This document shows, piece after piece, positions 1 to 64,000 of a DNA stretch of 64,000 nt (positions are counted from its first letter, which is position 1; each line of letters begins with the position of its first letter). The stretch lies in assembly GCF_000293805.1 (NCBI RefSeq), contig NZ_AMBZ01000002.1:815001-879000 (forward strand), read 5' to 3'. The DNA comes from Paenibacillus alvei DSM 29. Its GTDB lineage: Bacteria > Bacillota > Bacilli > Paenibacillales > Paenibacillaceae. A model generated the notes under the pieces. That model saw nothing but the letters and a program-made list of their open reading frames with translations. It had not been told where the DNA came from and ran no database searches. The position numbers and the translations under genes were made by a program.

Positions 1-71
1 ACAAGGAAGCAAAGCTTCCAAACCAAACGATTGCTCGTTGTCAGTTTTGAAAGATCAACTCTTTCAATCTG

Positions 72-188
72 TTTGGTGGCGATGGCGGAGGGGTTCCACA
101 CGTACCCATCCCGAACACGACCGTTAAGCCCTCCAGCGTCGATGGTACTTGGATCGCAGGATCCCGGGAGAGTAGGACGTCGCCAAGC
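72..188 (+). rRNA. rrf: 5S ribosomal RNA, upstream of 23S
   Basis: The sequence from TTTGGTGGCG to GCCAAGC matches the usual 5S length (117 nt), with the conserved CCGAACACG and GAGAGTAGGACG segments and complementary ends. It lies before tRNA-Ile/tRNA-Ala and the 23S gene, whereas the common bacterial order puts 5S after 23S. The short hairpin GAAAG/CTTTC at about 49-67, just before it, resembles 16S-distal spacer sequence, so a 16S gene probably lies just left of the window. Confidence 0.95.
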
Positions 189-231
189 AGAGCATATATT
201 GCTCATATACAGTTCTTGTTGACTGTGATGA

Positions 232-309
<78 letters not shown>

Positions 310-330
310 ATAAACTTTATATCCCAATAT

Positions 331-406
331 GGGGCCATAGCTCAGCTGGGAGAGCGCCTGCCTTGCAAGCAGGAGGTCAGCGGTTCGATCCCGCTTGGCT
401 CCACCA
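331..406 (+). tRNA. tRNA-Ala (TGC)
   Basis: 76-nt cloverleaf with anticodon TGC in the loop TTGCAAG, acceptor GGGGCCA/TGGCTCC and encoded CCA. It lies between tRNA-Ile and the 23S processing stem. Confidence 0.98.
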
Positions 407-425
407 AATAGTTTTACAACATTGT

Positions 426-451
426 ACCTTGAAAACTGAATCGCGAAAGTT
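426..451 (+). other. 5' strand of 23S rRNA processing stem
   Basis: This segment is complementary to 3450-3475 over about 25 positions with a single bulged base, so the two would pair around the 23S gene. Such a stem is the usual substrate for RNase III-type (Mini-III in Bacillus) maturation of pre-23S rRNA. The pairing is seen in the sequence; the enzyme is inferred. Confidence 0.85.
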
Positions 452-505
452 AAGTGTCTTAGAATCATCCTTTTAGTTGATATACGCTCAGCTATGAGCA
501 TACTA

Positions 506-3431
<2,926 letters not shown>

Positions 3432-3449
3432 TATTTGATTCAAAACACG

Positions 3450-3475
3450 AACTTTCGCATTCAGTTTTCAAGGTT
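3450..3475 (+). other. 3' strand of 23S rRNA processing stem
   Basis: Pairs with 426-451 to close the 23S precursor. The match is complete except for one bulged G on the 5' strand. Confidence 0.85.
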
Positions 3476-3481
3476 CAAGCC

Positions 3482-3510
3482 TTGTAATTGTATCATGAAT
3501 CGCGTATAAT
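3482..3510 (+). promoter_or_regulatory. Candidate sigma-A promoter of the eight-tRNA cluster
   Basis: TTGTAA at 3482-3487 and a perfect TATAAT at 3505-3510 are separated by 17 bp. The site lies between the 23S gene and tRNA-Ser, so the tRNAs may be transcribed independently of the rRNA operon as well as by read-through. Confidence 0.7.
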
Positions 3511-3545
3511 ACGGTGGACAAGCGTATTACGCACCTTAACGAATT

Positions 3546-3634
3546 GGAGAGATACCCAAGAGGCCGAAGGGGACGCTTTGCTAAAGCGTTAGGGTGTAAC
3601 AGCCGCGAGGGTTCGAATCCCTCTCTCTCCGCCA
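3546..3634 (+). tRNA. tRNA-Ser (GCT)
   Basis: 89-nt type II tRNA with a long variable arm, anticodon GCT in the loop TTGCTAA, acceptor GGAGAGA/TCTCTCC and encoded GCCA. Confidence 0.96.
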
Positions 3635-3667
3635 GTTATACTCTGGTGATACAATAATTAATAATAT

Positions 3668-3744
3668 GGCGGTGTAGCTCAGCTGGCTAGAGCGTACGGT
3701 TCATACCCGTGAGGTCGTGGGTTCGACTCCCTCCGCCGCTACCA
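3668..3744 (+). tRNA. tRNA-Met (CAT), elongator type
   Basis: 77-nt cloverleaf with anticodon CAT in the loop TTCATAC. The GGCGGTG start resembles the Bacillus elongator tRNA-Met rather than the initiator, which starts CGCGGGG. Confidence 0.93.
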
Positions 3745-3767
3745 TATTACCTTTCTTACAAAAACAT

Positions 3768-3843
3768 GGACGCTTAGCTCAGCTGGGAGAGCATCTGCCT
3801 TACAAGCAGAGGGTCGGCGGTTCGATCCCGTCAGCGTCCACCA
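3768..3843 (+). tRNA. tRNA-Val (TAC)
   Basis: 76-nt cloverleaf with anticodon TAC in the loop TTACAAG, acceptor GGACGCT/AGCGTCC and encoded CCA. Confidence 0.97.
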
Positions 3844-3849
3844 TAATAT

Positions 3850-3925
3850 GCCGGTGTAGCTCAGTTGGTAGAGCGGCTGACTTGTAATCAGTAGGTCGAG
3901 GGTTCGACTCCTTTCGCCGGCACCA
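3850..3925 (+). tRNA. tRNA-Thr (TGT)
   Basis: 76-nt cloverleaf with anticodon TGT in the loop CTTGTAA, acceptor GCCGGTG/CGCCGGC and encoded CCA. It starts only 6 nt after tRNA-Val. Confidence 0.97.
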
Positions 3926-3938
3926 TTTTAACCATCCT

Positions 3939-4015
3939 GGAGCTGTGGTGTAGAGGCCTAACATGCCTGCCTGTCACGCAGGAGACCGCGGGTTCGAATC
4001 CCGTCAGCTCCGCCA
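3939..4015 (+). tRNA. tRNA-Asp (GTC)
   Basis: 77-nt cloverleaf with anticodon GTC in the loop CTGTCAC, acceptor GGAGCTG/CAGCTCC and encoded CCA. Confidence 0.97.
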
Positions 4016-4029
4016 TTTTTATCTCAAGT

Positions 4030-4058
4030 AAAAGTGGAGGTCAACCCCCACTTTTTTT
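4030..4058 (+). terminator. Terminator inside the tRNA cluster
   Basis: AAAAGTGG and CCACTTTT pair around a roughly 10-nt loop, followed by a run of T. It separates tRNA-Asp from tRNA-Phe and could lower expression of the last three tRNAs. Confidence 0.75.
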
Positions 4059-4068
4059 AATTGAATAT

Positions 4069-4144
4069 GGCTCGGTAGCTCAGTTGGTAGAGCAAAGGAC
4101 TGAAAATCCTTGTGTCGGCGGTTCGATTCCGTCCCGAGCCACCA
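4069..4144 (+). tRNA. tRNA-Phe (GAA)
   Basis: 76-nt cloverleaf with anticodon GAA in the loop CTGAAAA, acceptor GGCTCGG/CCGAGCC and encoded CCA. Confidence 0.97.
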
Positions 4145-4153
4145 TTGCAAAAT

Positions 4154-4239
4154 GGAGGATTAGCGAAGTGGCCAAACGCAGCAGACTGTAAATCTGTTCC
4201 CGTCCGGGTTCGGTGGTTCGAATCCATCATCCTCCACCA
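4154..4239 (+). tRNA. tRNA-Tyr (GTA)
   Basis: 86-nt type II tRNA with a long variable arm, anticodon GTA in the loop CTGTAAA, acceptor GGAGGAT/ATCCTCC and encoded CCA. Confidence 0.96.
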
Positions 4240-4244
4240 TTTGC

Positions 4245-4320
4245 GAGCCATTAGCTCAGTTGGTAGAGCACCTGACTTTTAATCAGGGTGTCGAAGGTTC
4301 GAGTCCTTCATGGCTCACCA
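4245..4320 (+). tRNA. tRNA-Lys (TTT)
   Basis: 76-nt cloverleaf with anticodon TTT in the loop CTTTTAA, acceptor GAGCCAT/ATGGCTC and encoded CCA. It is the last tRNA of the cluster. Confidence 0.97.
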
Positions 4321-4335
4321 GTTTTTTCAATCGAT

Positions 4336-4359
4336 CTCAGCGAAAGCTGAGGTTTTTTT
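4336..4359 (+). terminator. Terminator of the rRNA/tRNA transcription unit
   Basis: CTCAGC and GCTGAG pair around a stable GAAA tetraloop, followed by seven T. It lies 15 nt after tRNA-Lys. Confidence 0.92.
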
Positions 4360-4397
4360 GTATGTTCACGTATATTTTACATGAAGGTGAATATAGC

Positions 4398-4583
4398 ATG
4401 ATGAAATGGTTAATACGAGCGGTCGTGTTTGTAGCGACAGTTTTTATCGGGTTTGGTATTGCTAAATGGTTTGACGCAATCGGTAAGCCATGGACGGCTG
4501 GTATTATTTATGGTTGCAGCATAGTTACCGTTTCAATCGCAGATCATTTGATTCGCATAAGGCAAGAGAAACAGTCTGCCTAA
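4398..4583 (+). CDS. Small two-helix membrane protein of unknown function
   Basis: A 61-residue protein. The start at 4398 (or the adjacent ATG at 4401) was chosen because GAAGGTGA sits at the right distance upstream; a longer frame to the left runs through tRNA-Lys and is not credible. Residues about 4-22 (LIRAVVFVATVFIGFGIA) and 33-51 form two likely membrane helices, with a basic C-terminus RIRQEKQSA. No recognised family. It lies just after the tRNA terminator and ends 117 nt before the start of a regulator gene. Confidence 0.6.
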   Translation: MMKWLIRAVVFVATVFIGFGIAKWFDAIGKPWTAGIIYGCSIVTVSIADHLIRIRQEKQSA

Positions 4584-4700
4584 TAGCACATAAAGCATAG
4601 TCGCTACATAGATACCGGTTGGGGCAGCCTAATCGGTTTTTTTGCATCTTGATATGGTACAATGGAAGTAATTTATGCTGGACGAAATGGGTTGAGAGCG

Positions 4701-5822
4701 ATGATGGATAAGCAAGCATTGCAACTGCAGATCGAGCGACTAACGGGTATGCGCTTAGAGTCGTTACACATTCCAACGGCACAGTGGGAAGAGTGGGTAT
4801 CAACAGCGGTGGAAGAGAAGGATAATTTACCGTCATCCCCCCTTGCGATGGTAAAGCGAGATGGTCAATGGTTTCTATTATGGAAGCCTGGCAAAACGAC
4901 AACAGAGGTTATGAAGCTGGATGGCAGCACATTATCAGCGCAAGATCTCCAATGGCTTGGGCTTGTTCTATGGATGCAGCATCAGTCGAAACCTGCAATG
5001 AATAGTGCACATGTAACGGATGAGCAGCAGGCCTATCTTATAAGTCAATGGATTATTGAGCATATGAAGGATGGCGATACGACCGCGGAAATTCCGGATT
5101 CCTTCTCATGGAAAACAAAAATGTTTACGCAGAGTGTACCCTTTCTGTTGGTGGCAGAGCATGCTCATCGGGAGAATCCGGGATACAAGCATTTATATAA
5201 GCTGCTTAAATCCTACTTTGGTGGGGACTTAATTTTGCTACCTTTATCGGACAAGGAATGGCTTATTTTATGCCCAGAGCAGCTGATTCAAGTCAGTGAA
5301 GCAGACGAAGATGTGGAATCCAAGGAAACGATGGAGGAACAGCTAACTTCATTCTGTCTAGGGCTGTATGAGCTACTAGCGAGTGAATGGGTAGGGGATA
5401 GTCAGTTATCAATTGGTTATCCATTTGCTCCAGTGAAGGGAATGCCATCGGTTGTAAGCCAGCTCAGAGAGACGATGTATTTGGGACGTACCTTTCATGT
5501 CACTGACAACATCCATCTTCCTTGGGAGCTGCATTTAGAACGGCTTGTTAACAGTATACCGGATGGGGTGCGCAAGCAGTTCCTTCAGCGGGTCGTAACA
5601 AAGGCCGACAGCTTTAATGATCCGGAGACTTTGTCAACTTTAGATACGTTCTTTCAGCATGATTGTAGTGTTAGCGAAACGGCAAAACGTCTCTATATTC
5701 ATCGCAATACGCTATTATACCGATTAGATAAAATTAAGCATGAGACGGGGTTGGATGTTCGTCAGTTTACGGATGCTGTGTTGGTAAAACTCATATTGCT
5801 ATTGTACAAAGTAACAAAATAG
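4701..5822 (+). CDS. PucR/CdaR-type helix-turn-helix regulator
   Basis: A 373-residue protein whose C-terminal about 60 residues carry the PucR/CdaR-type HTH seen in sugar-diacid and purine regulators: DTFFQHDCSVSETAKRLY followed by IHRNTLLYRLDKI. The rest is a large sensor-like region with no metal or kinase motif that I recognise; no membrane segment is evident. The start at ATG 4701 is preferred over ATG 4662, because the earlier ATG overlaps a likely -10 box (TACAAT at 4657-4662). The RBS is weak. The gene ends 111 nt before msmX and points the same way, so it may control the ATPase gene or sugar uptake. That role is inference; the inducer is unknown. Confidence 0.8.
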   Translation: MMDKQALQLQIERLTGMRLESLHIPTAQWEEWVSTAVEEKDNLPSSPLAMVKRDGQWFLLWKPGKTTTEVMKLDGSTLSAQDLQWLGLVLWMQHQSKPAMNSAHVTDEQQAYLISQWIIEHMKDGDTTAEIPDSFSWKTKMFTQSVPFLLVAEHAHRENPGYKHLYKLLKSYFGGDLILLPLSDKEWLILCPEQLIQVSEADEDVESKETMEEQLTSFCLGLYELLASEWVGDSQLSIGYPFAPVKGMPSVVSQLRETMYLGRTFHVTDNIHLPWELHLERLVNSIPDGVRKQFLQRVVTKADSFNDPETLSTLDTFFQHDCSVSETAKRLYIHRNTLLYRLDKIKHETGLDVRQFTDAVLVKLILLLYKVTK

Positions 5823-5890
5823 GACATTCATTTTTGTGCAGATTGTGTATAGTTATTTGTACAGGGTTCCGGTAAGATAAATGTATCGAA

Positions 5891-5904
5891 AGTAACCGAT
5901 TACA
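5891..5904 (-). promoter_or_regulatory. cre-like CcpA site in the msmX leader
   Basis: Read on the minus strand the site is TGTAATCGGTTACT, which fits the Bacillus cre consensus TGWAANCGNTNWCA at 13 of 14 positions. It lies 30 nt before the msmX start codon, where CcpA binding would block transcription. Binding is inferred from the match only. Confidence 0.6.
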
Positions 5905-5933
5905 TTTTATCTAACTATAAGGGGGAAACGCAC

Positions 5934-7055
5934 ATGGCAGGCGTACGTTTAGAACATATTTTCAAGAAGTATCCGGGTGCAGAAAATCCAACAGTTAAGG
6001 ATGTTAACCTGGACATTCAAGACAAAGAGTTCCTCGTATTGGTAGGCCCATCTGGTTGCGGTAAGTCGACAACACTGCGTATGATCGCAGGTCTTGAAGA
6101 AATCTCTGAAGGTAAATTGTTCATTGGCGATCGCCTTGTGAATGACGTTGCTCCTAAAGATCGCGATATCGCGATGGTTTTCCAATCTTACGCTTTGTAT
6201 CCACACATGAACGTGTATCAAAATATGGCGTTCGGTTTGAAATTACGTAAGTTCAAAAAAGAAGATATCGACAAGCGTGTTCGTGAAGCAGCTCGCATCT
6301 TGGACATCGAGCATTTGCTTGACCGCAAGCCTAAGGCTTTGTCCGGTGGTCAGCGTCAACGTGTTGCCTTGGGTCGTGCGATCGTTCGTGAACCACAAGT
6401 ATTCTTGATGGACGAACCACTTTCTAACTTGGATGCAAAATTGCGTGGTCAAATGCGCGCGGAAATTTCCAAGCTTGCTAAGCGTTTGCAAACCACTGTT
6501 ATTTACGTAACGCATGACCAAATCGAAGCAATGACAATGGGTGACCGTATCGTTGTTATGAAAGATGGTATCATTCAACAAGCAGCTTCCCCAGACGTAT
6601 TGTACAATCATCCGGTTAATATGTTCGTTGCAGGTTTCATCGGTTCCCCAACAATGAACTTCATTACAGGTTTATTATCCGAAGAAGGCGGCAACTTCCG
6701 CTTCAAGGCAACTGGCTTGGATGTAGCAGTTCCTGCAGGTCGTGCACAAATCTTGAAAGAAAAAGGATATGTGGGCAAAGAGGTTATTCTCGGCGTGCGT
6801 TCCGAAGATATCCATGAAGAGCCTGTATTCTTGGAAGCTTCCCCTAACAGCATCTTCACTGCGGCTATCGAAGTTACAGAGAACATGGGTCATGAAATGT
6901 TCTTGTACTTGACAGGTGTAGGCAAGGAAACGGTTATCGCTCGCGTAGACGGACGTTCTAACGCGAAAGAAGGCCAAAACGTGAAGCTTGCTATCGACAT
7001 GAACAAAATCCATATTTTCGACAAAGATTCCGAGTTGAACTTGTTCGAGAACTAA
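5934..7055 (+). CDS. msmX: Multi-sugar ABC transporter ATPase (MsmX/UgpC type)
   Basis: A 373-residue ABC ATPase of the carbohydrate-uptake CUT1 class. Walker [10 protein letters not shown] lies near residues 38-46, the Q-loop at [11 protein letters not shown], signature [14 protein letters not shown] near 136, Walker [15 protein letters not shown] and the switch His in [11 protein letters not shown]. The C-terminal about 130 residues form the MalK-like OB-fold regulatory domain. The gene stands alone without permeases, as msmX does in Bacillus, where one ATPase energises several sugar importers; the ATPase-less permease operon at 37.7-41.3 kb is a natural partner (inference). The start at 5934 follows AAGGGGGAAACGCAC. 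Codon use is strongly biased, suggesting high expression. A cre-like site precedes it. Confidence 0.95.
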
Positions 7056-7067
7056 TTCAATATAAAA

Positions 7068-7100
7068 TAAAAAGGCTGGTCCCTTGGGGCCAGCCTTTTT
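7068..7100. terminator. Bidirectional terminator between msmX and chitinase gene
   Basis: AAAAAGGCTGG and CCAGCCTTTTT are perfectly complementary around a 10-nt loop, with A and T tracts on both flanks. It can end msmX and also transcripts from the convergent chitinase gene, whose stop codon is about 240 nt away; nothing else was seen in that spacer. Confidence 0.93.
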
Positions 7101-7337
7101 ATCTCTTCCATTTCCCACGGAGTCTTTATTTCAACCTTTTAATGACTTTTTGAAAGGCAGTTATGAACTTCATATACCATATATATCCCGATACAGTTTT
7201 AATTTGATAGATGTGTAGCCTTAACAAGAATGTTATAAGAGAGAAAATGGCCGCATCGAACTTTTCCAAGTTCAATCGGTTATACTTTTGGACAGTTGAG
7301 TGAAATCTATTTTACTGATACAGATTCGGAATTTCCC

Positions 7338-9161
7338 TTATTGCTGCAATCCATTCAGTGAGGTACGGACAGGTTGCGAGAAGCTGTTGCCACTTGCTTG
7401 ATCCCAGTTGATAGACCATGTCATGACTCCACGGAAGCCGCGGTAACCGGATGACTTGATTAGCTGATAGGATCCTCCATAAGAAGTGCCTTTAACGAGA
7501 TATTGTAATGCCTTATCAATATTTGCTGGAGAGGTATAGCCTCCGCTTGCTGCAGCTGGAGCAGCCGGCAAGCCAATCGCGACTTGATCTTCGCGCAGTG
7601 CAGGGAAGCGGTTTGCAGCGTTGCCATTGACCGGGAAGCCCTGCAGCAGCATTTCGGCCATGGCAACTTGGAAGTCGGCCGTGCCTTGACTATAGGATCG
7701 TCCATCTAATGCGGTGATAGAGCCCGTATTGTAATGTTGAACATGCAGAATATTCAAGCGATCCTTGAACGCATAAATTACTGGCAGATAGGCTCCCCAT
7801 GGCCCGCCATATGCGACCATGCCTCCTTGTACATACGCGGTTTCTGGTGCCATTGTCAGCATGAAGTCTGTAGGTTTGTTTGACAGGATGGAATGAATTG
7901 CGCTAATCAGATTGACGATTTTCGGTGTTGTTGGGTTTTTAAAATCAGTGTCGGCACCGGTTAAGGCCAATGAGCTTCCTTCCAGATCGATATCCATCCC
8001 GTTGAAGCCGTATTCCTGAATAAGATCGTTCATGGAGCGGACGAAATTATCTCTAGCTGTTACAGAGGTAAGCTCGACGGTGCCGTTTGCTCCGCCGATG
8101 GAGATGAGTACCTTCTTCCCTTGCGATTGGAGCAGGGCGATATCAGCCTTGAATTGTTCTTTCGTTGCGTTGTATGGCGTGAAGGCCATTGTTGCCCTAT
8201 CGCTGATAGGCTCAGCGAATGCCACTTGAATAATATCGTAGCGTGAGGATATATCCTTTAATCGAATATTGGATGATCCGTTGTCGAAGTTGTGCCAGTA
8301 TCCGATTAATTGCTTCGAACTGGAGCCAATCGGAACTTGAGGTGTGTCGGCCGTAAGGACATTGCTATCCGCAGAGCGATTGCCAGCAGTGTCGAATGCA
8401 CGAACGAAAATGGTATAGGAAGTTGCGGCATTCAGTCCCGTCAAGGTGTAAGTCGTGTTGGTTGTGAAAGCAGCGTCAGAACCATTAAGCAGGATATCGT
8501 ATCCCGCAACGCCGATATTGTCTGTGGATGAATTCCACGCTATCGTTAAGCTGGTTGGGGTAGCTGACAGTAGTTGCAATCCGGTAGGAGCTGTAGGCGG
8601 ATCAGTATCGACAGGCGCGGCGTTCGTACGAACGACAAGGCTGCTGCTTGGTGTGGATCGGTTGCCTGCTGCATCCAGAGCGGTGACGGTGAATGAATAA
8701 GAAGTGTTAGGAGTTAGAGCTTTGACAGTGAATGAAGTGGAATTCGTTGATCCTGCAAGCTGTGAACCATTGTATACTTCATAGGATACAACGCCGATGT
8801 TATCCGTAGCTGCATTCCATATTAATGCGATCTCGGCAGTGCCAATCAAATCTGCGCGCAGGTTAGTTGGAGCTGTAGGAGGTGTGGTGTCGCCGGGATC
8901 ATCAGCTGACAGCTTCCATAACGCAGGTACATTTGGCGGCTCCCAACCAGTAAGAGAGGTATGAGCTTGGAGGCAAGCATATGTCTTCCCACTGTAGGAG
9001 ACGAGATCTCCGGACTTGTATGCGGTGCTCGGCGACCATGGAGCAGCTGCTCCGAGTACTGTGGAAGGAAAGATCGACAGCAAGAGGACGAATACAAGAG
9101 CAAGGGCTGCAAACGATCTTGGAAGCGGATTCATTACCAATCGTAACGGACTTCGATTCAT
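7338..9161 (-). CDS. Secreted GH18 chitinase with CBM5/12 and two FnIII domains
   Basis: A 607-residue secreted enzyme that hydrolyses chitin. Order: signal peptide (residues 1 to about 38, ending near STVLGAAA); a chitin-binding CBM5/12 module with WSPSTAYKSGDLVSY and a conserved WEPP (about 41-86); two fibronectin III modules, each opening DTDPPTAPTGL-like (about 92-180 and 185-275); and a GH18 catalytic domain from about 285, with SIGGANG and the catalytic DIDLE at about 390-394, whose final Glu is the acid/base. The start was set at ATG 9161 because GGAGG lies just upstream and the signal peptide then begins with NRSPLR; a frame 20 codons longer exists but lacks these supports. Architecture resembles ChiD-like Bacillus/Paenibacillus chitinases. 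It is transcribed divergently from hprK. Confidence 0.95.
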   Translation of the reverse strand: MNRSPLRLVMNPLPRSFAALALVFVLLLSIFPSTVLGAAAPWSPSTAYKSGDLVSYSGKTYACLQAHTSLTGWEPPNVPALWKLSADDPGDTTPPTAPTNLRADLIGTAEIALIWNAATDNIGVVSYEVYNGSQLAGSTNSTSFTVKALTPNTSYSFTVTALDAAGNRSTPSSSLVVRTNAAPVDTDPPTAPTGLQLLSATPTSLTIAWNSSTDNIGVAGYDILLNGSDAAFTTNTTYTLTGLNAATSYTIFVRAFDTAGNRSADSNVLTADTPQVPIGSSSKQLIGYWHNFDNGSSNIRLKDISSRYDIIQVAFAEPISDRATMAFTPYNATKEQFKADIALLQSQGKKVLISIGGANGTVELTSVTARDNFVRSMNDLIQEYGFNGMDIDLEGSSLALTGADTDFKNPTTPKIVNLISAIHSILSNKPTDFMLTMAPETAYVQGGMVAYGGPWGAYLPVIYAFKDRLNILHVQHYNTGSITALDGRSYSQGTADFQVAMAEMLLQGFPVNGNAANRFPALREDQVAIGLPAAPAAASGGYTSPANIDKALQYLVKGTSYGGSYQLIKSSGYRGFRGVMTWSINWDQASGNSFSQPVRTSLNGLQQ

Positions 9162-9544
9162 GAGAATGCCTCCTTCGTTCAAAGATAAGGGATGGACAGA
9201 TGGGTCTGACAGGGAAGTCATTATAGGTGAGGATCGGATTCCTACATTTAACGGGTTTTATGATTCGCAGTAACGAAGGGTGAGGAATCCGGATAAATAT
9301 CATCCACCTCCTTTTCCGTAAGTAATTTGAAATATTCGTGAAAATTAGGGGATTTTCCTGCTTCCCCTCAACTAAATATAGAAATATTCTCTTTGATTAT
9401 TCCGTTGTTGTGTTTACGAGGTGAGGTACGTTGAAAAAAGCGAGCTTTTCCTATACGATGAATACAAAGAGATACGGCATTATTAGCATCATAACAGGAC
9501 GTAAGCGATTGTGAGCAATGCCGGAGACGAAGGAGTGAACGACG
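9162..9544. other. Divergent intergenic region, chitinase / hprK
   Basis: 383 nt holding the start regions of both genes. On the minus strand a strong AAAAGGAGGTGG lies immediately before an ATG at 9303, heading into the chitinase leader in another frame; this is discussed as an observation. I found no convincing cre, riboswitch or terminator here. Confidence 0.5.
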
Positions 9545-10483
9545 ATGGCCAAAAAGGTAAAGGTCTCCGAAATGGTGGAGCAGTTCCACCTGGAGGTTTT
9601 GGCTGGCGATACAGGCTTGAAGCGGACAATTACTGTTGATGATTTGCATCGACCGGGGCTTGAGATGGCCGGATATTTTGAATATCACCCGAAGGAACGT
9701 GTACAGCTGCTCGGCAAGACGGAGCTTGCTTTCTTCGAGATGCTCTCCCCAGAAACGAAGCGTGAACGGATGCAATTGTTCTGTTCGGAAGAGATGCCCT
9801 GCATTATCGTAACAAGAGGACTCGATGTTCCGCAGGAGATTATCGACGTATGCCAAGAGCAGGGAGTGCCCTTGCTGCGCTCACGCATCGCAACAACGAT
9901 TCTGTCTAGCCGCATTACGAGCTTCCTGGAGAAGAAGCTGGCACCAACGGCAACCATTCATGGCGTATTGGTCGATGTATATGGTGTCGGAATGCTTATT
10001 ACTGGCGGCAGCGGGATTGGTAAGAGTGAGACTGCATTAGAACTGGTTAAGCGCGGACATCGTCTAGTAGCGGATGACGCAGTAGAAATCCGTCAAACTT
10101 CTGACAATGTACTGCACGGTTCGGCACCAGAGCTTATTCGCCATCTGCTTGAAATTCGCGGCATCGGTATCATTAACGTTATGACATTGTTCGGGGCAGG
10201 TGCCATTCGTAACAATAAGCGAATCAGCGTGGTCATTTCATTGGAGAATTGGCAACAAGATAAGCAATATGATCGTTTAGGCATTGATGAGGAGACAACC
10301 AGAATTATTGACACGGATGTTCCACTCGTTACGGTACCGGTTCGTCCAGGCCGGAACTTGGCCGTTATTATTGAAGTGGCAGCCATGAACTATCGTCTCA
10401 AGCGTATGGGTTACAATGCGGCATTGCAGTTTACGAACAAGCTGACAGAAACGATTGCCGAGGATATGGATGATTTTGATTGA
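9545..10483 (+). CDS. hprK: HPr kinase/phosphorylase
   Basis: A 312-residue bifunctional enzyme that phosphorylates Ser46 of HPr/Crh with ATP or PPi and reverses the reaction, setting carbon catabolite repression in Firmicutes. The N-terminal domain (about 1-130) precedes a C-terminal kinase domain with the P-loop [10 protein letters not shown] near residue 154 and the HprK-specific segment [19 protein letters not shown] near 205-223. Length matches the family (about 310). The start at 9545 follows GAAGGAGTGAACGACG. It heads the hprK-lgt-ppaX-acetyltransferase operon, the same order as in B. subtilis; its substrate is likely the HPr-family protein encoded at 30867. Confidence 0.97.
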
Positions 10484-10521
10484 TCATAAGCGTAACCTAT
10501 ATACATGAAGGAGTGTAAAGC

Positions 10522-11646
10522 ATGGCAACAATGCTGCTAGATCCGATAGCGATTCAGCTAGGGCCGCTGAAGGTGCATTGGTACGGGATTATATTAGGTA
10601 CCGCTGCATTGGTTGGTCTGCTGCTCGCAATGCGGGAAGGAAAGAGATTCGGCATATCCCAGGACTTCTTTATGGATTTGCTATTGTTCGGTGTGCCTTC
10701 TGCTTTGATAGGGGCGCGTGCATATTATGTGGCGTTTAAGTGGGATGAATATAAAGACAATTGGGTAGATGTCTTTAAAATATGGAATGGGGGCATTGCC
10801 ATCTATGGTGCCCTAATTGGTGCAGTTATCTGTGCGATGATTTATGTCCGCAAGAAGGGCTATTCGTTTTGGCGGATTGCGGATATCTGTGCACCCGGGC
10901 TTCTAATTGGACAGGCTATCGGACGCTGGGGCAACTATGTGAACCAAGAAGCATATGGCGGGCCGATTGAGGAAGCGTTTTTGCGCAACACCTTGCATCT
11001 TCCTGATTTCATTGTGAATCAAATGAACGTTCAAGGTATATTCCACCACCCAACCTTCTTATATGAATCGCTGTGGAGCTTCACAGGAGTGCTGCTGCTA
11101 TTCGGCTTCCGCCGTCTACGCAATGTGCGCAGCGGTGAAGTATTCATCAGTTATCTAATCTGGTATTCGATTGGGCGGTTCTTTATTGAGGGACTGCGTA
11201 CGGATAGCTTGGCGTACCAAGGATCAGACTGGGTAGTATCATTGATTGATGGACTGTGGTCTCCAATGACAGTTGTATTCGAGCCAGGCTATTTAGATCC
11301 TGCATATGGCAATGTACGCATCTCGCAGTTGCTTGCCATCTTCTTAATTGTAGCGGGCGTTATTCTTATTATCGCTCGTCGTATGACAGGTGCTGCGCGA
11401 GTTCCTTATAATTCGCCGATGACTTCCGCGATTCGTGTAGAGGCAGGTACAGATGCTACCGGGAGTTTGCCCCAAGTGGAGGCACCTGTTCAGAAGACCA
11501 TGGCAGTCGAAAATGTAAAGAACGAAGAAGTATCTGTGGAAGAAGCAGCGGAGAGCATGCAGGGCTCACCGGACTCTTCTGAATTGGAAGTAGCGGATAA
11601 AGGGACAGATAACAAACAACTAGATCATGATAGCAAGAAGGAGTAG
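10522..11646 (+). CDS. lgt: Prolipoprotein diacylglyceryl transferase
   Basis: A 374-residue integral membrane enzyme that transfers diacylglycerol from phosphatidylglycerol to the lipobox Cys of prolipoproteins. Multiple membrane helices, the Lgt signature GRWGNYVNQEAYG near residue 135 and a conserved HPTFLYES segment are visible. The family is usually about 260-290 residues; here the last helix (SQLLAIFLIVAGVILII) is followed by a roughly 85-residue acidic, low-complexity tail rich in Glu, Ser and Asp. Start 10522 follows GAAGGAGTG. The stop lies 5 nt before ppaX, whose RBS is inside the lgt end. The predicted lipoproteins at 35443 and 39743 would be substrates. Confidence 0.96.
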   Translation: MATMLLDPIAIQLGPLKVHWYGIILGTAALVGLLLAMREGKRFGISQDFFMDLLLFGVPSALIGARAYYVAFKWDEYKDNWVDVFKIWNGGIAIYGALIGAVICAMIYVRKKGYSFWRIADICAPGLLIGQAIGRWGNYVNQEAYGGPIEEAFLRNTLHLPDFIVNQMNVQGIFHHPTFLYESLWSFTGVLLLFGFRRLRNVRSGEVFISYLIWYSIGRFFIEGLRTDSLAYQGSDWVVSLIDGLWSPMTVVFEPGYLDPAYGNVRISQLLAIFLIVAGVILIIARRMTGAARVPYNSPMTSAIRVEAGTDATGSLPQVEAPVQKTMAVENVKNEEVSVEEAAESMQGSPDSSELEVADKGTDNKQLDHDSKKE

Positions 11647-11651
11647 TATAA

Positions 11652-12299
11652 ATGATACGAACGGTACTATTTGATTTGGATGGCACAATTATCGATACGA
11701 ATGAGCTTATCATCGAGACTTTTCTCCACGTACTGCGAGATAAGACGCCGTCGCCGTTCACACGTGAACATATTATCCCAAGTATGGGGCTTACGCTAGA
11801 AGAGCAAATTCGAATTTTTACAGGACAGGATCAGGTTGATGAACTGGTGGCAGCTTACCGAGAATACAACGTTACGCGTCATGACGAGCTTGTACGTGAA
11901 TTTCCTTATGTGAAGGAAGTGATGGCTGAGCTGCATGCATCAGGGATTCAGCTCGGTGTCGTGACGACGAAAATGCGGGCTACAACAGAGCGGGCCCTGC
12001 GCATGTTCGGTCTAATCGACTATTTGAGCACGATTGTTACCGTTCAGGATGTGACTCATCCGAAGCCGCACCCTGAACCTGTGCTTCGTGCTGTTGAAGC
12101 ACTGAAGGCAGATCCAGTACAGACGATTATGGTCGGCGATAGTCCTGCAGATATACAAGCTGCGAATGCTGCTGGTGTTGTATCATGCGGCGTAGCTTGG
12201 TCACTGAAAGGAGAAGCTGTACTTCGTCAATATGAGCCACGCCATATTATTCATGACATGCGTGATTTGTACGCATTGGTCGGATTGGAGCGGAAATAA
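11652..12299 (+). CDS. ppaX: Pyrophosphatase PpaX (HAD family)
   Basis: A 215-residue HAD hydrolase of the phosphoglycolate-phosphatase-like group. Motif I is FDLDGTIIDTNE with catalytic Asp8 and Asp10, motif II is VTTK, and motif III/IV includes HPKPHPEPVL and MVGDSPADIQAANAAG. In B. subtilis PpaX clears the pyrophosphate made when HprK dephosphorylates Ser46-P-HPr with Pi, and sits in the same operon. Length matches (216 in B. subtilis). The RBS AAGGAG lies at the end of lgt. Specificity is inferred from position. Confidence 0.93.
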   Translation: MIRTVLFDLDGTIIDTNELIIETFLHVLRDKTPSPFTREHIIPSMGLTLEEQIRIFTGQDQVDELVAAYREYNVTRHDELVREFPYVKEVMAELHASGIQLGVVTTKMRATTERALRMFGLIDYLSTIVTVQDVTHPKPHPEPVLRAVEALKADPVQTIMVGDSPADIQAANAAGVVSCGVAWSLKGEAVLRQYEPRHIIHDMRDLYALVGLERK

Positions 12300-12301
12300 A
12301 A

Positions 12302-12811
12302 GTGAGAGATGTGGAGCGGCATCCTGTCGAAGGACCGAATAGTCTGTGGCAGATCTACCGTACGGTCAGTCCTTGGAAAGGAATGTGGAACTTCATCTGC
12401 ATTCAAATTGCACGGTATAGCCCATCCCTGCGACTGAAGCTGTGGATCTATCGTAGGCTTCTGCGTATGAAGGTTGGAGAGTGCACAGCCTTCGGTCTGA
12501 TGGCGATGGTGGATGTCTTCTTTCCTGAACGAATTGAGATCGGGGATAATACGATAATCGGCTATAATTCCACGATCTTGGCGCATGAATATTTGACACA
12601 TGAATATCGACTCGGAACTGTGCGTATCGGCAGCCATGTCATGATCGGGGCCAATAGTACGATCTTACCTGGTGTCACAATTGGGGATCACGCAGTTGTC
12701 GCTGCGGGAACGGTCGTGTACAAAGACGTATTGCCTGGTCAAATGGTAGGCGGCAATCCTATGCGGGTCATTCGGGATGCAGCTCTCATGACAGAACTGT
12801 CCTCACAATAG
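12302..12811 (+). CDS. Left-handed beta-helix acyltransferase (YvoF-like)
   Basis: A 169-residue hexapeptide-repeat acyltransferase. From about residue 70 the chain shows repeating I-G-x-x-x units (IEIGDNTIIGYNSTILAHE, VRIGSHVMIGANSTIL, VTIGDHAVVAAGTVV) typical of xenobiotic/maltose acetyltransferases, ending in VGGNPMRVIRD. Start is GTG at 12302, 2 nt after the ppaX stop, with GGAGCGG upstream. B. subtilis has yvoF at the same place; acceptor unknown. It ends the hprK operon, and a terminator follows. Confidence 0.88.
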   Translation: MRDVERHPVEGPNSLWQIYRTVSPWKGMWNFICIQIARYSPSLRLKLWIYRRLLRMKVGECTAFGLMAMVDVFFPERIEIGDNTIIGYNSTILAHEYLTHEYRLGTVRIGSHVMIGANSTILPGVTIGDHAVVAAGTVVYKDVLPGQMVGGNPMRVIRDAALMTELSSQ

Positions 12812-12825
12812 AAGAATCAGCCGAG

Positions 12826-12864
12826 AAGTGGTAGGAAAGGGGCTCCCCACCTGCCACTTTTTTT
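12826..12864 (+). terminator. Terminator of the hprK operon
   Basis: AAGTGGTAGG and CCTGCCACTT pair (one G-T mismatch position) and are followed by seven T. Confidence 0.88.
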
Positions 12865-12968
12865 GGTATTTACAAACAATTTGTACATGGAAACAATAAT
12901 GTCAACAATTGAGAAGTAGGTTAGTTTAAAATAGGTGTAATGTTACTGGAAGAAGAGGGAAGTACAAC

Positions 12969-14198
12969 ATGCGAAAGAAACGCACTGTAGGTGTCATATT
13001 GCTCATAGCTCTTCTATGCTGCACGCTGTTCTTGAATACGGATGGAGTACAGGCGCAATCACACCGTATTGTATGGGATGGGTATAATGGTTTTGAAGAG
13101 CAAGCATTGTTGATGGGGAATGAGTGGTATGTCCCAGCCGACGCCCTAGAGAAAGCCTTTGGCATTCAAGTGCGTACGACAGACAAACAATTGGAGATGT
13201 CTTCAACGGATAATCTGAAATCACATTGGGAATACAGACCGCTCCATTATCGTGGTGAAGTGATAACACTAATGTATCACAATATTCAGAAGAATCCAGA
13301 TCATGTCACCTTCATTTCACCGAATCAATTAGAGGAGCAGATTCAGGCTCTGCTTCATAACAATTACAATTTTATATCCATGGATCAGTATATAAACTTT
13401 ATGCTTTATGGGGCGCAGATTCCGCCGAATGCTGTCTTGATGACATTCGATGACGGCTATGAATCGTTCTATACGGAAGTGTACCCGATTATGCAGAAGT
13501 ATCATATTCCAGCGACGAATTTTGTAATTGTGTCAACGATTGATAATCGAAAAAGTGTAGGAAGACCAAAGCTGACTTGGGAACAAATGCGAGAGATGAA
13601 GCGTAATGGTATGAGCTTCTACAGCCATACCTACAATTCCCATGCATACACGGTGGTTAACGAGAAGGGGACTTTGAGGCCGATGTTGTCCAAGCCTCAG
13701 TATTTGAAAAAGCTCCATCGCAAGGAGACGCGTGAGGAATTTACAGCTCGGGCCAAACAGGATCTTCAGCGGGCAGAAATGCGATTGAAGCAAATGCTTG
13801 GCAACACGTATAGTGTGGTTGCTTTCCCGTATGGAGCTTTTAACAAGGATGTTCTTGATGTATGCAAGCAATTGGGCATCTATGTTACTTTCACTGTGAA
13901 GCCGGGCATCAATCAACGCACGACTACGAATGGATTCCGTATTAATGCAGGCAATCAAAAGATTAGAACATCTGATCTGTTAGAGCGAATGGGGAATAAG
14001 GGCAAGGATGCTCAGCTTGGACGTGCCAAGACTTCTTATACGGTACGATGGAATCAGGAGCCGGTATACTCTGAGCTGAGGCCGGTGAGAAAAAAGGACA
14101 TTTGGTATCTTCAGCTCGCTCAGCTTCATCAGGTGTTCGGTATTAAATATAAGATTGACGATGTTCAACAGGTTGTGAGGTTGTTTCCCGGGAAATAA
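12969..14198 (+). CDS. Exported polysaccharide deacetylase-family protein
   Basis: A 409-residue protein with an N-terminal signal/anchor (RTVGVILLIALLCCTLFL, residues about 4-21). Residues about 30-75 and the last 40 (IWYLQLAQLHQVFGIKYKID) look like copper-amine-oxidase-N / stalk-type repeats that often flank surface enzymes. The middle (about 95-320) is a NodB-like deacetylase: MTFDDGYESF supplies the metal/catalytic Asp pair, and SHTYNSH the metal-binding His residues, spaced as in PgaB/IcaB-type enzymes. It likely removes acetyl groups from a cell-surface glycan; substrate unknown. Start ATG follows GAAGAGGGAAGTACAAC. Confidence 0.87.
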   Translation: MRKKRTVGVILLIALLCCTLFLNTDGVQAQSHRIVWDGYNGFEEQALLMGNEWYVPADALEKAFGIQVRTTDKQLEMSSTDNLKSHWEYRPLHYRGEVITLMYHNIQKNPDHVTFISPNQLEEQIQALLHNNYNFISMDQYINFMLYGAQIPPNAVLMTFDDGYESFYTEVYPIMQKYHIPATNFVIVSTIDNRKSVGRPKLTWEQMREMKRNGMSFYSHTYNSHAYTVVNEKGTLRPMLSKPQYLKKLHRKETREEFTARAKQDLQRAEMRLKQMLGNTYSVVAFPYGAFNKDVLDVCKQLGIYVTFTVKPGINQRTTTNGFRINAGNQKIRTSDLLERMGNKGKDAQLGRAKTSYTVRWNQEPVYSELRPVRKKDIWYLQLAQLHQVFGIKYKIDDVQQVVRLFPGK

Positions 14199-14206
14199 CC
14201 TCACAA
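14173..14206. repeat. Near-perfect 34-bp palindrome across a stop codon
   Basis: TTGTGAGGTT at 14173 pairs with AACCTCACAA at 14197, and TTTCCC with GGGAAA inside, leaving one G-T mismatch. The stop codon TAA of the deacetylase gene lies in the right arm. No T-tract follows, so it is not a standard Rho-independent terminator, but it would form a strong 3'-end hairpin. Confidence 0.8.
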
Positions 14207-14860
14207 GTTGTCGAAATTAATAATTTGTATTGCCGAGTTGCCTCTATAATTCGACATCATTAGGCTCTCGGTAATGGGGAGATAAAAATAATATGTGCAA
14301 TAAGTAAAGAATTCTTCACCCTAATCTATCTTATAGAGCTATCGCGATGTTGGACATAGTGTGCATTCATGCAACATCATAGACGATTAAGGCAGAGTAT
14401 ACGAATGACCTATTTTCGTCTATAATTTTTTTCTATATGTTCAGCAAATTTTGCTGTAGGCCTTCTTGCTGCCTGAAAGGCTTCGACATGTTCTATACTT
14501 ATGATGACAAGGGTTATCCTCATTGAATATTCCTTAAAGGAGTTCTACCCCAAACGATTACAGCTCATTCTTCTCCCCTTTTTCCCTTTACCACTTGTTA
14601 TTTTATTCTGGAGTTTTTAGACTGCCCGTCAAAGTTGAAGCCTATTAGACTTGTCATGGTATATGGACTTAACTTAATAAGGAGACAAACCTACTCTTAG
14701 AATTTCACCCATCGCTATATTTCAAGATAGTTGGATGTTCATCGGGGCACTGCCGAAAAAAGGTGGAGGCACAACGAAACAAAAAGCCAACAAAAGCAGA
14801 TAACTTTACAGCCTCCAAGTTAGAAAACAATACGTACGTGGGTCTGTCTTTGTTAAATGA
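14207..14860. other. 654-nt region without a credible gene
   Basis: A/T-rich with no ORF that carries both a good RBS and coding character on either strand, and no tRNA, terminator or insertion-sequence end that I can recognise. It precedes a decayed acyltransferase gene, so it may be remnant DNA from the same decay. Confidence 0.5.
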
Positions 14861-16066
14861 ATGCATCGGCAAAGACCTGACGTAGTGGGGAGGGATGCAA
14901 TAGAGCCACGAAAAGATCGTATTTCTACTCTTTCTATCGTGCGGGCACTTGCCATACTTGGTGTCATTAGTGTGCACGCTACATCAGAAACCGCAGCAAT
15001 TATGAAGAAATCGAGCGTATTTTACGGATATACCTTCTTTAACATTTTCTTTAAGTATGGAACGCCTACGTTTATTTTGTTAAGCAGCTTTGTTCTTTTT
15101 TATAACTACGGAGGCGATAAGCTGCAGGTCAGTGTGTTGGGAAAGTTTTATAAAAATCGATTTTTCTATGTATGTATTCCGTATGTAATTTGTTCTCTTT
15201 TTTATTTTGCTTTTGTACAGGTAACACTGTACTCGCACTAATCGTAGAGCGAAGCGGCTCCTTTATTCGTAAACAAGCTGTTAACAGGGACAACTTATAC
15301 GCATCTATATTTCGTGTACATCAGCATTCAATTTTATTTGTTGTTTCCATTGCTGCTCTTGCTGTTCCGTTCACGGCGAATCGTGGCTTGGGCTATTCCG
15401 CTTGGACTTGCTTGCAATGGGGGTTTGTCGTATGGAACAAATACGGTGTGCAAATTCCAGCGAAAGGGAGTATTTCGCTGTCATACATAAGCTTTTATTT
15501 TTAGGTGCTTACTTAGGGATACATTTTCACAATATACTGATTCTATTGGACGAGCTTGCTCGGTGCGTTATAAGCTGATGACGGCTGCTATCTGGTTGTC
15601 ATGGCTCGCATTTGCACTGCTGCATGTGCAGATCTGGTATTGGACGCGTTCAACAGGCAAAGAGATGCATTCTCTGATCTACGAACTGCTTTGGAATGGA
15701 CACACGATGCTTTCAGCGATTGTACTTATGCAGCTTGCGTTCTATTTGGAGCGGCGTCTTCCGAATCTGGGGCGGAAGCTTTTGTCTCAGTTAGGTGATT
15801 TGTCATTCGGAATGTATTTGATTCATCCTGTATTTCTCGCCGTATATCGGAAGTTCCCTTGGTATAAGGGGAGTCCGCTGCTGTATCCTTTATTCATTGG
15901 AGGCGGATATCTGTTCGCGCTCGGGATGTCGTGGATATTCGTATATGGGGCAATCCGATATATACCGGGCGCTTCATTTGGACTAGGTGCTTCGCCGCGC
16001 TATTTGATGAACCGCAAAAAGCCAGTCGCAACAATTGATGTGGCTAGACACAGCAATGCATCTTAA
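14861..16066 (+). pseudogene. Broken acyltransferase-3 family membrane protein
   Basis: Pieces of one acyltransferase-3 (OafA-like) protein occur in successive frames. Piece 1 from about 14861 has SIVRALAILGVISVHAT, the family's N-terminal catalytic His motif. In-frame stops TAA 15239 and TAG 15245 interrupt it, then the same frame resumes to about 15405 (KLLTGTTYTHLYFVYIS, QFYLLFPLLLLLF). The frame then drops by one base near 15405 (to QWGFVVWNKYG), near 15500 (to FLGAYLGIHFH) and near 15560 (to RYKLMTAAIWLSWL, ending 16066). Three successive one-base losses plus two stops indicate a pseudogene, or partly assembly error. No convincing start codon with RBS was found. Substrate unknown. Confidence 0.85.
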
Positions 16067-16107
16067 CAATAGTATAAGGTAAAAATTCATACATTGTCAT
16101 CAGACGG

Positions 16108-16150
16108 AGGACGCCCTGTATTCTTGCAGTATGCAAGGAACGGGCGTCCT
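16108..16150 (+). terminator. Terminator-like hairpin before the his operon
   Basis: AGGACGCCC at 16108-16116 pairs with GGGCGTCCT at 16142-16150, followed by the weak T-rich stretch TCTCTGCTT. An outer pairing CATTGTCA (16092) with TGACAATG (16170) extends it. Confidence 0.65.
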
Positions 16151-16276
16151 TCTCTGCTTATGCAAAAGCTGACAATGAAGGGGTCAACAAGTCAAACAAA
16201 GTAGATTAAGGAGAGGTTGAAAATGGATTGACGGAGCAAACAATACGTGATAATATTACCATTAAATTTCTTCAAC

Positions 16277-16305
16277 TTGCTAATAAGGTAACTTGTTAAT
16301 ATATT
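16277..16305 (+). promoter_or_regulatory. Candidate promoter of the his operon
   Basis: TTGCTA at 16277-16282 and TATATT at 16300-16305 are 17 bp apart. Transcription would start near 16312, giving a leader of about 26 nt before hisZ, too short for a T-box or attenuator. Confidence 0.65.
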
Positions 16306-16337
16306 AACTCACTAAAGTTTTTTTCCGAGGTGATCCA

Positions 16338-17555
16338 ATGACAAAGCCGAGAATGTTTGAAAAGCCATCGGGTATGCGTGATTATTTACCGGAAGCCGTG
16401 CGACGGCTGCGTGTAGTGGAAGGCAAGGCACTCCGCACGATGGACAGTTGGGGATATGCGCAAATCATAACGCCGACCATGGAGTATTACGATACGGTAG
16501 GTGCAGCGAGCTCTACCTCTGACCACAAGCTGTTCAAGCTGTTAAATCAGCGCGGTACAACGATGGTGCTGCGTTCTGATATGACAGCGCCCATTGCGAG
16601 AGTGGTTGGTTCCTTGCTGGGCAAGGAACCGTTCCCAATCCGTTTGTCTTATCATGCCAACGTTTTTCGCTCTATGGAGGAGGAGGCTGGACGCGAAGCG
16701 GAGTTCTATCAGACAGGAGCGGAGATGATAGGAGACGGCTCACCCGATGCCGATGCTGAGGTGATTGCACTGTCAATTGCTTGTCTGGAGGCGGCGGGTA
16801 TTGAACGTTTTAAGGTTGCGCTTGGGCATCATGGCTTTTTGCAAGGGTTGCTTGAATGCGCACTTCCCAATCAGGAAGTTGTGCAGACACAGTTGAAGCT
16901 TCGCCTGGTGCAGCGTGATGTAGTTGGTTATCGAGAGCTTGTGAATAGCCTGTCTATTGAACAGGAGTACAGAAATTACCTGGAGAAAGTATTGCATTTG
17001 CGTGGGGGGCGTGAGGTGCTGGAGACAGCTCGAGGTATAGCTGATGTGTCAGCTATACAGCAGTCGATCCGGCATTTGGAGCAGGTATGGAGTGTGCTGA
17101 TGGCGTACGGCGTGGAAGAGCATATCGTATTGGATTTAACGATGCTGGGTGATTTCTCTTATTACACGGGTACGATATTTGAGGGTTATGCGGCAGATAC
17201 GGGTTTTCCTGTCATGAGCGGGGGCCGTTATGACAATTTGTTGCAGCAGTTCGGTCGACCTGCTCCTGCGACGGGGTTCGCACTGCAGACGACGCGTATC
17301 GTAGATGCACTTTCTGGCAGTTGTGGTGCAGCTGATGAAGGGGAGCAGGTAATGACCATTCGCTATGATGAGCTTCACCGTCAAGAAGCATTTCAAGAAG
17401 CTGCGCGTTTGCGAAAGGAAGGCAAAAACGTAGTGACACAACTTATTGGCACTGTATGTGAGGATCAACGTGATGGAGTTGGTAAGGCAGAAGTTCATTC
17501 CAATGCTTGCGGCAATCGCGGAATCGAGATGCTTGCCTTTACGAATCGGGCTTGA
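16338..17555 (+). CDS. hisZ: ATP phosphoribosyltransferase regulatory subunit HisZ
   Basis: A 405-residue paralogue of histidyl-tRNA synthetase that lacks aminoacylation and instead activates and confers histidine feedback on the short HisG. It begins [17 protein letters not shown] as class II HisRS-like cores do, with motif-2-like [20 protein letters not shown] and a glycine-rich [13 protein letters not shown] near residue 295. A C-terminal extension of about 70 residues follows. Start ATG 16338 follows CCGAGGTGATCCA. It heads the his operon and overlaps nothing; hisG starts 20 nt later. Confidence 0.95.
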
Positions 17556-17575
17556 TGACGAAGGAGGAACGACTT

Positions 17576-18241
17576 ATGCAGGAGTGGCTAAAGGTTGCAA
17601 TGCCGAAAGGACGTATTTATAAGCAGGCATCCGCCCTGTTTCGGCAAGCCGGACTCTATGTGCCAGAAGATGAAGATGACTCGCGCAAGCTGATTATTGA
17701 TGTACTGGAAGCGGGGATGCAGTTCATCATGGCGAAGCCTGTTGATGTGCCGACCTATGTGGAGTATGGCACTGCTGATATCGGCATTGTCGGTAAAGAT
17801 GTATTGATGGAAGAGAACAAGGATGTATATGAGCTTCTGGATCTCGGAATTGCGCGCTGCCGGATGTCGGTTATCGGATTGCCTTCATGGAAGCCGGTCA
17901 GCCATTTGCGGGTAGCAACGAAGTATCCAAATGTAGCTTCTCAATATTTTCGAGAGCAAGGCCAGCAGGTGGAAGTGATTAAGCTCAATGGCTCAATCGA
18001 ATTGGCTCCCTTAATCGGCCTGGCGGATCGAATTGTAGATATGGTGGAAACGGGTAAGACACTGAAAGAGAATGGTCTGATTGAGCTGGAAGAGATGTTC
18101 GGCATTACTAGCCGATTGATAGCCAATCGAGTTAGCTACCGAATGAAGAGCGAGGCAATTCAAGGGCTGTGCGACCGGTTACAGGGTATTGTGCCCCAGA
18201 CATTGGAGAAGCCAGCGTCAGCAGCATTTTCGTTAGGATAA
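17576..18241 (+). CDS. hisG: ATP phosphoribosyltransferase, short-form catalytic subunit
   Basis: A 221-residue HisG that condenses ATP with PRPP in the first step of histidine synthesis. The short form lacks the C-terminal regulatory domain and needs HisZ, encoded just upstream. It opens [14 protein letters not shown] and contains the family segment [13 protein letters not shown] and the PRPP-loop-like [19 protein letters not shown] near 145-163. The start was moved to ATG 17576 because GAAGGAGGAACGACTT lies directly before it; upstream in-frame ATGs fall inside the hisZ tail. Confidence 0.96.
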
Positions 18242-18314
18242 ACAAGCACACAATATGAAAGCGAAAGTCGAATGATGCTTATAGCAGCGCGGGATTTAGG
18301 AGGGGGAGAACGAG

Positions 18315-19628
18315 ATGCGGATCATTCAGGCAGCAGATTGGAATCTGGATCGGAAGGTCGATTATGGAACTCCGGATCAATTGAACAGCGTGAAGCGTAT
18401 TGTAAGCGATGTGCGATATGAAGGGGATACCGGACTTCTCAAATATACAAGCGAGCATGACAAGGTAGAGCTGATCCAAGAGCAGCTTCGTGTAACCGAG
18501 GCAGATATTTCACAGGCGTACGAGCAAGTGGAGCAATCATTCTTAGCAGCAATTCGTCAAGCTGCAAGCAATATCAGACGATTCCATAAGAGACAGAAGC
18601 GAACATCTTGGATGGAGTGTGAACCAGATGGAACGCTGTTAGGCCAGATTATGCGTCCACTGAAACGTGTGGGCGTCTATGTGCCAGGCGGTAAGGCAGC
18701 CTATCCCTCCTCTGTTCTCATGAACGTTATTCCTGCCCAAGTTGCGGGTGTAGAGGAGATTGTGATGGTTACCCCCCCAGCTACAGGTGGAGTGGAAGGG
18801 ATTAACCCTTATATTCTCGTAGCCGCAGCTGAAGCTGGAGTAAAGGAAATTTACCGCGTGGGCGGTGCACAGGCGATAGCTGCATTGGCGTACGGGACGG
18901 AGACAATTGCTCCGGTCGATAAAATATGCGGTCCTGGGAATATCTATGTGGCTCTCGCGAAGCGGGAAGTTTATGGAACTGTTGATATCGATAGTATTGC
19001 TGGCCCATCTGAGATTGTCGTGTTAGCGGATAAGTGGGCCAATCCCGTCTATGTGGCAGCTGATTTATTATCCCAAGCCGAGCATGATGAGATGGCATCG
19101 GCAGTGCTCGTGACAGATTCTATGGAGTTGGCCCAAGCTGTGTCCTTTGAAGTAGATCGCCAATTACAGGAGCTCCCGCGATATCCAATTGCCCGAGCTT
19201 CCATTGAACAGTATGGGGCAATTCTGGTGGTACAGGATTTGCAAGAGGGTGTCAAGCTCGTAAATCGGATGGCTCCTGAGCATGTGGAGATTATGACAGA
19301 GGAGCCGATGGAGTGGCTCGGTCTCATTGAAAATGCAGGAGCGATCTTCCTTGGCGCATACAGCTCCGAGCCTGTTGGGGACTACTTTGCAGGGCCGAAC
19401 CATATTATTCCGACTAATGGAACAGCACGTTTCTCTTCACCGGTCGATGTAGATATGTTTATGAAGAAATCAAGCTTAATTCGCTACAGCAAGGAAGCGC
19501 TGTTGACCAACGGGGCGGCCATTATAGAGCTGGCCCGTCATGAAGGACTAGAAGGGCATGCTCGTGCAATTGAGGTTCGATTGCGTGAACAATCTTATGA
19601 CAAGAAAGAGTTACACAACGAATCATAG
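18315..19628 (+). CDS. hisD: Histidinol dehydrogenase
   Basis: A 437-residue zinc enzyme that oxidises L-histidinol to histidine in two NAD-dependent steps, the last reactions of the pathway. [49 protein letters not shown] and [17 protein letters not shown] (with conserved Gln and His) and the C-terminal [20 protein letters not shown] are all present. Length is typical. Start ATG follows TTTAGGAGGGGGAGAACGAG. A 191-nt purine-rich spacer separates it from hisB. Confidence 0.97.
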
Positions 19629-19819
19629 AGTAATAGTATTTATGGAGATATAGAGATATAAAGAGATATAAAGTACGGTTTAGAGATAGTGGGGAAGTGG
19701 AGAGAAGACATCTTTGGCGGTGTGAAATGATGCTGTAAATCAGCAATCTCACATTGAACGGAAATATTCCTCGATATAAAAATGGAGCGAGAATCCTCAG
19801 TAGAAGGGTGGAAATTCTG

Positions 19820-20428
19820 ATGGTACAGGAAGCGATCAATTGTGCACGTCAAGCGGATATTGACCGCAAGACGAACGAGACTAACATTCAATTGTCATTT
19901 TCTATTGATGGAACCGGAAAAAGCGAGCTGGATACTGGCGTTCCTTTCCTAACTCATATGCTCGATTTGTTTGCAAAGCACGGTCATTTCGACTTGAAGG
20001 TTAATGCCAAGGGCGATATTGAAATCGATGATCATCACACGGTAGAGGATATTGGCATTTGTCTTGGCCATGCCTTGAGAGAGGCGTTGGGTGATAAGTC
20101 CGGAATTCGGCGTTATGCCTCTGTGTTTATCCCGATGGATGAAGCATTGGCTCAAGTGGTGATAGATGTGAGCAACCGTCCGCATTTTGAATATAGAGCC
20201 TCTTATCCTTCCGTACAAGTGGGCACATTCTCTACAGAACTTGTACAAGAGTTTTTGTGGAAGCTAGCGCTGGAGGCAAGAATCACCCTCCATGTCATCG
20301 TTCATTATGGTCAGAATACGCATCACATGATCGAGGCGGTATTCAAGGCGCTTGGACGGGCGCTCGATGAAGCAACGTCGATTGATCCACGTGTACAAGG
20401 CATCCCTTCTACAAAAGGAGTGCTGTAG
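19820..20428 (+). CDS. hisB: Imidazoleglycerol-phosphate dehydratase
   Basis: A 202-residue manganese enzyme that dehydrates imidazole glycerol phosphate. The two metal-binding HHxxE motifs are visible as DDHHTVEDIG near residue 71 and THHMIEAVFKA near 170; FLTHMLDLFAKHG is also diagnostic. The start was set to ATG 19820, giving a family-typical length and a preceding AGAAGGGTGG; an upstream ATG at 19754 would add 22 unlikely residues. It ends 3 nt before hisH. Confidence 0.96.
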   Translation: MVQEAINCARQADIDRKTNETNIQLSFSIDGTGKSELDTGVPFLTHMLDLFAKHGHFDLKVNAKGDIEIDDHHTVEDIGICLGHALREALGDKSGIRRYASVFIPMDEALAQVVIDVSNRPHFEYRASYPSVQVGTFSTELVQEFLWKLALEARITLHVIVHYGQNTHHMIEAVFKALGRALDEATSIDPRVQGIPSTKGVL

Positions 20429-20431
20429 CTC

Positions 20432-21070
20432 ATGATCGCCATAGTCGATTATGGGATGGGGAATTTGCATAGTGTCAGCAAGGCTGTAGAGCGATTGGGA
20501 TATGAGTTCATCCTGACAAATTCCCGTGAGGATTTGCTTACAGCAGCGGGTGTCATTTTGCCGGGTGTAGGCGCATACGGAGACGCCATGCTGGCGCTGC
20601 GGGCTAGTGGATTAATCCCCACTCTGCACGAGATCGTGGAGAGTGGCAAGCCGATGCTCGGTATCTGCCTAGGGATGCAGCTGCTGTTCGAAGGAAGCGA
20701 TGAACATGGCTATCATGAGGGATTGGACATGCTGCCAGGCCGTGCAGTACGCTTCGAGGGCGGCTCCTATAAGGTTCCGCATATGGGCTGGAATGAGCTG
20801 CGCTGGAAGCAGGCAGCATATTTGCATCCATTTGCTGAGGGGATAGAAGAAGGTCACGTATATTTCGTGCACTCTTATCGCGTCGTTGCGGAGGAGCGTA
20901 CAGATGTGCTTGCTACGTGCAGTTATGGGGGCGTAGAGGTAACGGCTATTGTAGGTCGAGGCTCCTTGTATGGTATGCAGTTTCATCCGGAAAAAAGCGG
21001 TGCGTTAGGACAGTGTCTATTGGGGAGATTTTTAGCACTGACTGGGGTGGACAGGAAATCTGCAACATAA
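20432..21070 (+). CDS. hisH: Imidazole glycerol phosphate synthase glutaminase subunit
   Basis: A 212-residue class I glutamine amidotransferase supplying ammonia to HisF. The nucleophile is in GICLGMQLLFEGS (near residue 80), and the catalytic His-Glu pair in GMQFHPEKSG near the C-terminus. The N-terminus IAIVDYGMGNLHSV is classic. Spaced 3 nt after hisB. Confidence 0.97.
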   Translation: MIAIVDYGMGNLHSVSKAVERLGYEFILTNSREDLLTAAGVILPGVGAYGDAMLALRASGLIPTLHEIVESGKPMLGICLGMQLLFEGSDEHGYHEGLDMLPGRAVRFEGGSYKVPHMGWNELRWKQAAYLHPFAEGIEEGHVYFVHSYRVVAEERTDVLATCSYGGVEVTAIVGRGSLYGMQFHPEKSGALGQCLLGRFLALTGVDRKSAT

Positions 21071-21116
21071 GTGACAAGGCAGCAATGAAGAACGATGGGA
21101 AAGGAAGGCGAGACAG

Positions 21117-21860
21117 ATGGCGGCGTTCACGATATATCCAGCAATTGATATTCGCGGGGGAAAGTGTGTCCGACTTGTACAAGGGGACTATGGACAGGAA
21201 ACAGTCTATGATGAGCAGCCAGTAGAGGTAGCAAAGCGTTGGGAAGCGAATGGAGCATCTTGGATTCATGTGGTGGATTTGGACGGAGCGAAGGAAGGAC
21301 GGCCGATGAATGCACAGTTGGTTGGCGAAATTGCACGGACAGTATCGGTTCCGATTCAGGTTGGAGGCGGCTTGCGTACGCTTGAGGATATTGAACTGTT
21401 GCTTGATACGGGTGTACCGAGGGTCATACTGGGTACAGCGGCGATAGAGGATCGCGATTTCGTCGAAGCGGCACTTGGAAAGTATGGAGAACGCATAGCG
21501 ATCGGTATTGATGCTCGCAATGGATTTGTTGCCACACGCGGGTGGTTGGAGACGTCGGAAGTGAAAGCGGATATACTGGCTGCTGAATTGGCTGCGGTAG
21601 GAGCGAAGACGTTCATTTTTACGGACATCTCACGAGACGGCATGATGAAGGGCCCGAATGTCGAGGCAATTGTACAGCTGGCGAAGGCATCAGGACAGCA
21701 GGTAATTGCTTCAGGCGGTGTGAGCGGCATGGATGATATCCGTGCACTATCAGCGTATGCGGCAGATGGTGTAGCAGGGGCGATTATTGGCAAGGCACTT
21801 TATACAGGCGGTATTGATTTAACTGAGGCGGTACGGCTGGGAGCAGCCGAGCGAAGCTAA
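21117..21860 (+). CDS. hisA: ProFAR isomerase
   Basis: A 247-residue TIM-barrel isomerase converting ProFAR to PRFAR. It starts [20 protein letters not shown] with the catalytic first Asp, has the phosphate loops VGGGLRT and [12 protein letters not shown], and the second Asp in FTDISRDGM. Start ATG 21117 follows AAGGAAGGCGAGACAG. Confidence 0.97.
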
Positions 21861-21880
21861 TACGGACGGGGGCGACTGCG

Positions 21881-22639
21881 ATGTTGGCGAAGCGTGTAAT
21901 TCCTTGTCTGGATGTAAAGGATGGCCGTGTTGTAAAAGGAGTAAATTTTGTTCAATTGCGTGATGCTGGAGATCCGGTAGAACTGGCTGCTCTGTATGAT
22001 CGGGAAGGTGCGGATGAGCTGGTGTTCTTGGACATTTCCGCAACTGTCGAGGGCAGGGCGACGATGGTGGAGGTAGTACGTCAGACCGCAGGAGAGATCT
22101 CCATCCCCTTCACAGTAGGTGGCGGCATTTCCTCTGTCGAGGATATGATGCGCATGCTTCGTGCAGGTGCGGATAAGATTGGCATAAATACAGCGGCAGT
22201 CAAAAAGCCGAGTTTGATAGCAGATGGAGCTCGGCGATTCGGATCGCAATGTATCGTTGTTGCCATTGATGCTAAGTACAATAGAGCTTGGGGCGAGTGG
22301 GAAGTGTATATCGATGGTGGCCGTACACCGACTGGCTTGCGTACAGTCGCTTGGGCTCAAGAGGTAGAGCGGCTAGGAGCAGGAGAGCTGCTGTTAACGA
22401 GTATGGACGCGGATGGAACGAAGGATGGCTTCGATATTGCCTTGACGCGTGCGGTATCTGATGCGGTCGGCATTCCCGTTATCGCTTCAGGCGGTGCAGG
22501 CAGCGCGGGTGATTTTGTAGAGGCATTTACTGAAGGGCATGCAGATGCAGCGCTTGCGGCGTCAATTTTCCACTATAAAGAGGTGTCGATTTCGGGGGTG
22601 AAGGCATCGCTTCAGGCAGAGGGGGTACATGTACGATGA
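21881..22639 (+). CDS. hisF: Imidazole glycerol phosphate synthase cyclase subunit
   Basis: A 252-residue TIM-barrel cyclase that, with HisH, makes IGP and [21 protein letters not shown] holds catalytic Asp11, [11 protein letters not shown] and [11 protein letters not shown] are the phosphate loops, and [15 protein letters not shown] holds the second Asp. The last codons overlap the start of hisI by 4 nt (ATGA), which implies translational coupling. Confidence 0.97.
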
Positions 22640-23346
22640 CTCAACAGGTAATGGCAGCTGGTGAACGCTTGGCAAATCTGATTCGTTGGAATGATTGTGG
22701 ACTTGTTCCGACTGTCGTGCAGGACTCAGAAACGAAGGATGTTCTAATGGTAGCGTATATGAATCGGGAATCCTTGCTTTTGTCGTGCAAGATGGGGGAA
22801 ACCATATTTTGGAGTCGTTCCCGTCAGGAACTGTGGCATAAGGGAGCAACATCAGGCAATACGCAGCAAATTGTATCCATGTCTGTGGATTGCGATCAGG
22901 ACACGCTTCTTGTTCAGGTGAGATCCAAAGGGCCGGCTTGCCATACCGGAAGCCGAACTTGCTTCGATAATGCTCAGAAGATAACTGCGGTACCAGAAGC
23001 AGATAAAATAGCGCCTGCAGGCGTTTCAGTATTATCAGCACTGGAGAACCTTCTCGCACAAAGGCAGCTTGAACGGCCAGAAGGATCATACACCACTTAT
23101 TTATTCGAGAAAGGCCTCGATAAAATATTGAAGAAGATTGGCGAGGAAGCAACGGAGGTTGTCATCGCAGCGAAGAGTGGGGACAAGACGGAAATGGTCG
23201 GTGAAATTGGTGACCTGCTGTTCCATGTGCTTGTGCTGCTCCGGGAGCGCGATATCGCGCTAGCAGATGTATTATCCGAATTAGAAATACGGCACAGTGG
23301 GCCAAGACGAGATACGTATAATGAGCAGGGGAAAGTAAAATCGTGA
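22636..23346 (+). CDS. hisI: Bifunctional PRA-CH / PRA-PH enzyme
   Basis: A 236-residue fusion carrying phosphoribosyl-AMP cyclohydrolase (about residues 15-130) and phosphoribosyl-ATP pyrophosphatase (about 138-232). The cyclohydrolase part shows [29 protein letters not shown] and CHTGSRTCF with metal-binding Cys and Asp; the pyrophosphatase part has the helical [15 protein letters not shown] and [13 protein letters not shown]. It performs steps 2 and 3 of the pathway. Start overlaps hisF. It ends the operon. Confidence 0.97.
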
Positions 23347-23751
23347 ATAACAGGCTGGATTTGGAATGGCGGGCGTTGTGATGTGTGTTCTGTGAAGAGC
23401 GCGCAGTGCAGTGTCTGCTTTTTGTTTGTGATCGAATCAATTCGGTTACTATCCATTATAAGGGTTTATTGATTGCCGGAAACAAAGATTTGAGTTATAA
23501 TAAGATAAGAATAATTATTAAATAAAAATAAACATCTGATTGCTGATGTCATTCAGATGTGCTCCTTCTTGTCCCTTCAGCCTTTGCGAGGTTGTGGGGC
23601 ATATGGCGGCTTAGACCTGCTATTGCGACGGAATGAAGGGATCAAAACGACTCCTTTTAAAGTCTTCGCGAAAGGGATGCGGGAAATGAGCTTCATTATG
23701 GTATACTGATGGGTATGTGTACAGTATATAGTGTCAGGAGGGGCCTTGGCG
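23347..23751. other. 405-nt spacer between hisI and the TPR gene
   Basis: Holds a good promoter candidate (TTGCCG at 23473 and TATAAT at 23496, 17-bp spacer) and, within the resulting leader, an inverted repeat ACATCTGA (23532) / TCAGATGT (23553) with a 13-nt loop. No clear T-tract follows the repeat. A weak hairpin with T5 near 23410-23430 may end the his transcript. Confidence 0.55.
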
Positions 23752-25563
23752 ATGGCAGAACAGAATAAGGTGGTTATGTTCCCAATGGACGCTGCTGCGT
23801 TCTCTGAACGTGCAGTACAATCGTTGGAACGGCTGCACTACGACAAGGCGTTGACATATTTTCGTAAGGCGGTGGAATTCGAACCGGACAACCCTATTTT
23901 GCATTGCAACTTAGCAGGAACTCTTGCAGAAGCGGGCCAGTTCGAAGAGTCAAACGATACATTGCACCACATCTTGCATAAACTCGATCCGAACATGAAC
24001 GAATGCTACTACTATATGGCGAATAACTTTGCATATATGGAACAGTTCGAACAGTCGGAGGCGATGCTGGAAACGTATTTGTCCCGAGATCTTACGGGGA
24101 TGTATGCGGAGGAAGCGGAAGAAATGCTCGAAATGATCCGTTTCGAGGCCAATAAGCAATCCTCATCACAGCACCGAGGTGGGCAGAATGTGAGGGCAGA
24201 ATCGTCAGCAGCGAAGCTGCCGTCAGCGCTGAGCGACGAAGAGATGGGAGTCTCCGAGCAGGCAGAGGATAACCATGCAGAAGCACGCTTGCTTCTGGAG
24301 GCGGGTCGATTCGTCGAGGCAGAGAAATTGTTGAAGCAGGTTGTAGAGTCAGATCCAGATTATTTGGCAGCACGGAACAACCTAGCGTTAGTTTATTATT
24401 ATATGGGGCAGTTCGATGAAGCTCGGAAGGCGCTTGATGCCGTGCTTGAGAGAGATCAGGGGAATTTGCACGCTCTGTGTAACCTCGCGATATTCGAACG
24501 CCACGCAGGCAATGAAGCTGTAGTCCAACAGCTGATTGCGATGATTAGCAAGGTTCAGCCCTTCTATCGGGAGCATCTGTTCAAGATTGCGACCACGATG
24601 GGGATGCTGGATGAACATGAACTTGCCTATCGGCATTTGCGGCGTTTAGTAGCGGGCAATATGCTGCGAGAAGCAAGCATTTATCATTATGCGGCCGTAG
24701 CGGCTTGCCGTTTAGGTCGATATGAGGAAGCGTCGCGCTGGTGGGCAGTATGCCGCAGACTCGATCCTGAATCAGGCATCGCAACTTACTATATGGAGCG
24801 ATTGCAGCAGCGTGATCAAGGCGACATTGATCCTATGCCAACCTACCATTATCGTTTGCCTTATGAGGAGGCAAGCCGTAGGGCTGCTGCTAAGGCTGCA
24901 TCCCAGGATAGCGGGCGCTCTGGAAGATCAAAGAGTGGTGGGAATTGGGAGCAGCAGTTGAAGAAAGATCCGCTAGTACGTGCTTCCTTGTTTTGGGCGC
25001 TGCGGTTTGGCGAACCAGATGTGAAGCTTCAAGCGCTGCAGGCAATGAGTATGCTTGGTGACGATGAGGCAAATGATGCGCTGTGCTCTATGCTGTTGGA
25101 TCCTGAACAGGATGCCTATTTGAAGCAGGTGGCAGTCTATGTTCTCCGTATGCACGGAGTGGAAGGGCCCATTGAAGTAGAGTGGAAGGGTGAGCACATC
25201 CAAGTTCACCACAATCATATTGCGAATCGTCTGCCGGTGTGGGAAGCGCAGTGGCAGCAGGTGCTTGATATATTGCGCGAGTCCATGAGGGAGCGTTATG
25301 ATCTGTTCCATATGCATGATGCAGAGACGCTCTGGGTGGAGTTTATTACGCGTCTATATCCCGATGAAGTACCTCGTATTGGCAAGGCGGCAAGCTGGGC
25401 AGCGGCAATTGAATTCATCATTGCGAAAATGCTGCGTCGAGAGATATCCTATCAGGTTGCAGCAGAGCAATATGGCGTATCAGCAGCTACGGTTGCCAAG
25501 CATGTGAAACGAATGGAAGACACATGTCAGGTAGAAGCTAAAATCAAGCAATCCTTTACATGA
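23752..25563 (+). CDS. TPR-repeat protein with C-terminal HTH-like segment
   Basis: A 603-residue soluble protein. Residues about 10-130 and 175-360 are tetratricopeptide repeats (e.g. ALTYFRKAVEFEPDNPILHC, AEKLLKQVVESDPDYLAARN, ARKALDAVLERDQGNLHALC). The C-terminal third is not repeat-like and ends with an HTH-like stretch EISYQVAAEQYGVSAATVAKHVKRM. In B. subtilis a TPR protein (YvcD) occupies the same site between hisI and trxB, so this is probably its counterpart; function unknown. Start ATG 23752 was chosen because AGGAGGGG precedes it; a GTG seven codons earlier overlaps that RBS. Confidence 0.85.
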   Translation: MAEQNKVVMFPMDAAAFSERAVQSLERLHYDKALTYFRKAVEFEPDNPILHCNLAGTLAEAGQFEESNDTLHHILHKLDPNMNECYYYMANNFAYMEQFEQSEAMLETYLSRDLTGMYAEEAEEMLEMIRFEANKQSSSQHRGGQNVRAESSAAKLPSALSDEEMGVSEQAEDNHAEARLLLEAGRFVEAEKLLKQVVESDPDYLAARNNLALVYYYMGQFDEARKALDAVLERDQGNLHALCNLAIFERHAGNEAVVQQLIAMISKVQPFYREHLFKIATTMGMLDEHELAYRHLRRLVAGNMLREASIYHYAAVAACRLGRYEEASRWWAVCRRLDPESGIATYYMERLQQRDQGDIDPMPTYHYRLPYEEASRRAAAKAASQDSGRSGRSKSGGNWEQQLKKDPLVRASLFWALRFGEPDVKLQALQAMSMLGDDEANDALCSMLLDPEQDAYLKQVAVYVLRMHGVEGPIEVEWKGEHIQVHHNHIANRLPVWEAQWQQVLDILRESMRERYDLFHMHDAETLWVEFITRLYPDEVPRIGKAASWAAAIEFIIAKMLRREISYQVAAEQYGVSAATVAKHVKRMEDTCQVEAKIKQSFT

Positions 25564-25602
25564 AGATAAAGTCAAAACTTGATCATAAGGGAGGCCAACC
25601 CC

Positions 25603-26568
25603 ATGGAGAACAAAGTATATAAATCAGTTGTTATCGGTACAGGACCAGCAGGATATACAGCAGCTATTTACTTGGCGCGTGCCAACATGAATCCGCTTGT
25701 GATCGAGGGCCCTCAACCAGGCGGGCAGTTAACGACAACTACAGAAGTTGAGAACTTCCCTGGATTTCCTGAAGGCATTCAGGGCCCTGAATTGATGGAC
25801 AATATGCGCAAGCAGGCTGAGCGCTTCGGCACAGAGTTCAAGACAGGTTGGGTAAACAGCGTTGATGTATCTAGCCGTCCCTTCAAGCTTCAAGTGGAAG
25901 GCGTAGGCGAAATTGTTACGGAAACGTTGATTGTCGCAACTGGCGCATCCGCAAAATACCTGAACATCCCAGGTGAACAAGAAAACTTGGGCAAAGGGGT
26001 TAGCGCATGTGCGACTTGCGACGGATTCTTCTTCCGAGGGAAGAAAATTATCGTTGTCGGGGGCGGAGACTCCGCAATGGAGGAAGCGAACTTCTTAACT
26101 CGCTTCGCATCCGAGCTTACATTGGTTCACCGTCGTGATGAGCTTCGCGCTTCGAAGATTATGCAAGATCGCGCGAAGAACAACGAGAAGATCAAATGGG
26201 GATTGAACCGTACTCCAATCGAGGTCATTTCCACAGGTATGGGTGTAACGGGCTTGAAGGTGAAGAATAACGAAACAGGCGAAGAAGAAGTTTTGGAGAC
26301 GGACGGCTTGTTCGTAGCCATCGGTCATAAGCCAAATACGGATTTCCTGAAGGGTCACATCGACTTGGATGAGCAAGGTTATGTCATCGTGAAGCCAGGT
26401 TCAACGGAAACGAGCGTTCCAGGTGTATTTGCCGCTGGCGACGTGCATGATACGAAGTACCGTCAGGCAATTACAGCAGCAGGCTCTGGCTGCCAAGCCG
26501 CTTTGGACTGTGAGAAATTCCTCGAAGGCCATATTACACAGGACTGGAGCCAGTCTTTGAATAAATAA
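25603..26568 (+). CDS. trxB: Thioredoxin-disulfide reductase
   Basis: A 321-residue low-molecular-weight flavoenzyme that reduces thioredoxin with NADPH. The FAD-binding VVIGTGPAGYTAAIYLARA lies at the N-terminus, the redox pair at CATC (Cys136 and Cys139), the NADPH motif IVVGGGDSAMEEA at about 155-167, and the second FAD segment GVFAAGDVHD near 280. The start was set at ATG 25603 after AAGGGAGGCCAACCCC. Same position relative to rapZ/yvcK as in B. subtilis. Followed by a terminator. Confidence 0.97.
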   Translation: MENKVYKSVVIGTGPAGYTAAIYLARANMNPLVIEGPQPGGQLTTTTEVENFPGFPEGIQGPELMDNMRKQAERFGTEFKTGWVNSVDVSSRPFKLQVEGVGEIVTETLIVATGASAKYLNIPGEQENLGKGVSACATCDGFFFRGKKIIVVGGGDSAMEEANFLTRFASELTLVHRRDELRASKIMQDRAKNNEKIKWGLNRTPIEVISTGMGVTGLKVKNNETGEEEVLETDGLFVAIGHKPNTDFLKGHIDLDEQGYVIVKPGSTETSVPGVFAAGDVHDTKYRQAITAAGSGCQAALDCEKFLEGHITQDWSQSLNK

Positions 26569-26677
26569 TGTGCTGACCTCCAGTTAAGCACGTCTTCGAT
26601 AGGAATAAAACACTGGAAAATGAAGGTGTAGTGCTGTTGGAGATATAGCTGGAAGTGTACTCACTTTTCGGAAAGTT

Positions 26678-26704
26678 GGGAGCCTGCGGGCTCCCTCTTT
26701 TCTT
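26678..26704 (+). terminator. Terminator after trxB
   Basis: GGGAGCC-TGC-GGGCTCCC hairpin followed by TCTTTTCTTT. Confidence 0.88.
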
Positions 26705-26786
26705 TCGAATAATCGGGCAGATATTTATGCGGAACAGAGGAGAAACGAGCCTGCGGGCGAGCATTGGATCGTATGGATCAATTGGG

Positions 26787-26829
26787 TTGTCAGAAGGAGT
26801 GGTAAGCACTTCTGGCGCGGCCTGACAAC
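26787..26829. repeat. Inverted repeat upstream of glucokinase gene
   Basis: GTTGTCAG at 26787 pairs with CTGACAAC at 26822, with an inner AGAAG/CTTCT pairing. GTTTTAC follows. It could be a second terminator or an operator; it ends 23 bp before the -35 box of the promoter at 26853. Confidence 0.6.
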
Positions 26830-26852
26830 GTTTTACTAGAGGTTCCGTTCTC

Positions 26853-26881
26853 TTGACCTGACTAGTGGGTTCGCGTATAGT
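26853..26881 (+). promoter_or_regulatory. Promoter of the glcK-rapZ-yvcK-whiA unit
   Basis: TTGACC at 26853-26858 and TATAGT at 26876-26881 have a 17-bp spacer. The expected start near 26888 leaves a 45-nt leader to the ATG. Confidence 0.75.
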
Positions 26882-26932
26882 GGGTACTGAAAGTACCATA
26901 ATTCGATTACGTATATAAAAGGTGGATGACGC

Positions 26933-27883
26933 ATGTCTGAGCAGATCTACGTGGGTGTCGATTTGGGCGGTACGGCCATTAAAGTTGGAATCTGTGATGC
27001 AGAAGGCAAGCTTTTGCATACATTTGAGGGTCCAACTGAAGTAGCTAAGGGTCCGGATACTGTCATGGATAATATCGAAAAATATGTTCGTCTCATCGTG
27101 GAACAATCTCCTTACGATTGGAGCCAAGTGGCTGGTGTTGGCGCGGGAGTCGCAGGATTTACGAATGTAAAGGAAGGCATTATTATTTTGGCGCCCAACG
27201 TAGGATTCAAGGATGTGCCGATCCGTTCCATATTGGAAGAACGTCTAGGCAAGCCAGTTAAAATTGACAATGATGCAAATGTTGCCGCACTTGGCGAGGT
27301 GTGGAGCGGCGCAGGCAAGGGTATTGACCACTGTGTTTGCTACACGCTAGGAACGGGTGTCGGCGGAGGCATCATTATTAATGGAAGAATTGTACAAGGA
27401 TTCTCAGGTCTTGCAGGAGAGCTTGGCCATATGGCGGTTATCCCGGATCTGGAGGCTATCCAATGCGGCTGCGGCAAGATGGGCTGCTTGGAAACAGTAT
27501 CTTCTGCTACTGGTATCATTCGTATGGCCAATGATGCAGTTGAACGTGGGGATCGTACTTCCTTATCCCTTGTAGAGAGTATCACAGCAAAGGATGTATT
27601 TGACGCTGCGAAGGCAGGGGACGAGGTCGCAGTTCGCATCGTATCCCGTGCAGCTTATTACTTAGGTAAAGCAATGGCTGCTGTAGCAGTGACGCTGAAT
27701 CCAGAGCGTTTCATAATTGGTGGAGGCGTATCGAAGGCAGGGGAATTCCTGTTTGAGCAGATTCGTGAAACATTCATGAAATTAACACCTGACCCGGTTA
27801 CGCGCGGCGTATCCATCGTGCCAGCAGAGCTAGGCAATGATGCCGGTATGATCGGTGCGGCAGGCTTGTTCTTGCGTTCGTAG
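26933..27883 (+). CDS. glcK: ROK-family glucokinase
   Basis: A 316-residue kinase that makes glucose-6-phosphate from glucose and ATP. The phosphate-binding GVDLGGTAIKVGICD is at the N-terminus, the substrate/catalytic segment IDNDANVAALGEVW near residue 105, GTGVGGGIIINGRI near 140, and the ROK zinc motif CGCGKMGCLE near 181. Start ATG follows AAAGGTGGATGACGC. It sits between trxB and rapZ, where B. subtilis has the Nudix gene yvcI, and begins an operon with rapZ (31-nt gap). Confidence 0.96.
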   Translation: MSEQIYVGVDLGGTAIKVGICDAEGKLLHTFEGPTEVAKGPDTVMDNIEKYVRLIVEQSPYDWSQVAGVGAGVAGFTNVKEGIIILAPNVGFKDVPIRSILEERLGKPVKIDNDANVAALGEVWSGAGKGIDHCVCYTLGTGVGGGIIINGRIVQGFSGLAGELGHMAVIPDLEAIQCGCGKMGCLETVSSATGIIRMANDAVERGDRTSLSLVESITAKDVFDAAKAGDEVAVRIVSRAAYYLGKAMAAVAVTLNPERFIIGGGVSKAGEFLFEQIRETFMKLTPDPVTRGVSIVPAELGNDAGMIGAAGLFLRS

Positions 27884-27913
27884 CCGAATCTTGTAAGGAG
27901 GAGAGGACGAACG

Positions 27914-28810
27914 ATGATGGAATCATCAGAGATGACAGCTTTAGCGAAGCTGGTTATCATTACGGGAATGTCTGGTGCTGGGAAGACAATTGCGGTTCAA
28001 AGCTTGGAGGATATCGGATTTTTCTGCGTGGATAATTTGCCACCAGTACTTATACCGAAGTTTGCTGAACTCATCGAGCAGTCCAAGGGCAAGATCGGCA
28101 AGGTAGCCCTTGTCATTGATTTGCGCGGAAGGGAATTTTTCACGGCTTTATCGGAATCGATTAATTATATTCGTGATCACTTTACCATTCATTGTGAAAT
28201 ATTGTTCTTGGATGCAACGGATTCTGTTCTCGTTCGCCGTTATAAGGAGAGCCGTCGTCGTCATCCTCTCAATCCAGGCGGCATGCCGCTTGAGGGAATT
28301 AAGCAGGAACGCACTCTGCTGGAAGATTTGAAGGGTTGGGCGACACAAGTCATTGATACGAGCAATTTGAAGCCCGTGCAGCTGAAGGAACGAATTGCGG
28401 CTAGATTCACGCACGCCGATCAGAACGTGATGTCGGTGAATGTGACATCGTTCGGCTTTAAATATGGCGTGCCAATTGACGCGGATCTTATTTTTGACGT
28501 ACGCTTTTTGCCAAATCCGCATTATGTGGAGCAACTTCGCCCGAGAACTGGACAGGATATTGAAGTATACGATTATGTCATGAAATGGCCTGAAACACAG
28601 GCCTTCCTTACTAAATTGCTTGATTTGCTGAACTTTCTCATGCCGCAGTATCGCAAGGAAGGGAAAGGTCAGGTCATCATCGGCATCGGATGCACAGGCG
28701 GCAAGCACCGATCAGTGGCTATTGCAGAATATTTAGGTCGTACAATTGGTGCGAGTGACACGGAGGTTGTTCGTGTCAGTCACCGTGATGCTGAGAGAGA
28801 TCGGCATTAG
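27914..28810 (+). CDS. rapZ: RNase adapter / nucleotide-binding protein RapZ (YvcJ)
   Basis: A 298-residue P-loop protein with Walker [11 protein letters not shown] at about residues 18-27, Walker B-like [12 protein letters not shown] and the C-terminal [19 protein letters not shown] that binds small molecules in RapZ. In E. coli it guides RNase E to GlmZ; in Bacillus (YvcJ) it affects competence, and the RNA role is unproven. Start ATG ATG at 27914 or 27917 after AAGGAGGAGAGG. It precedes yvcK by 12 nt. Confidence 0.95.
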
Positions 28811-28822
28811 TGGAGGGGCGTT

Positions 28823-29809
28823 ATGACATGTAAAGATGAAGAGCGAGTTCACCCGCGTATTGTGGTTATGGGCGGCGGCACAGGGCTGTCGGTCATGTTG
28901 CGTGGGTTGAAGGAAAAGCCGCTCGATATTACCGCAATCGTTACCGTGGCGGATGATGGAGGCAGCTCCGGCATATTGCGCAGCGAGCTGCAAATGCCCC
29001 CGCCAGGAGATATACGCAGTGTGCTGACAGCGTTGGCAGATGTGGAGCCCTCGCTGTCAGAGATGTTGAAATACCGCTTCAAGAATGGGTCTGGATTGGC
29101 AGGACATAGTTTGGGTAACTTGATCCTAGCAGCAATGACTGACATTACCGGCGACTTTGTGGCAGGTATACGGGAATTAAGCCGCGTACTTGCGGTTCGA
29201 GGCCGCGTGCTGCCAGCAGCGAATCAGGCAGTTGTCCTTAAGGCAGAGATGGAAGATGGGTCGATTGTATCCGGTGAATCTTCCATTCCTCAAGCGGGGC
29301 AGCGTATTAAACGTGTTTTTTTAGAACCGGAACAGGTGGATGCGTTGCCTGAGGCCGTGGAGGCGCTCCGTCAGGCGGATGCAATTTTGATCGGCCCAGG
29401 CAGTCTTTATACCAGCATTATCCCAACACTGCTCGTACCAAAGCTGGCCCAGGCGGTGTTAGAATCTAATGCGGTGAAAATATTTGTATGTAATGTGATG
29501 ACCCAACCGGGAGAAACGGATAATTATTCGGTCGGTGATCATTTAGAGGCTGTACAGTTGCATGTCGGCAGTCAGCTGTTCGATTATGTGATCGTGAATA
29601 ACGGTGAAATCCCGCCTCAAGTTCAGGATAAATATGCCGAGCAGGGCGCGAAGGCCGTACATTTAGATATGGAAGAAGTGACGAAGCGCGGCTATCAAGT
29701 AATTGCAGATTCTTTAGTGCTGTTCCGCACCTATCTGCGACATGACGCAGATAAGCTTAGTCATCATATTTATCAGCTTGTGGAAAATTGGATGATACGA
29801 AAGAGGTGA
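28823..29809 (+). CDS. yvcK: Gluconeogenesis factor YvcK (CofD-like)
   Basis: A 328-residue CofD-superfamily protein that binds UDP-sugars and is needed for growth on gluconeogenic carbon and for cell-wall homeostasis in Bacillus. N-terminal [45 protein letters not shown] and [13 protein letters not shown] are family hallmarks, as is [18 protein letters not shown]. Length is typical. Its 3' end lies only 6 nt before the canonical whiA ATG, so the two are translationally linked. Confidence 0.95.
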
Positions 29810-29815
29810 GCCGCA

Positions 29816-30747
29816 ATGTCTTTTGCAGCACAGACAAAAAAGAATTAACGATGATCGAATCCGAGTCGTGCTGTGAGAAGGCGGAACTGTCTGCATTAAT
29901 GCGCATGAACGGTTCTGTGCAGCTCTCGTCCAACCGCAAGGTAATATTGGACATTTCTACAGAGAATGCTGCGATCGCCCGCCGCATTTATACACTTGTC
30001 AAAACGTATTTTCAAGTTCATACAGAGCTGCTTGTCCGCAAAAAGATGCGCCTGAAAAAGAACAACGTGTACATTGTACGCATTCCGACGCGTGTGCAGG
30101 AGATTTTACGTGATTTGCACATTGTATCGGAAGGTTTTTTATTCACGGACGGCATAAATGAGCAAATCGTTGAAAATAACTGCTGCAAACGTGCGTATTT
30201 GCGTGGGGCGTTCATGGCAGGTGGATCGGTGAATAATCCAGAGGGATCATCATATCACTTGGAAATATCCTCGATGTACGAGGAGCATTGCCGCGCATTG
30301 GTTGAATTAGCGAATGAGTTCCAACTGAATACCCGATTCATTGAACGTAAAAAAGGCTTTGTCCTGTACATTAAAGAGGGCGAGAAAATCATCGAATTCC
30401 TCAATATCATTGGTGCCCACCAAGCACTGTTCAAGTTTGAGGATGTCCGTATTATGCGGGATATGCGCAACTCAGTGAATCGGATCGTCAATTGCGAAAC
30501 GGCTAACCTGAATAAGACGATTGGTGCAGCCGTTCGTCAAATCGAGAATATTCGTTATCTGGAGAGGCATCTTGGATTAGAGAAACTACCGGATAAGCTA
30601 AGGGAAGTAGCGGAGGTCAGATTGGCACACCCGGATATTAACCTGAAGGAAGTAGGCGAGCTTCTGAGTGGTAAAGTAAGTAAATCTGGTGTCAATCATC
30701 GACTGCGCAAGATAGATGAGATGGCTGAACGATTGCGCAACGGATAG
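29816..30747 (+). CDS. whiA: WhiA DNA-binding regulator; needs a -1 frameshift at codon 8-9
   Basis: WhiA combines a LAGLIDADG-like N-terminal domain with a C-terminal HTH and, in Gram-positives, affects chromosome segregation and division. The start ATG 29816 has a proper RBS (AAGAGGTGAG) and reads MSFAAQTKK, the conserved family N-terminus, but then hits AAT TAA. The rest ([19 protein letters not shown] onward, HTH near [20 protein letters not shown]) lies in the -1 frame. The switch point is the heptamer A AAA AAG at 29836-29842; a -1 slip, or one extra A, joins the parts exactly into a 310-residue WhiA. An alternative start at ATG 29788 inside yvcK stays open in the downstream frame but has no clear RBS and a non-family N-terminus. 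Real frameshift, mutation and homopolymer error cannot be separated from sequence alone. Confidence 0.88.
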
Positions 30748-30780
30748 CGAGATAAACTTTATTCCTCGCTTGAAATCGTT

Positions 30781-30786
30781 TATAAT
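30781..30786 (+). promoter_or_regulatory. Candidate -10 box upstream of HPr-family gene
   Basis: A perfect TATAAT 80 nt before the ATG; no good -35 at 17 bp, so the call is weak. Confidence 0.4.
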
Positions 30787-30866
30787 GCTAATATGTGATG
30801 AAATAGAGCAAATTAGCGTAAATTTGAGTAATGTAAACTACATGGAATATAGGGGGTATGATTCGC

Positions 30867-31133
30867 ATGGCTCAACAACCAATTGTCGTACGTTTGAAGA
30901 CTGGACTGCACGCAAGACCTGCAGCCTTGTTCGTTCAAGAAGCGAATAAATATTCTTCGGATATCTTCGTTGAAAAAGAAGATAAGAAAGTTAATGCTAA
31001 GAGCATCATGGGTATTATGAGTCTCGCAATCAGCACCGGCACGTCGATTACCATTACTGCGGATGGCGCGGACGCCGATCAGGCTGTAAGCGCTTTAGTC
31101 GGGCTTGTAAGCAAAGAAGAATTGGACAGCTAA
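30867..31133 (+). CDS. HPr-family phosphocarrier at the crh locus, with His15 and Ser46
   Basis: An 88-residue HPr-fold protein. It sits directly after whiA, where B. subtilis encodes Crh, and its sequence is Crh-like (VRLKTGLHARPAALFVQEAN). However, residue 15 is His (LHARPA), the PEP:PTS phosphorylation site that Crh has lost to Gln, and Ser46 (NAKSIMGIMSL) is the HprK target. It may therefore serve both sugar transport and CcpA signalling. Start ATG 30867 follows AGGGGGT at good spacing; an ATG three codons earlier is too close to that RBS. A terminator follows. HprK at 9545 is the expected kinase. Confidence 0.94.
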   Translation: MAQQPIVVRLKTGLHARPAALFVQEANKYSSDIFVEKEDKKVNAKSIMGIMSLAISTGTSITITADGADADQAVSALVGLVSKEELDS

Positions 31134-31197
31134 ATCAATAGCTGATGAATTGTCCATTCCATTGTGGAAGCAGCGGAGCTGTGACTGATACTAAGAG

Positions 31198-31220
31198 AAG
31201 AGCCGTTCAGGCTCTTTTTT
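31198..31220 (+). terminator. Terminator after the HPr-family gene
   Basis: AAGAGCC-GTTCA-GGCTCTT hairpin followed by T; strong and compact. Confidence 0.92.
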
Positions 31221-31367
31221 ATTGTGAAAGATTGAGCGGTTATCATATATATTGAAAAATATCATTCCAAAGTTTCATGCTGATTTGCAACAATATTTAC
31301 CTTGGCAACGTTTAGAAGGCAAGAAGCAAGTCAATCTTACATTCTATAACGCGATGGAGGAATGGTT

Positions 31368-32135
31368 ATGACGCAATTGGCAGGAAGAACGGCATGGCGG
31401 AGAATGGCAATGGCAGTAATGCTGACAGGAGCGCTGCTTGTAGGTACAGGTGTTGCAGCTCCTGTACCGGTGAAGGCAGCGGCAGCCGAATTCAGTATTA
31501 AGGATACAGTGAGTGTGTCAGGTGTTGGCGAGTTGGAAGTTACTCCTGATGTGGCTTATGCAGAACTCGCGGTAGATACACGGGGAAAAACAGCGGCAGA
31601 AGCACAAAAACAAAATGCGGCATTATATGATAAGGTGAAGCAGGTGCTCACCAAAAAATACGGCATTCAGGAGAAGGATTTGAAGACGGTAAACTTTTCG
31701 GTCAATCCAGAGTATAAATACGAAGAAAACAAGGAGCCTCAAATTGTTGGCTATCAAGCGCAGCATGCTGTTCGTGTCACATACCGGGACTTGAGTCGAT
31801 TAGGAAGCTTAGTTGATGCCGCGACTGATGCAGGTGTGAATCGAGTTGCTCGTATCCAATTCGACACCGAAAAGCGTGCCGACTATGAGGCACAAGTATT
31901 GGAGAAGGCAGTACAGCATGCAGCAAAGAAGGCGTCTGCATTGGCGAAGGCTGCCGGTCGTGAAGTAGGGGCAGCACTTACGATTGCGGAGTCCGGTGCA
32001 GACTGGTCCCCTGTACGTGTCATGTACGATACTTCCAATGCAGCTGAAATGAAGAAGGATACAGCAACAACAGATTTGCAGGGTGGACTTATTAAGCTGA
32101 ATGCTCAGGTACAAATTCAGTATCAATTGAAATAA
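31368..32135 (+). CDS. Exported SIMPL-domain (DUF541) protein
   Basis: A 255-residue protein with an N-terminal signal peptide (AMAVMLTGALLVGTGVAAPV..KAAAA, cleavage near 37) and a SIMPL/DUF541 domain (VSVSGVGELEVTPDVAYAEL, then TAAEAQKQNAALYDKVKQVL and YQAQHAVRVTYRDLSRLGSLVD). Such proteins are periplasmic or surface-located, of unclear role. The start at ATG 31368 lies 7 nt after GGAGG; ATG 31362 is too close. Monocistronic, with a terminator downstream. Confidence 0.88.
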   Translation: MTQLAGRTAWRRMAMAVMLTGALLVGTGVAAPVPVKAAAAEFSIKDTVSVSGVGELEVTPDVAYAELAVDTRGKTAAEAQKQNAALYDKVKQVLTKKYGIQEKDLKTVNFSVNPEYKYEENKEPQIVGYQAQHAVRVTYRDLSRLGSLVDAATDAGVNRVARIQFDTEKRADYEAQVLEKAVQHAAKKASALAKAAGREVGAALTIAESGADWSPVRVMYDTSNAAEMKKDTATTDLQGGLIKLNAQVQIQYQLK

Positions 32136-32244
32136 GCATCTAGTATAAATGTTCCTTTTATGAGTGTAGTCTCCTATTGTTAAATCCATGCATATTTTCC
32201 AAAGAGAAGGCGAGTAAATCAGAATAAATGGCGTTGTACCAAGG

Positions 32245-32278
32245 GGCACTTGTGTCAGAAATGGCATAGTGCCTTTTT
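32245..32278 (+). terminator. Terminator after the SIMPL gene
   Basis: GGCACT at 32245 pairs with AGTGCC at 32268, followed by TTTTT. Confidence 0.75.
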
Positions 32279-32471
32279 GTGTGACGATGATGTTGGATTA
32301 GGGGTTGTATTTTAAGGAACAAAGCCCTAGAATGTAACAGGGGAAATGAATACTGATGTATTCTTCTATTAATATATTTCAAATAAGTGCCTAATGGCCT
32401 GATCCGTGGTGGAAGTAAGGCGAACCGTTGAAACGAAATGTATGTTTTTGTCGAAATTACGTTAAAATAAG

Positions 32472-32500
32472 TTGTATCGTCAGACAAAACGATGTATATT
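32472..32500 (+). promoter_or_regulatory. Candidate promoter of the potABCD leader
   Basis: TTGTAT at 32472-32477 and TATATT at 32495-32500 with a 17-bp spacer; start expected near 32507. The -35 region partly lies in an inverted repeat ATCGT/ACGAT. Confidence 0.6.
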
Positions 32501-32506
32501 GGATAT

Positions 32507-32564
32507 GCAAAAACGCCAACGTGAACGGGACGTAGAAGCCATACCAATGGATATGGCTTTTTTT
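32507..32564 (+). ncRNA. Short leader RNA ending in an intrinsic terminator, upstream of potA
   Basis: From the predicted start near 32507, the RNA would run only about 57 nt to a hairpin AAGCCATA (32536) / TATGGCTT (32552) followed by seven T. potA begins 160 nt further on. This looks like an attenuator or riboswitch-like leader, or an independent small RNA; I do not recognise a known riboswitch class. Both the promoter and the RNA are predictions. Confidence 0.5.
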
Positions 32565-32723
32565 GCTTAATGAATAAGAACGTATCCTATACACTGCGCG
32601 CATTCTTGTTCATCCCTTTTGGGGTGGTGCTGCAGAGCGTGCCAGCTGCCATTACGACGGGCATGCTGCATGCAGGAACAGCCACCTCAATTGGCAGACT
32701 GACGATGTAAGGGGTTGATGCTA

Positions 32724-33689
32724 ATGATTGAACTGGTAAATGTGGAGAAACATTTTGCCGGGCAACCCGTTGTGCATCCTCTGTCGCTTACGATTGGCGA
32801 AGGGGAATTTTTGACGCTGCTCGGTCCGAGTGGTTGTGGGAAGACAACCATTTTACGCATGATAGCTGGCTTTGAACAGCCTTCATCTGGCCATATCCGC
32901 CTAGATGGAGAAGATGTTACGAACTTACCTCCGAACAAGCGGAATTTGAATCTTGTATTTCAACATTATGCCTTGTTCCCTCATATGACGGTCGAGCAGA
33001 ACATTCAATTCGGCCTGAAAATGAAGAAAATTCCGCAGGCAGAGCAGCGTGAGCGCATTGCAGAAGCAATTCGATTGACGCAGCTTACAGCGCTTGCGAA
33101 GCGTTATCCGCATCAATTGTCCGGTGGACAGCAGCAGCGTGTTGCGATTGCTCGTGCTATTGCTAACAAGCCGAAGGTGCTTCTATTGGACGAGCCGCTT
33201 GGCGCGCTTGATTTGCAGCTTCGCAAAAACTTGCAGGCTGAACTGAAACAGTTGCAGCGGAGCTTGGGAATTACATTCGTATATGTAACCCATGATCAAG
33301 AAGAAGCGATGATGATGTCGGATCGGATCGTGATTATGAATAATGGTCGTGTCGAACAGATCGACTCTCCTAAAAATATTTACGAACGCCCGGAGACGTT
33401 GTTTGCAGCTACGTTTGTTGGAGAGAACAACGTGTTCCATGAAGAGAACCTCTTTACCGTTCGTCCAGAAAAGATTCATGTGACAGCAGAAGTGGAAGGT
33501 GCACCGCGTACCGGAATTATTCAGGATATCGTTTATTTGGGGAATATCCACAAGCTGATCGTTCACTTGGATAATGACCAAACGAACGTATCGGTTGTGC
33601 TTGACTTCAAGGACGAGCGAACGTGGGAAATTGGCCAACACATCGGAGTAAGTTGGAATAAGCAGGATGAGGTGATGATCGGCTCATGA
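32724..33689 (+). CDS. potA: Spermidine/putrescine ABC transporter ATPase
   Basis: A 321-residue ABC ATPase energising polyamine uptake. Walker [10 protein letters not shown] near residue 37, Q-loop [11 protein letters not shown], signature [14 protein letters not shown], Walker [12 protein letters not shown] and His loop [10 protein letters not shown] are intact; the C-terminal about 85 residues form a short TOBE-like domain ([10 protein letters not shown]). Start ATG 32724 after AAGGGG; ATG 32718 and TTG 32715 are possible but badly spaced. Its end overlaps potB by 4 nt. Confidence 0.93.
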
Positions 33690-34537
33690 AACGCTCATTT
33701 GGCATCATTGCGCCGGTCGTATTGTGGCTGACGATATTTCTTGTCGTGCCGATGATTGCAGTTATTGCTGTGTCCTTTATGCAGCGGGACGAGCTCGGCA
33801 ATATCGTCTTTTCGTTTACGCTGAACAATTATGAACGATTTTTCGATCCCTTATACTTGGGAATTTATTGGGATACACTGTGGCTATCGGTATTAACAAC
33901 AATAATCTGCTTGTTGTTCAGCTATCCGCTTGCGTATTATATTTCAACGACGAGCCCGGCAAAGCAGAAGCTGCTACTCATTCTCATTACAGTTCCGTTC
34001 TGGATTAACTTCCTTATTCGGACGTATGCGTGGGTGCTATTGCTTCGTACGCAAGGGATCGTCAACCAAACGCTTCTTGATTTGGGCTGGATAGCGGAGC
34101 CTCTGCAAATGCTTTATACCAAGGGTGCAGTGCTCCTTGGAATGGTTTATACGTTCATTCCGTATATGGTGCTTCCGATTTATGTATCATTGGAGCAAAT
34201 GGATAAACGATTGCTTGAAGCATCCAGCGACTTGGGTGCTACAAAGTGGAAATCGTTCTTGCATATTACGTTGCCTCAGACGAAGTCTGGCATGATGACA
34301 GGCAGCGTGCTTGTCTTCGTAACAACGGCGGGTATGTTCGTGGTAACAGACATTCTGGGCGGCGCTAAGGCGCAAATGCTCAGTAATATTATACAGAATC
34401 AGTTCCTAGGTGCGCGCGACTGGCCATTCGGTTCCGCGCTGTCAGTCGTGTTCGTGATCAGTTCATTGATCATCATCGGTCTGTTCAACCGGGCACTCCG
34501 CTCCAAATATGAAGCATCGAAGGAGGCGGGGGCATGA
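33686..34537 (+). CDS. potB: Polyamine ABC transporter permease PotB
   Basis: A 283-residue inner-membrane permease with six predicted helices, starting [21 protein letters not shown], and the permease EAA loop [20 protein letters not shown] near residue 178. It pairs with PotC. ATGA overlaps on both sides (potA, potC) indicate translational coupling. Confidence 0.93.
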
Positions 34538-35352
34538 AGGTGGCAAGCAAAAAGAAGCAGCATCCGCTGCTTGCGCTCCATTCGATACTGTTAATTCTGT
34601 TTATTTATGTCCCAGTATTTTTGATTATTGCGTACTCGTTCAACAATTCGCGCATTAATTCGAATTGGAGCGGATTCACGTTCAAATGGTACAGCTCTTT
34701 GTTCGATAATCGGCAAGTAATGGAGGCGTTGAGCAACAGCTTGTCGATCGCATTGATATCTACCGTCATATCAACCGTACTTGGCACGTTGGCGGCGATA
34801 GCACTTCGCCGTATGGCTTCCCGACGCAAGCAAGGGGTAATAGGCCTATTATACTTGCCAATCATTGTGCCGGATATCATTATGGGCTTGTCCCTATTGG
34901 TATTATTCAGCCAGTTTAAAATTGAGCTGGGCAAAATGACGGTTATCATTGCACATATAACGTTCAGTATTTCGTACGTATATGTCATTGTTGCTTCCAG
35001 ACTTGCCAACATGGGCAAGCAACTTGAAGAAGCAGCATCTGATCTTGGTGCTACACCATGGCAGACATTCCGCCATGTTACGCTACCTTCGATATGGCCA
35101 GGCGTGCTTGCCGGAGCAATCATGGCGTTCACACTGTCGATAGACGACTTTATGATCAGTTTCTTTGTTGCCGGGCCGAACTCAACGACCTTGCCGATCT
35201 ACATTTACGGCTTGGTAAAACGGGGAATTTCTCCAGAAATCAACGCCTTATGTACGTTGATGATTATATTTAGCGTCGTGCTAATCGTACTTGCACAATG
35301 GTTGCTGAACCGTGGCAACGGAGAAAAGAAAAGCTCTATGCTGCCGTTCTAA
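34534..35352 (+). CDS. potC: Polyamine ABC transporter permease PotC
   Basis: A 272-residue permease with six predicted helices and the EAA loop EAASDLGATPWQTFRHVTLP near residue 170. The segment SIDDFMISFFVAGPNSTTLPI is typical of PotC. It overlaps potB by 4 nt; potD starts 90 nt downstream. Confidence 0.93.
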   Translation: MKVASKKKQHPLLALHSILLILFIYVPVFLIIAYSFNNSRINSNWSGFTFKWYSSLFDNRQVMEALSNSLSIALISTVISTVLGTLAAIALRRMASRRKQGVIGLLYLPIIVPDIIMGLSLLVLFSQFKIELGKMTVIIAHITFSISYVYVIVASRLANMGKQLEEAASDLGATPWQTFRHVTLPSIWPGVLAGAIMAFTLSIDDFMISFFVAGPNSTTLPIYIYGLVKRGISPEINALCTLMIIFSVVLIVLAQWLLNRGNGEKKSSMLPF

Positions 35353-35442
35353 TTCACCGCTTATCAGATGTAAGCATGTGAATTTGAATCATATTAATAC
35401 ATTCTAAGGATCTTTTGCAGGATCAGAGAGGGGTTACAAGAA

Positions 35443-36489
35443 TTGAACAAAAAGAAATGGTTCGCGGTCGTATTGGCCGGGATGTTGGCACTTACTGCGC
35501 TGGCAGGTTGCTCTTCTAAGCCGGAGCAAACATTGAATTTGTATAGCTGGGCAGATAACTTCGATATGGATATGATCAAGAAATTCGAATCGGAGAATAA
35601 CGTAAAAGTTAACTATGCGATTTTTGCCAACAACGAGGAACTGCTGGCGAAGTTGAAAGCCGGCGGCGCGAATTATGATTTAATTCAACCGTCCGACTAC
35701 ATGGTGGCTAGCATGATTAAGCAAGATTTGCTGGAGCCACTTGATTTAAATCAAATTCCGAATTTCCAATACGTCACGGATCGTTTCAAAAACCCTGAAT
35801 TTGATCCCGGCAACAAGTATTCCATCGTATATACATGGGGTGTTACAGGCATTGCCTATAACACAAAATATGTGAAGCAAGCTCCAACCGATTGGGCGGA
35901 TTTGTGGAAGGATGAGTACAAAGGAAAGGTACTCCTTCTGGATGACAACCGTGAAATCATCGGAATGGCGCTGAAGAAGGCGGGCAAGTCGAACAGCTCT
36001 GAAAATGAAGCTGATATTAACGCAGCTGTTGATGATTTGCGTAAGCTAGTGCCGAACGTGCTTGCGTTTGATACTGACAACATCAAGCAGAAGATGATTG
36101 CGGAAGAAGGCTGGATTGGCACAGTATGGTCTGGCGACGCTTCTGTCATTCATGGAGAAAATCCGGATGTTGCATTCATGATTCCGAAGACAGGAAGCAC
36201 GATCTTCTCGGACAACTACGCAATTCCAAAGGGCTCTAAAAATAAGGAATTGGCACAGAAATTCATCAACTTCATGCTTGATCCAGAGAACAGCGCAAAG
36301 AACTATGAGTCCATCGGCTACAGCAACCCTGTGACGAAGGCGAAAGAGTTCCATAGCAAAGAGTATTTGGATAACAAAATGATCAATTTGTCTGACGACG
36401 AGCTGACTCGTACGGAGTGGCTTGGCGATGTCGGTAAACATCTGCAGTTGTATGACCGCATGTGGACGGAATTGAAGAGCGGAAGATAA
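35443..36489 (+). CDS. potD: Polyamine-binding lipoprotein PotD
   Basis: A 348-residue substrate-binding lipoprotein. The signal peptide ends in the lipobox LAGC (Cys22), consistent with lipidation by Lgt. The mature part begins TLNLYSWADNFDMDMIKKFE and has the PotD-like DLIQPSDYMVASM, YTWGVTGIAYN and WSGDASV segments. Start is TTG at 35443 after GAGGGGTTACAAGAA. It captures polyamine for PotABC. A strong terminator follows. Confidence 0.92.
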   Translation: MNKKKWFAVVLAGMLALTALAGCSSKPEQTLNLYSWADNFDMDMIKKFESENNVKVNYAIFANNEELLAKLKAGGANYDLIQPSDYMVASMIKQDLLEPLDLNQIPNFQYVTDRFKNPEFDPGNKYSIVYTWGVTGIAYNTKYVKQAPTDWADLWKDEYKGKVLLLDDNREIIGMALKKAGKSNSSENEADINAAVDDLRKLVPNVLAFDTDNIKQKMIAEEGWIGTVWSGDASVIHGENPDVAFMIPKTGSTIFSDNYAIPKGSKNKELAQKFINFMLDPENSAKNYESIGYSNPVTKAKEFHSKEYLDNKMINLSDDELTRTEWLGDVGKHLQLYDRMWTELKSGR

Positions 36490-36515
36490 TCAAGCATATC
36501 TAAAATGATAAGAGA

Positions 36516-36550
36516 AAGCCCCTGATCTGTTGTAGATCAGGGGCTTTTTT
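36516..36550. terminator. Bidirectional terminator between potD and alpha/beta hydrolase
   Basis: AAGCCCCTGATCT and AGATCAGGGGCTT pair perfectly around GTTGT, with T and A tracts on the two strands. It serves the convergent genes on both sides. Confidence 0.93.
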
Positions 36551-36554
36551 GCAT

Positions 36555-37235
36555 TTATATGTCTATTAGCAGCTTGGACAATTGCTTAGGCTGTGTCTTC
36601 ATGAGCCAATGTCCTCCTTGTTCGATGCTCAAATGACGCCATCCAGCTTCTCGCGCCCGTAATGCCATTGCACGGAAGAAAGCGGTCATCGGCCAGCTAT
36701 CTGGATTGTCCAGCGGTTCTATGTAAGTACGGGGGATTTGTGCAGCATGCCCATTAGAAATAGAGATCTTCTGCATATAAGCACGAGTCGGCATTGGCGA
36801 TTTTAGCGGATCTGATGGGTCACGCGGTGCAATAAATTCCGGTGTATTGTCATCTGGCGTGTCGTTATAGGGGGTGTCCAGAAATGGGGCAGATAACGTT
36901 GATACCGATTCACCATGACGCGGCACCATAGCATCTACATACACAAGGTGCTTGATTCGATCAGGAACCTGTTCGGCCGTCCCTGTGATGACCATGCCAG
37001 AGAAGCTATGACCGACAAGAATGACATCTTCCAGTTGCTCGTAGGTAATGACCCCTACAATATCCTGAATGAATGTATCTAAGTCAATTTCGGGACGTGC
37101 CAAGTGCGTCCGTTCCCCAAGCCCGGTAAGTGAGGGAGTGTATACGTCATGGCCAGCTTGCCGGAGGAAAGCAGCTACCTCCTTCCATACAAAACCGCCA
37201 TCCCAAGCTCCGTGAACAAGAAGATAGGTAGACAA
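36555..37235 (-). CDS. Alpha/beta-fold hydrolase
   Basis: A 226-residue serine hydrolase. The oxyanion segment LVHGAWDGG is at the N-terminus, the nucleophile elbow GHSFSG near residue 75 (Ser77), and the catalytic His in EQGGHWLMKTQP near the C-terminus. The family includes EstC-type and plant methyl-salicylate-type esterases; the substrate cannot be told. Convergent with potD, so not in its operon. Confidence 0.87.
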   Translation of the reverse strand: MSTYLLVHGAWDGGFVWKEVAAFLRQAGHDVYTPSLTGLGERTHLARPEIDLDTFIQDIVGVITYEQLEDVILVGHSFSGMVITGTAEQVPDRIKHLVYVDAMVPRHGESVSTLSAPFLDTPYNDTPDDNTPEFIAPRDPSDPLKSPMPTRAYMQKISISNGHAAQIPRTYIEPLDNPDSWPMTAFFRAMALRAREAGWRHLSIEQGGHWLMKTQPKQLSKLLIDI

Positions 37236-37685
37236 TTGAATCTTGCTCCTTTCATCACAAATATAAGTTCGATAATTATAGAACTATCATACAATAGCGC
37301 CTCACTTTAAGCAATAGTTGGTTCGGTCAACCAGTCATTATTTTCATCTACCAGAGTTGTAAGAGGTGTTTTACGGCATGTTTTTCCTGACAATGTGTAA
37401 GATTTGGTGTGTGATCGGCAACATCAAATTTAACCAATTTTGCGGCAACTGGAGTGACTGCGGGCTAGGCGATGAGTTCAAAAAACCGCACAATGGCGCG
37501 GTTGTAAAGGATATGTAACGACAATGCGGAAACGACATATTTACGTTATTGGTAAAGGATGCCTACAATTATCTCATGAAAGCGCTAGCACGGCTTCGTC
37601 CATCGTTAATGCGCGACATGTCAAAATCATGTGCAGCATCGGCGATGCCAATCATGCCATCCTTTGAAAGGAGGGAGTGGACACG
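37236..37685. other. 450-nt divergent region before the sugar ABC operon
   Basis: Contains a -10-like TACAAT at 37564 (no good -35), the cre-like site at 37577, and the RBS of the first permease. The rest shows no ORF, repeat or structured RNA that I can defend. Confidence 0.5.
37577..37590 (+). promoter_or_regulatory. cre-like CcpA site upstream of sugar ABC operon
   Basis: TGAAAGCGCTAGCA fits the cre consensus TGWAANCGNTNWCA at 13 of 14 positions. It overlaps the likely transcription start just after TACAAT (37564-37569), a position where CcpA represses. Confidence 0.72.
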
Positions 37686-38642
37686 ATGCAAGGAAATGGA
37701 CAGAGTGCCCTTTCAATGAACGTGGTTCCAAATAAGAAGAAACCGACGTGGAAGAAGATGCTTCAGAATTGGGAGTTGTATTTATTTATTGCTCCTGCAT
37801 TTTTGTACTTCCTCATTTTCCATTACGGCCCGATGTACGGAATTCAAATCGCTTTCAAAAACTTTATCCCAGCGAAAGGGATTATGGGGAGCCCATGGGT
37901 TGGATTTGACCATTTCGAACGTTTCTTCAATTCTTATTACTTCTGGGATTTGCTTTGGAATACGCTGAGCATCAGCTTGTATGAGCTGGCGGTAGGCTTC
38001 CCGCTGCCGATTATATTGGCGCTTGCCTTCAATGAGATTAAGGATGGGGTATTCAAGCGGACGGTTCAAACCGTAACCTATGCGCCGCATTTCATTTCCG
38101 TTGTCGTAATGGCAGGTATTATTATTACGTTCCTGTCTCCTTCAACTGGTATTATCATTCATATTATTAAATTCTTTGGGTTTGAGCCGGCTGCATTCTT
38201 AACCGATCCAGCCTGGTTTAAGACGATGTATGTCTTGTCTGGTGTTTGGCAGGGCACAGGTTGGGGTACGATCATTTATTTGGCAGCCTTATCGGGCGTT
38301 GATCCGCAGCTGCATGAAGCAGCCATCGTGGACGGTGCAAGTCGATTCCAGCGTATTTTGCATATTAACATTCCGGCAATTGTGCCGACAATTACGATTT
38401 TGCTCATTTTGAACATGGGCAGCATTCTTGGTGTCGGATTTGAAAAGATCTTGCTTTTGCAAAACCCGCTCAACAAAGAAGCGTCCGACGTTATTTCCAC
38501 CTTCGTGTATCGATCTGGTCTAGTCGATGCGCAATATAGCTTCTCTACAGCGATTGGCTTGTTCAACTCAATCGTGAACGCTATTTTGCTCATTGTAGTT
38601 AACCAAATCGCACGTCGCACGAGTGAAAACAGCTTGTGGTAG
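37686..38642 (+). CDS. Carbohydrate ABC permease, LplB type
   Basis: A 318-residue permease of the CUT1 class, LplB/YteP subgroup. It has a cytosolic N-terminus, then NWELYLFIAPAFLYFLIFHYGPMYGIQIAF, six predicted helices and the EAA loop HEAAIVDGASRFQRILHINIP near residue 215. ATG 37686 is preferred over GTG 37677, because the strong AAAGGAGG is too close to the GTG. It forms an importer with the next two genes; no ATPase is in the operon. Substrate class (oligosaccharide or aldouronate-like) is inferred from subfamily only. Confidence 0.93.
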   Translation: MQGNGQSALSMNVVPNKKKPTWKKMLQNWELYLFIAPAFLYFLIFHYGPMYGIQIAFKNFIPAKGIMGSPWVGFDHFERFFNSYYFWDLLWNTLSISLYELAVGFPLPIILALAFNEIKDGVFKRTVQTVTYAPHFISVVVMAGIIITFLSPSTGIIIHIIKFFGFEPAAFLTDPAWFKTMYVLSGVWQGTGWGTIIYLAALSGVDPQLHEAAIVDGASRFQRILHINIPAIVPTITILLILNMGSILGVGFEKILLLQNPLNKEASDVISTFVYRSGLVDAQYSFSTAIGLFNSIVNAILLIVVNQIARRTSENSLW

Positions 38643-38660
38643 GAAGGAGGAGAACAGCAC

Positions 38661-39575
38661 ATGGCAGCTGCTGCAGTGAAAGAAACGAGAGCGGATAAAA
38701 TATTCATCGTATGTAACTATATCTATTTGACGATTGCGCTAATCCTGGTGCTTTATCCAGTTTTGTATATCTTGAGTGCGTCGATCAGTGATCCGAAGTA
38801 TGTAGCATCAGGCGAAATGTGGCTATTCCCTAAAGGTATCACATTCGAAGGGTATGCCAGAGTGTTCGAGAACTCAAAGATTTGGAACGGTTATGCAAAT
38901 ACGATTCTTTATACGGTTGTCGGGACTTGTGTGAATCTTTTTGTAACGCTACCGGCGGCATATGCATTGAGTCGTTCTGACTTTATCGGTCGCGGCTTCT
39001 TTATGGGGATGTTCTTATTCACGATGTTTTTCGGCGGTGGTCTGGTTCCTGGCTATCTCCTCATTAAGGAACTGGGGCTTATCAACAGCATGTGGGCCTT
39101 AATCCTGCCGGGTGCAGCGTCTGTATGGAACATAATCGTTGCACGCACGTTCTTCCAATCTACGATACCTAAGGAGCTCCAAGAAGCGGCGAGCATCGAT
39201 GGCTGCACGAATTTGCGGTTGTTCCTGCGCATTATATTGCCGTTGTCGGCTCCAATTATTGCGGTTATGGCGCTCTTTTATGGAGTAGGACACTGGAACA
39301 GTTACTTTGGGGCCTTGATTTACTTGAATGACGAAGTGAAATATCCGTTGCAAATGATCCTGCGTCAAATTTTGGTTCTCCAAGAGATGTCGGCAGAGAC
39401 TACAGGAGCAGCGGTAAGCAGCTCAGTAGCTGCTGCGCTGAACAACAAGGCAGAAATTGCAGCTCTGGTGAAATACTCTGTCATTATCGTATCGACCTTG
39501 CCTGTCATCGTTGTGTATCCGTTCTTGCAACGGTATTTCGTGCAAGGTGTTATGATCGGTTCTGTCAAAGGCTGA
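38661..39575 (+). CDS. Carbohydrate ABC permease, YtcP type
   Basis: A 304-residue permease, partner of the preceding gene. It has LYPVLYILSASISDP, GFFMGMFLFTMFFGGGLVPGYLLIKELGL and the EAA loop QEAASIDGCTNLRLFLRIILP near residue 172. The C-terminus YPFLQRYFVQGVMIGSVKG is characteristic of YtcP-type permeases. Start ATG 38661 follows GGAAGGAGGAGAACAGC, 18 nt after the previous stop. Confidence 0.93.
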   Translation: MAAAAVKETRADKIFIVCNYIYLTIALILVLYPVLYILSASISDPKYVASGEMWLFPKGITFEGYARVFENSKIWNGYANTILYTVVGTCVNLFVTLPAAYALSRSDFIGRGFFMGMFLFTMFFGGGLVPGYLLIKELGLINSMWALILPGAASVWNIIVARTFFQSTIPKELQEAASIDGCTNLRLFLRIILPLSAPIIAVMALFYGVGHWNSYFGALIYLNDEVKYPLQMILRQILVLQEMSAETTGAAVSSSVAAALNNKAEIAALVKYSVIIVSTLPVIVVYPFLQRYFVQGVMIGSVKG

Positions 39576-39742
39576 TTATTATTGAGTATTGATTGTATGC
39601 CTCTATATAAGATTCATGTAAGTACGTCGGATGTGGCTTGTTACAGGGTTGAATGCTTCAACGGTAATAATCGAAGGTGCCAACGCCTTTGTTTATTATA
39701 AAGAAGGACATTATACGAATCATCAAAGGGAGGATCATCGCC

Positions 39743-41341
39743 ATGCAGAAATGGAAAAAAACATGTGCGCTGCTGTTGTCTATGAGCTTGATCTTCACAA
39801 TGCTCGCAGGATGCGGTTCATCTTCGGATAAGCCTGCGGCAGAGGCGGGCCAAGGCAATGTAGAGAACTTGAACAAGGAAGGCTATCCAATTGTTAAAGA
39901 GTCAATTACCTTGACGATGATGGGCCAGGATGTCGGCATTCAAAACTGGAAGGACATGGACTTCTTCAAGAAGATGGAGGAGAAGACAGGGGTTAAATTC
40001 GAATTTCAGAATGCGCCGCTCGACAGCTTCGATACGAAACGCAACCTGGTATTCGCAAGTGGAGAATACCCGGATGTATTTTTCTCTGGTCAGCTAAAGA
40101 CTGCGGATGAAGTAAACTATGGCGCACAAGGTGCCTTGATTCCGCTGGAAGGACTCCTAGAACAGTATGCACCTAACTTGACCAAGATTTTGAATGATCA
40201 CCCTGATATTCGTAAGTCGATTACAACACCGGATGGACATATCTACTCCTTGCCGAACATTGATTTGGATGCAGGCTGGTATCGTGGTCCGCTCTGGTAT
40301 AACGGCAAGTTCCTGAAGAAGCTTGGCATTGAGAAGGTACCATCGACAATTGATGAGCTGTACACGTACTTGAAGCGTGTTAAGGAAGAAGATCCGAATG
40401 GCAACGGCAAGCAGGATGAAGTGCCATTGGCCTCGGTAAAATTGAACGACATTCGTATGTGGCTGCTTGGCTCTTGGGGCATCTATAATGAGGTTATCTA
40501 TGCTGACAAAGCGAACAAAGTACACTACACGCCAATGGAAGAAGGCTACAAAGGCTACCTGACATTCTTGAACAAGCTGTGGAACGAAGACTTGCTGGAT
40601 AAGGAAACATTCTCGCAAACGGATGAGCAGAAGAAGGCGAAAGGGAAAAACAATCAAATCGGATTGTTCTCTGACTACCATGCCTACTTTACATTGGGCG
40701 GAGAGCCTAGCATGACAGATCCAATGTATGCACCAGTAAAGAGCGAAATGTCCGAGCCGGTAGCTGCGAAGCACCCTGGCTTGATTACAGGCGCATTTGC
40801 CATTACGAATAAGAACAAGAATCCAGAAGCAACAATCCGTTGGATTGATTACTTGTACTCGGTAGAAGGATCAGAATTGCTTAGCTTTGGCCCAGAGGGC
40901 ATACTGTGGGAATATGTGAACAAGGACGATCATACGAAAAAATGGCTGCCAGTACCAGGGGGCGGCGATCGTGAGGAATACCGTGCAAAGCTGACACCGG
41001 ACTATGGTACGATTGTTCCGAAGCTGGCTAGTGAAGAAGTGGGTCGCGGTTTCCAAGGCGACTTCGAGAAGTGGCTGAAGAAAGAAACCGATGAGAAGAT
41101 TATCCCAATCGCAAAGGTTCCATTCCCAAGCGTATACTTGTCTGAAGCAGATCAGCAGCAAGTGAGCAGCATGCGCTCCGATCTCGATAAGTATGTAGAG
41201 CAAATGGAAGCGAAGTTCGTGACAGGCCAAGAATCTCTGGCGAACTGGGATAAATACGTAGAGACCCTGAAGAAAATGGGTGCTGATAAGATCGTTGAGA
41301 TTTATCAAAAAGCCTATGATCAATGGAATACAGCGAAGTAA
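39743..41341 (+). CDS. Sugar-binding lipoprotein of the ABC operon (LplA type)
   Basis: A 532-residue extracellular solute-binding protein with signal peptide and lipobox LAGC near residue 24, a Ser-rich linker, and the large two-lobed LplA/family-1 SBP fold (segments DVGIQNWKDMDFFKKMEEKTG, GEYPDVFF, LPNIDLDAGWYRGPLWYN). The start is ATG 39743 after AAAGGGAGGATCATCGCC; the frame extends upstream without an RBS. The long form (about 530 residues) is typical for uptake of larger saccharides in Paenibacillus. Its neighbours are the two permeases and a convergent membrane AraC regulator. Confidence 0.92.
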   Translation: MQKWKKTCALLLSMSLIFTMLAGCGSSSDKPAAEAGQGNVENLNKEGYPIVKESITLTMMGQDVGIQNWKDMDFFKKMEEKTGVKFEFQNAPLDSFDTKRNLVFASGEYPDVFFSGQLKTADEVNYGAQGALIPLEGLLEQYAPNLTKILNDHPDIRKSITTPDGHIYSLPNIDLDAGWYRGPLWYNGKFLKKLGIEKVPSTIDELYTYLKRVKEEDPNGNGKQDEVPLASVKLNDIRMWLLGSWGIYNEVIYADKANKVHYTPMEEGYKGYLTFLNKLWNEDLLDKETFSQTDEQKKAKGKNNQIGLFSDYHAYFTLGGEPSMTDPMYAPVKSEMSEPVAAKHPGLITGAFAITNKNKNPEATIRWIDYLYSVEGSELLSFGPEGILWEYVNKDDHTKKWLPVPGGGDREEYRAKLTPDYGTIVPKLASEEVGRGFQGDFEKWLKKETDEKIIPIAKVPFPSVYLSEADQQQVSSMRSDLDKYVEQMEAKFVTGQESLANWDKYVETLKKMGADKIVEIYQKAYDQWNTAK

Positions 41342-41387
41342 GCGTATTGAAATACAGTATGAAAATGCAAGATAGCTAATCGGATGA

Positions 41388-41433
41388 AAATAGAGCACCT
41401 TGGGCTTGTGTATCTGCCCAGGTGCTCTATTTC
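41388..41433. terminator. Bidirectional terminator between SBP and AraC-type genes
   Basis: AATAGAGCACCT pairs with AGGTGCTCTATT, with an inner GGGC/GCCC; A and T tracts flank it. It serves both convergent genes. Confidence 0.9.
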
Positions 41434-41446
41434 TTAGCGATATCTA

Positions 41447-43759
41447 TTAGGATTCATCATCCGCATCAGCGGCAGCTTTCGCTTGCTCGCTTGAGGCGTG
41501 AAGCTTCCGGTATTGGCCAGGTGTATAGCCGGTTTCCTTCTTGAACTTGCGAATGAAGTTCGGAGTATCCAAATATCCAACCCTAACAATGATATCCTTC
41601 AGCGGATCGCTTGTTGTGAGCAACTGACGGATGACCTCATCCATGCGCCGCTGCCATATATATTGGGAGAAGTTGCTTCCGGTCTTCTCCTTGAAGGCAC
41701 GGCTTAAATAGGAGGACGAAATCGAGAACTTCTGTGCAACTCCTTCAAGGCTTAAACTGTAATCGGTATACTGTTGATCGATAAAGGCAATGGCATTATC
41801 CATTAACGAAATCTGCTCGGACTCTGTATTGCGCTCGACCTGTTCGCAAATGTGTGCGGCCAATAGCTGTAGCTTTTTTTCGAGCTCCTCTAGCGATTCG
41901 AATGAAGTAAAGCCGGGAATATCGCGAATCAATTCATTTAGGCCGAGCTCGGATGCTGTTTTCAACAGCGTATTCATAATATCAAAACAAATGCAGCGCA
42001 GCAGAGAGATGGATAGGCGCTCTGCTTTCAGCTTGATGAATATGGCTTCAATCATTTGCATAGCGATGGTGTCGTTGCCCTGCTTCAAGCTCTGCGTGAG
42101 CTTCAGAAGGGAATCCTTCGCAATCCAGAACGTATCGCTCGGAGTATGAGAGAGCTTGTCGAAGTACGTAATGCTGCCTTTCCCATTCGCCATTCGATAT
42201 TCGAGTGCAGAAGCCGCCTCAATATAAGACTGATTCAGCAGCACCGCATTTTCGTAAGCTGTACCGACGCCGATAGAGGGGATAAGATGGGTGCTCTCCA
42301 TTACGATAATGCGCAGTGCATCGACAATTTGCTCCATTCGATGCCCGACCGTGATTTGCGTATCTTCGTTCATGGTTACAATGAGTGCAAATTGATCAAA
42401 ATGCGGCAGTTCGATGCCATACGCATGGGTACCGTAATCAGGGATTTCGATTTCCTCAAGCAACTCGGCAATGTGTTGGCGATGATGCAGTGCATCAGTT
42501 ACGCCAGGGTATTCATCCCATGAGATGGCGATTACGAAATAATGCTTGCCTGTCAGTTCAATTCCGAGTACGTCCATGATATGTTCCGATTCAGGGTTGT
42601 CCAGCTTCCCGTGCTTAAGCAGCATAAGCAGAAATTGGTTACGGGCAAATGGCTCCTGAATATCGACGCGGGCGCTATAGTCGTGTAAGGCTTTACGGAT
42701 CCATTCCAACTCATTGCGTGACTTCTGTACATGCTGTGTGGATGTCGCCTCTGTTGCTTCCGCCTTGAGCATGGCAAATTCCATCAAATCGTGGATCGGG
42801 TGATATTGCTTGCGGGCAAGGAATACAGCAGCCAAAATGCCACCTAACACGACGACGGCAAAGGCGAGCAGGAAAAACGTCTGAATATGGAATACGCGTC
42901 CAAAAAATTGCTCGCTCGGCATAGCCGTTACATAGGTCCATCCATTCATGGAGGATTTGACGGACACAACGGATTGTTGTCTGTTATCCAGCTTTAAGCT
43001 GTGGATGCCGGGTCCGAGCGCTGACAGCAAATGAATTTCATTTTTTGGAATAGGCTCACCATGGTTGTTCTGTGTAAGTACACGTCCCTTTTCATCAAAA
43101 ATGTACGTGTTGCCCTTGAACCCGTTCAAGATGGTATCCATCAGTCCAGTAAGCTTGGATTCCTCCATTAGGAAGAGCACCGTTCCATGCGGAGAAGAGC
43201 TGTTTGGTGTAATCGGAATCATATACGCAAGCATGGACTTTGTAATATTCATATTTAAGTTGACCGATTCAGCAGGCCGAACTATGGGATACAGTTCTGT
43301 TTCTAGTCCATGAATAATATCCTTTTTATTCCAGTCTTCGAACAAATAATATTGCTCAAAGAGCACATTAACATTGGTCATTCCTTTCGGAGAGTAGATG
43401 GCTTGAGTATTGCGGTAATAGAGGAATAGTTCTTCCAAGATGGAGCTATTCGCTTTGTATTTGCCGAGTGCGGATATCGCGTCACGGCTGTAATAAGGAT
43501 GCCGAATCATATATGGAGTCAATTGTTCGTCATAGGCAATGCGTGAAGCAATATCCCGGAGTTCCGTCATGCGAGAATCAATATTCAGTTTCACCTGATT
43601 AAGCTGATTCACGTTCGATTGTTCAATTTCGGAGCGCAGATTGTTGACGGCATTTTGATAGATGAAGATAGTAAGAACCACTAATGGGATGAGAAAAATC
43701 AAAATATACGACCATATGTACTGTAATAGCAGCTTCGACCGAAAATAGTTCCAACTCAT
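41447..43759 (-). CDS. Membrane-anchored AraC-family regulator
   Basis: A 770-residue sensor-regulator. A first membrane helix (YIWSYILIFLIPLVVLTIFI, about residues 14-33) and a second (TFFLLAFAVVVLGGILAAVF, about 290-310) enclose an extracellular Cache-like domain of about 260 residues. The cytosolic part ends in an AraC HTH pair (about 665-765: SLEGVAQKFSISSSYLSRAF, DIIVRVGYLDTPNFIRKFKK, ETGYTPGQYRKLH). Such one-component regulators control neighbouring saccharide ABC operons in Paenibacillus, so the operon at 37.7-41.3 kb is the probable target (inference). Start ATG 43759 follows AGGAGG; the longer frame lacks an RBS. Confidence 0.9.
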   Translation of the reverse strand: MSWNYFRSKLLLQYIWSYILIFLIPLVVLTIFIYQNAVNNLRSEIEQSNVNQLNQVKLNIDSRMTELRDIASRIAYDEQLTPYMIRHPYYSRDAISALGKYKANSSILEELFLYYRNTQAIYSPKGMTNVNVLFEQYYLFEDWNKKDIIHGLETELYPIVRPAESVNLNMNITKSMLAYMIPITPNSSSPHGTVLFLMEESKLTGLMDTILNGFKGNTYIFDEKGRVLTQNNHGEPIPKNEIHLLSALGPGIHSLKLDNRQQSVVSVKSSMNGWTYVTAMPSEQFFGRVFHIQTFFLLAFAVVVLGGILAAVFLARKQYHPIHDLMEFAMLKAEATEATSTQHVQKSRNELEWIRKALHDYSARVDIQEPFARNQFLLMLLKHGKLDNPESEHIMDVLGIELTGKHYFVIAISWDEYPGVTDALHHRQHIAELLEEIEIPDYGTHAYGIELPHFDQFALIVTMNEDTQITVGHRMEQIVDALRIIVMESTHLIPSIGVGTAYENAVLLNQSYIEAASALEYRMANGKGSITYFDKLSHTPSDTFWIAKDSLLKLTQSLKQGNDTIAMQMIEAIFIKLKAERLSISLLRCICFDIMNTLLKTASELGLNELIRDIPGFTSFESLEELEKKLQLLAAHICEQVERNTESEQISLMDNAIAFIDQQYTDYSLSLEGVAQKFSISSSYLSRAFKEKTGSNFSQYIWQRRMDEVIRQLLTTSDPLKDIIVRVGYLDTPNFIRKFKKETGYTPGQYRKLHASSEQAKAAADADDES

Positions 43760-43927
43760 CCTGACAAACCTCCTAGTAGTCCCTGATGTAATCTTGCTAT
43801 GAAGTGAATCTTGCAAAAATTAAGAAGACAATCTATTCGAGAAGAGATGTTGATGATTTGTAATCATTGTATACGTTTCGACTCGTCTGTAAAGCGAGAA
43901 ATCAGAAAAAATCAGCAATATTCTTAT

Positions 43928-43941
43928 TGTAAACGATTCCA
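43928..43941 (+). promoter_or_regulatory. cre-like CcpA site upstream of the AraC-type regulator
   Basis: TGTAAACGATTCCA fits the cre consensus at 13 of 14 positions (the mismatch is C for W). It lies about 170 nt before the regulator's ATG. Confidence 0.55.
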
Positions 43942-44048
43942 ATGGGAAATGGAATGATTTCATGGCGCGTACAACTATTTTTGTGGAGAGGACAATCGAA
44001 GGGGATTTTAAGGTGAGGAAGCGCATTTTATCTTATTTTAAGGTTCAG

Positions 44049-44264
44049 TTCAGTTTTCTTTAATGTAACTCTAGTATTCTAACAATGGACCGAATGACAG
44101 ATGAGTTCTTGCGAAGGAGGGTTGCCGGCAGCGATTACTGGCCTTGGTCAACCGGAAGTCTTCCGTTGCACCAGGTGATCCGTTTCATCTTTCTCATGGT
44201 TTACAGTTTACCCCTAGAACATATATAGACCGCATCAGCGTTTACGCGATGCGGTCCTTTTTTT
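44049..44264 (+). ncRNA. Possible small transcript ending in an intrinsic terminator
   Basis: A modest promoter-like pair TTCAGT (44049) / TAGTAT (44072, 17-bp spacer), then about 180 nt with the palindrome CGGAAG-T-CTTCCG and the hairpin CACC-A-GGTG, and an excellent terminator GACCGCATC (44228) / GATGCGGTC (44248) followed by T. A GGAGG at 44116 is not followed by a well-placed start codon. No gene on the plus strand explains the terminator; it could belong to a noncoding RNA. It is not a T-box that I recognise. Confidence 0.4.
44228..44264 (+). terminator. Orphan intrinsic terminator on the plus strand
   Basis: GACCGCATC and GATGCGGTC pair, with GCG/CGC inside, followed by C and seven T. 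The nearest annotated genes on both sides are on the minus strand. Confidence 0.88.
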
Positions 44265-44322
44265 ATGGATACAGCCGTTTCTTCTTGGACTACGATTTAT
44301 TGTTGGGTGTGGAAATACAGAC

Positions 44323-44364
44323 AAAAAAGATCGAGCCAGCGTTCAAGAACACAGACTCGACCTT
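44323..44364 (-). terminator. Terminator of clpP
   Basis: Read on the minus strand, GGTCGAG pairs with CTCGATC (one G-U) around a long loop, followed by six T. It lies 34 nt beyond the clpP stop. Confidence 0.75.
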
Positions 44365-44397
44365 TGCCTTCAAGTAGTAGAAAAGGAATGTTGGAAA

Positions 44398-44979
44398 TTA
44401 TTCTTTGCCAAGAACCTTATCGACAAGACCATAATCAAACGCCTCTTGGGCAGACATGAAGTAATCGCGATCTGTGTCGCGCTCCACGCGCTCAAGCGGT
44501 TGTCCCGTGCGCTCTGCCAAGATCTTGTTCAAGTTGTCGCGCATCTTCAAGATGCGACGTGCGCGGATTTCGATATCGGTAGCTTGACCTTGAGCTCCGC
44601 CAAGCGGCTGGTGAATCATAATTTCGCTATTCGGCAGCGCGAAGCGCTTGCCCTTAGCGCCTGCGTTCAGCAGAAAAGCGCCCATGGAGGCAGCCATGCC
44701 GACGCAAATCGTAGATACGTCTGGCTTAATGTGCTGCATTGTATCGTATATGGCCATGCCGGCCGAGATAGAACCGCCCGGGCTATTGATGTATAAATGG
44801 ATATCCTTTTCCGGGTCATCTGCAGCCAGGAACAACAACTGGGCGATAATCGAATTCGCCACCAGATCGTTCACTTCTGTTCCGAGGAAAATGATGCGAT
44901 CCTTCAACAACCGGGAATAAATATCATAGGATCTTTCACCACGATTCGTTTGTTCAACAACTACGGGTACATAACTCAA
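44398..44979 (-). CDS. clpP: ATP-dependent Clp protease proteolytic subunit
   Basis: A 193-residue serine protease that assembles into a 14-mer and degrades proteins fed by Clp ATPases, including tmRNA-tagged ones. The catalytic triad is visible: Ser98 (GMAASMGAF), His123 (IMIHQPLGG) and Asp172 (DTDRDYFM). Oligomerisation segment [18 protein letters not shown] is conserved. Start ATG 44979 follows GAGGAGGGGTTATCTTG. A CtsR box overlaps its -35, implying heat-shock control. In B. subtilis, clpP is also near the crh locus. Confidence 0.98.
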
Positions 44980-45014
44980 GATAACCCCTCCTCACTAAAT
45001 GTCGTTACACATCC

Positions 45015-45043
45015 AATATAAAGGACATAAAACAAAAAGTCAA
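45015..45043 (-). promoter_or_regulatory. Promoter of clpP
   Basis: On the minus strand, TTGACT (45043-45038) and TATATT (45020-45015) are separated by exactly 17 bp. The start site is near 45008, giving a short leader before the clpP ATG. Confidence 0.8.
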
Positions 45044-45054
45044 AGATGGTCAAA
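45038..45054. promoter_or_regulatory. CtsR operator at clpP
   Basis: AGTCAAA-GAT-GGTCAAA on the plus strand matches the CtsR heptad direct repeat RGTCAAA-NAN-RGTCAAA at all positions. It covers the clpP -35 box. CtsR itself is not in the window. Confidence 0.88.
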
Positions 45055-45183
45055 CTATGTCGAGAAAAAAACATCTATCCTTTCGCTTCTGCAAAATTCA
45101 AGATGTTGCTTCCGTGCTTATGTACCTAAATATATGCGTAACGTAGCTTCTTATCCTGTACCTAATAAGGACAGGAGTGTAAT

Positions 45184-45258
45184 TGGCGCGCCCGCAAGGA
45201 ATCGAACCTTGATCTCAGGCTCCGGAGGCCTACGTCATATCCATTGGACCACGGGCGC
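45184..45258 (-). tRNA. tRNA-Arg (CCG)
   Basis: 75-nt cloverleaf on the minus strand with anticodon CCG in the loop CTCCGGA, acceptor GCGCCCG/CGGGCGC, T-arm GGTTCGATTCC and encoded CCA. It stands alone upstream of clpP. Confidence 0.96.
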
Positions 45259-45725
45259 ATTCATACAAGAGCAAAACTTATTATATAAGAAAGCGTATAA
45301 CAAAGTCAAGTGAGCGCCCCTGAATTATTTCCTTTTCCTATGGATGGGGTAACAAGTCGCTTCTACTTATAAGTTAAAGTACTTGCCAGCATAATATTTG
45401 GACTCTAATGAAAAGCTAGGTCTCGCTTCACAACGCTGACCGTACAGTTTTCATTTTTTATTCCTCTGGAGGCTCAAATTTTTTGTAAACGTTGTAAGGT
45501 CAAGCATGATGTCCATCATTCCTGTCTATACTGAAAAATGTCGAGATTGATTTAGAAAAAATGTATGAACATGTCGCATTTTGGGTTAATTACTTCATAG
45601 GCGCTCGAATGTCTTTGGACAGGCTGTCTAATTATGAATAACTTTGATATTGCTTGCTCATTATAGAGTTGTTCCTTAGCATGAAAATTTTGATTTTTGG
45701 GTGTATGTACTGGGGTTCTGGCTAC
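45259..45725. other. Intergenic region without an evident gene
   Basis: 467 nt of A/T-rich DNA between tRNA-Arg and the cggR promoter. I see no ORF with an RBS, no repeat and no structured element with support. Confidence 0.5.
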
Positions 45726-45754
45726 TTGCAAGTTGCCTCATTATTCGGTAGAAT
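45726..45754 (+). promoter_or_regulatory. Promoter of the glycolytic operon
   Basis: TTGCAA at 45726-45731 and TAGAAT at 45749-45754 with a 17-bp spacer, placing the start near 45761, right at the CggR operator. Confidence 0.75.
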
Positions 45755-45759
45755 AGTGG

Positions 45760-45795
45760 TGGGACAAAAAATGTAGAGATGGGACGTTTTTAGTC
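45760..45795 (+). promoter_or_regulatory. CggR operator
   Basis: Two tandem half sites: TGGGAC + 6 nt + TGTA, a 4-nt gap, then TGGGAC + 6 nt + AGTC. The B. subtilis gapA operator has the same arrangement (CGGGAC, 6 nt, TGTC, 4 nt, repeated). It overlaps the transcription start, where CggR blocks elongation until fructose-1,6-bisphosphate binds. Confidence 0.87.
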
Positions 45796-45829
45796 CAATG
45801 GTTGCTTATGGGAAGCAGGAGTGGAGAGA

Positions 45830-46879
45830 ATGCGTGAGTGGTTGGAAATACAGAAGCGACTTCTACCTGAACTCATTGAACTGTTGAAGAAGCGTTACAC
45901 CATCCTGCATCAAATCATGTTGTCCGACTCCATCGGGAGAAGAACGCTGGCAACGTCATTGCAGATGACCGAGCGTGTGCTCCGTGCAGAAACCGACTTA
46001 TTGAAGGCACAAGGCCTGATTGATTCGGATAACACGGGGATGCGAATCACTGATGAAGGCCGGCAACTTGTCCGGAAGCTGGAATCCGTGATGGGTGAAC
46101 TGCTCGGAATGCGCCAGCTGGAGGAGAGTATCCGCCAAGCATTTGGTTTGAAGCAGGTCATTGTCGTACCCGGCAATTCGGATGTATCGCCTGTCGTTAA
46201 ACAGGAACTTGGGCAAGCGGCTTGTAAAGCGCTCAGCAGCGTAATGGACAAGGAAGATGTCGTGGCGGTGACAGGCGGCTCCACATTGGCTGCAATGGCA
46301 GATCAATTGACGAGTCCAACACCGTTGAAAGGCAACTGGTTCGTACCCGCTCGTGGTGGACTTGGGGAGAGCTTGGAACATCAAGCGAACACAATCGCAT
46401 CCACGATGGCGAAGCGCGTAGGCGCTCAGTATCGGCTCTTGCATGTGCCAGACTTGCTGAGTGAGGAAGCATACCAGTCGCTGAAGCAGGAACCGAACAT
46501 CCAAGATATTTTGCGAGTCATACGCCAAGCACGCATCGTCGTGCATGGCATTGGAGAGGCCCTCGTCATGGCGAAGCGTCGCCGGGCGGATGAGGAGACG
46601 ATCCAGCAGTTGCTCCAGGAAGGAGCACTTGCAGAAGCATTCGGGTATTATTTCGACCGAGACGGACATGTCGTACATACGATGCTGACACTAGGCCTTC
46701 GCCTAGAGGATATTTCTCGTACGGAGGTTGTCATCGCCGTTGCTGGAGGTCAAAGTAAGGGTGAATCCATTACCGCTGTGCTTCGTGCAGGACATGAAGA
46801 CATTCTCGTCATTGATGAGGCAGCAGCTATGGAAGTATTGAAACATTGTGGTCTCGATGTGCCTTACAGGCCGTCTTGA
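45830..46879 (+). CDS. cggR: Central glycolytic genes regulator
   Basis: A 349-residue SorC/DeoR-type repressor. The N-terminal winged HTH (ILHQIMLSDSIGRRTLATSL, MTERVLRAETDLLKAQGLI) is followed by a sugar-phosphate-binding domain with TGGSTLAAMA near residue 145 and VVIAVAGGQSKGESI near 300. It represses this operon unless fructose-1,6-bisphosphate is bound. Start ATG 45830 after AGGAGTGGAG; GTG 45821 overlaps the RBS. Its own operator lies 35 nt upstream; gapA starts 42 nt after its stop. Confidence 0.96.
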   Translation: MREWLEIQKRLLPELIELLKKRYTILHQIMLSDSIGRRTLATSLQMTERVLRAETDLLKAQGLIDSDNTGMRITDEGRQLVRKLESVMGELLGMRQLEESIRQAFGLKQVIVVPGNSDVSPVVKQELGQAACKALSSVMDKEDVVAVTGGSTLAAMADQLTSPTPLKGNWFVPARGGLGESLEHQANTIASTMAKRVGAQYRLLHVPDLLSEEAYQSLKQEPNIQDILRVIRQARIVVHGIGEALVMAKRRRADEETIQQLLQEGALAEAFGYYFDRDGHVVHTMLTLGLRLEDISRTEVVIAVAGGQSKGESITAVLRAGHEDILVIDEAAAMEVLKHCGLDVPYRPS

Positions 46880-46888
46880 GATATATAA

Positions 46889-47926
<1,038 letters not shown>

Positions 47927-47942
47927 TCGCATAGCACTTACA

Positions 47943-47980
47943 ATCAAAGAGGAGTGACCGTTTAGGCCTCCTCTTTTGAT
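47943..47980 (+). terminator. Hairpin between gapA and pgk (likely partial terminator)
   Basis: ATCAAAGAGGAG pairs with CTCCTCTTTTGAT with one bulged A; only four T lie in the 3' arm. It could attenuate or stabilise the gapA 3' end so that gapA outruns downstream genes. Confidence 0.6.
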
Positions 47981-48208
47981 CCTTATAGTGCCTAGAGCAT
48001 ATCGAGAACCAGTGCGGACACAGATTTGTATAGATATACAGAGATAGAGAGTACAGAGAGAAACCAGAACATATTAACGAACGATATACGATATAATAGA
48101 GAGAAAGATTTAGATGGAACCCATACAGAACATGAACACAGAACATACCGAACAACACACCAGAGAGAGGCGTGTGCCGGTGTAAGCGACGATAGGAGGA
48201 ACACGGGG

Positions 48209-49390
48209 ATGAACAAGAAAAGTGTGCGTGATGTAGAAGTTAAAGGTAAGCGCGTATTCGTACGTGTCGATTTCAACGTGCCATTGGAAAATGGTGTGAT
48301 TACGGATGATACACGTGTACGAGAAACGCTACCAACAATTAACTACTTGGTGGAACAAGGTGCGAAAGTTATTTTGGCAAGCCACATGGGTCGTCCGAAG
48401 GGCGAAGTTGTGGATTCCATGCGTCTGACACCTGCAGCAGTACGTCTTGGCGAACTGCTTGGCAAGCCCGTTAAGAAGTTGGACGAGTCGATTGGTGAAA
48501 ACGTAAAAGCTGAAATTGCAAAAATGGAAAACGGCGACGTTATCGTGCTTGAAAACGTTCGTTTCCACAAAGGCGAAGAGAAGAACGATCCAGAATTGGC
48601 TAAAGCCTTCGCTGAGCTTGCGGACTTGTATGTGAACGACGCGTTCGGCGCGGCTCACCGTGCACATGCATCCACTGAAGGCATCGCACATCACTTGCCA
48701 GCCGTGTCCGGCTTGTTGATGGAGAAAGAATTGAATGTACTGAGCAAAGCGCTGACGAACCCTGAGCGTCCATTTACAGCAATCGTTGGTGGATCCAAGG
48801 TTAAAGATAAAATCGACGTTATCAACAAAATGTTGGAAATCGCTGACAATATCGTCATTGGCGGCGGCTTGACGTACACATTCTTCAAAGCACAAGGCAA
48901 CGAAATCGGGAAGTCGCTTGTCGACAACGAGAAGCTTGATGTTGCACTTGGCTTCATCGAAAAAGCAAAAGAACTTGGTAAAAACCTCTATTTGCCAGTA
49001 GATATCGTAGTTACAGACGACTTCAGCGCTGATGCAAACACGCAAGTGGTATCGATCGACAGCATTCCTGCAGAGTGGGAAGGCATTGACATCGGTCCAG
49101 AAACTCGTGAAATCTATGCTGACGTTATCAAGAATTCCAAGCTTGTTGTATGGAACGGGCCTATGGGCGTATTCGAAATCGAGCCGTTCTCTCATGGTAC
49201 GCGTGCTGTAGCAGAAGCATGTGCGGAAACTGCTGGTTACACAATCATTGGCGGCGGCGACTCTGCAGCAGCGGTTGAGAAGTTCAAGCTGAAAGATAAA
49301 ATGGATCACATCTCCACAGGCGGCGGCGCTTCCCTTGAATTCATGGAAGGCAAAGCATTGCCAGGCGTGGTTGCATTGAACGATAAGTAA
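48209..49390 (+). CDS. pgk: Phosphoglycerate kinase
   Basis: A 393-residue kinase that makes ATP from 1,3-bisphosphoglycerate. [15 protein letters not shown] at the N-terminus, [30 protein letters not shown] and the C-terminal [12 protein letters not shown] and [13 protein letters not shown] are all conserved. The start was fixed at ATG 48209 after GGAGGAACACGGGG; the frame runs 183 nt further upstream through purine-rich non-coding DNA. A 282-nt spacer separates it from gapA. Confidence 0.98.
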
Positions 49391-49402
49391 GAGAGCAAGT
49401 AA

Positions 49403-50203
<801 letters not shown>

Positions 50204-50204
50204 G

Positions 50205-51743
50205 ATGTCCGCACCTAGACCGGTAGCACTTATCATCATGGACGGCTTCGGACTTCGCGATACGGTAGTCGGCAACGCAGTCGCGCAAGCGAACAAGCCG
50301 AACTACGACCGTTACATGAGTCAATATCCTCATACGACGCTGACAGCTTGCGGCGAAGCGGTAGGCTTGCCAGAAGGTCAAATGGGGAACTCCGAGGTAG
50401 GTCATTTGAATATTGGTGCAGGCCGCATCGTATATCAAGACCTGACTCGCATTACGAAATCGATCCGTGAAGGCGACTTCTTCTCGAACGAAACATTGCT
50501 TGCAGCAGTGAAGAGTGCGAAGGAGAACAACAAGGCGCTTCATATTTACGGATTGTTGTCCGATGGCGGTGTACACAGCCATATCGACCACGCCCTTGCG
50601 ATGCTCGATCTCTGTGCACGCGAAGGCTTGAAGGATGTTTACGTTCACGCATTCTTGGATGGCCGTGACGTTGCGCCTGACAGCTCCCGTGGATATATTG
50701 AAAAGCTGCAAGCCAAAATCGCTGAAGTTGGAATTGGCCGTATCGCTACGGTTCAAGGCCGCTACTATGCGATGGACCGCGATAAGCGTTGGGAACGCGT
50801 TGAGAAATCGTACCGCGCTATGGTATACGGCGAAGGCCCGAAATACCGCGATCCACTTGCGGCAGTTGAAGAATCTTATGCACAATCCGTGTATGACGAA
50901 TTCGTTATGCCAACGGTCATTGTGGATGAGAACGATCAGCCGGTCGGCTTGGTTCAAGATGGCGACTCTGTCGTATTTATGAACTTCCGCCCAGACCGTG
51001 CGATCCAGCTTGGCCAAGTGTTCACCAACGATGACTTCCGCGGCTTCGATCGTGGCGACAAGTTCCCTAAGAACTTGCACTTCGTCGCGCTCACGTTGTT
51101 CGCAGAGACAGTTGGCGGATACGTTGCTTACTCTCCAAAAGAGTTGGACAACACACTTGGTGAAGTGCTCGTGCAGCATGGTAAGAAGCAGCTTCGCATT
51201 GCGGAAACAGAAAAGTATCCGCATGTAACGTTCTTCTTCAGCGGCGGCCGTGACGTTGAGCTTCCTGGTGAGAAGCGTGTGCTTATCAACTCGCCTAAGG
51301 TAGCAACTTACGACCTTCAGCCTGAAATGAGCGCATACGAAGTTGCAGAAGCAGCCGTGAACGAAATCAACTCTGACCAGTTCGATACGATTATCCTGAA
51401 CTTCGCGAACCCTGATATGGTTGGCCACTCCGGTATGCTGGAGCCAACGATCAAGGCTGTAGAAGCTACGGATGAGTGCATGGGCAAGGTCGTTGAAGCG
51501 GTATTGGCGAAAGGCGGCGTCTGCCTTATTACGGCGGATCACGGCAACGCGGATATGGTATTCGACGAAGCAGGCCGTCCATTCACAGCACATACGACGA
51601 ACCCGGTTCCATTCATCGTCACTTCGAACGATGTGGAGTTGCGCGAAGGCGGCATCTTGGCAGACATCGCTCCAACGATTCTGGACTTGATGAACGTGCC
51701 TCAGCCAGCCGAGATGACGGGACAAAGCATGATTAAGAAGTAA
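50205..51743 (+). CDS. gpmI: 2,3-bisphosphoglycerate-independent phosphoglycerate mutase
   Basis: A 512-residue manganese-dependent mutase of the alkaline phosphatase superfamily. The N-terminal metal site is in IMDGFGLRD, catalytic Ser63 in [16 protein letters not shown], and the C-terminal metal ligands in [11 protein letters not shown] and [11 protein letters not shown]. Length matches the B. subtilis enzyme (511). Spacing to tpiA is minimal. In sporeformers its Mn dependence makes it pH-sensitive in the developing spore (family knowledge). Confidence 0.98.
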
Positions 51744-53096
<1,353 letters not shown>

Positions 53097-53131
53097 TTGG
53101 CTTGCCGCACAAGCGGCTCGCTGATTCGATA

Positions 53132-53169
53132 GAAGCCAGACTCCCTTGAAGGGGTCTGGCTTCTTTTTT
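53132..53169 (+). terminator. Terminator of the glycolytic operon
   Basis: GAAGCCAGACTCCC pairs with GGGGTCTGGCTTC around TTGAA (one G-T pair), followed by T6. Confidence 0.94.
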
Positions 53170-53328
53170 ATGATTCCATATGTAAAGTAGGCATACTGCG
53201 CTCTCCTTTTGTTCTTTCTTGTCACCCCCTGTTTACCTTGTTCTTCTTGGTGAAATGATGCTCCGTCGGTTCATTCAGACCATAGATGGGTTTAACCTAG
53301 ACCAGAGGCTAGTTTTGGAAAAAGCCTA

Positions 53329-53357
53329 TTGTGGAACACTATTCCAGAAGATATAAT
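53329..53357 (+). promoter_or_regulatory. Promoter of the padR-DUF1700-DUF4097 cassette
   Basis: TTGTGG at 53329-53334 and a perfect TATAAT at 53352-53357, 17-bp spacer. The leader is about 70 nt. The rest of the 340-nt spacer after eno holds only the eno terminator. Confidence 0.65.
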
Positions 53358-53436
53358 CATCGTGTACTACTAATTAATATACAATACTGAACCATAAACA
53401 ATAAATCATTCACGCATGAGGTAGGAGGTGACCGGG

Positions 53437-53778
53437 TTGAAGGAAATCGTTCAATTTAAAAAAGGTGTGCTCGGTCTGTGTGTCATGGTTCTCATTAATC
53501 AGCGGGATCGCTACGGCTTCGAGTTGGCACAGCAAATATCCAAGCATGTGGAGGTAGCCGAAGGCGCCTTGTATCCGGTTCTACGGCGAATGGTCGCTGA
53601 CGGCCACTGCACTACATATTTGCAGGAATCGACTGAGGGTCCGCCACGGAAGTATTACAAGCTTACCCCAGTCGGCAAGGCATATATGAATGAGCTCGTG
53701 ACCGAGTGGGATAAATTTGTGTCGGGGGTAGCAAATTTGCTCATCGAAGCGGAAGAAGAAGAAACCAAGGAGATGTGA
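53437..53778 (+). CDS. PadR-family transcriptional regulator
   Basis: A 113-residue PadR-type repressor: winged HTH with GVLGLCVMVLINQRDRYGFELAQQI, EGALYPVLRRMVADG and the wing segment GPPRKYYKLTPVGKAYM, plus a short C-terminal dimerisation helix. The start is TTG 53437, 8 nt after AGGAGG; the GTG at 53428 overlaps that RBS. It heads a cassette of PadR, DUF1700 and DUF4097 proteins that recurs in Firmicutes, and it likely controls the cassette. The ligand is unknown. Confidence 0.92.
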   Translation: MKEIVQFKKGVLGLCVMVLINQRDRYGFELAQQISKHVEVAEGALYPVLRRMVADGHCTTYLQESTEGPPRKYYKLTPVGKAYMNELVTEWDKFVSGVANLLIEAEEEETKEM

Positions 53779-53791
53779 GAGGTGAATCAGC

Positions 53792-54520
53792 GTGCATAAG
53801 CAGTTATTTATGCTGCAATTGAAAATGGGGCTGTTGTCGCTTCCAGAAGCGGAGCGCAATGAGATATTAGCAGAGTACGATGCGCACTTCGAATTCAGCA
53901 AGCAGCAGGGACGAACAGAAGAGGAAATTGCAAGAGAGCTGGGCGATCCGGAAGAGCTGGCAGCGGAGCTGCTGTTAGGCGGGCGCGGAGACAAGGCTCA
54001 AAGTATTGAAGGAGAGACGGGAGACCTGTTCGATAAACCCCCAAACCAAGGACAACAGGTGCCGCCGATCTGGGAGGATCCTACGTATCTGCATCAACAA
54101 GAGCAGCCATTACACTTTCATCACTATGAACAACATGATGCGCATTTGCGGGATATGATGAATAGGAATGTGTATCCTCCGATTGCGCCATATGAGGAAA
54201 GGCGTTCACGTTCTTTTCCAGGTCTCATAGGAACTTTATTTATCAGCTTATTCATAGTACCACTCTTAATTGGCGGGTGGGGAGTCTGCATTGGGCTTGG
54301 AGCAGCGGCTGTTGCCCTTCTCCTGTCTCCTATTCTATATGTCGTAAAGCTAGTGCTTGGATCGCCCATTTATGGATCGGAATTGTCAGTCTTGGCGATT
54401 GCCTTTGGTCTCGGCATTCTATTGATACAAGCCGTTCTCTTTTTGGGTGGTAAATATACAAAATGGAATGCAAGCTATTTTCGTTGGACCGTATATGAAG
54501 GAAAGGGGGGAATGAGATGA
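53792..54520 (+). CDS. DUF1700 (HAAS-domain) membrane protein
   Basis: A 242-residue protein. Residues about 8-65 are the DUF1700/HAAS domain (LSLPEAERNEILAEYDAHFEF, RTEEEIARELGDPEELAAELL); a Gln/Pro-rich linker follows, then three predicted membrane helices near 150-165, 172-190 and 205-222. Start is GTG 53792 after GAGAGGTGAATCAGC. The DUF1700 domain usually mediates interaction with PadR-controlled partners, and the 3' end overlaps the next gene by 4 nt (ATGA). Confidence 0.88.
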   Translation: MHKQLFMLQLKMGLLSLPEAERNEILAEYDAHFEFSKQQGRTEEEIARELGDPEELAAELLLGGRGDKAQSIEGETGDLFDKPPNQGQQVPPIWEDPTYLHQQEQPLHFHHYEQHDAHLRDMMNRNVYPPIAPYEERRSRSFPGLIGTLFISLFIVPLLIGGWGVCIGLGAAAVALLLSPILYVVKLVLGSPIYGSELSVLAIAFGLGILLIQAVLFLGGKYTKWNASYFRWTVYEGKGGMR

Positions 54521-55382
54521 ACGTAAAGCGGGTGGCGATTAATTTTGTTGCGATCGCTTGTATAGCAGCAGGTATCGTAGGACTGATTTTATTTGGATCC
54601 AATCAGATTTTAGGCTCTGAGTTGTCTAAATATGAATATCGTATCGATATGGGAAAAGATCTGAGAGAACTGGAGATCAAGGAAGATTTCGGGGACGTCG
54701 AAATCAACTGGGTAGTCGATAATAAGCAAATGATTGAATTAAAGGGCCGTGCGCCGGACGAAGTCATAAAAAAATCGGCGAATTCGAGGTTAGAAACGGA
54801 AAGCTTGTCTTAAATTATGTGAACCCGCAAGATAAAGGTTGGTTTCAAATCAATTTCGGATTTCAATCCCAAAGCCGCAATCACGAAGTTATCATACATG
54901 CGACAGAGGACATGGTTCTAGATCGACTTGCATCGAAGCAGTCCGCGGGAGCATTCCACATGTCTGGCGGACAAGTAAAACGATTAGAAGCAGCAAGTAG
55001 CTTCGGAGGCGTAAGCGTGAGCAAACTGAAGGGCGAATTTGCAAAATTGACTTCGGACGCAGGTGAAGTGAAAGCAAACAGCGTGGATGCGGAAATCCAG
55101 GCACACTCTTCGTTCGGATCGATCGAGCTGCTGAACACAAGGAAGCCGCTTCAAGTCCATGCAGAATCGGGCAGCATCGAAATTGACCAACTGGAGCCTC
55201 ACGCCATTGATGCGAAAAGCGAATTCGGCAGTATTGATGTTAGAGTTTCTCCTGAGTTTGATGGTCGTTATGATTTGCGTACGGAGTTTGGAAGCACAGA
55301 GGCGCCAGAGTCGAAAAATCGAAGCGATATGCTCATTAAGGCACGAACAGAAGCAGGCGGCATAAAGATTGTCGAAAAATAA
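54517..55382 (+). CDS. DUF4097 family protein, needs a -1 frameshift
   Basis: A membrane-anchored beta-solenoid-like protein. The first part (54517-54774) reads an N-terminal helix INFVAIACIAAGIVGLILFG and the DUF4097 start LRELEIKEDFGDVEIN, then ATA AAA AAA TCG leads to a premature TAA (54811-54813). In the -1 frame after A AAA AAA (54768-54774) the text continues IGEFEVRNGKLVLNYVNPQD and on through repeats (SFGGVSVSKLKG, AHSSFGSIELLN, SEFGSIDVRV) to the stop at 55380. One extra A or a -1 slip makes about 288 residues of intact protein. Its start overlaps DUF1700 by 4 nt. Whether it is a true shift, a mutation or a sequencing error is undecided. Confidence 0.8.
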
Positions 55383-55417
55383 TACGGGTCATTATCGGAA
55401 GTATTCCCCGAATCGGT

Positions 55418-55423
55418 TATAAT
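55418..55423 (+). promoter_or_regulatory. Candidate -10 of pdxK
   Basis: TATAAT 51 nt before the ATG; no strong -35. Confidence 0.4.
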
Positions 55424-55473
55424 GTACTTATCTAAAATTAAAGGTACATGATACAGTAAAGGGGTAAGGATAC

Positions 55474-56295
55474 ATGAAATCGATTCATAAAGTGCTGACA
55501 TTGGCTGGCTCGGATACGAGCGGCGGAGCTGGTATTCAAGCTGACTTGAAAACATTTCAAGAGCGCGGTGTTTATGGAATGACCGCATTAACAACGATCG
55601 TGACCATGGATCCTGAAGAAGGATGGGCGCATCGTGTGTTCCCAATCGCGCTTTCTACAATAGAAGAACAATTAAAGACGATCATGAGTGTTGGCATTTC
55701 AGGTATGAAGACGGGTATGCTTGGCTCCATTGATATTATTGAGCTTGCTGCTCGTACGATAGAGAAGCATAATATTCCGAATGTTGTCGTTGACCCAGTG
55801 ATGGTATGCAAGGGTGCTGACGAAGCCCTGCATCCTGAGACAAACGAAGCCCTGCGCGATATTCTCGTGCCGAAGGCTGTCGTGGTAACACCGAACTTGT
55901 TCGAGGCTTCTCAATTGGCGGGGACAGCACCAATTCGTACCCTCGAAGATATGAAGGAAGCAGCAGCCCGCATTCAAGAGCAGGGTGCTAAGTATGTATT
56001 GGTAAAGGGCGGTTCCAAGATTGGGTTGCCTACTTCCGTCGATGTATTGTACGACGGCAAATCCTTCGAAATGTTGGAGGCAGATCTCATCGATACAACA
56101 TATACACATGGCGCTGGCTGCACATACTCCGCGGCAGTTGCTGCAGAACTGGCGAAGGGGAATGATGTCAGGGAGAGCGTTCATAGGGCAAAGAGCTTCA
56201 TTACGGAGGCGATCCGCCATTCTTTCCCACTGAATCAGTATGTGGGCCCAGTGCGTCACAATGCGCTGCGTTTGCTGCAGCATGGAGAAGAATAA
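55474..56295 (+). CDS. pdxK: Pyridoxine/pyridoxal kinase (ThiD-like)
   Basis: A 273-residue ribokinase-fold kinase. LTLAGSDTSGGAGIQADLKTF at the N-terminus and DTTYTHGAGCTYSAAVAAEL near residue 208 (catalytic Asp/Gly anion hole) are diagnostic; VVVDPVMVCKGADEALHPE is the B6-kinase-like mid segment. It closely follows the B. subtilis PdxK pattern, which phosphorylates pyridoxal, pyridoxine and HMP; ThiD activity is also possible. Start ATG 55474 after AAAGGGGTAAGGATAC. The gene is monocistronic. Confidence 0.93.
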   Translation: MKSIHKVLTLAGSDTSGGAGIQADLKTFQERGVYGMTALTTIVTMDPEEGWAHRVFPIALSTIEEQLKTIMSVGISGMKTGMLGSIDIIELAARTIEKHNIPNVVVDPVMVCKGADEALHPETNEALRDILVPKAVVVTPNLFEASQLAGTAPIRTLEDMKEAAARIQEQGAKYVLVKGGSKIGLPTSVDVLYDGKSFEMLEADLIDTTYTHGAGCTYSAAVAAELAKGNDVRESVHRAKSFITEAIRHSFPLNQYVGPVRHNALRLLQHGEE

Positions 56296-56391
56296 GCCTT
56301 AAGGGCTTCGAAACGTTATACGATGATTGTGCAGCTTTTCAGAACCTATAGGAAATCCTTGAAGTGGAAAAGGAAAGAAGAGGGATAGGCC

Positions 56392-56420
56392 TTGCCTACT
56401 GCCGTTACGTGTGATACAAT
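56392..56420 (+). promoter_or_regulatory. Promoter of secG
   Basis: TTGCCT at 56392-56397 and TACAAT at 56415-56420, spacer 17 bp. Confidence 0.7.
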
Positions 56421-56474
56421 GAAAGTACTGTTTTTAGCTTTTCGAACGTGTATCACGCATTAGGAGGTGTAACT

Positions 56475-56711
56475 GTGGAAATTTTCTTGAAAATTTTGCT
56501 TGTCATTTTTTCTATCGGTTTGATTAGCATTGTGCTTCTGCAGAAAGGGAAAAGTGCCGGCTTGTCAGGTGCCATCTCCGGCGGTGCGGAACATCTATTC
56601 GGAAAGCAGAAGGCACGCGGTCTGGACTTGTTCCTGCAACGTGCAACGGTTGTATTGGCAGGAGGATTCTTCATCTTGTCACTCATCGTAGCTTATTTCC
56701 TTAAAAGTTAA
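56475..56711 (+). CDS. secG: Preprotein translocase subunit SecG
   Basis: A 78-residue membrane protein with two helices ([19 protein letters not shown] and [18 protein letters not shown]) joined by the conserved [21 protein letters not shown] loop; it assists SecYE during export. Start is GTG 56475 after TAGGAGGTGTAACT; the ATG at 56448 would place the RBS inside the protein. It precedes rnr, as in B. subtilis, but without the intervening carboxylesterase gene. Confidence 0.95.
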
Positions 56712-56729
56712 TTTCCATTTGTAAAGCAA

Positions 56730-56755
56730 AGCGAGGACATGCTCCTCGCTTTTTT
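56730..56755 (+). terminator. Terminator of secG
   Basis: AGCGAGGA-CATGC-TCCTCGCT followed by T5; rnr therefore has its own promoter. Confidence 0.9.
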
Positions 56756-56913
56756 GTACCCTTTTTTCCGGAAAAACAAAAAACTTGTTATGATGTGGAT
56801 CGAACGGCAAAAATGTAGGGAAAGCGCCGGGATGTAACGATTTTATTTCGTGTATACTAGGTTATATATTGGTATACTGTATCATGCAGGTCATGGCAAG
56901 GTGAGGTGAAGGA

Positions 56914-59900
56914 ATGGTAACGGAACAACAGTTGTTGGACTTTATGCGTGAAACCGCTTATAAGCCGATGACCTATCAAGAGCTGGAGCAGCATTTCGAT
57001 ATTGAAGGCGCTTCAGAATTCAAAGCATTTCTGAAAATGCTGAATCAAATGGAAGAAGAGGGAAAGATACTGCGCACTCGTACCGACCGCTACGGCGTGC
57101 CGGAGCGTATGAACTTGCTGCGTGGGCGTCTGCAGGCTCATGCCAAGGGCTTTGCGTTCTTGATTCCAGAAGAAACGGGTCATCCCGATGTATACATTCA
57201 CGCGAATGATTTAAAAACAGCGATGCATGGAGATACCGTGCTTGTACGCGTGACGAATAAAGGCTTTGATGGTGCGCGAATGGAAGGCGAAGTTGTGCGC
57301 ATAGTGAAGCGTGCAGTGGAGCGCGTCGTCGGTCTTTTTCAAAATTACGAATCATATGGGTTTGTCATTCCGGATGATAAACGGATCAACCGTGATATCT
57401 TCATTCCGAAGGAAGATATGCATGGCGCGGTTACCGGACAGAAGGTCGTTGTCCATATTGTGAGCTATCCGGAAGGAAGGGCAGCTGCACAAGGCATGGT
57501 GGCCGAAATCCTTGGTCATAAGGATGATCCGGGTGTTGATATTTTGTCCGTCATCCGTAAGCATCAGCTCCCAGAAGCGTTCCCGGATGAAGTCATGGCA
57601 GAAGCAGAAGCTGTGCCGGATTCCATTACGGAGGAAGAAATCATTAGCCAACGCCGCCGCGATTTACGCGGCATGAATATCGTCACAATCGACGGAGAAG
57701 ATGCGAAGGACTTGGATGATGCGGTATACGTGGAGCAGCTTCCGAATGGTCACTACAAGCTTGGCGTTCATATAGCGGACGTTGGTTATTATGTGAAGGA
57801 AGGTTCTGCGCTCGATCGTGAAGCCTACGCTCGCGGCTGCAGTGTGTATTTAGTCGATCGAGTCATCCCGATGCTGCCGCATCGGTTGTCTAACGGGATA
57901 TGCTCCCTCCATCCGCGTGTGGATCGTTTGACGCTGTCCTGTGAAATGGAGTTCGACGAGAAGGCTAAGCTAGTGAAGCATGATGTATTCCCGAGTGTCA
58001 TTCGTACTGTTGAGCGTATGACGTACACGAACGTACGGAAAATTGTTGAAGACGAGGATCCGGAAGTATCGGCACGCTATGCTTACTTGGTTGACAGCTT
58101 CAAGCTGATGAAGGAATTGGCGCTGAAGCTTCGCCGGAAGCGGATGAACCGGGGAGCAATCGATTTTGATTTTGTGGAATCGAAAGTGTTGGTGGATGAG
58201 AAGGGCGTACCGACTGATATCATCAAGCGGGAACGTACGATTGCAGAGCAGATTATTGAAGAGTTCATGCTGGCAGCTAACGAGACGGTTGCGGAGCATT
58301 TCCATTGGCTCCGAGTTCCGTTCCTATACCGGATTCATGAGGAGCCGGATAGTGAGAAGTTATTCAACTTCATGTCCTTCGCGGCGAACTTTGGATATGT
58401 TGTTCGAGGCAAGGGCAACTCGGTACATCCTCGTTCTTTGCAAATGCTTCTTGAGGAAATTGAGGGAACGCGTGAGCAGACTGTGATCAGCACGATGATG
58501 CTTCGCTCGATGAAGCAGGCGAAGTATGATGCGGAGATGACCGGCCACTTCGGTCTAGCTGCTGAATTCTATTCGCACTTTACATCGCCTATCCGCCGTT
58601 ATCCGGATTTGGTCATTCACCGAGTCATGCGTGAAGTGATGGATAATGGAGGATCCCTGCCTGAGAAGCGCTTAGAGCAGCTCCATGCCCGCATGCCGGA
58701 CATTGCCCAGCAATCATCAGAGCGTGAGCGGGTAGCCGTTGATGCAGAGCGGGACACAACAGCGCTGAAGAAGGCCGAATTCATGCTCGATAAGGTCGGC
58801 GAGGAATTTGACGGCATTATTAGCAGTGTGACAAGCTTCGGCATGTTTGTTGAACTGGATAATACGGTTGAAGGGCTTATTCGACTAAGTGAATTGAATG
58901 ATGATTATTACCACTTCCATGAGCAGCATATGGTGCTGATCGGGGAGCGGACGGCAAATGTATTCCGCATTGGCGATGAGGTGCGCATTCGAGTAGCTCG
59001 TGTCAATATGGATGAGCATACGATCGATTTTGAGTTGATTGAGAGCAAATCGCGTCACAATGGTCGTGACTTCGGCTTCGAAATTCGGAAGAAACGTGGT
59101 CGCGGCGGATATAGTGCTGAAGGACGCGGTGGAGCAGGACGTGGTGACTGGAAGGGTCGTAAGGATGGGAAAGGCGGCCGACCAGGAGAACGCGATCGTG
59201 GCGGTCAATCGCAAAATGTCCGCGGCGCGGATAGAGGAGCAAGGGGCGGTCGTTCGGATCGATTCGGCGGTAGAGAGAATCGACCGGCAGATCGTGGACA
59301 TCGTGCTGATCGGCATGCCGGTCAAGGTGCACGTGCAGACGGTCGTGTAGATCGGCACGCTGGTCAAGTTGTGCATGGAGATAGTCGTGCTGATAGACGC
59401 AACGTCACTGGCGTTGATCCTGCGGAACAGCAAGCTTATGAACAGTATGGTGCTTCCTCCGGTCAGTATGTGCGAGGTGGATATGGTCGAAATCAGCACC
59501 AGCATGAGCAAGAAGAGCGATTGGAGCGGGATGCTCGTTATGAGCGTCATAACAATAATGATGCTGTGGAGCAAGAGGCCGATGCATTCGCTGGCGATTG
59601 GTATAACCAAGGCGAGTTCCGTGAGCAGCAGAGAGGCCGTCGTGGACGCAAAGGACGCCGCGAAGAGCAGGGACGTGGGAATAACCCATACGACAAGTCA
59701 TCCGGTTCTTCTCAGCCGCGAGGCAAGGGCGGCATTAACTTTGGAGCGGGCCCAGGAAACGCGGAGCGTTCAACTCCAGCGAAGAAGGAGTATGATGATT
59801 CCAACTGGGTAGATCGACTGATCGCGGATGCGGAAGAAGAAGTCGATCGTCCGAGGTTCTTCGATTTTGGCTCTGGCCGTGGAGGCTATGGACGTGCAAA

Positions 59901-60129
59901 TGGAAGCGACCAAGGCGGCAGCAAGCAAGGACGTGACGGAGGCTTCCGTAGAAACCATAGCTCAACCGGTGGAGGGAAGAAGGGTCGTCGTTCGACTTCT
60001 GAGAGCGGCATTTTCATCGGCGAAGAGGCAGCCAATGCCCGGAGTCAAGGAGAATCCGCTCAAAGAGCGGCGAAGAAAAAGGGAAAAACGAACAACAAGA
60101 CTGCGAAATTTGTTCGTAAAAAGCGTTAA
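56914..60129 (+). CDS. rnr: Ribonuclease R with a long RG/D/H-rich C-terminal tail
   Basis: A 1071-residue RNase II/R-type 3'-5' exoribonuclease; typical lengths are about 780-810. Residues 1-75 form an HTH-like start; cold-shock-like domains follow ([35 protein letters not shown]); the RNB catalytic domain (about 250-590) shows [19 protein letters not shown] with the metal Asp cluster and [20 protein letters not shown]; an S1 domain (about 625-705: [21 protein letters not shown]) ends near [14 protein letters not shown]. Residues about 711-1071 are a disordered tail of Arg, Gly, Asp, Gln and His with DRHAGQ and RGGR-like repeats, ending in a Lys-rich stretch. The tail may bind RNA or ribosomes, as short Lys-rich tails of RNase R do. 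Start ATG after AGGTGAAGGA. Confidence 0.95.
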
Positions 60130-60153
60130 ACAGCATGGTATGTATAAGGGTAT

Positions 60154-60195
60154 AACGGCTTTTAGTTCCGCCTAGGCGGAGCTGGAGCCGTTTTT
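60154..60195 (+). terminator. Terminator after rnr
   Basis: AACGGCT at 60154 and AGCCGTT at 60186 enclose the inner palindrome TCCGCCTAGGCGGA; TTTTTATTTT follows. Confidence 0.88.
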
Positions 60196-60345
60196 ATTTT
60201 CTTAAAAAAGAAATGACACGCTTGGGAAATGAAGTTTGTATTTTTAGGTCAAGCTGGGGAAGCTGATCATCTACCGGAATACATATGATATAATGTACAT
60301 ATTTTAGGAGATGCTGCTTTTTACTTTGGTAGGGAGGTGAGTCAG

Positions 60346-61299
60346 ATGAGTCCTTCAGATATATCGATGTATCATGTCATGTTGCGTATGGTGCTTGCGT
60401 TAGTGCTGGGCGGATGTATTGGGCTTGAGCGAGAGAAGCGAAGCCAAGCTGCGGGATTGCGGACGCATATGCTTGTGAGTCTCGGATCGGCGCTTGTCAT
60501 GTTGATATCCGTATATGGTTTTCCGGATTTAAGTGGGGATAATAAGGCTGCGGTTGATGTTGCGCGTATCGCAGCACAGGTAGTCAGTGGTGTTGGCTTC
60601 CTAGGAGCTGGAACCATTATTCGCAACGGAACCAGTGTGAAGGGACTTACAACGGCAGCTTCCTTATGGGTGTCGGCAGCGATTGGGCTTGCTTGTGGCT
60701 CGGGTTTTATTTCTGCGGCACTATTCGGCTGTGGCCTGTCTCTTGTTGCCTTGTGGGTGCTGAATAAGTACGATATTAAAAATCGTGTCGCTCATCGGAT
60801 TCACGAGCTGGAGGTCGTTGTGGAGGAGCGTGAAGGATGGCTGACAGCGCTAACGAAGGTAGCAGAGGAGCAGGGGCTTACAGTTCGAAGTATTCGTATG
60901 CGGCCGGAACGTGCGGGGAAAACGTGGGCGAAATTTCTAGGAGCTGGGCATGGGCAAGTTTTTGAACAGAACAAAAGAAGCGAGCATTTACCTGAGCGAG
61001 ATATAGAGGTTTACAGCACTGAGAAGCAATCTCTTGAGGGCACTGGACATAAGGAAGCGCCAGCAAACAGTACGGTGACTGATAAGGCTGTAAATCGAAT
61101 TGGGGAAGGTCTGTTTTTACATATAGAGAATGAGGTTCAGTCTGATACAACCATGGACGACAATGGACAGATCTCGACAAGTACAAGGTACTTGCACATT
61201 GAGCTGAAAGTGCTGGCGGAAGAGGTCAAATCGGTAACAGACTGCTGTGAAGTAGTGCTGCGGCTCGAAGGCGTTATGGACGTTCATATGATTTCTTAA
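60346..61299 (+). CDS. MgtC/SapB-family membrane protein
   Basis: A 317-residue protein. The N-terminal half (about 1-145) is MgtC-like with four or five helices and the motifs RMVLALVLGGCIGLEREKRSQ, GLRTHMLVSLGSALVM, ARIAAQVVSGVGFLGAGTII and GLTTAASLWVSAAIGLACG. The C-terminal half is cytosolic, with an ACT-like region split by a variable acidic insert. MgtC proteins act in Mg homeostasis or as virulence/ATP-synthase modulators; the role here is not known. Start ATG 60346 after AGGGAGG; GTG 60337 is too close. Confidence 0.9.
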   Translation: MSPSDISMYHVMLRMVLALVLGGCIGLEREKRSQAAGLRTHMLVSLGSALVMLISVYGFPDLSGDNKAAVDVARIAAQVVSGVGFLGAGTIIRNGTSVKGLTTAASLWVSAAIGLACGSGFISAALFGCGLSLVALWVLNKYDIKNRVAHRIHELEVVVEEREGWLTALTKVAEEQGLTVRSIRMRPERAGKTWAKFLGAGHGQVFEQNKRSEHLPERDIEVYSTEKQSLEGTGHKEAPANSTVTDKAVNRIGEGLFLHIENEVQSDTTMDDNGQISTSTRYLHIELKVLAEEVKSVTDCCEVVLRLEGVMDVHMIS

Positions 61300-61439
61300 T
61301 TTGAGCAAAGTAAGGATTCTGCGTATCGTATATACAAGTTCCAATTTAAAAATGACGGTTTTTTATTCTATTATGAGGCTACAGAATTCAATTTTCATTT
61401 AATAGTGGAATAGAAGGTATGGATGAACAGGTTTCTAGC

Positions 61440-61469
61440 TTGAGTCGGGGGCATTCTTTTTGGTACAAT
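61440..61469 (+). promoter_or_regulatory. Promoter of smpB
   Basis: TTGAGT at 61440-61445 and TACAAT at 61464-61469 with an 18-bp spacer. Confidence 0.65.
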
Positions 61470-61561
61470 ATACTTCTAAGAAATAAGCTATAGTGAAATG
61501 GTTTCGTGCAAAAGACCCCATTCACTTGCTAATGTCATTGTCGTAACGTTGGAGGGCAATC

Positions 61562-62035
61562 ATGGGTAAAAAGAATGATAATAAAGTTTTAGCCCAAAAT
61601 AAAAAGGCGTCCCATGATTATTTTATCGAGGACACTTATGAAGCGGGCATGGTTCTCACAGGGACGGAAATTAAATCGCTCCGTTTGGGCAAGGCGAACA
61701 TTAGCGATTCATTTGCAACGATTCGCGGCGGCGAGGCGTTCATTCACAATATGCATATCAGTCCGTTTGAGCAGGGCAACCGTCACAATCCTTCCGATCC
61801 GACACGTGCGCGCAAGCTGCTGCTGCATAAGGAGCAGATTAACAAGCTAATCGGGCATACGAAGCAGGAAGGGTATACACTTGTTCCGCTGAAGGTGTAT
61901 GTGCGCAATGGTTATGCGAAGCTTCTTATTGGGCTGGGTCGAGGCAAAAAGAACTATGATAAGCGTGAAACAGCTGCCAAAAGGGATGCGGATCGTCAAA
62001 TTCAACGCGCTCTGCGTGAGAAGCAGAAATATTGA
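61562..62035 (+). CDS. smpB: SsrA-binding protein
   Basis: A 157-residue tmRNA cofactor that docks tmRNA at the ribosomal A site for trans-translation. [24 protein letters not shown] and [17 protein letters not shown] form the beta-barrel; the basic tail ([21 protein letters not shown]) folds into the mRNA channel. Start ATG 61562 after GGAGGGCAATC. The ssrA gene follows, as is common. Confidence 0.98.
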
Positions 62036-62445
62036 GGTTAGATCATTTTAGAAATAAAGCGATGCTTCTTTTGGCGAAGGTTTGGTTGTAGGATGTAGTT
62101 AAATTAGTTAACGCGGTAGTCAACGCTTTGACTGGGATAATCCGTAATTGCTGCAACTGCATATCCTGTGATCCTAGTTATGGCTAGTTCATCGTTGGAT
62201 CGTTTGTACCAAGGAAATGGCATGAAGCGCTGGCAACAAGTTGACTAACAACTTTCGCTTAGGTGTGTTATAATAAACATGTCAGTAACGAACAGTGCTT
62301 CACAGCACAATATAGCCGCTGACTGAATAATCAACTCATTGACAACTGAATAGTGTGGAAGGATACACTATCTGTGTCTTAACTAGATTCTCATTTAATT
62401 CAAGACTCTATTCCCCTGATGGGCAAGATGTTGCTTATCATTCAT
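62036..62445. other. Spacer between smpB and ssrA with the tmRNA promoter region
   Basis: 410 nt without a gene. Holds the extended -10 TGTTATAAT at 62266, a perfect TTGACA at 62339 with only a weak -10, and an inverted repeat ATAGTGT (62350) / ACACTAT (62365) in the precursor leader. Confidence 0.55.
62266..62274 (+). promoter_or_regulatory. Extended -10 promoter of ssrA
   Basis: TGTTATAAT contains TGn plus a perfect TATAAT. A TTGACT lies upstream at 62241 but the spacer is 22 bp, so the extended -10 probably does the work. Confidence 0.6.
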
Positions 62446-62809
62446 GGGGGCGTTCTTGGATTCGACGGGGATAGTTCGGGCTCGGGTAGCGGGTAGTGGG
62501 GACGCGTCCGCTTTATCAACGCTAAAGCCAATTAAACGGCAAACAACAAACAAACTACGCTTTCGCAGCTTAATAACCTGTGAGCGTGCTCCTACTCTGC
62601 ATCGCCCATGTGCCGGGATAGGGGCTCAACTTTAGTGGGATACGCTGTCACATCTCCGCCTGGGGTGTGCTGAAGAAGACAATCAGGCTGACCCAAAGCA
62701 TAGCCGGTTACGGGGCGATGCTCGGGTGACATCAAAACTGTGACTACACCCGTAGAAACCTGTGTTGCGTTATCTTCGGACAGGGGTTCGAATCCCCTCG
62801 CCTCCACCA
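62446..62809 (+). ncRNA. ssrA: Transfer-messenger RNA (tmRNA)
   Basis: 364 nt. The tRNA-like ends GGGGGCG and CGCCTCC pair and are followed by encoded ACCA; CGTTCTTGGATTCGACGGGG and the T-loop GGTTCGAATCC are diagnostic. The tag reading frame starts at GGC 62538 and encodes GKQQTNYAFAA (after the tmRNA-borne Ala), then TAA TAA at 62571. The tail YAFAA is a ClpXP-type degron; clpP is in this window. No intrinsic terminator follows the 3' end; a recombinase gene abuts it instead. Confidence 0.96.
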
Positions 62810-64000
62810 CTAAAAACCCTGTATGTTATATCAACGTTATATGAGTTGATATCTTTAGACGGTTGTATAGTGATCCTTTCTACATATTCTTGTAGCACTT
62901 CTTTTTGCTGTTGCTCATCAGCAGTATTAAGTAAGTGTTTTTTATCTTCAATGATTTTCATAATCACCTCATCTGGCAACTCTTCCGTGCTTTGAATAAG
63001 CTCTATTCGCATCAGTTCTTCTTCCAAGGCTTCTTGTCTGTGCTGTGCTTCCACAATTTTATCCTCAAGCCCTCTAATACCTTTACCAAGAGCATCGATC
63101 CAATTATTTATTTTTTGACCTAGTTCCTTCAATTCACCTTTTATTGGGGCTACATCATCTTGTGTAGAATGACGTTGCTGCTTGTATAATTCTTTAACTT
63201 TGTACAATATTTCTTTTGTTCCTTCTGAAGAAAAGCAATTCGCGATAAGGTTATCTTTTACAATATCCTCGATATCATCTTTTCTTACACTTGTATTGCC
63301 GCACTTTGTCGAACATTTGTAATAGCATAGGAGTGTATTATCTGCGCTTTTTGGATTTCTATATGAGTTTCCGGCATAAGCAGCCCCGCAATTGCCGCAA
63401 TATATCTTTCCGGTTAATAAGTACGTAACCTTTGCTTTCAAACGGCCTGGTTTGTGTTTCCGTTCCATCATTTTTTTATACACCCTTTCAAACAAGCTTT
63501 TTTCTATAATAGCAGGGAAAGCGTTAGGAATAACATGTTGCTCCTCGACGGGCTTTTTTTTATGAGTGTTTCTTTTCCCATCATCATCTTTTGCCGAGGA
63601 AACATTCCAAGTATAATCACCCTTATATTTTCTGTTAAAAGCCCAGCCATCAAAAGAATTTTTAGTGAACTTTCTGCCTGTTTGTGTTCTGAAGCCTGCC
63701 GCGTTTAATTGATTAGCGATTTCTTCATTAGTTAGATCGTTATCTATCCCCTCGAAATACATCTGAACTGCCCGATATCTTTTTCGGTCTATTTCGTATC
63801 TTTTTTCTTTATTAACGCACAATCCGTAAGGGGGTCTACCACCAACATGAAGACCAGCCTCGGCATTTTCGTTCATTCCTTTAAGAACTTCCCTTGAAAG
63901 GTTTTTGGAATAGTATTCCCCCATACCTTCCAGTACAGATTCAAGAATGATTGATTCGGGCGAATCATCCAAGTGTTCAAGTACACTCTCAACCCTGACA
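62770..64000 (-). CDS. Large serine recombinase (integrase), 5' end beyond the window
   Basis: At least 410 codons remain; the frame is open through the window edge, so the N-terminal resolvase domain with the catalytic Ser is outside. Visible: the end of the catalytic domain and linker helix (ESVLEGMGEYYSKNLSREV), the recombinase domain (GGRPPYGL, LTNEEIANQLNAAGFRT, NRKYKGDYTWN), the zinc ribbon (CGNCGAAYAGNSY, CYYKCSTKCGNTSV), a long coiled coil (about KGIRGLEDKIVEAQHRQEAL) and a short beta tail. The stop lies at 62770, so the last 13 codons are antisense to the ssrA 3' end (62770-62809). The gene belongs to a prophage, ICE or genomic island integrated at ssrA (inference). Confidence 0.92.
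   Translation of the reverse strand, partial: VRVESVLEHLDDSPESIILESVLEGMGEYYSKNLSREVLKGMNENAEAGLHVGGRPPYGLCVNKEKRYEIDRKRYRAVQMYFEGIDNDLTNEEIANQLNAAGFRTQTGRKFTKNSFDGWAFNRKYKGDYTWNVSSAKDDDGKRNTHKKKPVEEQHVIPNAFPAIIEKSLFERVYKKMMERKHKPGRLKAKVTYLLTGKIYCGNCGAAYAGNSYRNPKSADNTLLCYYKCSTKCGNTSVRKDDIEDIVKDNLIANCFSSEGTKEILYKVKELYKQQRHSTQDDVAPIKGELKELGQKINNWIDALGKGIRGLEDKIVEAQHRQEALEEELMRIELIQSTEELPDEVIMKIIEDKKHLLNTADEQQQKEVLQEYVERITIQPSKDINSYNVDITYRVFSGGGEGIRTPVRR

Follow-up and report, generated by a model that had tools for sequence, protein, structure and literature searches.

In the window, by which we mean the whole 64-kb stretch of DNA analysed here, whiA lies between an upstream open gene that we take, from its sequence and the gene order, to be of the yvcK/mgfK type and a downstream open gene that, judged by its sequence, presumably encodes an HPr/Crh-like protein (Table 1). 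From the canonical whiA ATG, which is preceded by a good ribosome binding site, the reading frame ends after ten codons, and WhiA continues in the −1 frame. The frame changes at A AAA AAG, a run of six As followed by a G, which is aligned as X XXY YYZ relative to the canonical start. An earlier note on this DNA had described these elements, and its coordinates, frames and phase all proved correct.

Table 1. Features at the whiA locus and frame breaks in three other genes of the contig. Positions are those of the window unless a contig is named.
Feature	Position	Strand	Comment
Upstream gene, presumably yvcK/mgfK type	28823..29809	+	Open
Shine-Dalgarno-like AAAGAGGTGA	29800..29809	+	Read in the sequence, upstream of the canonical whiA start; overlaps the 3′ end of the upstream gene; contains GAGG at 29803-29806, with 9 nt from its end to the ATG
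GTG start in database gene call P0001	29806..29808	+	313 aa, same contig; bypasses the canonical start
Canonical whiA start and short zero frame	29816..29848	+	ATG 29816-29818, ten codons, then TAA 29846-29848
A AAA AAG	29836..29842	+	Six-A run then G; frame-change point
WhiA body, −1 frame	29842..30747	+	301 aa and stop; open from GAA 29842-29844 through TAG 30745-30747; WhiA_N, LAGLIDADG_WhiA and HTH_WhiA domains (Pfam)
Internal ATG in the WhiA frame	29851..29853	+	Two bases 3′ of the zero-frame TAA; conceivable re-initiation start
Downstream gene, presumably HPr/Crh-like	30858..31133	+	Open
ybaB/ebfC	contig C6 811365 (L123:10169)		Out of frame early in the gene, at an A run; lies 3.6 kb ahead of the window
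dnaB (replicative helicase)	contig C6 608729 (L162:7533)		Out of frame at an A run; outside the window
holB (DNA polymerase III delta′)	contig C6 658057 (L115:16861)		Out of frame at an A run; outside the window

Since the Pfam domains all fall within the body, and WhiA_N begins at residue 18 of normal WhiA, the first residues of the protein alone are affected by the break. Re-initiation at the internal ATG would presumably yield WhiA lacking its first 12 residues. The heptamer AAAAAAG occurs 26 times on the two strands of the window, where 14.6 are expected, a count reached in 1 of 100 shuffles. A plasmid collection searched with positions 29700-30000 of the window gave no match.

The earlier note had asked for a comparison of the A run across related whiA genes. 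A whiA match was found in each of the 60 genomes searched, namely the organism's own (G000) and 59 relatives. The 5′ end of the gene was then read in DNA from the 29 of the 59 relatives returned as loci, together with 80 named loci from a second collection; all 109 could be read, and 102 of them were distinct. In all 102, whiA is in frame without any shift, so that the combination of frame change and slippery site is not kept in relatives. The number of As before the Glu codon is six in 72, seven in four, three in eight and none in 18, and in the 76 relatives with six or seven As, AAAAAAG in the normal frame closes the Lys-Lys codons. The closest relative, G017, whose WhiA protein is 97% identical, carries a seven-A run (ACAAAAAAAG) and spells the Thr-Lys-Lys-Glu stretch as ACA AAA AAA GAA. 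Removing one A from this arrangement gives A AAA AAG in X XXY YYZ phase automatically, and the heptamer is therefore not independent evidence for a programmed shift. In a more distant relative, G031, whiA on contig C13 appears to be in three pieces with internal stops, perhaps as a result of poor assembly.

Database proteins give a similar picture. Among the best 120 of 4,684 WhiA matches over threshold, two have an out-of-frame N-terminus: P0001, the gene call on the window's own contig, and P0002. The other 118 comprise 116 with the canonical start, 11 of which were read from gapped rows of alignment A1, and two whose called start is an in-frame Met further on. One of the matches, P0003 (310 aa, one member sequence, eight contigs), has the canonical N-terminus followed by a body identical to that of the window at 301 of 301 residues. 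P0002, from a contig of 33,675 bp (source lgn), is broken just as in the window; its body shows no differences to that of P0009 and ten to that of the window, which makes it a separate case from another lineage. It could reflect a real mutation hotspot, or a second error-prone data set.

The whiA break was then placed in the context of its contig. ORFs of relatives were aligned with a frame-tolerant aligner to 640 kb of the contig that carries the window (16,113 bases masked), and the same alignment was made on the relatives' genomes as a control. The frame-tolerant aligner was used instead of tblastn, a first pass of which overlooks short pieces such as the nine WhiA residues ahead of the break. 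Breaks were kept if flank identity was at least 0.70 on the left and at least 0.65 on the right, over at least seven and at least 12 residues, respectively, and several hits at a single position were counted as one. With G018 as the reference (264 ORFs, 89,098 aa), 39 raw and 21 kept breaks were obtained in G000, and 12 of the 21 were −1 changes at runs of at least five identical bases, against one +1. For comparison, about 5% (5.2%) of positions drawn at random are close to a run of this length. With G012 as the reference (162 ORFs, 49,878 aa), 40 raw and 15 kept breaks included seven −1 and no +1 changes at runs. Six of these seven are also among the 12; the seventh, at 433501, is doubtful. 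With G017, whose 47 ORFs (15,847 aa) cover roughly the window itself, there were ten raw and eight kept breaks, with two −1 changes at runs, in whiA and in an acyltransferase-like gene, and one +1. The +1 changes at 91521 and 620692 in G000 lie just before and upstream of likely true starts, respectively, and two of the 12 −1 breaks are weaker than the rest (51143, flank identities 1.0 and 0.65; 201918, 0.8 and 0.7).

The control genomes behaved differently. G018 gave 26 raw and five kept breaks with G000 as the reference (271 ORFs), none of them at a run in either direction, and 29 raw and ten kept with G012 (173 ORFs), with one −1 and one +1 at runs. In G012, there were 15 raw and five kept breaks with G018 as the reference (172 ORFs), again with none at runs, and 21 raw and seven kept with G000 (160 ORFs), with no −1 and one +1. 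Thus, −1 changes at runs make up one of 27 kept breaks in these four comparisons. That single case, at 438239 in G018, recurs at the matching G000 position 433501 against the same G012 protein, and so is probably due to an over-long ORF start in G012. With G017 as the reference, no raw breaks appeared in G018, and G012 gave six raw and two kept, none at runs. The three comparisons on G017 itself (28 to 48 ORFs) gave four kept breaks altogether and no −1 at a run: seven raw and two kept with G012, with neither direction at runs; one raw and none kept with G018; and four raw and two kept with G000, including one +1 at a run, which is whiA viewed from the broken G000 frame. Breaks at homopolymers that run in one direction, the loss of a base, are therefore in excess in this assembly over the control genomes.

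Counts of A/T runs per 100 kb are mixed. Runs of exactly seven number 17.3 in G000, against 25.8, 24.5 and 28.3 in G018, G012 and G017; the corresponding values are 64.0, 62.3, 57.0 and 46.7 for runs of six, and 1.9, 3.3, 5.4 and 1.4 for runs of eight. As base composition differs among the genomes, we give these counts no weight. The losses are not universal, since the window contains 19 seven-A matches over its two strands, with overlapping matches counted twice, and a seven-T run at 29316-29322 lies within the open upstream gene.

Named by their G018 reference proteins, the genes hit by the 12 breaks are whiA, dnaB, holB, a ParB-family gene, ybaB/ebfC and darA, along with a yedE-type transporter, thrE, an EamA transporter, a solute-binding protein, a GH38-like protein and a sensor-kinase-like protein. 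The names dnaB and holB come from NCBIfam applied to the G018 proteins; the last name is our assumption from an HPHFLFN motif, the protein being without an NCBIfam hit. A break in yycH, at a run of just four, was left out of the count. Two further genes are mentioned for completeness. One that we take to be MurJ/SpoVB-like was broken at a T run in the earlier tblastn pass and is absent from the kept breaks. The acyltransferase-like gene (window 15001-16100, plus strand) has three −1 steps clustered at about 15411-15538, with in-frame stops; its G017 homologue has 393 aa and is 73% identical over the part that matches best. The family was named by eye, and the gene in the window may be a pseudogene or have several errors close together.

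Both dnaB and holB are needed for life, and a cell with truncated DnaB and HolB is not expected to replicate. Up to its break, the truncated DnaB matches P0121 at all 410 residues; P0121 is intact (452 aa, ten member sequences, 15 contigs), and an intact HolB, P0241, 96% identical, is present in a related assembly. The longest contigs of P0121 and P0003 are each of 848,902 bp and are presumably one and the same; at the protein level, WhiA and DnaB both have intact counterparts in what would be an independent assembly of this or a very close strain. A mutator strain was considered and is not indicated, as mutS and mutL are both open in this genome. The −1 homopolymer breaks, with replication genes among them, the intact proteins elsewhere and the open mutS and mutL together point to an assembly that has lost bases rather than to the biology of the organism. 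The ParB-family gene adds to this. A passage of PMC10714963 describes loss of WhiA in B. subtilis as lethal when combined with loss of ParB, or of Noc; we therefore count the broken ParB-family gene beside a broken whiA in favour of an artefact, with the reservation that its break lies at residue 218 of 284 and its product may possibly still be partly working.

Thus, judged from these comparisons of sequence, the break in whiA is very probably an ordinary artefact, an under-called homopolymer in this assembly. One A would have been dropped from the run that encodes Lys-Lys near the start of the gene, and the base would have gone missing at a sequencing or assembly step rather than in the cell; in the organism itself, whiA is most likely normal and in frame. 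The earlier note had left two readings side by side, a programmed −1 shift and one A missing from the assembly. The latter is now strongly supported by the breaks along the contig and by the intact protein with an identical body, whereas the former finds no support. P0002 counts against an artefact, as the same broken N-terminus in another lineage could mean a real hotspot, or else a further error-prone data set.

That case also leads to the alternative which fares best, although we consider it unlikely: that the A run has really contracted in this strain, leaving a recent loss- or reduced-function allele of whiA that is tolerated since WhiA can be dispensable. In addition to P0002, the viability of B. 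subtilis whiA mutants, as stated in part of PMC10714963, would be consistent with this, as would the in-frame ATG two bases past the stop in TAACGATG, from which, or from the upstream GTG, some WhiA might still be made. Against it, the whiA break belongs to a set of 12 similar breaks in 640 kb, some of which lie in genes essential for replication, with mutS and mutL open and the body of intact P0003 unchanged, and a concurrent break in the ParB-family gene would be expected, by analogy with the B. subtilis result described in that passage (PMC10714963), to be harmful or lethal. Within this already low probability, a smaller share, which makes it improbable, goes to the idea that the A run of whiA is a real contingency site in this group of Paenibacillus. 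The run would then contract again and again, with the window and P0002 as separate instances, and the contraction would limit its own damage by creating A AAA AAG while keeping a nearby in-frame ATG. If that were so, reduced or N-terminally trimmed WhiA would let division or sporulation vary within a population, and WhiA would act as a regulator of division subject to phase variation.

Programmed −1 ribosomal frameshifting at A AAA AAG, by which WhiA would be made from the canonical start in a dnaX-like manner, is far less credible again. The heptamer is in the right phase, and A_AAA_AAG is the E. coli dnaX site, described as very shift-prone in E. coli in the relevant parts of PMC3711429 and PMC5009743. 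However, the phase is the automatic outcome of one lost A, and a shift is required by none of the 102 relatives. The earlier note had doubted a programmed shift on account of missing stimulators, and this doubt was justified. By eye, no upstream Shine-Dalgarno-like stimulator is seen in TCTTTTGCAGCACAGAC, 5′ of the A run, and the 60 nt downstream fold no more stably than shuffled sequences (z = −0.09; 90 of 200 shuffles equally stable). The downstream 90 nt are somewhat more stable than shuffles (z = −1.36), a level reached by 18 of 200.

The tRNA complement argues in the same direction. High slipperiness would go with a sole tRNA-Lys(UUU) reading AAG. In a scan of 16 tRNA loci, taken from the best 30 of 75 matches, we found a tRNA-Lys(CTT) gene at L220:1501-1576 (locus L220 being G000 contig C16:3439-3511) as well as four tRNA-Lys(TTT) genes in L211-L214. 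A review notes for Thermus, in the section concerned, that a dedicated tRNA should bind AAG firmly (PMC5009743), and the tRNA-Lys(CUU) would thus be expected to lower the slipperiness of A AAA AAG in this genome. On the grounds of conservation, the lack of clear stimulators and the tRNA complement, we reject programmed frameshifting. Transcriptional slippage on the A run, restoring the frame in part of the mRNA, is no more plausible than that, for while such slippage is known in bacteria and one seven-A dnaX has been argued to use it as well (PMC3711429, in a passage on that gene), the relevant passages deal mostly with homopolymers of at least eight, or with nine As or Ts (PMC3711429, PMC5009743), against which six is short, and the remaining arguments against a real lesion apply equally.

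The breaks seen here resemble the homopolymer length errors of genome assemblies in being single-base losses at runs, nearly all in one direction, in unrelated genes that include those of replication. A study that surveyed 1,106 genomes for frame breaks, in the part that deals with this class, expects breaks to be sequencing errors when they are confined to a single genome and protein comparison confirms them, and gives true indels in pseudogenes as the alternative for part of them (PMC3711429). Two P. alvei drafts were built from 454 reads (PMC3757446), with no link from them to this assembly. With 12 such breaks in 640 kb against one reference genome, the assembly is a poor basis for frameshift or pseudogene claims at homopolymers, and whiA illustrates how the loss of one base from a run of Lys-Lys codons can produce a textbook-looking slippery heptamer.

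The likeness to E. coli dnaX lies in the heptamer and its phase. Unlike in dnaX, the site in whiA is not conserved in the relatives read, no stimulator was clearly found, and the genome has two lysine tRNA types. The site also sits at codons 8-9, and every one of the 102 distinct relatives has the gene in frame. A second comparison is with phase-variable tracts such as that of swrA in Bacillus subtilis, where phase variation occurs by way of a homopolymer tract in a coding gene. The whiA run resembles these in being a coding A:T run for which both in-frame (P0003) and out-of-frame (P0001 and P0002) versions are present in databases; it differs from them in that it is short and in that other runs on the contig show the same loss.
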